A stretch of DNA of 64,000 nt from Endocalyx cinctus (taxonomy: Eukaryota > Ascomycota > Sordariomycetes > Amphisphaeriales > Apiosporaceae). Position numbers and translations under genes: made by a program. The DNA lies in NCBI GenBank assembly GCA_001600455.1, contig BCKC01000008.1, forward strand, positions 1,585,345 through 1,649,344. The letters are read 5' to 3'. Positions within the stretch are counted from its first letter, which is position 1. Each line of letters opens with the position of its first letter. A model generated the notes under the pieces. The model saw only the letters and a program-made list of their open reading frames with translations. It was not told the DNA's origin and did not search any database. This document shows positions 1 through 64,000 of the stretch, piece after piece.

Positions 1-1073
1 GATCCCGCTCTTTTAACGTTCATAACCACCTATAATAAGATTAATACCTAGATATGCTATCTTCTTCCCCGCGCTTCCGCTGGTTGCAAAGTCACAACAA
101 CCACAGAGCCAATTTCAAAGTTACTACACTGCAAATATGAACTGGTTATTGAGATAGTTATATAGAAATAGTATAGAATATGTTTTCAATGTTAAGTACA
201 TAAGAGAACGATCTTGATACGGTACCAACATTTACTCACACTCTATTCTACACCAGCTACCCTGCCAAGGAAGTACAACATCGCCTCTGCACGAGCGCCC
301 GCAGTATTTTTACTATCTTTTACTATGCCTTTTACGACAGAGCACCCAGTCAGCCAGTCATAAGCAGTCTAGGTAGTATAGTTACTTAACAAGGCAGACA
401 ACTTACTGTGTAGTAATTCCTTTATTTCTAGGTGTACATAGTGTAGTGTACCAGCACCGTGTTCCCTCTAATTCATTCAGGTTAGCGTGCCAACATTATT
501 TTCGTTACGAAGTTTTTTTTTTTCTTGGAGTTTCAGTGTTGTCTTTATTATCTCCGTCTCTCTCTTCCATCCACCCAACTAATTATCTCTCTGATTATCC
601 TCTTCCCTATAACGAGAGAATAGCGAAGAATTCAGTGCCACCCTCGGCAGATATTCCCCGAAGCCCTTCTTTTTTAAAACTTATAACCAGGTGGGCTACC
701 ATGGGCAAAAATAGAATTATCCTAAATCTATTATTACGTGAGGTCATATGAATGAACTGAGCTGTTACAGCCTGCCTTTTCAGCTCTCTCTTCTCCCGTC
801 CCCGTTTTCGCCTTGAATGTCGTGCGACAATCCCATTGCTTTTTTATTGTCTGAACCCGATTATTCTGTTCAAATAAAATAACAAATACTCGAATAACTC
901 CCTTCTCTTCATGTGATTTATATTATTATTATTATTACTCCGAAGAGGGAATGTAAAATCAAAGCTCTTTTAAGCTTAGCCTTTTCCCTGTCTTCTATTC
1001 CCGATTTCTCATTTACGCTTTTGTTTTAACATTTCTCGCTTTTCGTCTCTCATGAGACGACCATTCTCGGAAG
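1..1073. other. intergenic, no gene seen
   Basis: No open frame here shows family motifs or credible splice structure. The last 150 bases before 1074 are pyrimidine-rich, as expected for the leader of the Clr5 gene. A short TTA trinucleotide run lies near 928-942. Confidence 0.6.
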
Positions 1074-2789
1074 ATGCCAAACATGGATTCGCCAATACCT
1101 GCTGAAGCAGTCCCGTCTGCTTCAAACGGAGGCTCTGTCCCCGCGCCGGTTCAATATGCAAAACCGTCCGAATGGTCGGCGCATAAGGAAACAATAAGAA
1201 AGTTATATCTCGACCAGAACATGACTTTAGATGAAGTGAAGCGTATCATGTGGGAGAAACACCAATTCTGCGCTACGTAAGCTAACGAAATCCAATCCAA
1301 TCCACTCAATTAAAAGGATATGATTTCTTTTTTTTCTATATAGGTTCCTTGCAACTGATTTTTTTTTTGTCGTAGGACGAGTATGTATAAGAAAAGGATA
1401 AGAGCTTGGGGTTTTGGTAAAAAATTGAAAGAGAGCGAAGTTTTAGAAATATTACAACGGAAAGTCGAAAGCGACGCGGCAGGAAAAGCGTCGACGCTGG
1501 TGGTGCGCGGCCGGGTAGTCAAGGCCGAAAGATTATGGCGTTACCTCGAGCGGAAACCCAGCACGCTGGCTCGTTTGGAATGCGCCGGCGGGTTACCTTC
1601 GCCCTCGGTCACGGGCTCGCCGTCCCCGGCGCTTCCGTGGGCCCTCCCGTCGCCCCCCGCCCTGCGCAAGCTGGAGAAGACGATGACGGTCATGCGAGAT
1701 TATATAAGAGAATGCGCGTCCGGGCCCGATCCGATATGGAAGTGGACGCCGAACGGATACACCTCGAGGAACCAGTCCGTGTCCGACCTAGCGACGGCGA
1801 GGACCAACATGCTCAAGGCTCTCGACGACTTCTACCGCCTGCAGCATTCCATCGATACGGGCAGCCCGCCAGCCGAGGTCTTCCAGCTGCTGAACTCGAC
1901 GCTGAACTACCTCAGCGGAGCCATAAAAGCCGAGCTTCCCGACTTTTTCTTCAAGATGATCGAGATCCTGCGTCATACCTGGTCGAGTCATCCCCTCCTG
2001 TTCCGCATTTTCAGGAAACACATAGAAGAACTCTCGCAGGCCCACCTAGGAAGGAACCACCCGATAGCCATCTTATGGAGTCACATGCTCAACGAACAGA
2101 CCGGAGACGCGCTTCGACTAGCCAGAGAAGTATTAGAACTGGTACTACAGGAATTGACGACGTGTCTCGGCGCATACGACAACTTGACCGGACTATCGCT
2201 GGATTATCTACTACGGATGTTGATATACGTCGGCGGGCCCGCGATGGCTAAAAGCCGATTCGGGGACTGGTTGGTGGCGTATCCTGGCTGGGATAACCCG
2301 GCGAGATGGGTACCGACTCTCAAGGAGCGGCTGAAGGTTTACAAATGCGGCTGGCACACGTTGACGGGACATCCCGACGAGGTCATAAGGGCGATCCAGA
2401 CCACGTCAGATTACCAGAAACCTACCGGAGAGGTACCCATCGACCTCGACCGGGAGTACTTCTTAACATATCTCGGAGGCCGCATCGGCTCTCGCCTGGG
2501 TGACGCAGGCAGGGCCGAAGGCTGGTTCCTGAAAGCTTTGGAAATCGCCAAAGAATGCCACGCGCACCCCGACTACGTTATTAAGGCCCTCATACATCTA
2601 CAAGCGCTCTACGAAGCTACGAACCGGATGGATCAGTACGATCTAGTTACCGAAGAGCTGCATGCTCTACAGCACGCCGCTGAGAACGACAATCGGATAT
2701 CCGGGGTGCGAGTTAATGGCCATACCATGCAATTCTACTATCAATATCAACACCCCCTCAGCAAGTCATCTTCCCCCGAGCTACTTTGA
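1074..2789 (+). CDS. Clr5-domain protein with helical-repeat C-terminus
   Basis: Two exons, 1074-1276 and 1376-2789, give 538 residues. The donor is GTAAGC and the acceptor CGTAG. The N-terminal part (about residues 33-92) is a Clr5 domain: EWSAHKETIRKLYLDQ, then an MTLDEVKRIMWEKHQF segment, and across the splice junction MYKKRIRAWGFGKK. The reading of this domain fixes the intron. The rest is alpha-helical with TPR-like segments, for example a motif around GRAEGWFLKALEIAKE. Family knowledge: Clr5 is a short, probably nucleic-acid-binding helical domain common at the N-terminus of fungal proteins, named after a fission yeast silencing factor; most members have no assigned function. The gene stands alone, with no partner nearby. 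The exact role is unknown. Confidence 0.85.
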
Positions 2790-3275
2790 TTGATAAAAGC
2801 GAATGGATTTATTTTTTTTTCCCTCCACCCTCGTATGGAACGCTCCCTAACCCTGGAATTCCGCAAAATTTTGTGAGGGTGGGATGAAGAGGGGAGACCG
2901 GACTTTTCTTTCGGTCACGTAACCCCGAGAAGCGGATACCACATGGAGGCCACGAGAAACCATGCCAGGATGTATACAGGAGCTGAGTGCACTATACATA
3001 AGCGTAGCTTGTGAGCCCACTCCGTCGATGCTACCGTAGCCTAGGGGCTTCGTTAGGGGGTAGACTGCAAATTAAGCATTAGAAAGGATTGAAGGCCTTG
3101 CAATTATTTGCTTGGCATAAAGTCACATCAAATACCGATCTTCTTTACTTTTGGCTTTGTTGTCCGCCGATCTACTTATAGTTTGCGGCACAGCTTTCTA
3201 AGCACAACATTATTCCATCAGGAGAGACGAGTTCTCCTCGAACTTTATGGGATACGGTTGATCGCAAACTGCCAC

Positions 3276-3278
<3 letters not shown>

Positions 3279-3310
<32 letters not shown>
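3279..3310. repeat. poly(T) tract, about 32 nt
   Basis: An uninterrupted run of T. It could be a retroposon-like tail or a slippage tract; no adjacent element was recognised. Its length may be inaccurate for sequencing reasons. Confidence 0.9.
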
Positions 3311-3311
<1 letters not shown>

Positions 3312-5434
3312 GATCTACAAAAGTCAAAAGTCAAAACAGAAATGCTGAGACAGTCGATACGCGTCAAACGCGTCTCAGATCAAACACATGATGGTCTGAC
3401 TGATACCCATATATATCCAAGATTGATCGCTATAGTCGGTTAGCAAGGCATTATAAGTTACATTGACTTTGGATCCCGATAAAATCAATCAGTCTGTATT
3501 ATATTACTATATGTTTTAGGATATGAATGGATGGATGGTTTATGTGATTCGGGGATAAGCGATGGCGATGTACATGAGACATACATGTGAGCCAAGATTT
3601 GACGGTTCCCTGGTATTGACCAAAATGGTTTATATACTTAAATAAAACAAATAAGTAAACAACTGAATTAGACAATTCATCTTCAAATGTTTTCGTGTCA
3701 ATACCATCATGCCTTTTCAACTTTGTCCGTTACGAAACATACTTTTCTAGGCGCTCAATTTCGATGAATATCCCCATGGTCGGAAGGCGAAAGACCAGGG
3801 TGTTTCTGCCACGTTTTGATTGATTATCACTTTTCTTCATGTCAACTGACCATTCAGGTCGATTTCTTGGATGATCTGGGATGAAAATCTGGCCAGACCA
3901 ATCAGTACTCCGGTTTGCGGGAATGCGGAGAAACGTTAAGAAAGGAAAAATAATTTGTCATTGATCATTTATCAGCTATTACCTTTTTATTTCTTTATTT
4001 TCTACGCCTGGAACTCGCAGATCTGTAGTATCACTGAGTGGTTGAAAAAAAAAAAAGGGTTACTGTATTGAGCCAAATCTGTATGGCTGACGTCCCCGTC
4101 CGCATTCACATTCCTTATTAGCATCAAACAGGGACGAAAGAAGAAGAGCAAATAAAAGAAAAGGAGTGGGATATGCACGGCTTATGTTGCACATCACATA
4201 CATATATTCACATATAGTACTCCGTATACATACGTGCATATATATCTCACTGTTCATTCTATATGTTGATACAACCCCATTTATCTGGTTCTGGTTCGCG
4301 TAGTAGTGATCAGCAGTATCCATCCGTATTTGTTGGATTTGAGGATTAGGTTGATTTTTCAGTAGGCTACTACTACACCGGTACCATAAGCTGCATCTCT
4401 CCTATTCCTGTTCAACCTACACTAGCGGGTAACGATGGATCTCCCTTTGCCAACCACGTGAGCCAGCTTTGCCTAGGAAATGATGACATGACGATGACGC
4501 ATATCCGACTATCCCGTTCGAAAAACCTGTAAAACGAGCGTATGGATAACTATTGGTTGTGGTATAGTGTATCGTATATTCTAGTTTGTATACTAGAAGC
4601 TGACAGGCAGTAATCGTATACTATGTATACTCTGATACTGTATCTCACATCAGCACTATAAAACTTAGTATACCTGGTATAGCATCAGCCTCATTAATCC
4701 TACACTATATTATATATATCTGAGACAAAAAGGAATGAATGTACATTACATATCCGGCTGGCAATTCGCGTATATTTTTAAACATAATTATATCCATGTA
4801 TGTGCGCTAAATCCGTAATTCTAGAACATTGCCTCATCCTCCAAAATCTTGATACAGGGGATGGTACATACATACATACTGGTCAAGATGGGATCTGGAT
4901 TAAATGATATAACCAATTGAACCTTATTGATATACATATGCCCCGAAGGACGGTGGTGCATGTGCTATTAAGGCCTACGAGTATTTCCCTACCAGATCAC
5001 CAATCTTAAAAGCGAGAGATGGAAATAATAAGACTGGCATTCGTCAAACTTAATATGGAGGTGTGTTGGTTTAGCCTAGCTTGAGCTTATAACGGCTGAT
5101 GAGTTACAATGCTGAATATAGGAAAATCAATAATGTCGCTAAAAAGATCTGAGTTTCGTTGATTAGGGGTTCGTGTCAAGAAGGTCTGATACCGATTTCT
5201 CATTCCAAGTATCTTATCTGAGGAGAGAGCAGTATACGTTTGTTTTACATTTCTGATATTCGTGCTGGTAAATGACACGCATGACCTTGACCAAGCCCGA
5301 ACTTCTTCTGGTCTGGCGAGAACGGCGGAAGAGTTTAGGTGATACTAAACACGCGCGTGTCACCTTTCCTTTCCTCTAGAACCTGGCCCCTCTGGATCAC
5401 TAGATTCTGTCTACTGGATCGTTATATACAGTAA

Positions 5435-5453
5435 TTTTTTTTTTTTTTTTTTT
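5435..5453. repeat. poly(T) tract, about 19 nt
   Basis: An uninterrupted T run in intergenic DNA, with no flanking element recognised. Confidence 0.85.
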
Positions 5454-5792
5454 AAAGGGCTTGATTGATTGTCGTCGACCACATGCGATAGCTTTTATCT
5501 TGTCTTTTGATTTTCTATATTTCAACCAACACGTACACACACATATACCAATACATGCAAACCAAATCATTCCACCTCCTCGCGAGTCAATAAGTAATCA
5601 TTGTAAGTTCAAGATCAGCACCCCTAGATTATTGCGCTTTTCAGACTCCTGCACTCAAGAGTTTCCTCACGAGGAACCCCCGGATAAGAACCTCCAGGTC
5701 GCCACCTCTTCTCACCTAGACTTGTACGGCAAGAATGAACCCCTTACTCCCTCCGCCCCCCAATCTTCATCAATAGGGGATTAACTATCAGA

Positions 5793-6373
5793 TTAGTAAT
5801 TGGGATTGTAATAATTCCCTCGATAACCCTCCCTCGAGTCGTGCCGCGACTTCTCGCACCCGCGGCTTTCCGGGCCGCTTTCGTCGCAGCACGACCAGAG
5901 GAAGCCTTCGGGACGTTCGTCCCGATTTGCTTCCGAGTCCATTTCCCCGTGACACCGCTCGTCCCAATCGTCCCAGGTACTAGACTCCGGATCCCACTCC
6001 AGTTCGCCTTTTTTTTTTTTTTTTTAACAAGACGCGTTAGTCAAATAAGCGTGTGAGGGGTGGATTGAAGGGGGAGGGGAGGGGGAGATATACCATCGTG
6101 AAATGTACACGCCGTCTCGGAGTTTTCTTCCTCGTAAAAAGGTTCCAGACACTTTACGCAGATTTGGATGTCTGAATCTGCTTTCCGTTTCTTATTCTTG
6201 GTTTTCTTGTCTTTTCCCTTCTCCGTTTTCTCTTCAATTTTGTCGAGATATTCGATGGACTTTCTTAGTTGTGCTGGTTCGTTGCACAGAGCTATTAGGA
6301 TGGCCCGTAACGCATGCTCAGGCGCCCTGCTAAGCCTGTCTAGGGACGATGACATTATATCTATCTTGTCCAT
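5793..6373 (-). CDS. small conserved fungal protein with paired CxxC / CxxH-type motifs
   Basis: Two exons on the minus strand, 6094-6373 and 5793-6007, give 164 residues. The donor follows the codons for HDG; the acceptor ends in a long A run followed by G. The protein has a helical N-terminus (LSRAPEHALRAILIALC), a Lys/Glu linker, then ICVKCLEPFYEEENSETACTF and H, continuing in exon 2 with GELEWDPES, ERCHGE, PEGFLWSCCDESG, GC and a final SRH. The spaced Cys and His residues on both sides of the intron resemble a zinc-binding module that recurs in uncharacterised fungal proteins. That recurrence is from memory of the family, and no function is assigned. The second exon was found only by following the motif, since it has no ATG of its own. 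Confidence 0.8.
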
Positions 6374-7575
6374 TGTTAATTTATTATTATTATTATTATT
6401 CTGTACGTACCTATAATTGTAGGAAACTATGGAGTATTTCGTCTGAATTTGTTGTTTTGTTTTTCACAAAATATTGAGTGGTTGAAATTCGGAATCAGGG
6501 CGTTACGTGGTTTTCGCGTCAGCACACGCGATTCCCAGGGTAGGGTGTATCGATAATCAATTTAAACGTCACACGCAGGAATTCGTGTTTACACTCACAC
6601 GTCATATAACACATGAGAAAATGGAGATACTGTATTAATTAATAAATAGGTAGTTACACATGAAATATGTCGTGTTTGGAATCATCTAGAATCATAGATT
6701 ATAGTATAACAGGAAAAGTCCTTGAGGTAGCCACTTTGACTATTGTATCACGAAAACTTTACCAGCACGAACGGTTTCCGTATTCCCACCGAACAGACCC
6801 CATCGGTTCTTTAAGAAACCCGTCAAGTTATTGACCCTCAGAATAAGACAGTTTTATGACCACCGTGTGAACAAGTGCTTTTCGAAGTGTACCCAAACAA
6901 TCAGCTGATGAGCATGACTCTCATGTCGTCCTTAAGTCCCACTTCCAATCTAGTTTTAGACAGGACCGAGAGTTTAAGTCTTCCGCCTTGATATGCGGCT
7001 TTGTATTTACACAAATGACGAAAACAGTAATGGAGAAACAAATAAGAAACAACAGCTGGAGCTGTCACCTTGTACAACATGACAAGAATAAACCCCGACA
7101 CATGACGGCACGTTTGTATACCAAAGCGAAAAAAAAGGTATTTCAAGCAATGATCTCGTCAACATATAAGAATTCATGACGTCCTTCTCAATCAAAAAAG
7201 AAAAAGAAGAAAAAATAAATAAATAAATAAATAAGAAATGTTATCCTATACACCCAGTACATGATGCAGTTGCATATAAAAATAATCAAGAAAATGCAAC
7301 ACCTTGCTGACCCAAATATGTTCTACTCCATGCTACATGCTCCTTGGTATATATCCTCTTGTTTTTTATATAAGCCTCATACAAGTGAAACCATCCCGGC
7401 TGTCAGATTTTGTATATCACTATAGTCCAAAATACAATCATAGAAACGGAGGAAAGAAAGAGGGGGAAGAAAGATAAAGGCATAAAAAAAAAAACCAAAA
7501 AAAAACCACAAATCGTAAGAGACGTTAATCATGATAATAAGTTTCACACTTCACCGCCGGTCGTTGGCGTGCGAA
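6374..7575. other. intergenic, no gene seen
   Basis: Short frames only. It includes an AAAT microsatellite at about 7214-7235 and poly(A)-rich DNA near 7485-7510. It probably holds the promoter of the zinc-motif gene at its left end and the 3' region of the DUF8035 gene at its right end. Confidence 0.55.
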
Positions 7576-10500
7576 TTAGTCTCCTCGATGAGATCGATAA
7601 TGACTATGGGTACCGCTTCCGCCATCATATTCTATGGCTCGGGGACGAGAACTGCTCTCGCTTATCTCTTCATCTCTGTATCGTCGATATCGATCATCTC
7701 GGTCTCGATCTCGCTCCTTTTCTCGTTCTCGGTCACGGTCGCGGTCGCGACGATACTCGTCCTCGTCACGTTCTCGGCGAGAGCGTCGCTGCCGCTCTTC
7801 GTCAGATCGATTTCTCTCTTCATCAGAGTAACGGTCATTTTTCGATTCCTCTTCGTATTGTTTTCTGCGCTTTTCTATATATATATTGTTTCCCTTTAGT
7901 TATTATCCTTCAATTCTAGAGTGATTTATTCGATTGATTACTTACCTCTCAATTGTGCAGTAGCGGTGGCGTACGCTTGGATTTCGTCTTTGCTCAAAAC
8001 GCGTAACACGATGACGAAATCATCTCGAACCTCGAACCGTTCTTTGCCAACGGTAAGAGCCTCGGGGTTGACCATTCTGCGACTAATCCTTGTCCAACGA
8101 GCACCCGCTGGAACATCCTTCTTCGTCTTATCATCCTTGTGTGGGGCCACCCCTTCTCGCACCGGGTTGGTATCCTCGGGGAATTTGACACTAGGCTGCT
8201 TAAGGATGCCCTTGATAGGCTTCTGTTCAGTCTTGTCCCTGGGTGGCGATACAACCCGCACTTGCTTCTCCTCGCGTCCAGAGACTAATTCGCGGCCGCG
8301 CGAACCCTCTCGTGATTCAGGCCCTTGCCTCTCTACGTTGTTCGATGAAGGGACTTCCTTTTCAGATGCCTTACTCTTCGAGGCTGACCCCTCTTTGGGT
8401 TTATCTTGACCGTCAATCGCAGCGAGCTCTGCTTTCAGATTCAACAAATCTCTGGTATTGGTAGGATCAAAAGTCGCAGGCCGAGCACGTCGTGGAGCAT
8501 CAGAGACGTCAAGGTGTTGGTCATCTTTCTTGCTCTGAGCTGTTCCCGACAATTTAGCTTCAGTCTCTTGTCTTTGGCGCTCCTTTTCCCTTTCCCTCTC
8601 TCGCTCCCATTCGACGTCTCGGTCACGCCCGCGTTCGCGTTCACGTTCCCTCTCACGTTCCCTCTCACGATCTTTTTCTCTCTCTCGTTCACGCTCTCTT
8701 TCGCGTTCACGTTCTCTTTCGCGTTCTCGGTCTCGGTCTCGTTCGCGTTCGCGTTCGCGGTCTCGGTCGCGTTCACGTTCACGATCTCTGTCTACTTCTT
8801 GGTCTCGAGGTACTGATATCGAGCTAGCTCGGTCTCTGCGGGGTTCTCGTCTCTGTTCAATAACGATGGGATCTTCTCTTGGAGAGGTTTTACGTTCGAC
8901 CATGTCTCGGTCATCTCGAGGCTTGTATTTATCTGCGGCCCGAGATCCAATGACGTCTTTGTCGTCTTCGGAATCCCGTTTTCGTGCAGCGATCTTACTT
9001 TCATCTTTGTCTTTGGAAGTCAGCCCGATAGCAGCTGCAGCAACACCCAGGCCGCCGGCAACTTTTTCCCGAGCACGGCTGGTGAGGCTGCTTCGGCGGG
9101 TGATATTAGTATCGGGGCGGCTAGTTGTATCTTTACGGTCCCATCCATCTTCAACTCGGCTGCGAGAGTCCTCTATCGGCTTCCTTTCTTCTCTGCTGCG
9201 CATGCGATCAAGTGATTCATTGGACCGACGTTTTGGTTCGCGATCAATCACCTCGCGGCGTGCTCGGGAATCATCGTAATCTCGCTGCGTAGTAGCACTA
9301 GAAGGACGGACAATCTGTTCAGGTGTATCCAAGCGAATACCAAAACCGCGCGACGCTACCTCATCCCGATAAATTTCATCACGCTCGCGGCGATCCTTGG
9401 AAATCCGATCATCATCACGAATGCGGTGACTGTCTTCTGGATAGGCCGCGTGCATTGGCCCATCTTGATAAAGCGAGACGGGGCGCGGACGTGAGACCCT
9501 GCGTTCTACGGATGGACTGCGTGGCCCTTCAAGAAGTGCGGGCTGGCGCCTCGCGTCTACCGGAGGAGCGGTCGGAACGGCCGGGAGAGCAGGCATCGTA
9601 ACAGTTGGGCGGTCGTATATGCCCGCAGCGGCATTTCGATTGAATTTGTCCAGACTGGCTGAAGTAGGGGGCTTTTGACGGCCGCGTGGCTCAAATCGGC
9701 TTGGATCATGACTCGAAACATTCACATGAGGCCGGTGATACGATCGATCAAAGCTGTCACGACGGCTTCGCCGTTGATTTTGTCCATGATCCAAATCATA
9801 TCTGGCGAGATCGCTGGGCTTTGTGTACTCGTAACCATCATCTTCGTAATCAACCACGGCAGAACTGCTGTTGTACGTGGGGTTTGCGTATACCGTGGTA
9901 GACGGGCGGGAAGACCGGTAGGGGTCGGTACTGACGCGTGCGGGTGCTCGAAGCCTGTCGTCGCCCACGCGCTCTCGTAATCGGTAGAACTCGTCGTTAC
10001 TCAAGGTTGCACTTTGACTGTAGCTGTGGCTGTTGCGGTGGTGACTACGTGAGCGAATTGACGACGCTGGTTGAGCGTAATAAAGTTCCTCGGTCGCGCG
10101 ATAAGGCTCGCGGGTCGGGCTATTGAGCCTAGCGCTTGATGACGTATGAGAAGTGTGAGAAGAAGATCCATGAGGCCGACTCGCATGGTTAGTAGTAACG
10201 ATAATCGGCTTGACGTTGCTAGAGTCTATCGTCGAAGAACGATGGCGGTTTGTGTGACTTGTATGACTTGCACTCCGAACGGGTTCTTTAGTTACATTAT
10301 AGGTAGTAATAGTCGTCGGAGTCGACGGCACTTTGTACTCGTTGGTTGTTCTGCGAGGAACTGAGGTATCGTAACGACCGGTTTGTACAGTATGGACGTC
10401 ACCACCGTAATATTGAGGGTAATGCCCGACATTAACAGGCATCGACGCTCGAGCGGGGTTGAACGTAGGGGACCGACGTCCAGAAGAGCGATAACGATCT

Positions 10501-10853
10501 GCCATCTTATCGTCCTTCTGGCACTCTTTGCAACCAAAATCTATTGATTGAGATCGATCGCGATTGTTTCGTTGTTGACTGAGAGATCGAATTTGAGTTT
10601 TTTCAATTGCTTTGGTGTTGTCTTGGGTTAGGTGAAAAGTTCTCCGAAAAGAATTAATGCGTGTAATTGTAGAATTAATAAGGTGGGATGTCTGTGGCGG
10701 TTCAGCTGGATTGGCCGGATTCGCTGGGTTGGCTGGTTTCGCTGGGGTCAAATTGAGCAGACCAGTCAAACCAGAGGAGCCAAGGTTCATAGAAAGTTCC
10801 CGGTTGGGGGCGGAAAGACTGTGTCGTCTTCCAAGGGTCTGACGTGGAGTCAT
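7576..10853 (-). CDS. large DUF8035-type protein, disordered and Arg/Glu-rich
   Basis: Two exons on the minus strand, 7946-10853 and 7576-7874, give up to 1068 residues. The conserved block near the end of exon 1 reads RWTRISRRMVNPEALTVGKE, then RFEVRDDFVIVLRVLSKDEI, and runs across the intron into KRRKQYEEES. I recognise this as the DUF8035 domain of filamentous fungi. Most of the rest is predicted disordered: Ser/Arg/His-rich N-terminal half, a central RE/RD dipeptide stretch and an RD-rich tail. The start is uncertain. The first ATG of the frame is at 10853, but an in-frame ATG at 10505 gives MADRYRSSGRRSP, which looks like a natural beginning. No biochemical function is known to me. Confidence 0.8.
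8585..8800 (-). repeat. low-complexity RE/RD-coding repeat
   Basis: Within the DUF8035 gene, a run of degenerate CGN-GAN codons encodes alternating Arg with Glu or Asp for about 70 residues. Antisense frames here are artefacts of this periodicity. Confidence 0.85.
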
Positions 10854-11019
10854 AAAATTGGGACTGGTCTGCTTCTATAGACGTAACAGCGGATAAAATC
10901 TTAGCTAATTCTGACATGACACAACATGACAGCTAGGGAGAATGAAGAGAGGGGTGAGGGAATAGAGAAATACAATGTAGTAAGGTAGTATCACATACCT
11001 GAAGTAGGGTGGGGGACAT
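10702..11019 (-). other. possible spliced upstream reading frame overlapping the DUF8035 gene start
   Basis: An ATG at 11017-11019 starts MSPTLLQ, followed by a consensus donor CAG/GTATGTG. A pyrimidine-rich 67-nt intron (10933-10998 region) ends in CCCTAG, and the frame continues as LSCCVMSELAKILSAVTSIE to a stop at 10702. The 3' part overlaps 10702-10853 of the DUF8035 frame in another phase. It may be a regulatory upstream ORF, an alternative first exon or chance. The well-formed intron argues for a real transcript here; coding status is unproven. Confidence 0.35.
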
Positions 11020-14000
11020 GTATGTACCCTCCTACCCTCTCAGAAGAACTTTTAATAGTTTTCCAAATCCAACTAAACAGTCGAGAATAAGTACCTAAGG
11101 GTTTTGTTTTCCCCCCTTCTTAATGGTAAGATAGTGTTTCACCATAGAGTTACTATAGCGACAAAATAGGTATCTAGGTGTAAGTAAAAAATGCGTCTTT
11201 TATTTATTCTTATTACCGTCGGGTTGGGGTATTGGTTGGGCTGCAGTACCCAAGTAACTATAATCGACGGCAGTGGATGAAACTGTATTTTTTTTTTGGG
11301 ACCACGAGATGTCGGTCTCGTTATGGACCTTTAAATTGGAACAGCTTATCTTATGCTCACAATTGGTAAAGGAGCGGGTGTAGTGTGATCAAATGATTCT
11401 GTAATATCTCGTCGTGTGCAGATCTGACCAACTATACAGGCCTTTGCGTCGCCATGTACAGTATGCTTGACCGGGAAAAAGTAAATGAAAGTAAAGTAGG
11501 TGTGTGCGTATGTATACTATGTATACGTATGTACGTATGTGTGTATGTATTCCTATGCAGGCTGATATCTATTGTACTGTAGCCGGGCGACGGTGCTTGT
11601 ATTACCACCCAAGACGGCAGAAAATAGGACACAATAAATGAAACAAAGTCAAAAAATAACAAGAAAAGAATCGGATGAACTTAAGAACGTAATACGCTTA
11701 TAAAGAAGACTCGAATAATAATAATAATTACTCGGAAAGATGCTTTAGAGATCGAGGTCAACCAAGGTGTAGTTTAAAAGAAAATGAATGGAGAGAAAAG
11801 ACCAAGAATATAATTCCTGCCTCTAAGGATATTTCCAGCTGAAGGGATCTAACTCATGCAGCCATCCTCGTTCTACATGCAGCAAAGTACAAAAGGTCTA
11901 GTACTACTACTACTAGATGGACTTGACTTGACTGGGCTTGACTGGGCTGGCTGGGCTGTCATGCAATGCGGGACGGTAAGGTATGAGTGGAGAGGATAGT
12001 AGAGTGCAATACTCCGTAGGTATAGGTATCTACTCGGTATAGGTATAGTCAATTAATGAGATGGGCATGAAAGGGTTAAAGAAAAAAAAAAAGAAGAAGA
12101 ATAGAAGAGAAAACAGATCTTCGTTTCTTTTCTTCTTTTTCCTTTTTTTCTTTCCTTCTTCCTCTACGATTTTGTTATATTCCTGACGTAAAATGATATA
12201 AATTAGAATAGATACACTATTTTAGATCTATTAAAATGAAGACATGTTAATTTTCTGTTCCTATTTTTTTCTTATCTGTCCATCCATGGCCCGGGGATAT
12301 TTTGAGAATGGGATGAGGAGGATGACAAGTTGGAAAGAGACTGTAATGACGTGCGTTTCAGAAAATAGAATTAGGTTTGCGTCAGTGGAAGAAAGCTGCT
12401 GGGCTGTTAGTTGGTTCAGTACAACTATCCTTCATAAACTACACCAAGTTCGGAAATTTTGTTTAAAAAGTAGGAAATTATGGATCAGCTTTCAATTTCG
12501 TTCTAATTTCAGGGTCCTTAGGAGGTCCTATGCCCCCCTATTAGATGAATTCCCAGCGAATGTTTTAGTTCATTCTTAGTGTGTTGATAGTGTATTGATT
12601 GGTACCTACGCGTAGGTAGCATATAGCAGGATTTAAGTATGTACTTCAGTATTTCAGTACCTGTAGAACTCCAAAGTTTCAGTGATTCGGTACTTACTTA
12701 CATACCTATCGGCTTATAAAACTTCAGGGAATCAGGGGTACATACCAAGCCCTAATCATTGGCTACTCTACCTGCTAGAAAACACGGTAAAGTGGAATTC
12801 TACACGTATACTTTATGTACGGCCGAGAGAAAAAGGAATAATAACCTTGAATATATCGTCATAGGTTACAATTAAACAAGAGAATACACGTTCCTCGAAA
12901 CATTGGATTTTTATCATTGGTCAATTTCACCTATAATATACCTATTTATATGTAGATCTTCAGTTGTCGACATCTGCCCATACCTATTCTGTTCTTCTCT
13001 TCCAACTTTCCTAATTGATTTTGATTGATCTAACTTAACCAATCATTATCCCATCTACTATGTAGAACATCATCCATCAACATCAACCGCATGCATGATA
13101 TCCATCCCCCCCCCCTCTCTCTTTTGGACCTTCGTTATTCCTTACTCTTTCTATCCCCTTCTTCATCCTTCTCTTTTCTCCTCTGATCTCCCCATTACTC
13201 TCCTCCTGATTGTAACCCAATGATAAATCCAAAACAATGGTATATCCATGTTGTTTTTAGGCTTCAACGCTGACGCTTTACCGAAATTTGATTGGCACCC
13301 AATGTCCAGGTGCCACCGTCTCAAAGCTATCGAACTTGGGTAATGCTAGTAAAAAAGTCTGTTCGTACATCCAAACCCAAGGCCGATTATGTACACAACA
13401 ACGGCCTTACGCGCCCTGTTAGTCAATTGGTTATCGTAATTGTCTGATCATCACGTTCATGCTTCACCTGTCAGTCGGGTTCGGTAAATTTGGCCAAACG
13501 GCCCAACTGGCGATGAGATATATATGTCGTTACATCAATTGGAACCGCAATTCCATTTAGGCCGCCACGGCATTTTCCCGTGATGAGATACACATCAACC
13601 GCTCGTTATGGATGGGGATCTACTACCTCTTTCCGTTTTTCATCCCTTGCAACTTTTTTCCCGATTATTCATCCTCCCCGAAAACGTGATTTCTCCAACG
13701 GCCTCTAATACAAAACGAGGTTAGAAAACTGCCAATAAGTTAGGTAACATGACAAATCGGCGACTACCTAACTCACCTCCCAGGTAAAAACTTAGGTGAT
13801 GAAAAATTTTATGCCCAGGCAAAATATTCAGAGCTAGTACCTGGCGTGACTGGCAAGTTCCGTTGAGCAGCGCAAGATCAAACGCAATCGATCTATGGCC
13901 AGTTTCTTGGGATGTAAGAGGTGTCTTGCGGTCAAGGTGAGCCTGTCAAGGAATACGGTTTCTAGGTTACGTATACCTAGGTTGCCCAATTAGGGGGTCA

Positions 14001-16718
14001 CTACGTCCTTCGGGCTGATCCAAGAGAGTTAGCAGTGGCCAGTATACATGGTTTACTCAGTAAACGACATGAATGTAAGCTTCTAGTTTGTTTGCTAGAA
14101 TGGACGTTAGACTAGTAGCCTCATTCTCTATCCAAACCGTAAGACCCATATATCTACGAGCATCTTCCCTTACAAGATTAGACGAGCACATTATGATCAT
14201 CCCGAATTTTCGAGATATGAACGGATAACTGCCATTTCGTGATTCTAGACCAGTGTACGAGAGATACGGTGATTTTAAGATATTTGCCACATCTATAAAG
14301 TTTTCCTTAAGATAACCACAAGGATCCTTCACCGATCGCGATGTCCCGAAACAAATCTGAAAATATACATTAGCCTTCGTAGTGGATATAATACAAGGGA
14401 AGTTCCCCTTTTTGTCTCCGTCTTTTCAATTACTAATCCTTTTCCGTTTCTGAGTCCGTCCGTAATAGACTTTATTGTTGAAAAATCTCTGTTAGGGCTA
14501 TCCCTATCAGAAAATTTCTCATACACATAATGCCCGTCTACATCACAAACACAGAATAAATAATATTGTCCATAAATAAAAATCAACCCTTGGCTCGGGT
14601 GCGAGCTAGTTGAGGTACATAAGTGACACACAAACAAGCCTCAGACATATTACATGCACTAGTCACTAAATAATTGCGTACATGAAAATTTTGACAATCG
14701 ATCGATCAGTGAAAGGAACGATTAGGAAACTACCCAATACTGTCGGAGATGATGTATCGCTTCACACGTAGTGAAACGGGGTGATCGTAACAAGAGGGAA
14801 AAAATAAAAATAAAAGAGAACGACCAACCGGGCAATCCCGATGACACGCAGGGAGAAGCCAGTGGCTTGCTGAGAGGGTCCTCTCCTTTGATTCTCGGTC
14901 AAGAACCTAGTACATACGTATGCACGCTTTAGCCTCTTAGATACTACATAGTTAAAGAACGAAGAAAAAAAAATATCATGTGCATTGGTTAACCCCTCCC
15001 GGAGACCCTATTCCGTCTGCCCCGGGACCCGTTCGCCGTTGCACTAAGTCCAACTCCCGCGACATGCGGTGACGCCCCGGGAATTCTGGGTGTATTCAAC
15101 CCGTCTTCCTCATCCGAAACCTGACTACCTAGGACGATCGTTCCGTTTCTCGGAATAGAAGGAGGAGAAGGAGAAGAAGAAAAAACTTGATGTAAACAGC
15201 TACGGGTAATCTCCATTAGACCTGGGGTGCCACAAGGTATTTTTCCTTGTACATCGCCCGCGGACGCGAGGTACCGAACCGGGGCGAGATGATTCTCGTG
15301 ATCGTGTCACATGTTCATGGTATCCAATCAATAAGCTAGGCTGTACTTTCCTTGGTTGGCAAATAAACACGCAGATAAAACTGATGTTCCTGATCTGCGG
15401 GACCTAACACGTTTATATGTTATTTATTTCCATGTATCAAGTTTTCGGTGTGAAGGGCCTCATTCATAGGCCTCAACGTGTAGTGGATGAGGCTGACTGT
15501 GTCTTTCCTTACCCATCCTTTGCCCCGGTATTAACGCATGCTTTTTTCAACTATATTGGCATTATTAATGGTAACTTCCTTCTCCATTCTTCTAACCAAC
15601 CATTTCTCCAAGATCGAGAGAGACAAATATGCTACGTACGATAGGTTCCATTGGGGGCGTAAACTTCCTTCAAGCATAACTACTTTATCATAAGGCACTG
15701 ATTTCAACTTCCACGTGAATTTGCCATGGCAAGCACCCGTGGACATTCTGTATTGGTTATCCCCAAAGCTCGAAAGCTCCTAGGAGTTCGACTGCTACAC
15801 CGGGCTCGGCTTTACGACACTGCTTAGAAATTTATCGACGACCTACCACTTTCAAGTCATTCACTCGCTAATGAAGTGACCTGCGCGGTAGAACGACGGT
15901 GTACTAGAAAACCTCGGTTGATAATTGGTTGAGTAATTAATTTTTGACCTATAGAGTATAATCATAATGAGCATATTAATAAAGCGTATACATATTTATC
16001 GTCAGTGCTTTCGTCCCTGATAAACCCGAAGAAGTGCATGGATTTTCTTCGCTATTACTGATAAATACTCTTTGGGTGGGGAATATATAGATAGGCTGGG
16101 TCAATAATGACTCTTTAGCTGGAGATGTTGGAGATATTCTAGAGCTAATTATAGTAGAAATGTTCCTTTACGTCGTTTACTTAACTTACTACAGAGTCAT
16201 AGAGTTTAAATACCGCCCATGAAGAAGTCGATAATGATGCTTAAAAGGATTATCGCTCTTGCAGAGGAAGTAAGCCCCCAACTGACTGAGTCCTCGTCTT
16301 GTCATAAGTTATTATATATAGATATATAGGTATATGGTATGTGCGGTAGCATTACCGAGACATCATCATCCACCCCATCCCTAATCCTCGTCTATATCAC
16401 TAGTACATTGACTGACAGATAACCTGACCATAATTATTCGTTAAGTAAGGGGTGTGGAAATTTATGGAGACGAGAGCGGTACACGGAGATAGAAGCATGC
16501 GTCTCATGAATGAGTAGAAATGAAATCATTATATTTATCATCCGTCACATAATAATAATATATCCAGTGCTAAGTCCTATGCTAATTCCCAAGTTCCCAA
16601 CCGTCATAAAAGTCATATCTATTCCATTTCATAGCACAAGCATACACTCAATTTCCCGTTACCTTCTCACCTAACGCAATTAACGAACAACGAGAATAGC
16701 AGTCACCAGCCAGATCTC
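11020..16718. other. long intergenic region, no convincing gene
   Basis: Nearly 6 kb without a recognisable protein. It contains small repeats (a TTGACTGGGC-type tandem around 11921-11960 and an AAT run near 11717), a purine/pyrimidine mirror-like stretch at about 12079-12165, and a CT-rich leader-like segment at 13000-13210 with no credible gene after it. Slightly GC-richer patches at 14060-14640 and 14990-15220 give minus-strand frames without known motifs. A TACTCCGTA 9-mer lies at 12010-12018. Confidence 0.5.
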
Positions 16719-18366
16719 TCAAGCCAACGAACCCATGGGATCCCAAAGCGGCAGCACAATCGGCTCTTTCTTCAGCACATCTCTAACCTGCTTCGTCAAG
16801 AAGCGGGGGTCAATGACAGCCTGATAGACGAACTCGTCCATCCACTTATCGCTCATGACGAACCAGCCCTTCTCGCCCACCGCCTCTCCCCAGCTGTTCT
16901 GGACGCGCCAGCGGACGCATTTCCCGTCGTCGCCGTCGGCCACGTGTACCGCCGTGAGGACCATGGCGTGCGTCATGGCGGACTCGCCCGAGCGAAGCCT
17001 GGCCTTCTTGTCCATGTGCGACGACTGGTACAAGTCCACGTTGAATCCCAGCTTGTAATCGACCACGCCGACGTCCAGTATCCCCGCTTGCCTGTCGCTG
17101 AACTTGCCCACGTCCGACCCGAAGAAGACGGGCAGCCCGGCCCGCAGCATCGCCACGCACGCTGCCTTCAGCGTGTCCATAGGCACGTTGATGTACGCGA
17201 TACCCCTCCCACCGACGATGTTACCGAGGCGATCGACAGTCAAAAAAGTATAAGGGTCGTGTCGGGGGTCGTGCACGAGGGAGACCATCTGCGATATCGT
17301 GTCGGCCGTAACGGCGACCCGAAACGCGCCGGCGGCGAATATATCCGCCGCGAAAGCGAGGGGCGTCATACCGACCGTCCTGGCCTTCTTATGACGGTCC
17401 ACAAACTCCCACGTGAACGTCTCGGTGCAAGACGGCGGCGGGCCCAACGTCAACGTCAGGATGAGGTGGATCTCCCGCATCATCTTCTCCTTCGCCTTCT
17501 TGACGTCGCCTCCATCGTCCGCCAGCTGGCGCAGGATAAGCGCGTACTCCCTCAGCTTAGCGACGACGACGGCGTTGAGCGCCGAGCTGTTCATCGCGTT
17601 CCAGCTGTCCGGGTATAGCGCCTGCGGCACCAGGCCGTACTTCCTCACCAGGTTCACAACCATGTCCCATTGTCCGCCGTCGCTGACCGGGTCCGCGAGC
17701 AGCCGCTGGACGAGCCTGCTCTCGTCTAGGTCGAGATCGCTGGTCGCGAGTATGTTCTCGAGGAAATAATTCGCCTTCTCGAGCTTGTCCCAGAAGAACA
17801 GATATGCTTGCGAGAGCTCGAATTCTTCGAGCTCGTATTTCTTCATCAAGGAGACTCTGAAGACATTTGTGCTAGCGAATAGCCAACAGCGACCCGAGGA
17901 TCGTTGGTTTGTGATCGGTGACCCTTCAAACGGGATCTGGATGTTGAATACATGCTGGTCTGATATCTGGGTCGAGCGGGAGGTGAGAACGTCTCTGGGA
18001 TTCGCACTGCTGAGGGCTGAAAGGGCAAGCCTAAATATTTTTGACAGAAAAAAAAAGATACATTTGGTCAGTTCTAACTTTAATGACTCTTGGGGTATCT
18101 GATGTCTGAAGATAGTATATTCTATTTAGAATGACGGACCTGTTCTTTGGATCCTCCAGAAGACTCGATTGCCATCCCTTGGTCAGTGCGATCCCTAAGG
18201 CTTCAGGCTCTCTGCTATATGGAGATTTCGAAGGTTCTTTCTCGCCGTCGACAAGCACGTAGTCATCATATCGGCCTTCGCTCATTTGCAGTGATCTCAG
18301 CCGTTCGAGGACGGCTTTCTCATGCACCATCATCCCAGGAGTAGGTTTGGATTGCTGGGCACCCAT
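16719..18366 (-). CDS. lap3: bleomycin hydrolase / aminopeptidase C (peptidase C1B)
   Basis: Two exons, 18140-18366 and 16719-18030, give 512 residues, a normal length for the family. This is a papain-fold cysteine aminopeptidase of the cytosol that trims short peptides and hydrolyses homocysteine thiolactone and bleomycin. The catalytic triad is visible: Cys124 in QRSSGRCWLFA, His in SAMTHAMVLTAVH, and Asn in VQNSWGE. The C-terminus LPLWDPMGSLA matches the family tail that enters the active site. The N-terminus MGAQQSKP has Gly2 and Ser6 as in N-myristoylation signals. The intron is set by the family sequence DPKNRLALSALSSANPRD, which uses a weak GTCCGT donor. Reading through it instead gives an alternative frame ending in junk. 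Confidence 0.95.
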
Positions 18367-19065
18367 GATAGCTGCCGGAACGCCACAGTAAGCGGATGGA
18401 CGAACTAATCAATTTAATACAAACAAATGCCGCGCAGATAGTCAATGATCGGGACACTTCGAGGAAGATACAGTTGTATGAATTCGGAAGCAGTAATAAA
18501 AAGTAACTTTAGCTTCAAAGAGAATTGATTATTATTTCTAAATACGAAAGCTTCCCCTCACTGTTAAGATGATAAGACCGATTGAAAGGGAGGGTGGCAT
18601 GACGGTATCTCCAATTTCCCGGGGTAGTAATCAACGTATTCACGGAGGAAGCTAGCTTAGTACAAGATAAGGATGGAAAGCTACATACTCGGCGAAATCA
18701 TCTCCGAATAACAGATCCGAGATCGTATCAGACTCGAGACAAAAGGCATTCACAGTCATGTCACAAAATAATGAAAGCATTTAAGATATATGTTTACCAG
18801 AGTACAACATTGTATTACCTAACATGTACAAAGCTATCTACGAAGATACGCCCAGCACTTCCCCCAATCCTCACTTTTCCTCCACAAATTTAAACAATAG
18901 TGTACGATCCGAACATAAGAAAAGTGACTTCCCATCATGAAACATGTTTTTTATTTTAGAAGAGACCTTTCCCACATATGCTAAACATTAAACGACTGAA
19001 GGAAAAAAGTTCTCATAAAAGGCTTGAACCATTAAATAGAGTGCAATGGTATGAAAAAAACATGT
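18367..19065. other. intergenic between bleomycin hydrolase and hex1
   Basis: Contains the bleomycin hydrolase promoter side and the hex1 3' region. No gene is seen. Confidence 0.6.
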
Positions 19066-19733
19066 TTAAAGACGAGAGCCGTGAACGACCTTCATGTCAA
19101 CAGCGAGCTCCTGACCACCGTCGTTGAGGACGAGGACACGGACGCTACCGCTGCCGCTGGAGAAGGACTTGGAGAGACGAGCCCAGAGGTTGGACTGCTC
19201 GACGACGGGGAGGCCGGTCTTGACATCGCCAGTCTCGGTCATGGCGACGATGGTGCCATCCTGCATATCGAGGACACGGTACTGCTTGAAGACAGGGCCG
19301 AGCATGGTCTGGACCACGACGCTGGGAGCGGGGTGGGAGATGAAGGAAGACTCCTCGTGGAGCTGCTTGGTGAAGAGGTCAACACCGAGGTAACGGTGCT
19401 GGCCGGTGGCCGCCGAGGTCGAGATGCGGATGACCTGGCAAGGGCGACCCTGAAGCATCAGGATGTCGCCCATGCGGATGTGGTGGCATGGGATGGTAAC
19501 GGTGTTGGGGATAGTGGAGGGAGCCGCGGCCGCCGGGGCGGGAGCACTGTGGTGAGTCTCGCGGATGATCTCAACGCGCTCGGGCTCGTGGTGAAGGAGA
19601 CGATCAGCCATCTTGTGAATTCCTTGTCTGAATGAGTGGTAGTGTCCTGTTTGAGTTTGTCGATAGTTAGTACTGTAATGGACTTGGGCATACGATGCCG
19701 TGGCTACTTACCGCTTTCGTCGTAATATCCCAT
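19066..19733 (-). CDS. hex1: HEX1, Woronin body major protein (eIF5A-like fold)
   Basis: Two exons, 19712-19733 and 19066-19646, give 200 residues from the ATG at 19731-19733 (MGYYDESG, then HYHSFRQGIHK across the splice). The core is near-identical to known HEX1: TVTIPCHHIRMGDILMLQGR, PCQVIRISTSAATGQHRYLG, LFTKQLHEESSF and SVRVLVLNDGG. The C-terminal SRL is a peroxisomal PTS1 signal. Known role: HEX1 self-assembles into the dense core of Woronin bodies, peroxisome-derived organelles that plug septal pores after wounding, and is restricted to Pezizomycotina. The CT-rich DNA upstream (about 20900-21160 read on the minus strand) looks like a strong-expression leader. An in-frame open region extends far upstream of this ATG and is listed separately. 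Confidence 0.95.
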
Positions 19734-20897
19734 TTTAGACTTTTGATGAGCTGAGCTGTGGCGTGGAACCTCGATGGTCTCTTCGACGATCTTGGTATCC
19801 GAGTGGTGAGATGAGGCGGGTCGTGGTACGTCAACAGTGGACTCACTGACGCGGACCTTCTCACTGTAGTGCGAGTGGGGACGGGTAGGGGCGTCGACGG
19901 TAGTAGCGGTTACGTGAACGTCTTCCTTGTAAACAGAAGGCTGAACACGAGCGCGATATTCACGTTCGATCTTATCAATAGGGGAGTAATAAGGTTGGTG
20001 TTTGTTATCAACTTCTACAGTAGTCTCCGACCAGCTGTTACGTTCTTGTTGTTGATATTGGGGTTGAGATTGAACTTGAGATTGGGCTTGGTACTGGTAT
20101 TGGGGTTGGGATTGATAGTGATGGTGCTGAGATTCCTGGTATGAAGTAGAAGGTCTAGTGGGTTAGGAGAGTATGTGGTGTCAGTAGCAGATCTCTTACT
20201 TCATATGATTTGTTGTTACTTGGTCAACAAGAGCCTGTCAATTGAGTCTGAGCTCTGTTCTTGGGGGGTTGGCAAGAAATATTGATTACAGGGGGAGGGA
20301 GTGGGATTGGTCTAGTTAAATGATACTTCGCGTAGATACGACAGTGCGCGCACTGCCTCTCCAAGCTGACGTATCTATCCGCCTGTCATGGCGCTCTCCA
20401 CCCACATAATTTCGGGTTTGTTTACCCTGGACTCCAGAGCGGCAAACGCGAATTACAAAGAATTTGGCTCAGGTGAAGCGGGAGAAATGAATTATTCGGG
20501 GATTGAAAGCAAATAGATAGCGCAAATTGGATTTTTAAAAAATGTATTAATTCACTTACTTGTGTTCCTCGTAGTATTCGCGATGGACACCGGGACGGCG
20601 GTAACGTTCTTCCTCACGTGTGATATGGACCTCTTCCTCGCTGTAGTGCTGCTCACGACGCGGAGGAAGTTGAGCAGAAACAGTTGTAGAAGAGTATTGA
20701 CCTTCCCGTCCGGCTTTGTGAGGCTTTGCGGGGAGGTTGATCTCAACTTCTTCGTGAGTCTTTTCGGTTTTTTCGACCTCGGCTTCCTTGTAAGTGCGAG
20801 GGAAGATGCTGAAGGGGACGGGAACGCGGGCTTCAAAGTCCAGGTTGGCGACCTTAAACGGCGCGAGAGTCCTCTTCCCGACAACCTTTCGAATCAC
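19734..20897 (-). other. in-frame, spliced N-terminal extension of hex1 lacking an ATG
   Basis: Two further exons join in frame to hex1: 20560-20897 (donor AA/GTAAGTG) and 19712-20154 (acceptor CACTAG). They encode about 260 residues without a stop, including KVVGKRTLAPFKVANLDFEA, PVPFSIFPRTYKEAEVEK, a Gln/Tyr-rich stretch (QPQYQYQAQSQ), and repeated acidic beta-like motifs (VYKEDVHVTATTVDAP, SEKVRVSESTVDVPRP, TKIVEETIEVPRH). Phases match exactly at both junctions. No ATG occurs in this frame upstream of the hex1 ATG, and none occurs at all on this strand between 20898 and 21311; the first in-frame candidate is GTG at 20895-20897. It may be a long isoform with non-AUG initiation or a missed upstream exon. 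Confidence 0.6.
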
Positions 20898-23807
20898 ACG
20901 AAAGGAATATCAAGAAGATTCCTCTTGCTCTTCTTTCTGATATATCTGAAAGAAAAGAAGGGAGGAGAAGCGAGTACGGGTATACTTCACTTCTTAACTC
21001 GATTCTTTTTCTGGCAGAACAGTTGATAGAAGAAAAGCGGTGGAGAGGAAAAAGTGAAGAAGAAGCGGTAAAAGCTTTTTTGGGTCTTTTTGGGTTGAGA
21101 TTGGAATGAAAAGAAGGAGAAAAAGAAGAAGTGGCAGAAGAGCTTATTGGCGAGAAGAAATAGGAGAAATGGAAGAGATCCGGGAGGTGTAGAAGAGCTG
21201 GGGGTCTTGTTATTAGGACAGGGTATACGAACTAAATTACAGGGTTTAAGTGGTACGAATCTTTTGTTTACGGCTGGGGTGGAGCTCGATTGTAACAGTT
21301 TTATTTATTTGCATGTTTATCTTCTTCCGTAAACAGTTTAAGGAGGCTGGGGAGGTAGGGGAGGTAGGGTGGAGATATGGATCCTCGGAGCTCTCCCAGC
21401 TTGGTCAGGATTAATACGATTAAGTATTAGTGAAATGAACCGGTGAAAATATCCTAAGTCATGATTTTTTTCTCTTTCTAGCTATGACCCGACCTGTTTT
21501 GGTTGGTTGCTGGCAGGACAACTACTTGTAAGATATACACAGTATCTTTCGTTTTCTCACTCTTGCATATTGGTACATACATATAATATTACTTGCCGCA
21601 TAACACGACTTACACTACGGAGGTTTAAGACACGGCAAGAGGTGATAGATAGTAAAATAAAAAATATAATTGTGATTAACAAATCACAGATTTAACGCCA
21701 CCAATTATTTGACAGTTTTCTATCAGAACCCAATTGATCGCCTTATCCGGAATAAAGACGAGGTTGGTAATTGTAATTCGAAGAAGAGGTTGGGAATACA
21801 ACCTGGAACATAAGATGTATTATCATCTATCGATCGATGGCTGGGCACCAAAAACCTAACACGACACTTGAAATATCATTGGCTTCAAAGAATTCAATCA
21901 TATCGGATCAACTTGCATTTGCTTACACTTGCAGGTTTTTCATAAATCATCTTTCATGACACGTATCAAGCGTGGTTTGACCTTATTGGTTTCTATGCAA
22001 GCCGAAATGCAAAGTTATGAGCTGAGACTTGCTTCTTCCCTCCCTGCATCCAAGATGGGCACTGTGTATCGACGTACGAAGATCTCACCAATCAATTTCA
22101 ACGCGTCCTAGAGTGTACATACATAGTAGTAAGTAATAAGCTCAATTGAGCTTTGACGAAATTCGTATCACACTGGTCAGTCCTCTTTAGTCTTAGAAGA
22201 AAAGAGGATTTCAATTTCTTTACAGTATAAAATCTGACCATTTGCCTCGGCATGCAAAATTTTTCTTCCCATTCATTTCCCTCTTTTTCACTTTAGCTTT
22301 ATCCATTATCTAGCTCGTATACCTCGGGGAAAAGAAATCATTGATACCCCTGATAGTCAATTAACTCCAAATGGTTGCTATGACGACGCCTAATAAGCGA
22401 GACGCGCTGATGGAACGATGTTCTCTTTTATTGCCGCTACAAGATCTAGAGCAAAGTGGAGCTTAAATTGGCAACAGGGGGGTTTCAATCCATCATTTCG
22501 TGGAGTTGTAAATCTTTGCCTTTCTTGTCTTATTGGAACTGTCAGACTTTAGTGGATAACCGACCAGGTGAAATCTTGATTTGCACGTGATTAATCGTTG
22601 CTCTTTGCTGTGAAATCCAAGGAAGTTCTGTAGAATCAAATCCACCTTGTCCTGTAGATGTCCGAAGCTTAGACAAGATACCAAGTAAAGGAAAATTATA
22701 AACCGGCTATCGTGAAGACGAGCTATATTCGATCTTCTGTGATCTATATATACCTTTAATGCAAGTTTATGGATATACGTACTCCGTACATACATCTGAA
22801 CTTGTTTGGTCGTCGTCAAATTCTGGGTGGATTTAGCTTTTCACTCAAAAGGTTAACTAGATTTGCACGATTCATGGCCAACTTAATCAACTTGAGGATT
22901 ATAAGAAGCTCCTTAAACAGGAGAGTGACCCAAGCATGGCAATTTACAGATCCGTTTGAAAACTTGTTCTTTTACTTAATGGATAAAAATTATCACAATT
23001 GACCTCACTCAAATACAGGATTTACCTTGCGACAATATATCCATCCGTTTCTTTGTGGACTTCTACTGCTCGCTTTTTACCTGAATCGTTTCTGACCGCT
23101 ATAGTTGAGTGGGTAATTGACTATAGCTACATACACTATTGCTATACACTACTGTATATTCATGTTCGATGTCTACATCTACATAGACAGCTGGGTCTAA
23201 TGATGTATTCATTGAACTTAATGCTACGTAAATGAACGCGAACTTTGTACGTCACCATTAGCAAGCTTTACCTCTAATATACAGATACATGAATCGCAGG
23301 CATACCATCACATTTTTAGAATATTTCTTGTCCTTACAGTACTATAGTACATAGATAAGTAGGCATTTCTTTACCAATGAATCAGCTCTTTTTCGTTTTT
23401 CTGGGCGACAGTGACCAACTTCCATTCTTCTTTCACTTGTACGTATGTGTGAAGACACCGCAACTGCAAACCCGAAGATGTTCGGCTTTATGAGAATAAG
23501 GTATTCTCAGTATCGGTTATGGTTAAGCTAATATCGTATATATTTTGTATGTTTCCTATATTTCATTATGACTGTACTCCGTACAAATAAGCTGTGACAC
23601 ATTCGGCGAGAAAATTTGAAGCACTTCTACCAATACTCAGGGTGATGTCATATTTCGGTTAGATGGATATTTCTACCTAAATGTATACGTTTATTAGCAA
23701 AGTCACAAAATATCTTCCCCGCCAATCCCGAATCGCCGAAATCGCCATCATTGGCATAGAACAATGTTAAAAGAAATAGAGAAAATAATGCTGTGAATGC
23801 TATCATC
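20898..23807. other. hex1 leader/promoter and intergenic DNA
   Basis: 20898-21160 is pyrimidine-rich on the minus strand, leader-like for hex1. The remainder is AT-rich with only short frames. TACTCCGTA occurs at 22780-22788 and 23575-23583. Confidence 0.55.
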
Positions 23808-26800
23808 ATGAAGCAACGATTCTCTTCTTTGGATGTGAAGGTGAGAGCTATTATTCATACCGTCGCATCGTTTATAACATGTATCCTCGATTTATGTCTT
23901 GCTAATTCTATTCATGAATCGTAGGCCATTGCGCATGAATTATCTGCGAGTCTGGTGTCCCTTCGGGTCTCCAATATATATGATCTTTCCAGCAAAATCC
24001 TCCTTTTCAAATTCGCAAAACCAGAAGTAAAGAAACAGTTCCTGATAGATTCTGGTTTTCGATGTCACCTTACCGAGTTTATTCGAACCACCGCTGCCGC
24101 CCCCTCGATATTTGTCCAGAAGCTGCGAAAAGCACTCAAGACCCGGCGCGTAACCTCCATCTCCCAAATCGGAACAGACCGCATAATAGAGATTCAGTTT
24201 AGCGATGGCCAGTACCGATTATACCTCGAGTTCTTCGCCGGCGGCAACATCATTCTCACCGACAATGACTTGAATATTCTTACACTGATGCGTCATGTAT
24301 CTGAGGGAGAAGGTCAGGAGCCTCAACGTCCTGGTCTTACCTATTCTCTACAGAATAGGCAGAATTATGGGGGTATTCCAGACTTGACTACTGAGCGACT
24401 TCGAGGAGCTCTTCAAACTATCATTCGGAAGAACGCGGCCTTGGCTACTGCGGGCAAGAAAATCAAGAAAAAGCCTGGGGATGAGCTGAGAAAGGGTCTT
24501 GCTACTACCATTACAGAATTGCCTCCTATACTTTTAGATCACGCGATGAAAGTTACAGAATTTGATACAACAGTACGGCCGGCGACTGTGTTGGAAAACG
24601 ATGCACTCCTAAGTCATCTCTTACGGTCACTCGAAGAAGCTCGAAAGGTGGTACAGGAAGTCACCAGCTCGGATACCTGCAAGGGATATATACTAGCAAA
24701 GACTCGCCCTGGAGCTGAGAAAATAGAAACTGACACTCCTGAAACTGCCCAGCAGGAGGAAAAGAAATTATTATACGAAGATTTTCACCCATTTCTACCG
24801 CGGCAATTCGAAGAAGATCCTTCGTATACCGTTCTTACCTTTGATAACTTTAATCAAATGGTAGATGAATTTTTCTCTTCTATTGAAGGTCAAAAACTTG
24901 AGTCACGACTCACCGAGAAAGAGGCTGCTGCTAAGAGGAAGTTAGAGGCCGCTAAACAGGATCAGGCAAAGCGGATAGACGGTCTCAAAGTTACACAACA
25001 GGAGAACGTTCGCAAGGCCAACGCTATTGAAGCAAATATTGAAAGGGTGCGTGAAGCAATGGATGCTGTCAATGGATTAATTGCACAGGGTATGGATTGG
25101 GAGGATATAGGCAAACTTATCGAAAGAGAAAGGTTGCGAGGAAATCCTGTGGCTGCTACTATTTCTCTCCCATTAAAACTCCACGAGAATACTGTCACAC
25201 TGCTACTAGATGAAGAAGAAGAGGAGGAAGACGAAGATGAAGCGTACGAAACGGATTCATCTTCTGATACGGACAGCGGTTATGTCGGAAGCGCTTCGTC
25301 TAAATCAAAAGGGCGCGATAGACGATTGGTCGTTGATATAGACCTTGGCCTCTCCCCCTACAGTAACGCCCGAGAGTATTATATTGAGAAGAAGACGGCT
25401 GCTGCTAAAGAGGAGAAGACCGTTTTGCAGTCTGAGATCGCCCTGAAGAACGCCGAACAGAAAATAACCGCAGAGCTGAGGAAAGGATTGAAACAGGAGA
25501 AACCAGTGTTGCAGCCTATTCGACGGCAAATGTGGTTCGAAAAGTATATTTGGTTCATCTCAACCGATGGATACCTCGTTCTGGGAGGCAAGGATGCGCA
25601 GCAGAATGAATTGCTGTATAGGCGATATCTAAAAAAGGGCGATGTTTACGTTCACGCAGACCTCCACGGCGCCTCCTCGGTTATCATCAAGAACAACCCT
25701 AACACGCCGGACGCACCCATTCCTCCGTCGACTCTATCGCAAGCTGGCTCGATGGCTGTGTGTTCGTCTTCCGCCTGGGACTCGAAAGCATCTATGTCTG
25801 CATGGTGGGTCAAGGCGGACCAAGTATCGAAGTCGGCACCAAGTGGCGAATTTCTCCCTACCGGAAGCTTCATGGTGCGCGATAAGAAGAATTTCTTACC
25901 CGCTTCGCAACTCGTACTCGGCTTTGCCTTGATGTTCAAGGTCAGCGAGGAAAGTAAGGCGAAGCACGCTAAACACCGTCTTTACGATGGCCCCGTAAAA
26001 CCCCAATCATCGGTAGAACAGACATCTCCCGAAACCCTTCAAGAAGCAGAACCGGCAGAGTCTCCGGGCCAGAACAAAGCTAGGGACATCGACAGCGAGG
26101 GAGAGGGTAGTGATGATGATGTGGATGAAGATATGATGCCGAGGGCAAATCCCCTTCAATCAGCGAACCGTACTTCCGTTGCCGACACCGAAGAAAGAGA
26201 AATAACGAACGAGACTCTACAGACCGAGCAACTTCAGAACCTGGCGATATCAAAACCCAATGATTCAGCGAACCCTGTACCTGAAGTAGAACCGCTGCTG
26301 GACGATGAGGACTATGAGAAAGATGACACAAATGATGTTGGTTCAGTCTCTACATCAGCAGTTAAGGAGCAGTTAGACCGATCGTCTAGTCAATCGACTC
26401 CTCAGCCACAAAAGAAACCACAAGCGAAGCGCGGCCAGCGTGGAAAAGCCAAAAAGATCGCAGCCAAGTATAAAGACCAAGATGAAGAAGACCGTGCGGC
26501 CATTGAGGAACTCATCGGTGCCAAAGCGGGTAGGCAGAAAGCTGAAGCCGAAGCTAAGGCAAAAGCGGACCGCGAGGCAGCGCTGGTGACAGCCCGCGAA
26601 CGTCGGCGCGCTCAGCACGAGCGCCAGCAACGCGCAGTAGCGGAGCATGAGGAAGTGCGTAAAGTCATGCTTGAAGAAGGTCTCGAAACCCTCGACCCTG
26701 ACGAAGTCGCGAACCTCGGCTACCTCGACAGCCTCATCGGCACGCCCTTACCCGGGGACGAGATCTTGGAGGCTCTGGTGGTCTGCGCGCCGTACGGCGC

Positions 26801-27119
26801 CGTCGGACGTTGCAAGTACAAAGTCAAGCTTCAGCCCGGGACACAGAAGAAGGGAAAGGCAGTCAAGGAGATCCTCGAGATGTGGAAGTCAGCATCGAAT
26901 AAGAAAGGTGTGGTGGATGACAAGAGCGAGGATAAGGAACGCATGTGGCCGCGCGAAGTGGAACTCATCAAGGCAATTAAAGCCGAGGATGTCATCAATA
27001 CAGTACCCGTCAGAAGCTTGAAAGTCATGATCAGTGGCGGCTTGAGCGGTAGCGGTGGCGGGGGAGGTAATCAAAATAAAGGAAAAGGTGGAAATGCGAA
27101 AGGCGGGAAGAAGAAGTGA
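23808..27119 (+). CDS. rqc2: Rqc2/Tae2 (NEMF) ribosome quality control factor
   Basis: Two exons, 23808-23840 and 23925-27119, give 1075 residues. The first exon is only 11 codons (MKQRFSSLDVK), and the family start continues as AIAHELSASLVSLRVSN. NFACT-N occupies roughly residues 1-300, with YRLYLEFFAGGNIILTD. A Lys/Glu coiled coil follows (about 310-400), then an acidic patch (DEEEEEEDEDEA). NFACT-R (DUF814) follows, with KKGDVYVHADLHGASSVIIK. After a long acidic linker comes the DUF3441 (NFACT-C) block, LEALVVCAPYGAVGRCKYKV, and a Gly/Lys tail. Known role: it binds peptidyl-tRNA-obstructed 60S subunits, recruits the Ltn1 ubiquitin ligase and adds C-terminal Ala/Thr tails to stalled chains. 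Confidence 0.95.
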
Positions 27120-27529
27120 AGACACTAGGTTCGTGGATACGACTAGTATAGCATATGTTGCATATGTATGCTTAAATGAATTCAATAGCTTAAGGTTTCA
27201 ATTTTGAATCTTACTTCTGGTGGTGATTTCGGGTTGATAGTGAAAGATCGTCTTTTTACTCTCCCCTGGCCACTAGTTGCCCCTCGATGATAAACTATAC
27301 CAATAAGCCGCCGATATAATACACCTCTCACATCCTCATTTATGAAGAAAGTCTTCAATGGAAGATAATAGGGGGCCAATATCGTTATGGAGACCTACAC
27401 CAAATTGTGCACCATTATCTTCCTTTGTTCCATTGGTGATAAGATATGGGATATAATACTTAAAAAAGTTTGACTAGGACTAATCCCTCTGAGTTAGATT
27501 AGCTATGTGGGAAGCGAGCGGCTGGAAAA
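27120..27529. other. convergent 3' spacer, rqc2 to P450
   Basis: A short intergenic segment between two converging genes. No gene or clear repeat is seen. Confidence 0.65.
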
Positions 27530-29374
27530 TTAAAATTCGAACCCTTTTTTCACCAAAGCCCTTATACCTTTGGATCCCCTCGAGGGTCGAGGCACGAAAC
27601 GGTCCATAGCCGCCTCTACGTCAGCTCGGCCGGTCTCGTAGTTACGAATCTCGAACCGTCGGAACAGACTCGCGATCCCTACGAAGAGCTCGGCGTAGGC
27701 GAGTTGCATGCCCAGACAGGAACGCGCGCCACGCGAGAACGCGACCATGTACTGATACAGCGGGCGACCGTCCGGACCCCGGGGATTCCCGAGCCATCGC
27801 TCCGGCCGGTATTCGAAACTTTCGGGGAAGACGTCCTCGTCGTGCGACACGTCGTAAATGCTCATGCTAACTATGGCACCCTTAGGGATCACGTAACCCC
27901 TGTAGGGGATATCGTGATCGTGGATGCGAGGGATTCGCTGCGTGATCCCGTACGTGAGTCGAAAAGCTTTTTGTTTGGTGCGACAGGGGGTGGAGGAGGG
28001 CAGGATGTTAGCGATTTACTTATCCGGTCAATTTCTTTTAAAAAATAGGAAGGACTACTGGAACGAACATTCTTCTATGCATGCGACGAGATACGGAAGC
28101 TTCTGTAGCACTTCCCACGAAGGAATCTTGTCCGGATCCGGGATCTCTTCTGCGAGCTCGCGGCGCAGTCGCTCGTACACGTCGGAATTTTCGGCGATGT
28201 GGTAGACCGAGAGAGCTAACGCGCGCGTCGTCGTCTCGATACCGGCACCTATGATACTCTCGGCCTCGTGCTGGAGACGGACTTCGGTGATTTCGGACGG
28301 CGGCAAATCGGACTGGATGACGGACATGAAGATGGTATCTGGCTGATCCTTCTTCTCAGACGTATCTGCGAGGGACTCCCGGACTTGTTTGAGCATTTCC
28401 TATCACATTGTTTAAGTATCCTCGTTATTTCTTTGAGTGCGTTCTAATTCATTATCACAAAAAAAAAAAAAGCCTACATTTTTGAATTCAATAACATTTC
28501 CCATGCCCGGGTTTATCCAGGTCACCAATGCTTCCGGCACCAAACTCATGCAGGTAACTATTAACGGGAACTGGGTAAACCAATGGACGGGCTCAACCAA
28601 ATCCCCGAAGCTCCGGACCAGGTCTGCTCTGAAGTTCGGTTTGCGGATGAAGTCGTAGCTCCTGTCGAAGCAATACTCAATGATGTTGTCCGCGGCCCAA
28701 CACCTCCACATCTCGTCGACGATGAGCACGCGGTCCTCTCGATCCTGGAATTCGTCTCTCAACCGCCGGCAGACCTCATCCATACGCTTTTGTATTAGAG
28801 GCACGCGACGTGATATCTTGCGCTTGGCGAAAAAGGGGTTCATCGCACTCCGACGGAAACGGTGCAGCGCGTGATCCGAGGTCGAGAACGCAGACTCCGG
28901 GTTGTGAAACCGACGTTCGTGATCTTTCCGCTTCGCGGCCGTTCTGACCTGAGAGTACAGGGTGTCAAAGAAGGATGCATCGGCGATGTGTAATTCGTAC
29001 GGATTAATGCGAATGATCGGACCTAAAAATAGATACAATTAAGGCTTCCCTCTTTTTCTCGGATCAGATGTTTTATGACCCCGCATTCAAAGCAAGTACC
29101 AAAGCTATTGCGCCTTACCGTATGCATCGTGCCATTCGCGATACTTGAACATAAATTGACCCCCTTCACCGGAAAATAACTCGTAGTAGGTCTCGGTCCA
29201 CCCGGTCAGAGCTGCTAGCTTAGGTCCGGGGAACGAGGCCAGCGGGCTTAGGTATAAGCGGTAGATGCCTAAGCCAAGAGTATAAAGGACTGCCGTACCG
29301 ACACTAATCAGAACAAGCGACTTGGAGTCGAACGCCCATTCTAACGGGTCACGAATCGCAGACCAGAGCGCCAT
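27530..29374 (-). CDS. cytochrome P450 monooxygenase
   Basis: Four exons on the minus strand, 29119-29374, 28478-29022, 28069-28399 and 27530-27966, give 522 residues, the normal size. It has an N-terminal membrane anchor (SLVLISVGTAVLYTLGLGIY), a proline-rich hinge (SFPGPKLAALTGW), the I-helix oxygen-binding motif AGIETTT (about 319-325), ExxR (E377-S-F-R380, formed across the third intron), FEYRPERW, and the heme-binding loop FSRGARSCLG with Cys461. It is probably an ER-bound oxygenase of secondary metabolism. It lies about 2.2 kb from the UstYa oxidase gene in the same orientation, so it may belong to the RiPP-like locus, but the empty spacer makes this uncertain. The third donor is a weak GTTCGT, chosen because it alone restores ExxR and frame. 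Confidence 0.92.
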
Positions 29375-31575
29375 ATAGTTAACTTTTCGAACTTATCTCG
29401 TAGTGGAAGCTAAAAAGAAAGAAAGAGAGAAAGAAAGAAAAGAATAGAGTAGAGCATGTAATGCTACTATTTCAAATTTCCACTGAAATTTGCATGATTA
29501 GGCCGCATACAAATATCTTGCGAAACCAGTATCACGTCTGCCCAATTTATAAGAGACAGTTGCCGACCATTGGTGTCAGATTACATACTCCTCGTCGATG
29601 CACTATAAGGACCTATACTACTATAGAACACATCCATAGATGTTGTGTCACCAGCCCATTTTGGATAGTATCGACGCCACGATCGCTATTCTGTCAGATC
29701 TCTGTGTTGGAGGGATAAAAGATCGGCAGTTTATTGGGCCACATTGTCTCAATGATGAAGATTGAGGCAATTTTCTAAGAGACAAGTGAAAGACTCTATC
29801 AAGCTTGATTATCCGATTTTACGCTGAATAATTTTATATCGTCATTCTTGTCTTGTGAGATTTTATAGAGGTGTCAAGATATTCTATAATAATTATCATA
29901 GTATAGTTTCTTATTCCTCTAGCTATATACAGGCGCCTAGCCTTTTATGAGTTTTGGAGAACATAGAGAGCCGGTCACCCTAGAAAAGGTAAGCTTAGAA
30001 CAAAATCAGTTAAAGGTAAGACGAGATAGCGCAGACAGATATGACATATACTTTGTAAAACCAATTTTCCCCACGCTGAATCTTTGGTCGTGAACCCGAC
30101 GTCTTATTTCTCTCAACAGCCACGGCCAACGCAGAATACTAACATGGCATCTTAGTCCTTCGAGCGCTACTAGCAGACCTAAATGTTATATTAATCCTTC
30201 TTTACATGGTATATCATAAACACAAGAATGCATATTATTCTTTTATTATTACGACCTGAATTCGTTATAGGATCTATTCAGCCCCTTTTCTAATCATTCG
30301 TGTACTGACAAAATTCCTAAATTGCCCATCGCGGAACTTCTCTAGCACCTAGAAGACGGTATCTCTGTACGGATCTCCGTCATCCTAGTAAGTGCCGCGA
30401 CAAGACCTTCGGACTAAGCTGACTTCATGGCTACTGTGCTGTGAACGTTCTTTCTAGATCCAACACCACTCCATCATCGGAACACTAAACTATCCTATCT
30501 TGAACTTTTCTAATTTATCTCATCCGCTTAAGGCGTCTGACCGATTACAAAAAATCCTGAGTCGTCTGCCCAATGGGTTTATTCCTCATTAATTCTCGAA
30601 AAAGAAAATCGGAGTGAGGTCCTCTCACTAATACGCACCAACGTCCCGAAAAGTATCTTCATAGATAAACAGTCAACTCAAGTGAAGAGGGCGTATGTAA
30701 ATGTACTGGACGGGAGCTCTGGCTTGGCCGTCGGAGTATTCGGCGTCGGGGCGGCTACTCTGAAAGCGAGATGCTGGCCCTGTGTAAATTGAAAACACAA
30801 GCTCGCTGCATGCACTCTCCGAGGACATTGTCTAAGACGTGGTATTATCGTTATACTGGGTAAGACCGAGGACCATGCGAGGGGCTGTTGAGTCTTGCAC
30901 TAGCTAGATACCTTGTCATGTCAGCATTCTTCCCTAACGGTCGATTTTGGTCGCGGAATTACTAGTGCGGCCACTCTCCGAACCAGCTATGTCATTGAGT
31001 TATCGGCGCCCTGGGAACTCGATGTTTAATAGACCTTAGTTGTGGTCAAAGATAACCTGAATGCGGGGTTACTGAACTTTTCGCTATCTGCGAATTCGGA
31101 ATCCTCTTCCGAGAGAACCCAGGTCGACTTTGAGGTCTTGCTAATGGGCGTCTTTTTATCGTAAAATCCTTGTATTACTTGAAGCACTGAGGAATGTGCT
31201 AGGTTACTGTAGAGTGTAAGCCTACCAGGTACTTCGTCTCTTTCCGGTTCAATTCAATCCCGAAAAGGATCAGGTAGCAGGGGCAGAGCTCCGCTTTATG
31301 CCTCAAAGGGGATGTATTAAATCATCCAATTATATGAGAACCGCCTTTCTGGCACTGTAACGTAAGGTGTGTGCATGCATGATACAACAGTTATTCAGGG
31401 GTTTATTCTAGTATATGACCAGGGGCCCTTGATTGGTATATATAAATACGTACTCGTATTCAGGCAACCCAAGTCATGATATGATCTGATAGTGATTTCC
31501 CCCACGTTAAACAGAGTCGAGAATCCTACGCAACATCTCCATCCCATCCTACGTACAGAATCAATACTATACTAC
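29375..31575. other. intergenic between P450 and UstYa genes, no gene seen
   Basis: 2.2 kb with very few open frames. The P450 promoter should lie at the left end, with a GAAA-rich stretch at 29412-29440. No relic with recognisable motifs was found. Confidence 0.5.
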
Positions 31576-32684
31576 TTACGGCCATTTGTTCCTATCTAGA
31601 GGTGTCGCGTGCTTGACATAGCCAATCCTATTGTCAAGCACCGTGTCTCTACCATCAGGCACGACCTCTCCGTATTTAGGGTGTACGAGAAGCCCCGGTG
31701 TGAACGGGTCGACCTTAATCTTCTCCATACCTTCCATTAGGAGCTCCCAGTTCACGCACTCATGTGCGATGGTTCGGTTGCCGCCGGGCAGGATGCTTTC
31801 TTCGAACCAGTATGCAGTAAGGGGAGTTTCGTCCGCCTTGCACATGACGGCTTCGACGAGCATTTGCAGGCAGTGCACTATAGCGTGGCGTATCAGGTAA
31901 GTTAAGAAAAAGTCCGTCGAGGCTTTTCGCTCGAAAGAAGAGAGGGGGGCTTACAGCTGTGCTCTAATTGCAATTCTTCTTCATCTTCCGTCATGTCTGG
32001 CCAATAAACCTCCGGAAAATAGGATTGGTGAAGGCGTTTCTTTTGAAAAACTACCAGTTAGATGCAAGATGACGAAAGAAAAAAAAAGATTGAAAGATGA
32101 TGAAAAAGGATAGCTACCAAACAGTGTAACTGGTGTATGAAAGCGTAGTTGGCGATGTAATTTCCGTTGGGCAACCGGATACCTTGTTTCGTCCGATCAA
32201 GGTTCTCCATGTACTCAGCTGGGACTTGGGCATAGAAATACTGCATGACATTGTGCCAGGCAGCGTCAACTTCCGGACCAGGCCGTCCCATGAGCTTATA
32301 ATCTTTAGAAGTCTCCGTGTTGTCGAAATAGGTTGGCTCGTACTTTATGTAAGGTCTAAGAGGAGCTGGAAGAGATTATTGTTAGTAATCTAGCTAGGCG
32401 AGATAGGCAGATCTAAACATACAGTCGATCACGTTTGCACCGTGGACCCTTTCCTTCTTCCACCATATCCAAGGCACCGTGACCAGAAGAGCTGAATATG
32501 CTAGGAATGCCAAAGTGCCCCCGATAGCTAGGATAACTTTTCTTCGATGGGCGGTTTTGTTTCTTAAACCAACTGAATGAGAGTTCTCATACAAGAGCTC
32601 ATCGGATTCTCTAGCTGATTGAGAAGATTGGTCATCGGAAATGGGCGAATACGCCGGTGAATTACTCTCCTTGAGGAAACCCAT
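31576..32684 (-). CDS. UstYa-family (DUF3328) oxidase, RiPP cyclisation enzyme candidate
   Basis: Four exons on the minus strand, 32423-32684, 32118-32365, 31955-32039 and 31576-31877, give 298 residues. One transmembrane segment (about 50-73, VILAIGGTLAFLAYSALLVT) follows a short cytosolic tail. Both HxxHC motifs that define the family are present: HQLHC at 165-169 and HSLHC at 197-201. The second is created only by splicing exon 3 to exon 4, which strongly supports the model. Between them lies QSYFPEVYWPDMTEDEEELQ, and after them HECVNWELL, both typical. Known role: UstYa proteins install oxidative ether or C-C crosslinks in ribosomal peptides such as ustiloxin and asperipin; some act in other pathways. 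The gene is divergent from the repeat-peptide precursor, 629 bp away. Confidence 0.93.
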
Positions 32685-33108
32685 GATATGAAAGTGCGTG
32701 GCTGTAGACTATACCTTGGGAAACCAATAAGTGGAAGAAAGAATTAAAAGTGAACAGTGAAACTGGTACCCTTAGATAGAGAAGGTAATGGGATTAAGTT
32801 AATTATCTAAGGTGATATTTCATCCGGTGCATAATCTTCCGACCGAAAAAGCTGACTGATAGGATCCCTCGGGATAATCCTTCGCAGGTTATTACCGGAG
32901 CCTGATCCAACGATAAGCTGATGTTGAAGAATCCTGATTTTTGACCTTCCCGAAATATCATGTTTCGATAATCTAAGTGGCTAGCTACTTATTGAAGGAT
33001 CAAACATGCCTGTGGGATTGGATATACTATACATCATTGCGGGGATATCGTATATTGTTAGCCAGGATTCATCCCACTCAGCCTCTGTGTTATCGGTTGT
33101 GATACCCG

Positions 33109-33124
33109 CCCCGATGCTCCGGGG
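33109..33124. promoter_or_regulatory. CCCCG-N6-CGGGG inverted repeat, possible Zn2Cys6 site
   Basis: A perfect 5-bp inverted repeat with spacer ATGCTC, about 190 bp upstream of the precursor ATG. Fungal Zn2Cys6 regulators bind paired CGG half-sites, and this arrangement (CCG-N6-CGG) is compatible with that. No regulator gene is visible nearby. Confidence 0.4.
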
Positions 33125-33162
33125 TAGAAGATAATAACTCAGAATTTCCGTCTGGTTTAAGG

Positions 33163-33170
33163 TATAAAAA
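33163..33170 (+). promoter_or_regulatory. TATA box of the repeat-peptide precursor gene
   Basis: TATAAAAA, 144 nt upstream of the precursor start codon and followed by a pyrimidine-rich leader. Confidence 0.55.
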
Positions 33171-33313
33171 GCCGATATCCACCTCACCCTCAAAGTAGCT
33201 TGATGCTAAAGATTATACTCCCCTCCACCCTTACAGCTCGCACTGCGTTTATTCCTCTGGTTTCTTAAATATCACTTTTACCTTTGTGCATCGCATTTTT
33301 GACCATCATCAAA

Positions 33314-33614
33314 ATGCAGTTCCGTCAACTCTCCTTAGTGGTCCCCTTCTTATTTGCTTTGGGCCAGACCCTCCCAGTGGCGGAGAACAGTAAGATGCCG
33401 TTCATTTGAATAATCGTGTGGTGATTAGTGAGAAAAGCTAAGCTGACCTCTCGAGTAACGCGTAGATGAAGTCGCCCCTCGAGACAAGGACAACGATGAG
33501 ATTTGGCTCTGGAAGAAGGGACAGGGCAATGACGTAGCTCCCCGCGACAAGGACAATGACGAAATTTGGCTCTGGAAGAAGGCCAAGGATAACGATGAGA
33601 TCTGGCTTTGGTAG
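33314..33614 (+). CDS. secreted multicopy peptide precursor (dikaritin/KEP-type RiPP candidate)
   Basis: Two exons, 33314-33389 and 33466-33614, give 74 residues. A 76-nt intron (GTAAGA...CGTAG, with GCTGAC as likely branch site) is needed, because without it the frame stops after 31 codons. Residues 1-20 are a signal peptide (MQFRQLSLVVPFLFALGQTL). A short pro-segment is followed by three copies of KDNDEIWLW: residues 33-41, 54-62 and 66-74. Copies one and two are preceded by VAPRD and followed by KK; the third ends exactly at the stop codon. Dibasic KK fits Kex2-type processing in the secretory pathway. Known logic: ustiloxin, phomopsin and asperipin precursors have a signal peptide, repeated cores and Kex2 sites, and are crosslinked by UstYa proteins; a UstYa gene is the divergent neighbour. 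Core boundaries and modification are inferred. Confidence 0.9.
33471..33611 (+). repeat. tandem core-peptide repeats of the precursor
   Basis: Two 48-nt units (33471-33518, 33534-33581) each encode VAPRDKDNDEIWLWKK, joined by a five-codon GQGND linker. A partial third unit (33585-33611) encodes KDNDEIWLW. Units one and two differ at seven codons, every change being synonymous; the third unit also differs from the first only at silent positions over its nine codons. Confidence 0.92.
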
Positions 33615-35216
33615 ACGTGTTCTGATACCTGTATCTGAATAGACGGGTCTTAACAGATAAAAATTGAGAATGGAGTGATGGACCTGTCGTTTCACAGGCG
33701 GTTAGAATCAACATGAGAGAGTTATTCCCGGTCGGATAGGGTTTTGTCAGATAGGGTACCCAACATGGTTTAACCCCGCCTTGTCACACGTCAAGTATTT
33801 GAGTATTTTAATTAATGTTATTATTGTGATACGATTCTGTGATCCCCCCTCGCTCCAAGCCCCCAAACGGATGGATTCTGGAAATCCCTAAATGACGGGA
33901 AGATCACCTACCCGGTAGCTGTATCGTTTCGTCTAGACAAGCTCAGCCAAGAAGAGACCAAGACATTCCAACTAAGCTTAACTTCTTAGCTGGCGGGGTA
34001 GATCAGATAGGTGGCGCATTTTGTTGAAGTCACAATGCGGATGCTTCGCCAAGGTTTGCTTACAGTAGCTAGGGGTAAGTCATACCACGCCAGCCTGCAT
34101 GCGTCTTAATATAAGGAAGCAAGGATGTCACAGTCATAACGTTAAGCAACTACAGAAAGCTGCGAAAATTTTCATATCCCGTACTATCAATGAGGAAATC
34201 ACATACATCTCTCGTCTTCTGCCATGTCAGAGTCAGGAAGCCTAGATAGCCTTCTGCCCTAAGTGAGCCACTCCCATCCTTGCCGATCTGGGATGTATGA
34301 CGTAAAGCAGCAATCTGACTCCTCCGATGTATGAGTAGACTTTGACTTGAGTGCAGCCCGCAGTTTGTTGAAAATGACGGGCTTTGTGTATACTTAGTAT
34401 GAGGTTAATCTCATGACCGCAGCAGTTATCTCAAAGGCAGCCCCGGTGACGTTGCTAACATTGTCAAACACGCGCTTGACATTCTTTTCAGAGGTCGGTA
34501 GAGACGAATTTATTATGACCTAAATCATGAAATACTTTCCCGCTACTTCATTTTCAGCCCCAGGATCTGAAAAAGCCTGAAAGGTACCCTATTTTCCAAA
34601 ATGTGTTAGTTTGGTAGATCTTTGGATGACGAGGAGCCTCCAGCAGCCCCAGCAGCCCCAACACCTCGTTCAACAGCTGCCCTTCACTATATGCATGTTG
34701 CTTCGCGCTTCGCGCTTGGCGCATCAAGTTCTGTTGGTAATGCAGTGTACCACGAAACATCTAGTGTGGGAGGACAAGAATGCTTTGCACACAACTCTGT
34801 GAATCAACTTAGGCCTTTCACCAGCTTATACCTAAATTTTCAGGCCATTGTATCCAGTTCGAACAAAATTCTTCAATTTGTTTTCCGACTATACACCATG
34901 AAAACGGAATATGTCTATTTTTGTTTGTGGATATCGACTCAGTTATTTCAGAGGCTGTTAGCTGTCTAAGCTGAGTTTTTATCATGTTATTTGAAGGTAG
35001 GCCGAGGGTGAGTGGCCTTGAGTTTCAAGTCTAATAAAAACACAATTTGTACATAGAGACGGAATGGAGATTTCATTATTTTATTTGAATCCACCGAGAG
35101 GTACACAGATATTCTATAGAACAACGCAATTAGACCGAAGCCAATGCTATCTTCCATCGAGAACGACGTTTAGAATAATCACAGCATATTCAGGCAGCAT
35201 ATATCTCAGTAATTAA
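33615..35216. other. intergenic, no gene seen
   Basis: Lies between the precursor and the chitinase 3' end. A Pro/Ala-coding stretch with a CAGCAGCCC repeat at about 34636-34665 gives short frames on both strands without family motifs. Confidence 0.5.
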
Positions 35217-36869
35217 TTACAACCCGACCGCAGCCCGGAGAGCATCGACCAGGACGTTGTTGTAATCACCTCCAGCCTCGAAAGTCGCAAAGCCGCCCAG
35301 GCCAGTCGACTTGACGTAGTTGCCTTTAGCGGTGACGGACTTTACGTTATCGTAGGAGATCCAAGTCTGGCGAGATTCGTCGTAGAGGAAGGGCTACAGA
35401 AGTCAAAATTAGCATATGAGAAAATTTCATTATGTTTCATCGCAAAATAGTAAGGGAGGACTTCAAAAAAAAAAAAAAAAAAAAAAAAAAACTCACCGTC
35501 TGACTGCAGTTATCATAACCGTAATACATGCCCTCAGCTGGGTTTCCGTCGGTATCCAGGAAGTGGCCCTCCTCGATCAGCGCGCGGTAAGTCCAAGTAC
35601 CGCTCGGGGGCTGCTCGTTTCCGCATGCGTCGATAGGGGGGTCGCTGTCCCAGAGACCGCCGTGGAGGCAGTCGGACGAGTTCTGAGCCGGGAAGGCCTG
35701 GAGAGTGGAACCCCCGGCGAAGGCCGAGGTCTCGTTGACGGAGAAGGAGTGCGAGTAGGCGGGGACGCCGAGAACGATCTGCGATAGCGGGATCCCGGCC
35801 GCGTTCCACTTGGCCACGCCTTCCTTTCCGCCACCTTGGTTGTTGGACGAGTCGCACGTGTAGCCTAGGGGCGCGTTGGGGCCGCCGGTGGAGGCCCAGG
35901 CGCCGTAGATGTCGTAGTTCTATTTTTGGGAAAGAGAATGCAAGTTAGCTGGTTTGAACAGGGGCGGGGAGAGAAAAATTTAGGGTGATATTTACCATAA
36001 TCATGATGTAGTCTAGAACATCAGAGAAGGCACCGAGGTCGGTGGAGGAGGTTCCATCGGGACCGTACCAAGGGAACAAAGAACCGGCGGCGGTAAGGTA
36101 GAGGGACTCGCCATCGGTTTGCTGTCGCAGTTCCTTAAGGAATGAGAGGAAGTTGGAAGTGTCGTTCACGTTGATAGCATTGCAGCCGAGTCCTTGTCTG
36201 TTGGGGTACTCCCAGCTAATATCAAACAAAATATCAAGGTCAGTAATTGCCACATGTCGATTATTAGAGAGAAGGGATCGGAAGGGAGTTTTACTCGAAA
36301 TCGAGGCCGTCTAGGTCATATTTCTTGACAAGATCAAGACAGGTATTCACGAAAGCCGTACGGTTTGCGGCTGACCCAAACATTTCGGAGAAGTAGCGGC
36401 TTCCGCTCCAACCGCCAATGGAAACAAGTGCTTTGACGCCCTGAATTATGAACACAAGAAAAGTTAATGAAAAGAGCCCTTTGCAGTATCGAATCGGAAG
36501 GAACTGACACTTTGCTTGGCACCAGAAACGAAAGCGGGAATTTGTTCAGGTGCTGAAGAAGTGAGATTGAGGGTACCGCTAGGTCCGGTTTCCCTGTTGC
36601 GTGCAATAAATATTAGTGTTTCGCTCTTTCTCGTTTGTAGGTCTGACTGTCACAGAGGCCGGGTGGACGGATGATAAGTTAACATACGCGAAGGCATATT
36701 TTACATCGGTGAACTTCTCAAACGGCATGTTAGAAACGGCAAATCCTTTGTAGGCATGGTAGCCGGCGAAGTAAGTCGAGGCTACGGTGGAGCTCGAGGC
36801 ACTTGCGGTCTGGACAGTGAGTAGACCTAAAGCGGCCAAGACCTGGACGGCGGAACGAAAATTGAACAT
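35217..36869 (-). CDS. secreted GH18 chitinase
   Basis: Six exons on the minus strand, 36688-36869, 36509-36593, 36295-36440, 35996-36215, 35497-35919 and 35217-35393, give 410 residues. The signal peptide is residues 1-24 (MFNFRSAVQVLAALGLLTVQ). GH18 landmarks: SIGGWSGSRYF, and the catalytic DGLDFDWE with Glu140, whose Asp138 codon is split by the third intron. Also present are YIMIMNYDIYGAWA, IVLGVPAYSHSF and a C-terminal GLGGFATFEAGGDYNNVL. It hydrolyses beta-1,4-GlcNAc chains by substrate-assisted retention. No chitin-binding module is seen. The start is the second Met of the open frame because only that gives a clean signal sequence. Neighbouring secreted-protein genes suggest a wall or host/prey-related context, which is an inference. 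Confidence 0.94.
35465..35491. repeat. poly(A) tract, about 27 nt, inside a chitinase intron
   Basis: On the coding (minus) strand this is a T run just after the fifth donor GTGAGT, within intron five of the chitinase. It is unusually long for an intron of this size. Confidence 0.85.
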
Positions 36870-38434
36870 TTTGATTCTAATGACGAAGAGTGACAATAAA
36901 CAGAATCGAAACGGCGGAGAGAGAAATGAAAAAGAGAAAAAAAAAGAGAGTGACTACGTCGCCTTCCTAGAAAGAGTGATAGGAAAGGTAGATGCTAGAA
37001 TGAATGAATATCTACATGTTCAGATACACTACAATGAGCAATGCGAAGTTATATATAATTACACTTAATAGTACATACTTGTACCTGGTTTCTCTTCGAT
37101 AATCCTCATAATTAAACATACCCACGTGTAATCGCCAGTACGCGAATTTGACAACTTGGGTTATCCTGGTATGAGAAAACAGCTGGGATATACCATATAA
37201 CCTGCATGGCATTAGAATGGTATTGGGACCAATGTACTAACATAAGGCTAAGTAAAGAGTAATTGGGTGGTCTGAAGCAGCTTATAATATGTCATAGTGG
37301 AATGAGGTGGAATCAAGTTAGAATAGAGTTTAATTGCTACGGGGATTTCATGGGGCGATTGATAAGGGAGTGCAGTATAATATAAGAACCCCGTTATGCC
37401 CCGTGTGGTCCCGTACTACTCGTTTATGGTTGAGAGGGGCCGAAGAGCCAACGCTGAACCAATATGCATCATATCATTGAACCAATATGCAACATTTATT
37501 GGCTCTCTAGAGATGGAATAAGAAATAAGAAATAGGAAAAAAGAAATAAGAAAAAAGTTATAGTAGCGTCTCTCTTTTTTTCTTTTCTTTTCTTCTTGGG
37601 TCAAAAGCTGCGTAGCTCTGATTACTATAATCGTTTTCGAAATTCTGGGCCATCCACCCACATACTTACCGCGTACGCCTTAGTTTACTACCGTGTGGAC
37701 ACCATCCTGCGGGGTGCTGCCAAATGCGCCGCGGAGAAAATCTTGTGAAAAATAAAAAATATTAACGAAAATCCCATTTAGTAGAGAATCTGAAGTACTA
37801 ACGTACTCATCATAGTTTCGGTATTCTCGGTATCCTACCTAACAGCTTAGGTATTCGCATAATGAATCGGCCGATAGATTGTCTTCTTTTGTCCGATAGC
37901 TCGCCATCTGAAATCTGAAATAATGAAGTCTCTGCTTCGTTTTTAATGTCGATGTTTGGAATTATGAACAACGTCAGCTAGTTATTAACGAGCAACTACT
38001 AGTATGTATTGAACACTAGCTTCATCACATTTGACAGGAAAAAAATCAGTCAAATTTAATCAAAGATATTTTATCGATGCGATTAAATTATCAAGTGCTA
38101 CGAATGAAAGCGACGGATTTTGAAATGTTGTTGCCAGTCAAACCTCGGTACGATAAGACAAAGGGAATATTTGAATTGTTGAAGTTTAGAGAGAGGAATC
38201 AAACATTCTGAACATCTTATCAAATAAACCAACAGAGACGTATGGATTAATCTAGTTTCTGAACATGACTAATGTCATGTAACAGGCCAAGGCCATTATT
38301 ATAGTATATATATGTATAACTATCCATCAGAACCAGATACCAGATCCATCATATCTTCACTATTTCTGAAATAGTCGACGACATCTTGTTTTCTATTATC
38401 CTCTCACCTAGAAAAGTTTAAATCTAGGTACAGA
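36870..38434. other. intergenic, no gene seen
   Basis: Chitinase promoter region on the left and leader of the small Lys-rich protein on the right. A TATA-like stretch (TATATATATGTATAA) lies at about 38304-38319. Confidence 0.5.
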
Positions 38435-38647
38435 ATGGATAGCAACGACAATAAATCATCCAAGCCCCCTTCGAAGAACGACCAGTCAAGTGACAAGAAG
38501 GGCTCGGATCAAAAAGGTAGCGACAAGTCTAACAATCGCTCTCTCGACTGGCTTCACGATGCAGCAAACTACGAACCCCCACCGCAGAAGAAGGATCCTC
38601 CAAAGAAGTCAGACGACTGGATGGCTGACGCTGGAAAAATCGTGTAA
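38435..38647 (+). CDS. small hydrophilic Lys/Asp/Ser-rich protein, unknown function
   Basis: 70 residues, no signal peptide. The first half is disordered (SSDKKGSDQKGSDKS). The second half has two related Trp motifs, SLDWLHDAANYE and SDDWMADAGKIV, separated by a PPPQKKDPPKK linker. The stop overlaps a GTAAGT donor. If the downstream intron (to CTCTAG at about 38756) is spliced, the protein still ends in Val-stop. The upstream region has a TATA-like box and a CT-rich leader, which favours a real gene. I do not recognise the family; it may be a stress hydrophilin-like protein. Confidence 0.45.
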   Translation: MDSNDNKSSKPPSKNDQSSDKKGSDQKGSDKSNNRSLDWLHDAANYEPPPQKKDPPKKSDDWMADAGKIV

Positions 38648-40462
38648 GTAATTCTCTCCAAGATTTACGTGAAATTGTATCCATAATTAGCTAATTAACA
38701 ATACAAGTAAACCTTCATCCACCCTTATTCACACCCCAATGCATAACTCCTCTAGGTAATTGTATAATAAATCCACGAGTGATTAACTAACAATAATGAA
38801 ACGGAGCTATGAATATAATTATGATAATTAATTAGCTGCTACTTAACCCGGAGAGGTTAGGTCAAGCAGACAAAGAGCAACAACAAAGCCATTGTTTTAA
38901 CTAGTACTACACGTATGCATATGGTAATAGTTTCCTACTAAAAATAGCACTCAGCTAGTTTCATATATTATATACAGGCAGACAGGTATATAAAGTATTC
39001 AACATATCGCATTAGAATAGCACTGAAATATAATCAATCGATAGTGTACCTAATCCAACTAACCAACGTTTACCTATCATCGGCCTTCTCGTATAATCAA
39101 CCTTCAAGACAGTCAAGACATTTACCAACTTTTCTTGGTAATACCAAGAATCATACGAAACTCACCATAAGTGTAATTACAATTTTCTTTGATCTGCTTG
39201 CCAAGCTACTATAATAACTATTTATAGGTTCATTGTGAACTTTGGCTTTCAAGTATATTATGACGGTCCACTCGACTGAAGTGACGTCCTCGAGTGATGC
39301 TGAGGAGTCCTCGTTCTGAGAAGATAGCGACAATGCTAGCGGCGGCATCACGGTCGGCAAGGGTGAGTATTATCGCAAGACGCGCTATTTCACCGACGGC
39401 GTCAACGCGAAGGCAGCGCGAATCATTAACTAAGAATCTGTATTGGAGCCAGTTTGAAGAAATCGTCTTAGGCATCCCGAGGGCACAACGTTGGATTATC
39501 GGTACGTAAATGCCTGACACGTAGACGTAGTAAAAGAATAAGGATAGGCGGTGTCGGGTATGAGGGAATTCAATTTATCATGTTCTTTACTTCATTTAAT
39601 AGCAACTAATTATATTTCGTTACATGAAAACTGATACGTATTTAATATCTATTTTCCTTTCGCTCCGTATCATCTTATGAAACTTTTGGGAACCACATTG
39701 ATGAATAGTTACCGGCTTGATGCAGCGTCGTAGTTAACAGAAGTGAGGAGTGGGGGAACACTTCTTATGTTCAGTATCAAGCTTTGGCATCCCTTTCTTT
39801 GCCTTACATGCGTATCCTGTTCCACGTTACCAAACATTTGATGTGCTGGTACAATTATAATGATGTCAATATTTACTTGATGATAGGATACCTGTCAGTT
39901 AATCAGCAATCCGAACCACCGGTAGCATGACTTCATATTCGTGTTCACCAACATGGCTCAAGTAGAAAGGAGTCATCCAGACTGTATTCTTCGACTTCAT
40001 GACATTAAGGATTTGATTTCTATGATAGAAAAAGGTCCGATGATTACATTCTCTAGGAAAGGGCGAATCAAATAACGTTTCGTGAGTATTGTAGGTGTAA
40101 TCACGCAAATGGTAGATTACCTAGATAACAAATAATGAATAGTCACATCACGAGATCGCTGATCAGATGCTTCATTCACTTTTGAATTGGCGGATTGCTA
40201 TTTTATTGGATAATTCCATTGCAGTTACTAGGATGAAGAATGATTCTGATCGACTGGTACCTGCCTGAGAAGTTAATGACGCCTTGTCTAGGTTGAAAAA
40301 AAAAAGTATATATTTAGGACATTTATCTTCCTCAATTCTACAGATAATCTCTCCCCAAAATTTCAGTATTATCCATCATTCTGAAACCCATCTCACATAT
40401 CTAATTGTCTCTCATCATTATCAACCAAAGACACCGCCAACAATCTACTTTTCCTTGCCAAT
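38648..40462. other. intergenic with one decayed coding fragment
   Basis: AT-rich DNA. The only coding-like segment is the GC-richer island at 39260-39517, listed as a pseudogene fragment. Confidence 0.5.
39260..39517 (+). pseudogene. possible decayed coding fragment with C-to-T type stops
   Basis: A plus-strand frame from an ATG at 39260 encodes a Ser/Glu-rich start, then a stop (TGA), then a protein-like stretch including GGITVGKGEYYRKTRYFTDG. It is then broken by TAA and TGA and continues to a final TGA at 39515. Each internal stop could arise from CGA or CAA by a single C-to-T change, the pattern left by repeat-induced point mutation. The island is GC-richer than its surroundings. The family was not recognised. 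Confidence 0.3.
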
Positions 40463-40783
40463 ATGCAATTTGCTACTATCATCAAGTGTGCCTTTGCTGC
40501 CACCATGGCGGCTGCCGCTTCACCCGTCATCAGCGCTGATCGTGCGTTCGAAACCCCATGTGGTATCGGTGGATGTAAGTTTTGCCTCTGAATTCACTTC
40601 ACTCTTTTTGTATGATAGGTGGAAATGAAGGCTAGCAATACTGGCTATATAAAAGTCTGAAAGTGAAGTAATCAAACAAAAAGTATCTAACATACCAAAT
40701 TTGAAATAGTCCTTTGCTGCGAACGTGGTTGGTGCGAATCCCCCAACTGGTGCAACGAGTATAACCTCTGCATTCATAACTAA
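40463..40783 (+). CDS. small secreted Cys-rich protein, effector-like
   Basis: Two exons, 40463-40574 and 40710-40783, give 61 residues. The donor GTAAGT and acceptor AAATAG are canonical. The signal peptide is about residues 1-25 (MQFATIIKCAFAATMAAAAS). The mature part is about 36 residues with six Cys (33, 40, 41, 46, 52, 58) in the order C-CC-C-C-C, enough for three disulfides, and is rich in Trp and Asn (GWCESPNWCNEYNLC). Size, secretion signal and Cys density fit fungal effector or antimicrobial-type peptides. No named family was recognised. Confidence 0.8.
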
Positions 40784-41147
40784 GACCTTCTCGAGAAATG
40801 ATCCCATGAGTATAATTCCCGCCCCATATTGTCCCCTTCCCTCCTCTCTCGCCAATGGAGCAAAGCTCTTCACTTATCTATGTACTGTGTGCTAATACCG
40901 AGATAGGATTCCCATCAAGACCGCGCCATCTCAATGCAAAGAAGGGAGCCTTATCAGAGGCATAGAAAGATTTCTCATTTTACTTGATATGTTTTGGTGG
41001 GACATGCGAGGAGTACTTATTCACTTCTTGCTATGAACAATCGCAAGGGAACTTGAGTCGAGGTTAATAAGTGGCTGAGAAAGGAATGAAGAAGGAATTT
41101 GTTGGTCATTTCTAATAGTGAAGTTACAGCCAGCCACTCAACTAGAC

Positions 41148-41176
<29 letters not shown>
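41148..41176. repeat. poly(A) tract, about 29 nt
   Basis: An A run about 40 bp before the first ambiguous bases and the hairpin cluster. It could be the tail of a retroposed element. Confidence 0.85.
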
Positions 41177-41178
<2 letters not shown>

Positions 41179-41270
41179 ATATTCCTCGTAAAATATGGTA
41201 TCAGCATTTACTTTNANTATTTTTGTTGATTATTAGTAGCTAGCTGGAGTATAAGCCACACCAGCCACAT

Positions 41271-41365
41271 CACCAGCCACAGGCTGGTGTATGTGGCCAG
41301 TGCGGAGCTGGCCTGTNCGCCAGCTCACTTACANTCGAAATAATTCTGACTAGCAGAATTATTTC
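41271..41365. repeat. cluster of three hairpins
   Basis: Three perfect inverted repeats within 95 bp: CACCAGCC/GGCTGGTG (41271-41278, 41282-41289), GAGCTGGC/GCCAGCTC (41305-41312, 41319-41326), and GAAATAATTCTG/CAGAATTATTTC (41337-41348, 41354-41365). Ambiguous N bases occur at 41215, 41217, 41317 and 41334, suggesting a multicopy sequence that was hard to assemble. Confidence 0.75.
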
Positions 41366-42551
41366 ACAACATCAACAACAATAATAACTTCATTTTTCAG
41401 AACAGTAAAATCTTACGATTTTAACCCAACAATTTTGTTCATGAAACGACGTAGTTCACAATGTGTATCTTATTAAATGATGTGACTCGTGATATTAAAC
41501 GACCGCGGACAATCTCATTGACGCTGATAAAACTCCATACTAAAATTTCATAGAAAAGCGTCTATAACTTTATTAATAAGTAGAGTATTATGAAGAGCGG
41601 TAAGGGGCGAGGGATAAGCATGGCTACGCTGGAAGTCTAGAAATTGTTGGGATTACCGCCAAGAAAGGTATACATTCATAATAGTGGCCGGCTACGGGAA
41701 AAATCCTCCTCCCGACCCCACGTGCTAGCGCCCCGGTTGTTGACTGCGCTTATAATCTCGTCACGAGCAACGGGAAAAGCTTCGCTGCGAATTCGGGTAG
41801 TACTTCGTAGTCGTACCGAAACTCAATCGCTTATAACGGTCCAATCACCGGATGCCGGCAGTGGCAAAGTTCCGCCGGCATGCTGTGGCTTTATATATAT
41901 TAAAGCTTAAACATTCGGCATAACACGTTTGATAAAGTATAATTTATATGAGCTGAAACTTTTAATGAACTGCTCAACTTAGAGTATCGCGATGGATTTA
42001 ATCTAGTCAATTCGTTGAATAAAACCTAACTTTAATCACAACTCTCTTTTTCCGCTTTTACTATATTTAGTAATTCTATCAAATATTTTATCACGCGCTT
42101 ACATACAAAACATGTAGGTTATTCCTAAAGTTTGAAAAGAACAGCTCCTTTAAACGGGATCGCTGAAGCTAATAACCTTACCAAAAAGGTAATTATAAGA
42201 AAGACTACATAGCACTATCACGAACTAAACCTCATACTTATTCTTAATCGGTAATCAACACTAACCTAGCGAATGGATGTTGTGTTATTACTACAGTTGT
42301 GTTTCTGTGTCTTATGCCTGACGGTATTGACTGATATCGCCGTCTCCTTCAATCATTATGACACCTGTTGAATCACGGACTCTCGGGGATCCGTGAGGTT
42401 ACGCTCAAATTATCTCGAAGAATGAGACAAGAACTTAAGCATATATAAGAAAGTACAACTCCCAATAATTGTCGTCCTTTAATCAATATTATGTCTTCAG
42501 GCATCCTATAGTATCGAAATTCCACTCCATCCCAGCTCAATCACAGCCAAA

Positions 42552-43240
42552 ATGCAAGCCGTTGGTTTCCTTCTCCTTGCCATTGGCGCCGTCTTACCTG
42601 GCGCCGTTTCTATGAACCTGCCCGCTGGATACATAAACTCATCGCCTAGCAAGGAAAAGATTCCCCAGCCCGATATATACGAGGCTATCCATCTGGCCGA
42701 GGCCACCCTTGCCTATAGGCTAGACAACAGGCTGTGGGATGAGATGTATTTGAGCATGACGGAGGATGTTATGTAAGAATCAGAAGAAATGAACGAATCA
42801 GGCAATGCTGATAAAGAGACAGCTACGATAATAGTCAGTTCCTCGAGCAGGGGCGCCCTGGCGGTAGGTCCGTCGGCCTTGACGATGTGATTTCGGCCAC
42901 CCAGGCCGCCTTCGGGGATGCACTTCTCGCCCATAGCGTCACCTCGGCCATTATCGAGCTTTTGAGCCCGACCAAGGCCCATGTTACCACCTATCTTTTC
43001 TTCTCGCATTGGGACCCTACGGCCCTGGAAGATGATAGCAAGACGTACCGTATCTATGAGCAGGTAAGTCGATGGTTCTAGCTGATACGTTAGTTGGGTA
43101 AACTATTAGCTGACTAAGATTACTAGTGTGACGATATCTGGGTTCTCGAGGATGGTCTATGGAAGCTTCAGTACAGCATTGTGACAGATATGGGCCCGAA
43201 CTGGGAACTGCCCATTGTTAAGTACCCGACGTCCACGTAG
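42552..43240 (+). CDS. secreted SnoaL-like (NTF2-fold) protein
   Basis: Three exons, 42552-42772, 42835-43063 and 43127-43240, give 187 residues. The signal peptide is about residues 1-20 (MQAVGFLLLAIGAVLPGAVS). The rest reads as an NTF2/SnoaL fold: helix IYEAIHLAEATLAYRLDN, then LWDEMYLSMTEDVM, GLDDVISATQAAFGDALLAH, and strands AHVTTYLFFSHW, IWVLEDGLWKLQYSIVTD. Family knowledge: these cone-shaped proteins include polyketide cyclases, dehydratases and many proteins without enzyme activity. A secreted version next to small secreted proteins is noteworthy, and its substrate is unknown. Confidence 0.8.
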
Positions 43241-43589
43241 CCAGAAAGGAAAGAGAAAAGTAAGATCCAGGGTTTGACATTATTGTAGTGTGTCAAATAG
43301 AATCATTCAAAAGGGACATTAGATAGACTTAGAACTCTCTATACGGCTTCTTTAGAGAAAAAGAAAGACGAAAATGTCATAAAGTAAAGTCAATGTTAAG
43401 AGAGCGAATGTAAGATTGAATCTATAATGACAAGCTACTCAGTCACATAGACTTTTTAAACGAACGACTTAAGTGAAAGACCACATCTCCTGTAACCCGG
43501 TTATCCAACTCGCCATTTCCTGCAAATCCTCACAAAGCACTAGTCCAGCGTTGCTTGTTTCTGGTGTGTATAGTTGGCGCCTAAGAGAT
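43241..43589. other. convergent 3' spacer, no gene seen
   Basis: A short region between the SnoaL-like gene and the oppositely oriented Cys-rich gene. Confidence 0.6.
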
Positions 43590-43927
43590 TTAACAATCTC
43601 CATTGTTGCAGCTGCACACGCCATTAATGCAGGTTCCGTATCCACCGCGGCACTACATAGAAGACAACGAGTGATTAGTCACTTGAATGTAAATACCGAG
43701 CTAAACCAAAACGGCAGCACACTGTTTTAGTGGCTTGAGAAAGGACTTACAGCGCAGCAAGTGGTGGGGTCGTTGGAGGCGCAGGGGAAAGATCGTCCAA
43801 GGATCAAGTCTCCGGAAACGTCGCGGGTATTGAGACGTTGAACCATACCGGCCGGCGAGGCTTCGGGGGCGGCTATGGCCATGGCGAGGTTCGCGAGGAG
43901 GGCCAAGGTGGTAGCGGTGAACTTCAT
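43590..43927 (-). CDS. small secreted protein with eight cysteines, defensin-like spacing in part
   Basis: Two exons on the minus strand, 43751-43927 and 43590-43652, give 79 residues. The donor GTAAGT and acceptor ATGTAG are canonical. The signal peptide is about residues 1-20 (MKFTATTLALLANLAMAIAA), then a pro-like stretch ending near RLNTRDVSGDL, then a compact domain with Cys 49, 57, 58, 60, 67, 72, 74 and 79. The second exon, CRGGYGTCINGVCSC plus NNGDC, has the Gly-x-Cys and Cys-x-Cys features seen in disulfide-rich defensin-like peptides, but the first half lacks the usual CxxxC helix motif. Best described as a Cys-rich secreted peptide of unknown activity. Without the intron the frame ends after six extra residues and loses half the cysteines. 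Confidence 0.82.
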
Positions 43928-46146
43928 GATGACGGATGGTTTTGGATTTATGATAATTGTAAAAAATCTTTTACGTGATTGGTGTGAATGTGATGAAACT
44001 GAAGATGAAATTGTTTAAACTTCGACGATTAATGAGACCGGACACAGACCCCTTTTATACTACTCGAGGAACCCCTATTTATTGAAAAACACAGCCGACT
44101 TCTTGACGGAAGTGAGAGAACGATCTACACCGGAAGGATTATTACTCGTCTTTTGTCGGACAAGCAGGATTGTCGGTGTGGGCCTCGTTGTTCAATGACG
44201 TACGTCTGCCGTGGAGTCATACCGTATAATCCTTCTTGTGTTGCGGTGACCGGAGCCGAACGCCTGCTTATAAAGCCGGTAAATATGCCGAAATTATGAA
44301 GAGCCATTACCTCCGAGATGGCTACCAAACGGCTTAAACCTCGTATAAAATTTGCTGTTGAAAAGGGGGGGGTGGGGTGGTTTAACTTCACCGCCTGCCA
44401 AAAAGTCACCCCTAGAAAACTATAACTATTTCGGAGATAGTAAATTGGCGAGGGCCTTATTCTACTTTGTTAGACTTTATACGACTGTGCTAGTTGTGTA
44501 ACAGGCATGAGGTATGAGTAAGATGATCGGCTTTGTGGATTGCTCAAAGGATTGCTAGCGACCTGCTGAAAGTGAAGATCTAGTGTTACTGGTGGGCCGT
44601 TCCATAAAGTGGAATTAATATAAGCGATATTTACGTCACCAAAAACCATAATTAATTCTTTAAAAATAAATTATCCCCCCCTTTTTTTGCCAGTTCCTAC
44701 CCGTCAACTTCAACCTATTATTATTAGCGTCCTGGCCACAGCCCCCCCGAAGCGTCACTGACCTATTTAAATGCGTGATGAACACTGAGAATTGAGTTAT
44801 TCGTCTCGAATATAGGTTTGGTGGATGATATCAGCTCTCAGGCGCCAAAAGAAGTTATCCCAAATGAGATGATTCCGCTTGATAATACGTAAATGAACGT
44901 GCACTCGCGGAATAAACTTCTAGCCAAGCTTCTATGTGACTTTGCCGTTCAAAGAAGATGTGAAGCTATTTAAAAGACATAAGTTAGAGTAGTCAAAAAG
45001 TATGAATTAATATTCTAATTTAGACCACATAAGTAGGAGATACGCGGGATTTTAATCATAGGGCTTTATTGAAGTGTTAAATGAGCTCGCAAGTTTCATA
45101 CACTTTGTGTGCGGACGAACTATATTTCTCACCCTCACGCGTATATGCTGGTATCGTGACCGATCCCGTCATCGAAGTGGGACGGCGCACACCCTTTCCC
45201 TACAGTGACACCGAAATACTTCGCCGATGAGATGTGTGAAAATCTCGCGATCATGAACCGCGTGTATAACGAGGACAATCTATAGTCAAAAGTTTGGTTG
45301 AGAGAAGCGCTACTTCAGTCGATTTTTCCAAATTCGCCGTTAGAAAATAAGCTTTCAAAGACTACTTACCTAGGTACTAAGAACTCAAGTACTTTACGTA
45401 AGTAATAAGCAAACGGAGTAATAAGCACACTGGGGTAAGTTTCTTTGGACCTTGGAAGCCCAAGTCTGCGCCATCAAGATTGAGTGGTGTACCTACAGCG
45501 CGGAGTTCACTATGATGAGGGGGCAGGTGGATAAATTTAGATGCTTAGCAAGTGTGAGAAAATTTATGGGGAAAAGAGGCGTACCTGTATCGACACTTGG
45601 AGGCAAAAGTGTTTTGGTTGGTGTGACCTGTATCGGTAGAGCATTTGATAGCCAATTCTTGACAGGTTATAAATGAGAATCTTTTGGAGAGATTCCCTAG
45701 GCTTTCAGTGCAGGTTCTTGTCGAATCAACTGGATTAGGGACTAGGTTAGCTCAGGAATGAATAAGATGTAACTATGGCATGAAATAAAAACAGTACTTC
45801 AAAGTACTTCACGAGTCAGTACTCGGTAGTAACAAGATACTCAGTAATTTATCCCTTTGAGTGCCAATTCAGAATCGCCAAGACTACTGAGAAGGATTTG
45901 GTCTACAACACTGTGTGCGCAAAAATGGGCATTGTTGTAGTGCAACTCTACAACATCCATCACACTACCTAACATCTGTCAGATTGTTAGAGCTTATGGA
46001 GGGTATTTGAGAGCTTGGTAATCATATTATGTAAATATCTTATTGGATTAGGGCTTAAGGAACTATCTATTTCTATGAATCGAACGGGAGCCCAACACCT
46101 TATTTATAATGCTTCCTGAGCTGGTACTACGTAATTCAGGGGTTGG
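43928..46146. other. intergenic, no gene seen
   Basis: Separates the secreted-protein zone from the polyketide cluster. Short frames only, with no motifs. It includes a G/C homopolymer patch near 44366. Confidence 0.5.
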
Positions 46147-47611
46147 TCAATAACTCAAACCGGGTTCATGAGCTTGATTCCACCCCGTAATGTAACGTCT
46201 CCGAAACCAGGTCCCATTCAGTCCCACTTCTCCGTTACAGTAACTATATCAGAAAAAAATCTTGAAAATCACTTACCTCAAATATTTCTCTCTCCAATGT
46301 GAGATGGCTCCCGGCTCTGGCATGCAAGTCTCGTTGACAATGATTCTCGCCCCTGGTTTCAATGCAGGGACCAAAGCTTTGAGGATCAATACGCAATACT
46401 TATCGGACCAGTTGTGGAAGACCCAACGAAAGAAGTAGATGTCTGCTTGTACCGGCTGTGGCTTGAAGAAATCGTATTCTATGTATTTGAGTCTTCCTTC
46501 TAACTGCTCCGGGATCTGGTTATTTGCTCCCTCAAACATGATCGCCATGTCTTGGACAATGATAGAGATGTTGGGGAATTGTGTAGCAATGTCTTTACTA
46601 ATGTGGCCCGAGCCACCTCCCACGTCAACAATTTGTACTTGACCAAGAGCTTCCCAGTCATAGTCGCGAATGACGTGTGACGAGCTGTATTCATGCATCA
46701 GCATGTAAGCCTTCATGCTGTTGGCAAATCGGTAACCGCGTACTGGGTCCTGCTGGAGAACCTCGTAGATACTTCTTCCCGAGCTATCTGCTAGAGCGAA
46801 ACCCTTTATCGATCAGTGTTAGGGACCAGTGCCACCAATCAGTAGAAGCGGATATGACGTATTAATCCAACATACCGTTTGGGCTGGCTCCTCAGATCCT
46901 GGCCATTTCTGCAGAGCGTCCACCATCTACAGAATAATAGTTAGCTCGTTTCTATTAGGCGATTATTTTATACTGTTTTATCTTCTAACCTTTACAGAAG
47001 CAGGCCACAGCTCATGGGTACCCAAAGCCACCCAGTCATTAGCCACAGGGTTCGGCAGTGCTTTAGAAGCTTGAGTATGTGCCAGGCTTCCAGGTTCGGG
47101 TTCACAAAACACTCTCATCGTCACCGCATGTCTCGGAACTCGGCGCAGAGACTGCTCGTCTAGGCTAGTTTGCTTAGCAACAGCTTCGAACGTGGTATGA
47201 CCTCCCAATGGCACTAGCTCGGCAATTTTGAGACGTGAAATGGCTGCCAAGGACACGCAATTATTGAACTATATGCTCGGTAGTTAGCGGAATATTCTCA
47301 TGAAAGAGAGCGAATGAAAGGGCTCTAAGCTACTTTGCCTCCTGTGAAGACAAGGGCTCACTTACAGATCCGTGTCTGTATATGATGTCTAGAGGACCTT
47401 GAAGCAGGTCTTGGAGCTCGGCGGCACAGTCGATTATTAGGTCTCTAACATCGACAGTTTCGCGAGGCATCGTAGTCGGGGCCTCCTCATCGAACGATGC
47501 AGACGGCGCTCCATAAGCTGACAGAATTGCTTCTAGCTTCGTAACCGACTTGGAAATGGACAACGCAAGTTGGGAAATGCGAGAAGTAGATTGATCGGTC
47601 ATGATGGGCAC
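46147..47611 (-). CDS. SAM-dependent O-methyltransferase (COMT-like), C-terminus abnormal
   Basis: Five exons modelled on the minus strand, 47366-47611, 47268-46990, 46926-46876, 46803-46277 and 46243-46147, give 399 residues. If the last intron is retained the protein stops at 46272. Features: an N-terminal dimerisation and winged-helix region (CVSLAAISRLKIAELVPLGG), then IYEVLQQDP, the SAM-binding VDVGGGSGHISKD, FRWVFHNWSD with the presumed catalytic His, and PGARIIVNET. After WREKYL the usual last 50-60 residues of the family (an ERT..EW..LF..A.F-like segment) are missing. The modelled fifth exon encodes unrelated sequence. It probably methylates a hydroxyl of the cluster product if active, but may be a 3'-truncated allele. 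Confidence 0.8.
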
Positions 47612-48201
47612 GAATTTTTACTCACTTTGTTTATTGTGGGGAACACTCAGATCGATGTGGTAGAATGAATAAGGACGAATGGCTTGGGTCAGAGGGTGGA
47701 GGACTCAAGTGGTGCTTAGTATATTGGAATATATAAGAGCTAGTCAAACGAACTTACGCAAGCTTGGGGCGATGCGCTGTATGGTGTACCAAAAAAGCTG
47801 GTGCACGCCAAGGCAGGCACTGTTGTTTAATTGCGCCCCGCACATGTGCAAGAGAGGAGAGCACTATTATTGAAGATGTAAGGCTCTTCTTATTATGCGA
47901 TCCATGATGTACCGAGTTACCTACCGCTGAAGTACTGTGCATGTAGTGGTGTAAGTATAAACTTAGGGGGTGGGATTATTAATAAGGGGTGATGGTAGTA
48001 CGTACTGGGCTGATGCCTGGGAAAGATAACATGGACTATATATTTACGAGCTATATTCATATAAAAGGAATAATGTAGATTTCAGAAAGTTTTATACGAT
48101 ATCCTAGCGTTTCTCATAAGCCGCTCGTAAAATTGTCAGACCTGCGTCTATTTACCTTCCGCTCATACTCAAAGCTTAATTATCTGTTTCTAATCCCCAT
48201 C
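47612..48201. promoter_or_regulatory. divergent intergenic region, O-methyltransferase to adenylation gene
   Basis: A 590-bp spacer between oppositely oriented cluster genes, presumably holding both promoters. No specific site could be assigned. Confidence 0.5.
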
Positions 48202-49377
48202 ATGGTAGCCTGGTCCTGTCTTCAGGATGTTATTAGCGGCGGAGCCGGGCCAGGGACCATCATTTGCTACGACTTAGGAAATATCTCAAGTCCACGATGC
48301 ATCTCTTACAAGGACTTGCTGGCCCAAGCGCAGCGAAACAGTGTGACGATCCGCAATATTCCTGAGTTTCAAACACGCCAACCAGTAGCGTTATACCTTG
48401 ATACGCATATGAGTAACATCATCTGGTTTTGGTCCGTACTCTTTGCCAATGGTCTTCCTGTAATACTGTCACCCAGCAACACCGCCCACGACCAACTCCC
48501 TGGCCTTGCGATTCTCCTAGAACATCCTCTTTGCATCACCACTGATGATATGGCGAGAACACTTCGATCAGACCATGGGATGAACATTATCACCGTTGAA
48601 AGAATACAGAGACAGGATGTGCCTTGCACCAGGCCATTACAGTATCTTCAGTTCCAAGGAGGTTCAGCCACAGCTTTCCTGATGTTAACATCAGGCAGCA
48701 CTGGAGTCCCCAAGGCCGTGACTCTGTCTCATCGTCAAGTTCTCGCCGCAGTGGCAGGAAAGGCTGCCGTGCGTGCACTTCCCCCAGGAAATCGTCCATT
48801 GTTCAACTGGATAGGGCTCGATCACGTGGCAAGCCTAGTTGAGATCCATATACAAGCTCTGTGGTTGGGCATTGACCAAGTTCATGCTCACGCAGCTGAT
48901 ATTGTTTCTGGGCCAAGAAATTTTCTGGAGCTCTTACATCGTCACAAAGTCTCTAGAACCTTCGCTCCAAATTTCTTTCTAGCTAAGCTTGTCACGGCCA
49001 TGCAGGACAGAGAAGACACGGATGAAAAAGATCTCGAGAACTTAGATCTCTCGAATCTTAATATTCTCGCATCAGGGGGTGAAGATAACAACGTGGACAC
49101 TTGCCTTGCGGTATCCTCCCTATTACATCAATACGGGGCTCCTCGAAACGCTTTAGTCGCCGGATTTGGCATGACAGAAACTTGTGCAGGGGCAATCTTC
49201 AACCTAGAATGTCCTGACTACGATGCTAAAAAAGGCAGATCTGTGGCCTCGCTTGGTAAATGTATGAATGGGATTGAAATGCGCATAGCGGCCTCTGGAG
49301 AAGACTCGAAACCCGCTTTAATATATGATTACCAAGCTCCCAATTTACCTCCACAAGCTCTATTAACGCGCTCATAA
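48202..49377 (+). CDS. truncated adenylation (AMP-binding) protein
   Basis: A single frame of 391 residues from the first ATG (MVAWSCLQDVISGG). It shows the N-terminal subdomain of an ANL adenylating enzyme: CISYKDLLAQAQRNS, VALYLDTHMSNIIWFW, P-loop LMLTSGSTGVPKAV, FNWIGLDHVASLVEIH, and FGMTETCAGAIFNLE. Core motifs after the GMTE block (the TGD region, the hinge and the C-terminal lysine) are absent, and it ends in unrelated sequence after about residue 370. Only 94 bp separate the stop from the polyketide synthase 3' end, so the missing 150 or more residues cannot lie downstream. The style (GLDHVASLVEIH) matches fungal NRPS-like or multidomain adenylation proteins. Probably a non-functional remnant, although the frame is still open. 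Confidence 0.8.
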   Translation: MVAWSCLQDVISGGAGPGTIICYDLGNISSPRCISYKDLLAQAQRNSVTIRNIPEFQTRQPVALYLDTHMSNIIWFWSVLFANGLPVILSPSNTAHDQLPGLAILLEHPLCITTDDMARTLRSDHGMNIITVERIQRQDVPCTRPLQYLQFQGGSATAFLMLTSGSTGVPKAVTLSHRQVLAAVAGKAAVRALPPGNRPLFNWIGLDHVASLVEIHIQALWLGIDQVHAHAADIVSGPRNFLELLHRHKVSRTFAPNFFLAKLVTAMQDREDTDEKDLENLDLSNLNILASGGEDNNVDTCLAVSSLLHQYGAPRNALVAGFGMTETCAGAIFNLECPDYDAKKGRSVASLGKCMNGIEMRIAASGEDSKPALIYDYQAPNLPPQALLTRS

Positions 49378-49471
49378 TACTATTTTGTGAAAAACAGAGC
49401 CAAGAACAGTTATTAAGTATCAGTTATCTGAAGACAACCTTATGCCAGTTTTCAAATAAGTACCCATTCGC

Positions 49472-52400
49472 CTATTCATTCAGTAACTGTGATTCCTTGG
49501 CAATAAGTCGAGCCAAATCGTCGATACTGCCAGTTCCTCGCAGGATCATTAACGGAATATCAGCATGTAGATGAGCGTTTATCCAGTGCCGCAGCTCTAC
49601 TGATACGAGCGAGTCTACGCCGTAAGTACTCAGCCCCTGTGATGCGCTTAACGATTCAACGGGGGTCACAATCAGCTTGCTAAGCTGTTGGAGAACCGCC
49701 TGGCAGATAATCTCTATAGCATCATCAATGTCGGTAGCGTTTTGAAGGCGTTGAGATACATCCATCGACTTGCCTTCGTCCTTGTGAGTTCCATTATCTT
49801 TTGTCAAGAGGTGCATGAAGCGTGGATCCTTCAACCCGGTATCTTTGTAGCCATCGGAGCTGTTCTTATGTGGGGCCATACCGATGGTGCAGACCCTTTC
49901 TGCCACGTCTAAATTATCCGAGTGAGTGATTCCAAAATCAATCAGGGCGAGAAGTTGAGAGACGGTGATAGATGACATGCCATAGCGCTCCAAACTCGCT
50001 AATACTTCTGGGTTCTCGCTCGCAAAGCCGGCGTCGGAAACCGGTCCGACGTTGATAGAGAAGCCCGGTAAGCCGTGGGTGGCACGGTGGCGTACTAGCG
50101 CATCTTGGAAACTACATCCAGCCGCGTAATTGGCCTGCCCAACGTTACCGCATACGGCGACCATGGAGGACAAGACGATGAAGAATTCTAAGCTGTCGCC
50201 GAATTGCTCGTGAAGATTTAACGTGCCTTGGACCTTCGGAGCAAGTGCATCGTGCCACTGGCCGGTACTCATTTCTTCAAAAACGCAGTCCTGGTGATAT
50301 GAGAGTAAATTAGCATATGAAGAAGTGAGACAAGATCGACGAGGCTCGACTAGAAAAGTGGAATCTAGTGTTGGATTAGAACGTACCTTGAGAACCATAG
50401 CAGAGTGTATAATTCCGCGAATGGGAGGAAGCCCATCGCGTGCTAAATCGTCGACAAGTGAGTTCAAATCATCTCTTAAACTCACATCACACCTCTTCGC
50501 TATCACCCTAATTCCTCTCACCCGTAGACGTCTCATGAAAGTTTGGCTCTCTGGATTTCTATCACCAGATCGAGATAGTGACACGATATTTCTTGCCCCA
50601 CGCCTTGCTAACCATGAAATGATTTCACGGCCAAGTCCACCGCATCCACCAACAACTCCATACGTGGCGTCAGGTTTTAAATGGGCTTCTTCCGGGGCTG
50701 GAGGAATAGCCTAATGTCAAGTCATTCGTTAGCATCATGAAAGCTTATAAATTAAAGTGACATGAGGTATTAAGAACTAGGACAATCCAAAGCACGCTTA
50801 CCTCTACTTGTTGATTCTCTTCAACGCGTAAAATGATCTTTCCGGTATGTTTAGCGGCTTGAATCTCACGAAAGGCCGTTTTGATTTCTGATATGGGCAT
50901 AATAGTAAGTTGGACTGGCTTAATCGCATTTGTCGCCAGAAGATCGGCAACATTTTCGAGTAGGCGTCTGGCGAGAGATTTGTTTTGCTCAATGATGAAT
51001 GAAAGCTCTACGTAAGCAAAGGTGATATTATTAAGCAGGAACCCCATGGGCATAAGTGCATCGTGCATCAGTTCCTTCCGACCAATCTCCACGAAACGCC
51101 CGAATGGAGCAACGATGTTCGTCGAGTGTCGGAACATCTCGCCACTCAAAGAATTCAGAACAACATCAACGCCCCTCCCCGAAGTCATTGACTTGATACC
51201 GCTGTAAAATTCTGGGGTGCGACTGGAAAAAATATGATCGCTAGGAATACCATATCTGTCTTCGAGTAACTGCCTCTTGGTGCTACTACTCACGGTGACA
51301 AAAATCTCGGCCCCAAGATGTTGTGCTAGCATGATAGCAGCCTGACCCACGGCACCGGCGGCAGAATGGATGAGGACTGTGTCTCCCTTGGAGAGACGGC
51401 CCTTGTTGACAAGTGAATAGTATGCAGTGGCCCAAACAATAGGCACCGAGGCTGCCTCCTCAAAAGTCATATCTTCTGGCATGATATGGCAACAGTCTCC
51501 GTGCACGGTCGGATAATTTGTGTACGAGCGGGAATACAACGCGTATACGTGATCTCCGAGCTTAAAGCGACCTTTCATGTTCGCGCCAACTTCGATCACG
51601 ATACCGCTGCAGTCATTACTCATTTCAGTAATTCCTTCTAGCTGGTCGGCGGCAATAAGCACGTCCTTGAAGTTGACACTTGCTGCTCGGAGCTCGAGCC
51701 TCACGTCATCGGGACCAATGCCCAAAGTTGCCATATTGTCATCTTTCCAGCGCAAAGTATCAAGCAGCCCAGGCGTACCTAGTTCTGCCATAAGTATACG
51801 ACCTTTGACTAGAAAGGGAGATAGTACTGGTTGTGCTTGCCGCAGAAGACTGTGGACATGGCTATTTGCGTGTCGACGTGGGAGAACGCGGGACACGAAG
51901 AGTTGTCCGTCTTTCTCGACGTATTCATTTTCTAATTTTTGCTTCTTGCCGCCAAGTTCAAGCTCAATATTTTGAACTAGAATGGGAAGAGTATTTGACA
52001 TTTTATTGGACAATAAACCATCTTCCGACATTATATGCAAGGTAATGAAGGGTGTATAAGGATACTCGAGGCGAAGACAGCGAGCAAATCCTTGCCAAAT
52101 ACGACCGTCCAAAGCACTGTAATCATTAGTTTCGTTACCAAAATCGATGAAGATAACCGTTCGAGCTTTCGAAATCCACTGTTGAAATGAAACCAGGTCC
52201 GATTGAGTCAAGCCATCGCATAGCAACTTGGCTATATCTGGAAGCACAACCACGATGTTCTCGTCTGAGGACGACGTTGATAATTTATGGGTTATAACCT
52301 CATTATTTGGGAAATCATTTCTTATCAAATCCAAGTCGCCGTAATTTCTAGAAAAGTCTTCATGGTTGGTTACTAGATGGAGGGGATAGTGCTTATCAAT

Positions 52401-55400
52401 ATCCTGTGCTTCGGGTGTGCTCGCCACAAACACAGTAATTGACCCCCCTTCAGAATCTGCGTAATCCTGGAAGCATGGATCCGAGTCAACAAAACCGGCC
52501 ATATTCAGTCGGGCACACCATTCTGGCACGGAAAGCAGCGGGGATAATCGGCGACCTTCGTCATAACCTGCCCACCAGCCTTCAAAAACACCAAATATCA
52601 GGCCGAAATAAGGCGTTGATTTGGTAACTTCCATCAGGATAAACTTTCCGCCCGGTACCAGAAGAGATTTTATATTTTCCAAAGTGCTGCTTAAACATGG
52701 CGTCGCGTGGATGACGTTACTAGCAATGATGAGATCGTAGCTATCTTCGTCAAATCCTTGCTCGGATACGTTCCGCCCAATGTCCAATATGGAAAACTCG
52801 ACGATGCTAGCCATATCGCCGAGACGCTCTCTAGCTTTGTTGAAAAAACCAGTGGAAATGTCGGTGTAATCATACCTACTGACACATAAATTGCCATCTT
52901 TATTCAATGCGCGCAAGATAGGTTCAGTCGCCGAGCCCGTCCCTGCACCAACCTCGAGAACTTTGATCTTGGGCTTTTGTCTCCCTAGATGATGGCAATA
53001 CTCAGCCATCTGGTCAATAGCTCTTGTACACCGCTCTTCGACATATATTCGACCTAGGAGATTGTTAGGTGTGAGCAAAGATAGCGGATCTATTTTATCT
53101 GTCAATATGTCACAGAGATGCGGCCCAAGCTGGAGAATAGCTTCACCGATGGGTCCAATGTCGAGACCGTTTGGCACTTCGGGAAACTGCGGAGCCACGG
53201 ATAAACCATTGACAAGTTGCCGCATCCATTCAAAGAAATGGTGACGGTGGGGTTGTTGAATGTCGTGTGGTTTCATGTTGGTCACAGTTATCCAGACGTA
53301 GTGATAAACAAGGGCGTCGACGTACTGATTTAGTTCGTTATAGTTGCTAGGTGATATGGATGACTTGCAAATTTGGTTGCGATGCTCTGGTATCCATGAG
53401 TCAACGTAAGTAACCCAATCGACCCCGTGACATAAATCTTCATTTCCAAGAGTTTCCGCCAGACGTCCTGGAAGCTTGCTGAGATGAATACCCTGAGCAG
53501 CCACCATGATACTATGCTGTAGATTACTCTTGTTACGAATGATAACGTCGTAAGTAAGCGCACTTCGGCTGGCTATCGAGGTGCTAATAAGCTCATCGCT
53601 ATCTGCCAGATCTTCGTTGACAATCCGTAGTTGCTCGATAAAATTAGGCACCAATGCCGAGGTGACACCATTTTCCACAACTTCTACTGCGCACATGCCA
53701 TGGAAGAGACACGAATCAAGCAGGCCGGTATGTATAATGTCCCCCATGCCTCCTGGTTCGCCATCCGTGACCGGTATTTTGTAGGTTGAAATACTCGCTC
53801 TATTCCTAGTGGTTAGATGCGACATGTTATTAAAAGGCTGTGACCAATCGAGGCCGGCTCTTTGAAGTCTATGGTAGAACCTTTCTGGGCTTGTATTCTG
53901 GCCGCTTTCTAGCTGCAACTGGGAGAGCTCAGCCAGCCCCGGCATAGAATCACACGTTTCCACGGGCTTGGTTTCAGCGCGGACTAGGCCACGACAGTGC
54001 TCGTTCCACGATCCGCTGTCATCGACGACAAAAATCACGAACTCATTCCAGAAGAGGCTCGGTTCTCGTGCTGTTCTTGCTGCCGGACGCAGCACAAAAC
54101 TCAACTCCACTGTTGGCTTTTCATCAGATATCATGATAGCTCTTCTGATACTAATATTTCGAAAAGTGATACTTTGAACTTTAGTTCTAGGCTCTGTCAT
54201 CCACATATGCTGCCGCACAGCTTGGATGGCCATTGTAATGTATCCAGTTGCAGGAAATACAATCTGTCCTTGAACTATGTGACCACGCAACCACGGTGTT
54301 GAGTCAAGACTCAGGATCTTACGCCATCGAGGTTCAATTTTATTCACGTCTGGAGAAAGATTTCCCAAAAGATTGTGTGGAAGATGCGCTCGAAACCTGT
54401 AATCTTTTGAAATGCGAGTCTCGTGCCAAAAAGTCTGGTCATTGTCGAACGGGTAGGGCGGGAGGTCCTCCAGTAACCTCAAACATTCCTGCTCCCCTTG
54501 AAGTGCGTTCATTCTAACGTTGACACCTCGGACGCGAAGAAATGCAATGCACTCGAGAAGAGCCAATCGAGGATCTTTGCCTCTCCTGAGTGCATTGGTA
54601 TAAATATTTTGGTCAACTCCACTTGACGTTGCTTTGAGGATTTGCTTAATTGGGCCACCGAGCTGAGAATGTGGCCCAATCTCAACGATGGCACCGATCG
54701 GATTATCTGTTGATTTATCTTCATACATAGCACGAAGAGCCTGGAAGAAAAGGACTGGCTGAGTTAAGTTCTTGGTCCAGTAACTAGGAGACAGATCAGC
54801 GCCTTGGACTTCTTTCCCTGTCATCGAACTGAACATGCGTGCCGATTCGGCGTTTACTGATTCTTTCATGTTAGAGAGTAAAGCATCCAAATACTTGTCC
54901 TCAATGAATTTCATCTGATGAGAATGATAGGCTGCTCCATTTGTAGGTAATTTGCGGTTGAAAATACCATCGGCATCGAGCGTGGTTTTTAATGTGTCTA
55001 CCGCTGCCATATCTCCCGATACGGTTACGCTGGAGGGGCTATTGAAACATGCTATTCGTATTCGGCCGTGATAGGACCCAAGCTGGTCAAGATATTCAGT
55101 AACGGTTTCAGCATCGGAACCAACAGCAATCATGGCACCAGGAGATTCCCTGAGTTTCTCAGCCAGCATCTCACCGGTCAGTTTGCCTCGAAAGTAAGAC
55201 GCCGTCATGGCATCCTTGAAAGAAATTGCTCCGGACGCATAAGCAGCCGCAATCTCTCCGCTGGAATGTCCTAGCACGAAGCTCGGGAAGACGCCATAAG
55301 AGGAGAGAAGGTTGACTAGCGCTAGTTGAATTGCCGTGGTGGCTGGTTGGGATATTTCCGGATCATTGATGGACGACTCTTGCTTAGAACGGTATAACTC

Positions 55401-57566
55401 GGTAATTAAATCCCACTTGCAGCCAATGTCAAAAAGATGCTGGCGGGCATGTTCAATAGACCGAGAAAATAGCGGATTAGACCCGAGAAGCTCACAGCCC
55501 ATCCCCGCGTACTGGGCTCCTTGACCGCTAAAGACGAATGCTATTTTCACGTTCTCTTTTTTCTCCTGGCGAGGTACTTTAAAACGAGATGCCATAACCA
55601 GCTTTTCAATTAATTCGTCCAACGTTGAAGCCACGAGGGATAGTTTATGTTCGTGAACATCTTGTTTCTCAAGGCTGTACGCTAGACGCCGAAGGATGGT
55701 ATCGGCGTTAGATGAATCTCGATGTTTTAAGACTAAGTACTTAGCTAGACGACTGCAAAGTCTTTTGCACGACTTCTCGCTGGCGGCAGAGAGAAAGAAT
55801 ATCCGTGGCTTCCCCGTTACTGGAACGATGAGTGATGCATCAGTGCGAGGAGATTGAATGGTCATGGAAGATAAAACACCTGTCGATGATTCTACAATGA
55901 CGTGGGCATTGGTACCACCGTAGCCGAAACTTTAGATGTAAAAGAATATTAGTTATTACATTGTAAAACAGGCCACTGGCAAATGTTGCTGCTCGTTACA
56001 TACCTGTTAACTGAGATCCTGGAAAGCGGTCGCTTTTCAAGCTGAACTGGTATCTATGCACAGTTAGAAAATTTTAATAAAATCTGATTAGGTAGTAATC
56101 ACTTACACAAAGATTCCATTTCTCTAGAGGTATATCAGGATTCGGAATTTCGTAGTTGGCTTGTGGGGGAATTATGCCGTGTTCAAGCATAAGGACGGCT
56201 TTCATCAACCCTGCGAGTCCTGCAGTACTTTCTGTGTGGCCTATATTACCCTTAATGGATCCCATGGGTAGCCTTGAGTCTCTTACTTTGCCAGCAGTGA
56301 AAGCGGAAGCAATAGCGCTGACCTCAATCGGATCGCCCACTTTTGTACCAGTGCCATGTGCTTCGACGTAATCCACGTCAAGATCAAGTTTAGCTCGACC
56401 ATAGGCTTCCAAGATAGCCTCCTTTTGCGCAGAAGCACTAGGAACGCTAATTCCGGGCGTCCGACCATCCTGATTTAAAACGCTATTGCGAATCACGGCC
56501 CGAATATTGTCGCCATCTCGTAAGGCGGCTGAAAGGGGCTTAAGCATAATACCCACGCAGCCTTCTCCTCGGCCATAGCCGTTGGCTCGAGAATCGAAAG
56601 CGAAAGAGCGTCCTTCCTCAGAAAACATCTTCAGCCTGCTTTGGTAAGCGAAGCGCTGAGGGTCGAGGATCATGTTCACTCCTCCGACAAAACACTGGGA
56701 CGACTCGCCGCTGCGTAGGCTCTGTACGGCTTGATGCAATGCGACTAGACCTGAAGAGCACCCTGTATCCAAAGTAAAGCTTGGTCCTCGTAGGTCAAAT
56801 GTGTAAGAGATTCGGTTGGAAGATATGGCGGGGCCGGTGCCGGTGACCAAGTACAGTGGAGGAGATTCGATATCCCGTGTTTGAATCTCATGGTAGTCTG
56901 TGGACCACTGGCCAACGTAGACCCCAGTTCGAGAGCCAGCCAAAGATTCGCGACTAAGTCCAGCATTCTGAAAAGCCTCATAAGCTATTTCAAGAAGCAG
57001 ACGGTGCTGAGGGTCTATAGCCTAGGTAATTGAGAAAAAAAAGTATTAGTATTTTTTGGTCGAATGCGCTGTGATACTAGTAGGTGATGTTACTTACAAA
57101 AGCCTCAAGTGGGTTTATTTTAAAAAATGATGCATCAAACCCCGCAATGTCTTCTTTCAGAAAATGTCCACCACCTGTATTTGTCTACATTATACGGAAG
57201 GTTGGTTAGTCGTAAGTTCCGGTGAAGCCTTGGCATCATAAGGAGCGCGCTTAAACTCACTGTTCCTTGACGATGCTCGGAGGGGTCATAAAATCCGCTC
57301 AGGTTAAACCGTTTGCTGGGAAATGGTGTCCATGCTGTACGTTTAGACACAAGCATGTCCCACAAACTGGCTGGGTCGTGCGCATCTCCAGGAAGACGAC
57401 AGCTCATACCTATTATGGCAATGGGCTCAAGCGGCCCTTCGCTGGAGCTGGAGCTACCATCGGAACTACCAACACTCGAACCAGGCTCTGGCGGAGTGAA
57501 GCATGGCACAGAACTGATGTCCGTGTCTTGGCTGTGATTTGCATACTCAGAGATGTTCTCGTTCAT
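49472..57566 (-). CDS. highly reducing type I polyketide synthase (KS-AT-DH-MT-ER-KR-ACP)
   Basis: Seven exons on the minus strand, 57261-57566, 57098-57184, 56107-57021, 56004-56053, 50802-55929, 50387-50710 and 49472-50290, give 2542 residues. KS: EPIAIIGMSCRLPG, Cys219 in DTGCSSGLVALH, His in EAHGTGT and GNIGHTE. AT: Ser675 in GHSSGE. DH: His1004 in WLRGHIVQGQIVFP and Asp1192 in HTGLLDSCLFH. C-MT: VLEVGAGTGSATE (about 1444-1456). ER: HSAAGAVGQAAIMLAQ and VVLNSLSGE (ER about 1860-2155). KR: GVVGGCGGLGRE and QANYAAGC. ACP: GVDSLVSVELRHW near the C-terminus. All key residues are present, so a fully reduced, C-methylated chain is possible. There is no thioesterase, so release needs a partner, plausibly the clustered acyltransferase or ligase. 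Confidence 0.95.
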
Positions 57567-58632
57567 TTTGAGGTATTGATGATGGGTAGGTAGACGAGAT
57601 ATTTACGTTTGTATATTAAAAGTATAATAAAGACAAGCCAGTCATGTATGAATTAAAGTGACTTCAAACGCAAGAAAAGAAGAAGAAAAAAGAGTTATTG
57701 GGGAGATCTTGCGACCAAATGTATCTGATGCTTGATTCGTAGTTGAACAGTCTAAATGATTGACTACCACATTACGGGCAACTGTCAGTTTTCAACACGT
57801 ATCACAAATGGAATTGATATAGGATAAAAATCCCTAATACCACATCATCTGCTAAGCTCATCACACCAAGGTGACAGAATCGATTTGGCTTGTTAAGCTA
57901 CTCCTAACTGATTCTTGTTGCGGTGATGATGTTGTCAAGCCTCAAAAAATTAGCGTCAGTACACTGCATCATAACTAACACTACAGAATTGATCTACGCC
58001 ATGAGGTGCTAGTATAAAAAGAAAAGAAAAAGAAAAGAGATCGACGCATTCTACTGCATGAAGGCATCTCAATTTTCGTAGTAATAGTGGCTCTAGATAT
58101 TTCCGAGATGACTTGGCCAGTCAGTGCTATAATCAGCAGCCGTCTGTCACTCTGTACCAATATCCCAGGAGAAGCCTGCTTAATTCCTGCTTAAGCTACC
58201 TAGTCACGTTAGTGAACTTAGAGTATTGACTATATTCCTACTATTGAATCAAAGCCGCACTTTGTCTTGTATAATGACTTAGACAAATCGATGTCTAATT
58301 ACACCGTAATATTTACCGCACGAAAGCCGAACAAACAAAAGATTACATATTATTTGTTATTAATTCATCAAGACTTATGAGCTAAGGTGATTCTGTAATT
58401 TGACTAACGTAAGGGTATAATATATATTTATAGTGAAAATGTCGATGTTATAAGAAAATTATCGTTACATAAAGAGAATGCCGCATGAGTGTGCATTCTT
58501 ATTTATAACCCGGCTGTAATTACTTTAAGTAGTTATATACATACTACGGGTTATGAAACTTTTTTTTCCCTCTTCAATCTATAAAGCACTATCAAATATT
58601 TTCCTCTATCTACGAAGAAATAATTCCGAACA
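57567..58632. promoter_or_regulatory. divergent intergenic region, polyketide synthase to acyltransferase
   Basis: 1.07 kb between two divergent cluster genes. A TATA-rich stretch (TATAATATATATTTATAG) lies at about 58417-58434, some 200 bp before the acyltransferase start. No gene is seen. Confidence 0.5.
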
Positions 58633-60075
58633 ATGGATGAAAGCATTGTCAAACTCTCTGTACCTCTTGCAGAGGAAATAGTACAATTATCGACTATAGA
58701 CCAACAAGCACAACGTAATTATGCTAATATGTTCCTCGTGTTTGAAATTTTACCAGAATCTCGATTTGATAATATAATTGATCACCTTCGAACCGGTTTA
58801 GGGACAACGCTATCTCAAGTTCCTGAGCTGGCATCCACCGTCATCAACAAACCGGGATCTCGCAGGAAGGAACTTCAGCTATTTCTTGGGCCGAACTCAG
58901 GCGCATCATTCAGAGTTGTGGACCATATTATAGATGAACAGAGTCCCCTTTCTAGTCAAAATTACGGTGACTTGGATAAGGCCAACTTCCCGTTTGTCGA
59001 CATTCCGTCTATGGTTCTTTTGCACCCCCGCCCCACATGCGAAGATGAGCGTCCCGAGGGACTTTCAGCACTACTTATTCAGATCAACATTATTAAAGGA
59101 GGCCTTATTATGGGTCTCTCGTGGCATCATACCGTATCTGATGGTCGAGCCATAGCTTCCCTCCTTGCTAAATGGGCTCGTCACGTTAGGGCTTCTATCG
59201 CTGGGGAAACCGTCGAGTCTCCTTCACTCTTGAATGAATACACTCAAGAAAGATGGCGACTGAACTATGGAAGCGCAGGATCTGATGAAATTCAAATACC
59301 TAATTATACCATAAACCCAACTGCGCGATCGCCGCTGAACCCATTCTCAGGCCACCTGCTGGACTACCACGATCCTATCAGCGACACAGCCATAGTCAGC
59401 ACGTGGTATTTCTCCAAAGACGCGTTGAAGTCGTTACGAGACAGTGTAGAGAAAGCTGATCCCAATGCCGACGAAAGTTTTACGCAGAGCGAGACGGTAT
59501 CGGCTCTCGTGTGGAAACATCTCAGTCAGGCGCGACTATTACATGAATCGACGCCAGGGGGAACGATGCTCTTTTCAACGCGCATCGACTTTCGTGCACG
59601 CATGAAAACGGCATTTTCTGATGATTTTACCGGCAACATCGACGAGCCTAATGCCCGGGTTCGCCTACCAATTGAAGAAGTAACCTCGCCCTCCACGCCT
59701 GAGTCATTGAGCTTGCTAGCAAAGATGATTAGAGGTGCTATTGCGTGCTTGGACGAGAAGGCCGTGCGAGATTTTATCACTGTCGTGAACAACCTTCCAG
59801 CCGTCACAGATCTGACATGGGAGTTTGATTCTTTCCCAGGGCCAGATCTCGGTGTTACGGATATATCTGGCCTGGATATTTTGAAGCAGGATTGGGGTTC
59901 TCCATTGGGATACCCACGGTGTATCCGCTCCGCCTCGAAAGAGAAGGGGCTGGCGTACTTCTTGCCACAAGATAACGATGGCGGATTTGAAGTTCAGTTA
60001 CAGTGTGAACCCGATGCAGTTCTGAGGCTAAGGAAAGACGACGTTTTCTCGCAGTATGCACAATTCCGTTGTTAG
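58633..60075 (+). CDS. BAHD-type acyltransferase (transferase family PF02458)
   Basis: A single exon of 480 residues, the usual size. The catalytic HxxxD motif is present as WHHTVSDGRA (near residues 165-174), and the C-terminal structural motif normally DFGWG-like appears as QDWGSPLGYPRC. Other family landmarks: FLVFEILPE near the start, FSTRIDFRARM and TDLTWEFDSF. These enzymes transfer an acyl group from CoA (or a carrier) to a hydroxyl or amine. Within this cluster it could esterify the polyketide product or use the ligase-made polyketide-CoA as donor. It is divergently transcribed from the synthase and shares its promoter region. It appears intact. Confidence 0.9.
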   Translation: MDESIVKLSVPLAEEIVQLSTIDQQAQRNYANMFLVFEILPESRFDNIIDHLRTGLGTTLSQVPELASTVINKPGSRRKELQLFLGPNSGASFRVVDHIIDEQSPLSSQNYGDLDKANFPFVDIPSMVLLHPRPTCEDERPEGLSALLIQINIIKGGLIMGLSWHHTVSDGRAIASLLAKWARHVRASIAGETVESPSLLNEYTQERWRLNYGSAGSDEIQIPNYTINPTARSPLNPFSGHLLDYHDPISDTAIVSTWYFSKDALKSLRDSVEKADPNADESFTQSETVSALVWKHLSQARLLHESTPGGTMLFSTRIDFRARMKTAFSDDFTGNIDEPNARVRLPIEEVTSPSTPESLSLLAKMIRGAIACLDEKAVRDFITVVNNLPAVTDLTWEFDSFPGPDLGVTDISGLDILKQDWGSPLGYPRCIRSASKEKGLAYFLPQDNDGGFEVQLQCEPDAVLRLRKDDVFSQYAQFRC

Positions 60076-61109
60076 TTTCATAGCTTTAATTTCTTATTGG
60101 TGGAGACTTGTAGTCGCCTTCGGCAAAGCCAAGGATACATGGCTGAAATCCGGGACATAGTAATGTTACGAAATTGGAAGTTGGCCCATTTAACAGGCCC
60201 CGGAAGAAGAAAATACACGGACCACCTTGAGACGCCATGAATGATGACTCAGGAAAGGACTTATGTAAGAATGGTCACGTGATAAAGTGATCTAAGTGAT
60301 CTAAGTGATCTGAATAGATCACTCAGATCACATAGATTATCACTAGTCTTGGCATACCAACATGCCAGAAAGCTACGAATATTTAATAATAGATTTCCTA
60401 CTGTATTTAGTCAGTCTTTACCTTAGCTCTTCAGCTTCCAACTTAAGTATCAATATAAACTATTGGTATAGAGTACCTTGAAACCTCTTTTACAAACATC
60501 GTGAACCTTACTTGATAAGACTTCTTGACCTATTGTTACCTTCAAACCAAGACCCTACCACGAACCGACCAATCAGACAGAGTCAGCTGGACCAGTATTG
60601 TCCGACATATTGGCGGGTTTGTAACAAGTAAGAAGTCCTTGAATGTTCTGGAAGGGCTTAACACTTATGTGGGGTCAAATACGGTAGCGAAGTACAATAT
60701 ATAGTCGCCGGTATGGAAACTTAGAAACATACATTAGAGAAGTGAGAAGTCTGTCTAGGTGGCTGCATATTTTAATAGATAGTTGTTCCACTCCGAAACT
60801 CAGATAGTTAAGGACCTTAGCATTTTGCAGCAGTGATACAATAATTTTTAATAATTCTTTCACTACACTTTGCTGACAGAATAGATTATTGTCTTAAATG
60901 CAATGATACCTAACTGCATGTTGTTCGGCCGAAATATTTTGTCGAAACCTAATTATTACGCCACTCACAGGCTGCTGTGAACTATGTATGTAAATGCGAT
61001 CCACTGTCAAATAGAAATGTATAATTAACGCACTCTAACGTGCGAATTGATAAGACAGAAAGCTCATCTACCTAACAGAAAAAAAAGAAAGAAAAAAAGA
61101 CAAAAACAT
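60076..61109. other. convergent intergenic region with a 9-bp direct/inverted repeat
   Basis: Between the acyltransferase 3' end and the ligase 3' end. No gene is seen. The AAGTGATCT repeat block is listed separately. Confidence 0.55.
60285..60331. repeat. three AAGTGATCT direct repeats followed by inverted copies
   Basis: AAGTGATCT occurs at 60285-60293, 60294-60302 and 60303-60311 without gaps, then inverted AGATCACT at 60316-60323 and a near-copy CAGATCAC at 60324-60331. It can fold into a stem or present clustered protein-binding sites. Confidence 0.85.
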
Positions 61110-63235
61110 CTAAGAACTCATTCTTATGCTATTACACTTCGCCTTAAGGACGTTCTTAAGAATTTTACCGTTACCGTTCCGTGGCATGTCAGAAACAAAG
61201 ATAATTCTTCCATTAAGCCAATGAGTCTCGTTTAGACGGCTTTCAACTAGGTCATCTAAATGATCACGTAATTCATCTTCGTCGAGATTGGACGTAATGG
61301 ACGAACGCCGGACTACGTATGCCTGAGGCCTTTCTCCAGCGAGTTCGTCGGGGATGCCAATCACCGCGGCTTCAGCAATAGCGTCGTGGCTTGTGAGTAA
61401 CGTTTCAATCTCAGATGGTATGACCTGAATTCCCTACACCGCAACATTGGTTAATAATCCAAATAAGAAAAGAATTGGGACTAATGAATTTGTACTACTC
61501 ACCTTGACCTTAATCATGTCTTTAATTCGATCTTGAATAAACAAGTGCTCGTTTCCATTTGGACCAAGCCTCATAACTCCAATATCACCGGTTCGCATCC
61601 ACCCATCGGCCGAAAATGCGGCTTGATTTGCTTCTGCATTTCCCCAATAACCCACAAAAAGGTTCGGAGCTCTGAACCAGACTTCTCCAGAGTCGTCATA
61701 TCGGTGAACATCCTCGCCACAAGGTTTGACCAATCTTAATTCGAAGCCAGGGAGCAGAGATCCGGAAGATCCGTACCAAATATCATGTGAACTTGTAAAG
61801 GTGGCAACCACGCTGGTCTCAGTAAGGCCTATACGATCAATAGATCATATTGATATTAATAAAACAGTTAATCTAGGAGTGGAGCGATGTAGCAGATCGG
61901 ATGCAGCTGTCTCAAGTCAAAATATTGAAAGACAGCTCGTTACCAACTTACCGTATGCTTGAAGAAACTTCCACGATGGCTGGATGACGTGCAACTTCTC
62001 CACTAATGTTGGTTTGAGTGGTGCCGAGCCCGTAATAATTTCGCGGACAGATGAGAGGTCGGAAAATTCCAGCAGAAACGGATTCGCGACTAAAGCTGCG
62101 AGGATAGATGGAACCTGCATAAATACAATGGGGGGCACAAGTTAGCAATACGATAACGGTAATGGGACAAAAGTTGAGCTCATACAAGAAACAAGCGCTC
62201 GATGCGGTATTTCGGCACACAACTCAGAAGGTACTGCATGTCTAGTCGTGGAAATACAACTAAGGTGTCGCCTCTGTACATTGCCAAGTGGCCGAGGAAA
62301 AGCCCATAAGCGTGGCTAAAAGGAATTACTCCACTGGCAACTTCGCCGTGGCCTTTTTTGGCAAAACTCTCATATGCAGAAAACTGCATTAAATTCAGAG
62401 CGAGCCCGTGGTGAGTGAGAAGTGCAAGTTTCTTAAGTTCATAAAAGCATTAGTTGTCTCATTTCTTTGTGCTTGCGGCGACATAGTTACATAAGAGTGG
62501 GTGGATGGTTACAGACCTGTTTGCCAGAGGTGCCACTCGTTGGACATAGAAATGCGACCTGGTCACTATCTACGAGACCTGTAGTCTCCAATGGCGGCAA
62601 TGCGGCACCTTCATGAACCAGCCCGTCCACAGATTTGCATTGATCGATTAATGGCTGGTCTGATCGATCTCTACCTTCGTCTGGTAGGGACACGACGTAA
62701 ATTCTCTTTGATTGGGTGGGAAGCTCCTTTGCCGCTTCAAAACATGATGTGATAAGACCATGGCAGGTGAAAATTACCTTACACTTAGTGCTTGCTAAAT
62801 GAGTCACTATCTCTTCTACGGTGCTCGTCGGATGAAGAGGCAGGCATATTCCACCAAGGCGATGAACTGCCCAGCAAATAACGAAATAATCGACCTAAAT
62901 GAGATTATGAGTCTCTATTTTCCGATTACGGATTATAAAGATAGGATTTGATGACTCACAGTATTAAAACAATAGACTGCTACAACCTTGTCTTCAGGTA
63001 ACCGCATATCAATGAGCCAATCCAGCTCTCGAGCCAGCGAGCGTGCAAGGCATTCTACTCTTGACTGGATAGTTTCCCTAGAGTAAGGCTGGTCGAGAAT
63101 GGGATCGATGAAAGGCACCTTGTTGATTGGCTGGGAGGCCGCCGGAGTTTGGGAGCCGCAAATAAAGTCGTAAATAGACGCCGACTCGGGAGGCTTGCCA
63201 CAAGGTGGTGTCCAAGATGGAGCGGTGAATATCAT
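61110..63235 (-). CDS. acyl-CoA ligase (4-coumarate-CoA ligase-like, ANL superfamily)
   Basis: Six exons on the minus strand, 62960-63235, 62517-62894, 62186-62431, 61952-62114, 61503-61828 and 61110-61433, give 570 residues, full length. Motifs in order: P-loop FLCPTSGTSGKQ (its last residue at the second junction), IPFSHAYGLFLGHL, ITGSAPL, LQAYGLTETS (formed across an intron), WFRAPNLFVGYWG, WMRTGDIG, DRIKDMIKVKGIQVIPSEIE, and the C-terminal PRNGNGKILKNVL with the catalytic Lys. It adenylates a carboxylic acid and forms the CoA thioester. In a cluster with a thioesterase-less synthase it most likely activates the polyketide acid or a starter acid. No PTS1 is present (ends RMSS). All introns have GT..AG ends. 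Confidence 0.93.
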
Positions 63236-64000
63236 AGTTTTAGACGTGGTAGAAAAGTGATTAGATGACAGTGGACACTAAAAATCCTTTACTATGGATA
63301 TTGAAGAGTATGCACTTAAATATTCAAACGTACGTTACAAAGAAGCAATGAAGAAGGCTCACTGGGTAGCGTACGTGTACGTGGTATTGGTGATATATAA
63401 TCACTCTATGTGAACACCTCTGGTGTACGCCAAACTCAGGTACACCCGTGACATGATCTGCAACTTAATTCACCTTTAAAAATAACTTAAAAAATTGTTT
63501 AACCAATCGAATTGAAGGCATTCCAATATTGTTGGTATAGCAAAGACAGTATTGATAGTGTATGGCCTTCCCTGCTTTTTGTGGCTGGCTGATGCACGAC
63601 ATAATTACTATCGATGATATTGCATTAGTTAGAACGCATAAGAGATTGTAACGATACGAGTGACAATACACGTGTTAGGAGGTTGAATAATCATATTTCG
63701 GGTTCCGCATCTTTTCGATCAACCCTACAGAGATTTGACCGGATATTCGGAATCGTAGTCCTAATTTCGACCTTTTTGCATGAGTCCTTTTCATATTCGT
63801 ATCTTGGTAGGAATTATCTAGTTTCAGGGCTCTCTAAGTCTGATGTAATTACACAATAGGATCTGAGCTTGCTGTTCATAGACGTGCCTAATTTTACTGT
63901 ATCATACCATATTTCGTCGTTTTAAACCCCCTTTTCCAATAGTTTCATTATACCTTACCAGCTGTTTAGTAGATATGATAAGTTAAATTTTTTTTTCAAA
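63236..64000. other. upstream region of the CoA ligase, window edge
   Basis: AT-rich DNA with the ligase promoter. A 68-codon frame on the minus strand (63465-63671) has no motif. The next cluster gene, if any, is outside the window. Confidence 0.5.

Follow-up and report, generated by a model that had tools for sequence, protein, structure and literature searches.

A KDNDEIWLW repeat precursor divergent from a UstYa gene in Endocalyx cinctus: a probable dikaritin-like RiPP locus

What might a copper enzyme of the UstYa (DUF3328) family do to a ribosomal peptide whose only aromatic residues are two tryptophans? The chemistry of these enzymes is an active question, and it is raised anew by a pair of genes in the genome of Endocalyx cinctus (the host genome; 44.76 Mb, 15 contigs). 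The window, by which we mean the whole stretch of 64,000 nucleotides that was analyzed (C8:1585345-1649344), contains a short gene encoding three copies of KDNDEIWLW that is divergent from a UstYa gene, with 629 bp between the start codons of the precursor (+) and the UstYa gene (-). We asked whether the repeats are genuine, whether the two genes belong together, and what product they might make.

The precursor gene and its repeats

The precursor gene (33314-33614, + strand) has two exons, with an ATG at 33314, a donor GTAAGA at 33390, an acceptor GCGTAG running to 33465, and a stop codon running to 33614. Splicing gives a product of 74 aa, MQFRQLSLVVPFLFALGQTLPVAEN-NEVAPRDKDNDEIWLWKKGQGNDVAPRDKDNDEIWLWKKAKDNDEIWLW, while the unspliced frame reaches a stop after 31 residues. 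The initial annotation had described this two-exon gene, its intron, its early unspliced stop, and its three KDNDEIWLW copies with KK spacers, and these descriptions proved exact. The features below were read from the sequence, with additional evidence given where it exists.

33314..33389, + strand: precursor exon 1, hydrophobic N-terminus (probable signal peptide), MQFRQLSLVVPFLFALGQTLPVAEN; the N-termini of the homologs P0038 and P0039 are alike
33390..33465, + strand: precursor intron, 76 nt, GTAAGA...GCGTAG
33466..33614, + strand: precursor exon 2, repeats and stop codon
33486..33512, + strand: core copy 1, KDNDEIWLW (copy comparison)
33513..33518, + strand: KK, probable Kex2-type cleavage site; KK is found after every one of the 10 internal copies of the three precursors
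33549..33575, + strand: core copy 2, KDNDEIWLW (copy comparison)
33576..33581, + strand: KK, probable Kex2-type cleavage site, on the same evidence
33585..33611, + strand: core copy 3, KDNDEIWLW, abutting the stop codon (copy comparison)

Judged from hydrophobicity only, the N-terminus is a probable signal peptide. KK follows copies 1 and 2, and the dibasic sites of the precursor are KK only. In the survey of Umemura (PMC7329392), Kex2-processed repeat proteins (KEPs) are described as having three or more tandem repeats, each 8 aa or longer, set between KR, KK, RK, or RR sites; by inspection, the precursor has three 9-aa copies, of which copy 1 has no preceding dibasic site and copy 3 is bounded by the stop codon. 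The precursor also gave a weak Pfam match to SAVED (E = 3.1e-4, short of the family cut-off), which was rejected as noise from the hydrophobic stretch.

The repeats are not a product of chance. All six differences among the three 27-nt copies are synonymous, and only 10 of the 81 possible single changes would be; treating changes as independent, six such outcomes have a probability of (10/81)^6, or about 4e-6, which rises to about 5e-5 under a fourfold transition bias. A degenerate pattern covering D[D/E]IWLW matched the host genome at four places, namely, the three window copies and one lone site on contig C4, and the reversed-pattern control had no match across the same genome. The lone DDIWLW-coding site was taken as chance, its 3-kb locus containing no repeats by eye. 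When the host genome was searched with a relative's precursor (P0038, described below), the window locus alone was returned (E = 2.2e-6). The degenerate core pattern had no match in the viral and prokaryote collections, as expected for a fungal gene.

Other UstYa loci of the host genome bear on the gene model. The genome is rich in UstYa, with 48 exon-level matches that by manual grouping make up about 39 genes. We scanned 43 sequences (the window plus L001-L042, some overlapping; 271,532 bases) for exact repeats present three or more times; these sequences took in the flanks of 37 of the 39 genes, mostly about 1.5 kb per side. The scan yielded the window precursor, a precursor on contig C6, and the antisense shadow (L038 row) of a precursor-like gene on contig C9. 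The C6 gene, a classical UstYa-linked precursor with five copies of IDVADAFKR between two UstYa genes, has a signal peptide, an intron directly after it, repeats, and a last core at the stop. Its exon layout is that of the window precursor, and this common plan supports the splice model proposed here. The repeat precursor of the host genome at L018 has a GT..AG intron directly after its signal peptide. The C9 gene lies near a UstYa match and contains two copies of DGDTPLNVDVDYKI. By eye, we took the repeat-rich frames found in L040 and in the window at 7.9-10.9 kb to be parts of long ORFs and set them aside.

The UstYa gene, its neighbors, and its relatives

The divergent UstYa gene runs from an ATG at 32684 to a stop at 31576, with four exons and introns of 57, 78, and 77 nt. 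Motif conservation was assessed in two alignments, A1 (the window protein and 19 relatives, several of them fragments) and the larger A2 (27 sequences).

31576..32684, - strand: UstYa (DUF3328, PF11807) gene, 298 aa, exons 32684-32423, 32365-32118, 32039-31955, and 31877-31576 (gene model; PF11807 E = 6.7e-39)
32121..32135, - strand: first HxxHC motif, HQLHC; HxxHC in 20/20 sequences of A1 and 27/27 of A2
31870..31961, - strand: second HxxHC motif, HSLHC, created when intron 3 (31954-31878) is spliced out; HxxHC in 20/20 sequences of A1 and 26/27 of A2

Both motifs are thus complete in every sequence of A1 and in all of A2 except P0026, and the initial annotation's UstYa protein with two HxxHC motifs, 629 bp from the precursor, holds in the gene model. 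By eye, the protein has a hydrophobic stretch near its N-terminus. It is the product of the only DUF3328 gene in the window (two exon-level matches, C8:1617082-1617890). A UstYa profile run against solved structures returned a single row at chance level (E = 0.8). The AlphaFold model of the relative P0008 is poor (mean pLDDT, 53) and shows only that there is one long helix at the N-terminus (42-76) and that each HxxHC motif sits on a helix.

Several other genes lie in the window.

16.7-18.1 kb: C1-type peptidase gene, which may be housekeeping
23.9-27.1 kb: NFACT-domain gene
27530..29374, - strand: cytochrome P450 gene, possible tailoring enzyme and candidate cluster member, 2.2 kb past the UstYa stop (PF00067 E = 2.7e-61 on hand-joined exons)
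about 35.2-36.9 kb: GH18 gene (chitinase)
from 46 kb (46-60 kb): reducing polyketide synthase cluster
46.3-46.8 kb: O-methyltransferase, beside the polyketide synthase

The P450 gene, which is absent from the text of the initial annotation, could add a further step to the pathway; in its gene model, the junction of the last two exons has no clear donor site. A six-frame reading of 36950-46300 was empty of Pfam matches at E ≤ 0.01. The host genome has 39 tyrosinase matches, all of them outside the window, which counts against a dikaritin-like pathway. A check of the window for methyltransferases, transporters, and peptidases scanned part of the small ORFs.

The polyketide cluster offers one way to separate the two genes, in that UstYa and the P450 might serve another pathway, for instance this cluster, with the precursor adjacent by chance; UstYa-family proteins are also reported from polyketide and nonribosomal clusters (PMC12048977) and a polyketide synthase does lie within the window, but we dropped this reading as the least credible of all, given the chitinase and the approximately 9 kb without a Pfam match in between and the co-occurrence of a UstYa relative with the precursor in two other species.

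That co-occurrence emerged from searches with both proteins. Among 441 candidates, 37 UstYa relatives were found at E ≤ 0.001, 27 of them with an organism name; without a Cercospora protein of 24% identity, this leaves 26 named relatives. In A1, fragments included, 18 relatives share 51 to 79% identity with the window protein, and the remaining one, the Cercospora protein, shares 25%; full-length relatives are up to 73% identical. The window protein was left unplaced in the UstYa tree. The named relatives come from Xylariales, Sordariales, Coniochaeta, Apiospora, and Pleosporales such as Kalmusia and Karstenula; Eutypa, Xylaria, Nemania, and Thermothielavioides are also among the UstYa-bearing fungi.

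For the precursor, the 74-aa sequence as sole query had no match at E ≤ 10 among 44 candidates, a search that overlooked P0039 despite its suitable length, so that absence there means little. A second search used a query extended by further rounds of its own repeats, with scoring confined to residues 1-110; of 1464 candidates, exactly two proteins reached E ≤ 10. P0038 (179 aa; E = 1.1e-25), from Xylariaceae sp. FL1272, contains six copies of KDNDDIWLW, and P0039 (97 aa; E = 5.1e-15), from Xylariaceae sp. FL0255, contains four. The annotated start of P0038 lies upstream of the Met that corresponds to where the other two precursors begin, and the N-termini of all three are similar and hydrophobic (mean Kyte-Doolittle value of 2.3 over the best 12 residues).

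Across the three precursors, the 13 copies follow K-D-N-D-[D/E]-I-W-L-W. Eight of the nine positions are invariant and the ninth is D or E only (10 D, 3 E), with E in all window copies and D in all copies of P0038 and P0039. The seven residues ahead of the core Lys are variable, so the spacers differ while the core is kept. No copy contains Tyr, and the core is also without Phe or His. KK follows all 10 internal copies and all three last copies end at a stop codon, which suggests that the mature unit ends in ...IWLW, reached by KK cleavage and trimming in the internal copies. As for the invariant core Lys, it may remain in the product or serve in cleavage or in recognition.

Both Xylariaceae also encode close UstYa relatives, P0008 in FL1272 (70% identical to the window protein) and P0009 in FL0255 (68%). 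The longest contigs listed for P0038 and P0008 are both 593,282 bases long, and those listed for P0039 and P0009 are both 265,514 bases long; we read these equal sizes as placing precursor and UstYa on one contig in each species. In FL1272, we further read the locus tags, which differ by two (474023 and 474021), as a sign that the genes are near neighbors. The tags in FL0255 (401752 and 378939) are far apart and uninformative.

A precursor was found in the protein database for 2 of the 26 named UstYa relatives. The remaining 24 yielded none in word-based protein searches, which are blind to unannotated genes, and gene calling may explain the difference. The lack of a precursor for these 24 counts against our reading and is the kind of result that the initial annotation had named as refuting; the low count also fits its warning about precursors missed by gene callers. 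With a 74-codon frame in two exons and so few annotated counterparts, the locus suggests that such precursors are easily missed.

Proposed pathway and competing readings

We consider the locus likely to be the core of a dikaritin-like fungal RiPP pathway, in which a precursor is cut at KK and a dicopper UstYa protein oxidizes its core. The two genes very probably represent a peptide natural-product pathway that has yet to be described. Here the homologous precursors in two Xylariaceae back the initial annotation, which had proposed a UstYa-linked repeat-precursor locus; the cross-link that it also proposed has the weaker standing discussed below.

In such a pathway, the precursor would enter the secretory pathway, and a Kex2-type protease would cut after KK, with a carboxypeptidase trimming both lysines to leave peptides ending in ...IWLW; the last copy would have this end already, without trimming. 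At the other end, an unspecified protease would cut just before or after the invariant Lys, giving (K)DNDEIWLW. The host genome has a P_proprotein (kexin-type) domain at C5:89016. It counts against this scheme that the classical Kex2 site is KR and that KK is less common in this role. KK is accepted as a site in Umemura's survey (PMC7329392).

The proposed role of UstYa draws on the DUF3328 protein CctR, which was recently shown to be membrane associated, oxygen using, and copper dependent, with a binuclear site of two coppers per monomer (PMC12435403). Its HxxHC(x)nHxxHC motif is required for activity and held to bind metal, and a lumen-facing orientation of its domain in secretory organelles has been proposed (PMC12435403). 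By homology, the window UstYa probably crosses the membrane once and holds, on the luminal side, a dicopper site built from its two HxxHC motifs. A luminal oxidase adjoining a presumably secreted precursor would be well placed to oxidize each copy at its Ile-Trp-Leu-Trp end, where the enzyme would most likely form a side-chain link involving Trp. Any aromatic cross-link would have to involve Trp, as Tyr, Phe, and His are all missing from the core. Furthermore, the near-frozen core in three species, together with an enzyme present across several ascomycete orders, points to one specific target. It is possible, at slightly less than even odds, that UstYa cross-links Trp in DND[D/E]IWLW, either Trp to Trp or Trp to the neighboring Ile or Leu, with Trp as the sole aromatic involved. 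The calculated [M+H]+ values are 1090.484 for DNDEIWLW (1088.468 less 2 H, 1086.453 less 4 H), 1218.579 for KDNDEIWLW (1216.563 less 2 H), and 746.387 for EIWLW (744.372 less 2 H). A core with two Trp as its only aromatics, near-invariant in three species and paired with a conserved enzyme, would be a clean test of UstYa action on Trp.

An alternative keeps the partnership of the two genes and changes the chemistry, with UstYa hydroxylating, halogenating, or desaturating the core to give an open-chain modified peptide. We regard this as unlikely, though it deserves to be taken seriously. DUF3328 members have been implicated in hydroxylation and halogenation as well as macrocyclization (PMC12435403), UstYa-family proteins install dehydroamino acids in phomopsins according to the title of a reference in PMC12186524, and the core is without Tyr and Phe. 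The UstYa-linked RiPPs given as examples in PMC9233826 and PMC12186524 nevertheless have cross-linked side chains, and the Trp-x-Trp end would be a plausible site for coupling. In light of the hydroxylation and halogenation attributed to the family, we treat the Trp-Ile or Trp-Trp link of the initial annotation as a hypothesis.

Two further readings dispense with the enzyme or the product. The precursor could encode a linear secreted signal peptide of the pheromone type, with Trp-x-Trp as in alpha-factor and UstYa as an unrelated neighbor. WXW motifs are indeed described as typical of alpha-mating factor precursors (PMC7329392), and the architecture of repeats and dibasic sites is common to both. 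Yet both genes also occur in two further species, and in that survey DUF3328 neighbors are absent, with three exceptions, from almost all annotated mating-factor or pheromone KEPs (PMC7329392); we consider a mating pheromone quite improbable and dropped it. More doubtful still is a repeat protein without a peptide product, such as a cell-surface protein or a decaying gene. There are only three copies, but these differ only synonymously, and the core is kept in two other species as the spacers drift.

Comparison with known systems

Under the preferred reading of a precursor oxidized by UstYa, the locus resembles the dikaritins (ustiloxin, phomopsin, and asperipin-2a) in its probably secreted multicopy precursor, dibasic sites, and adjoining UstYa/DUF3328 gene. 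It differs from them in a KDND[D/E]IWLW core with Trp as the only aromatic and no Tyr, in KK in place of KR, and in a window with one UstYa gene and no tyrosinase match. How the locus is classed depends on the definition. Of the features in the broad definition of a dikaritin, a DUF3328 protein with two HxxHC motifs and repeat cores separated by dibasic sites are both present, and the hydrophobic N-terminus is a probable signal peptide; an oxidative side-chain macrocycle, also part of that definition, is a proposal here. The narrow definition by five genes that PMC12048977 quotes from Ding et al. includes a tyrosinase and multiple DUF3328 genes, neither of which the window has, although the same source cites asperipin-2a as having a single ustY homologue only. 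It further includes a methyltransferase, transporter, or peptidase, for which the window offers the O-methyltransferase beside the polyketide synthase and the C1-type peptidase gene as candidates. Likewise, the Tyr-ether type represented by ustiloxin and phomopsin has Tyr in its core, which none of the 13 copies does. Victorin is discussed alongside the dikaritins in PMC9233826.

The locus also resembles the DUF3328-neighbored KEPs of Umemura 2020 (PMC7329392), with repeats of at least 8 aa, a dibasic site after two of the three copies, and an adjacent DUF3328 gene, and may already be in the supplementary list of that survey as a bare sequence. There, 22% of 7878 KEP genes have DUF3328 neighbors. 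W occurs in 20.5% of repeats with such neighbors versus 24.5% of those without, and Y in 65.6% versus 38.2% (PMC7329392). That W is no commoner near DUF3328, while Y is, counts against our best explanation. A W-containing type with DUF3328 neighbors (P-3, W with P) is described in the same survey (PMC7329392), so that the pairing of a Trp core with DUF3328 has a precedent among predictions.

Literature searches with the strings EIWLW, DEIWLW, DNDEIW, DDIWLW, and IWLW found no fungal peptide with such a core in the titles and abstract beginnings of the matches listed, in agreement with the initial annotation, which knew of no described dikaritin with an EIWLW core. Publications on UstYa with Xylaria or with known RiPPs were likewise without such a core in their titles or abstract beginnings, and neither WLW nor EIW occurs in the main text of Le Marquer 2019 (PMC6339444). 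In a survey of the Hypoxylaceae, ustiloxin-like RiPP clusters were found by similarity to known precursors (PMC8403587). Matches to the IWLW string include a review of bacterial lasso peptides.

With respect to chemistry, the UstYa-type RiPP cross-links described in PMC9233826 and PMC12186524 involve Tyr or Phe, both missing from this core, which also counts against our best explanation. The UstYs are counted as one of the enzyme families joining aromatic side chains, and the Tyr-to-Phe ether link of asperipin-2a is formed by a dicopper DUF3328 enzyme (PMC12186524). The epichloecyclins are similar in having a repeat precursor, GigA, whose nonapeptides are cyclized via side chains (PMC9233826), but theirs is a Tyr-Ile link and the core described here has no Tyr. 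Fungal RiPPs with a Trp side-chain link do exist in the amatoxins and phallotoxins, where Trp is joined to Cys (PMC9233826); they have another type of precursor, processed by prolyl oligopeptidase, whereas our core has no Cys. In plants, the BURP-domain burpitide cyclases carry out copper-dependent linking of aromatic side chains in ribosomal peptides (PMC12186524), and their planar four-histidine dicopper site has been likened to that of CctR (PMC12435403). These are plant proteins of another family, and the comparison is one of analogy only. If the proposed Trp linkage is true, it would be a UstYa-made counterpart of the Trp-linked peptides of plants and bacteria. A UstYa-linked repeat precursor is a known kind of system; what sets this locus apart is its unusual core and, possibly, a new linkage.

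Repeat precursors and UstYa genes in the host genome

The host genome carries approximately 39 UstYa-family genes, a count obtained by hand-grouping 48 exon-level PF11807 matches. Within the flanks scanned, exact-repeat precursors adjoin only a few of them. Besides the KDNDEIWLW gene, the repeat scan yielded a second precursor, and a third gene is precursor-like:

C6:29994-30319 (L018:405-730, a locus around UstYa matches): second repeat precursor
C9 about 16900-17300 (L038 about 2700-3100, another such locus), minus strand: third precursor-like gene

The C6 precursor consists of a signal peptide, then an intron, then five copies of IDVADAF, four of which are followed by KR while the fifth and last lies at the stop codon; two UstYa matches (C6:27792 and C6:31090) flank it. 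The C9 gene combines a signal-peptide-like exon, MRYTTLAFLFAAVSSASPLLSG, with a frame in which DGDTPLNVDVDYKI occurs twice, both times directly after a dibasic site. A UstYa match (C9:19046) is some 2 kb away from this gene.

Two tyrosinase matches near contig ends (C10:1888658-1889392 and C15:4060-4794) are identical in scores, open-frame length, and stops, and are likely a recent duplication or an assembly overlap.

Neighboring genes in the window

27530-29374, same strand as UstYa: cytochrome P450, 2.2 kb downstream of the UstYa stop codon
46273-60075: reducing polyketide synthase cluster, comprising the six entries below
46.3-46.8 kb: O-methyltransferase
48.1-49.4 kb: AMP-binding enzyme
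49.5-50.7 kb: polyketide synthase KR-ACP
50.7-55.9 kb: polyketide synthase AT-DH-MT-ER
56.1-57.0 kb: polyketide synthase KS
58.6-60.1 kb: acyltransferase

The cytochrome P450 is a possible tailoring enzyme.

Relationships in the UstYa tree

The Pleosporales pair Kalmusia and Karstenula clusters with Apiospora (90/87), and Eutypa is next to join this group (88/82), neither grouping being starred. The position of the pair beside Apiospora and Eutypa hints at UstYa gene transfer across fungal classes.
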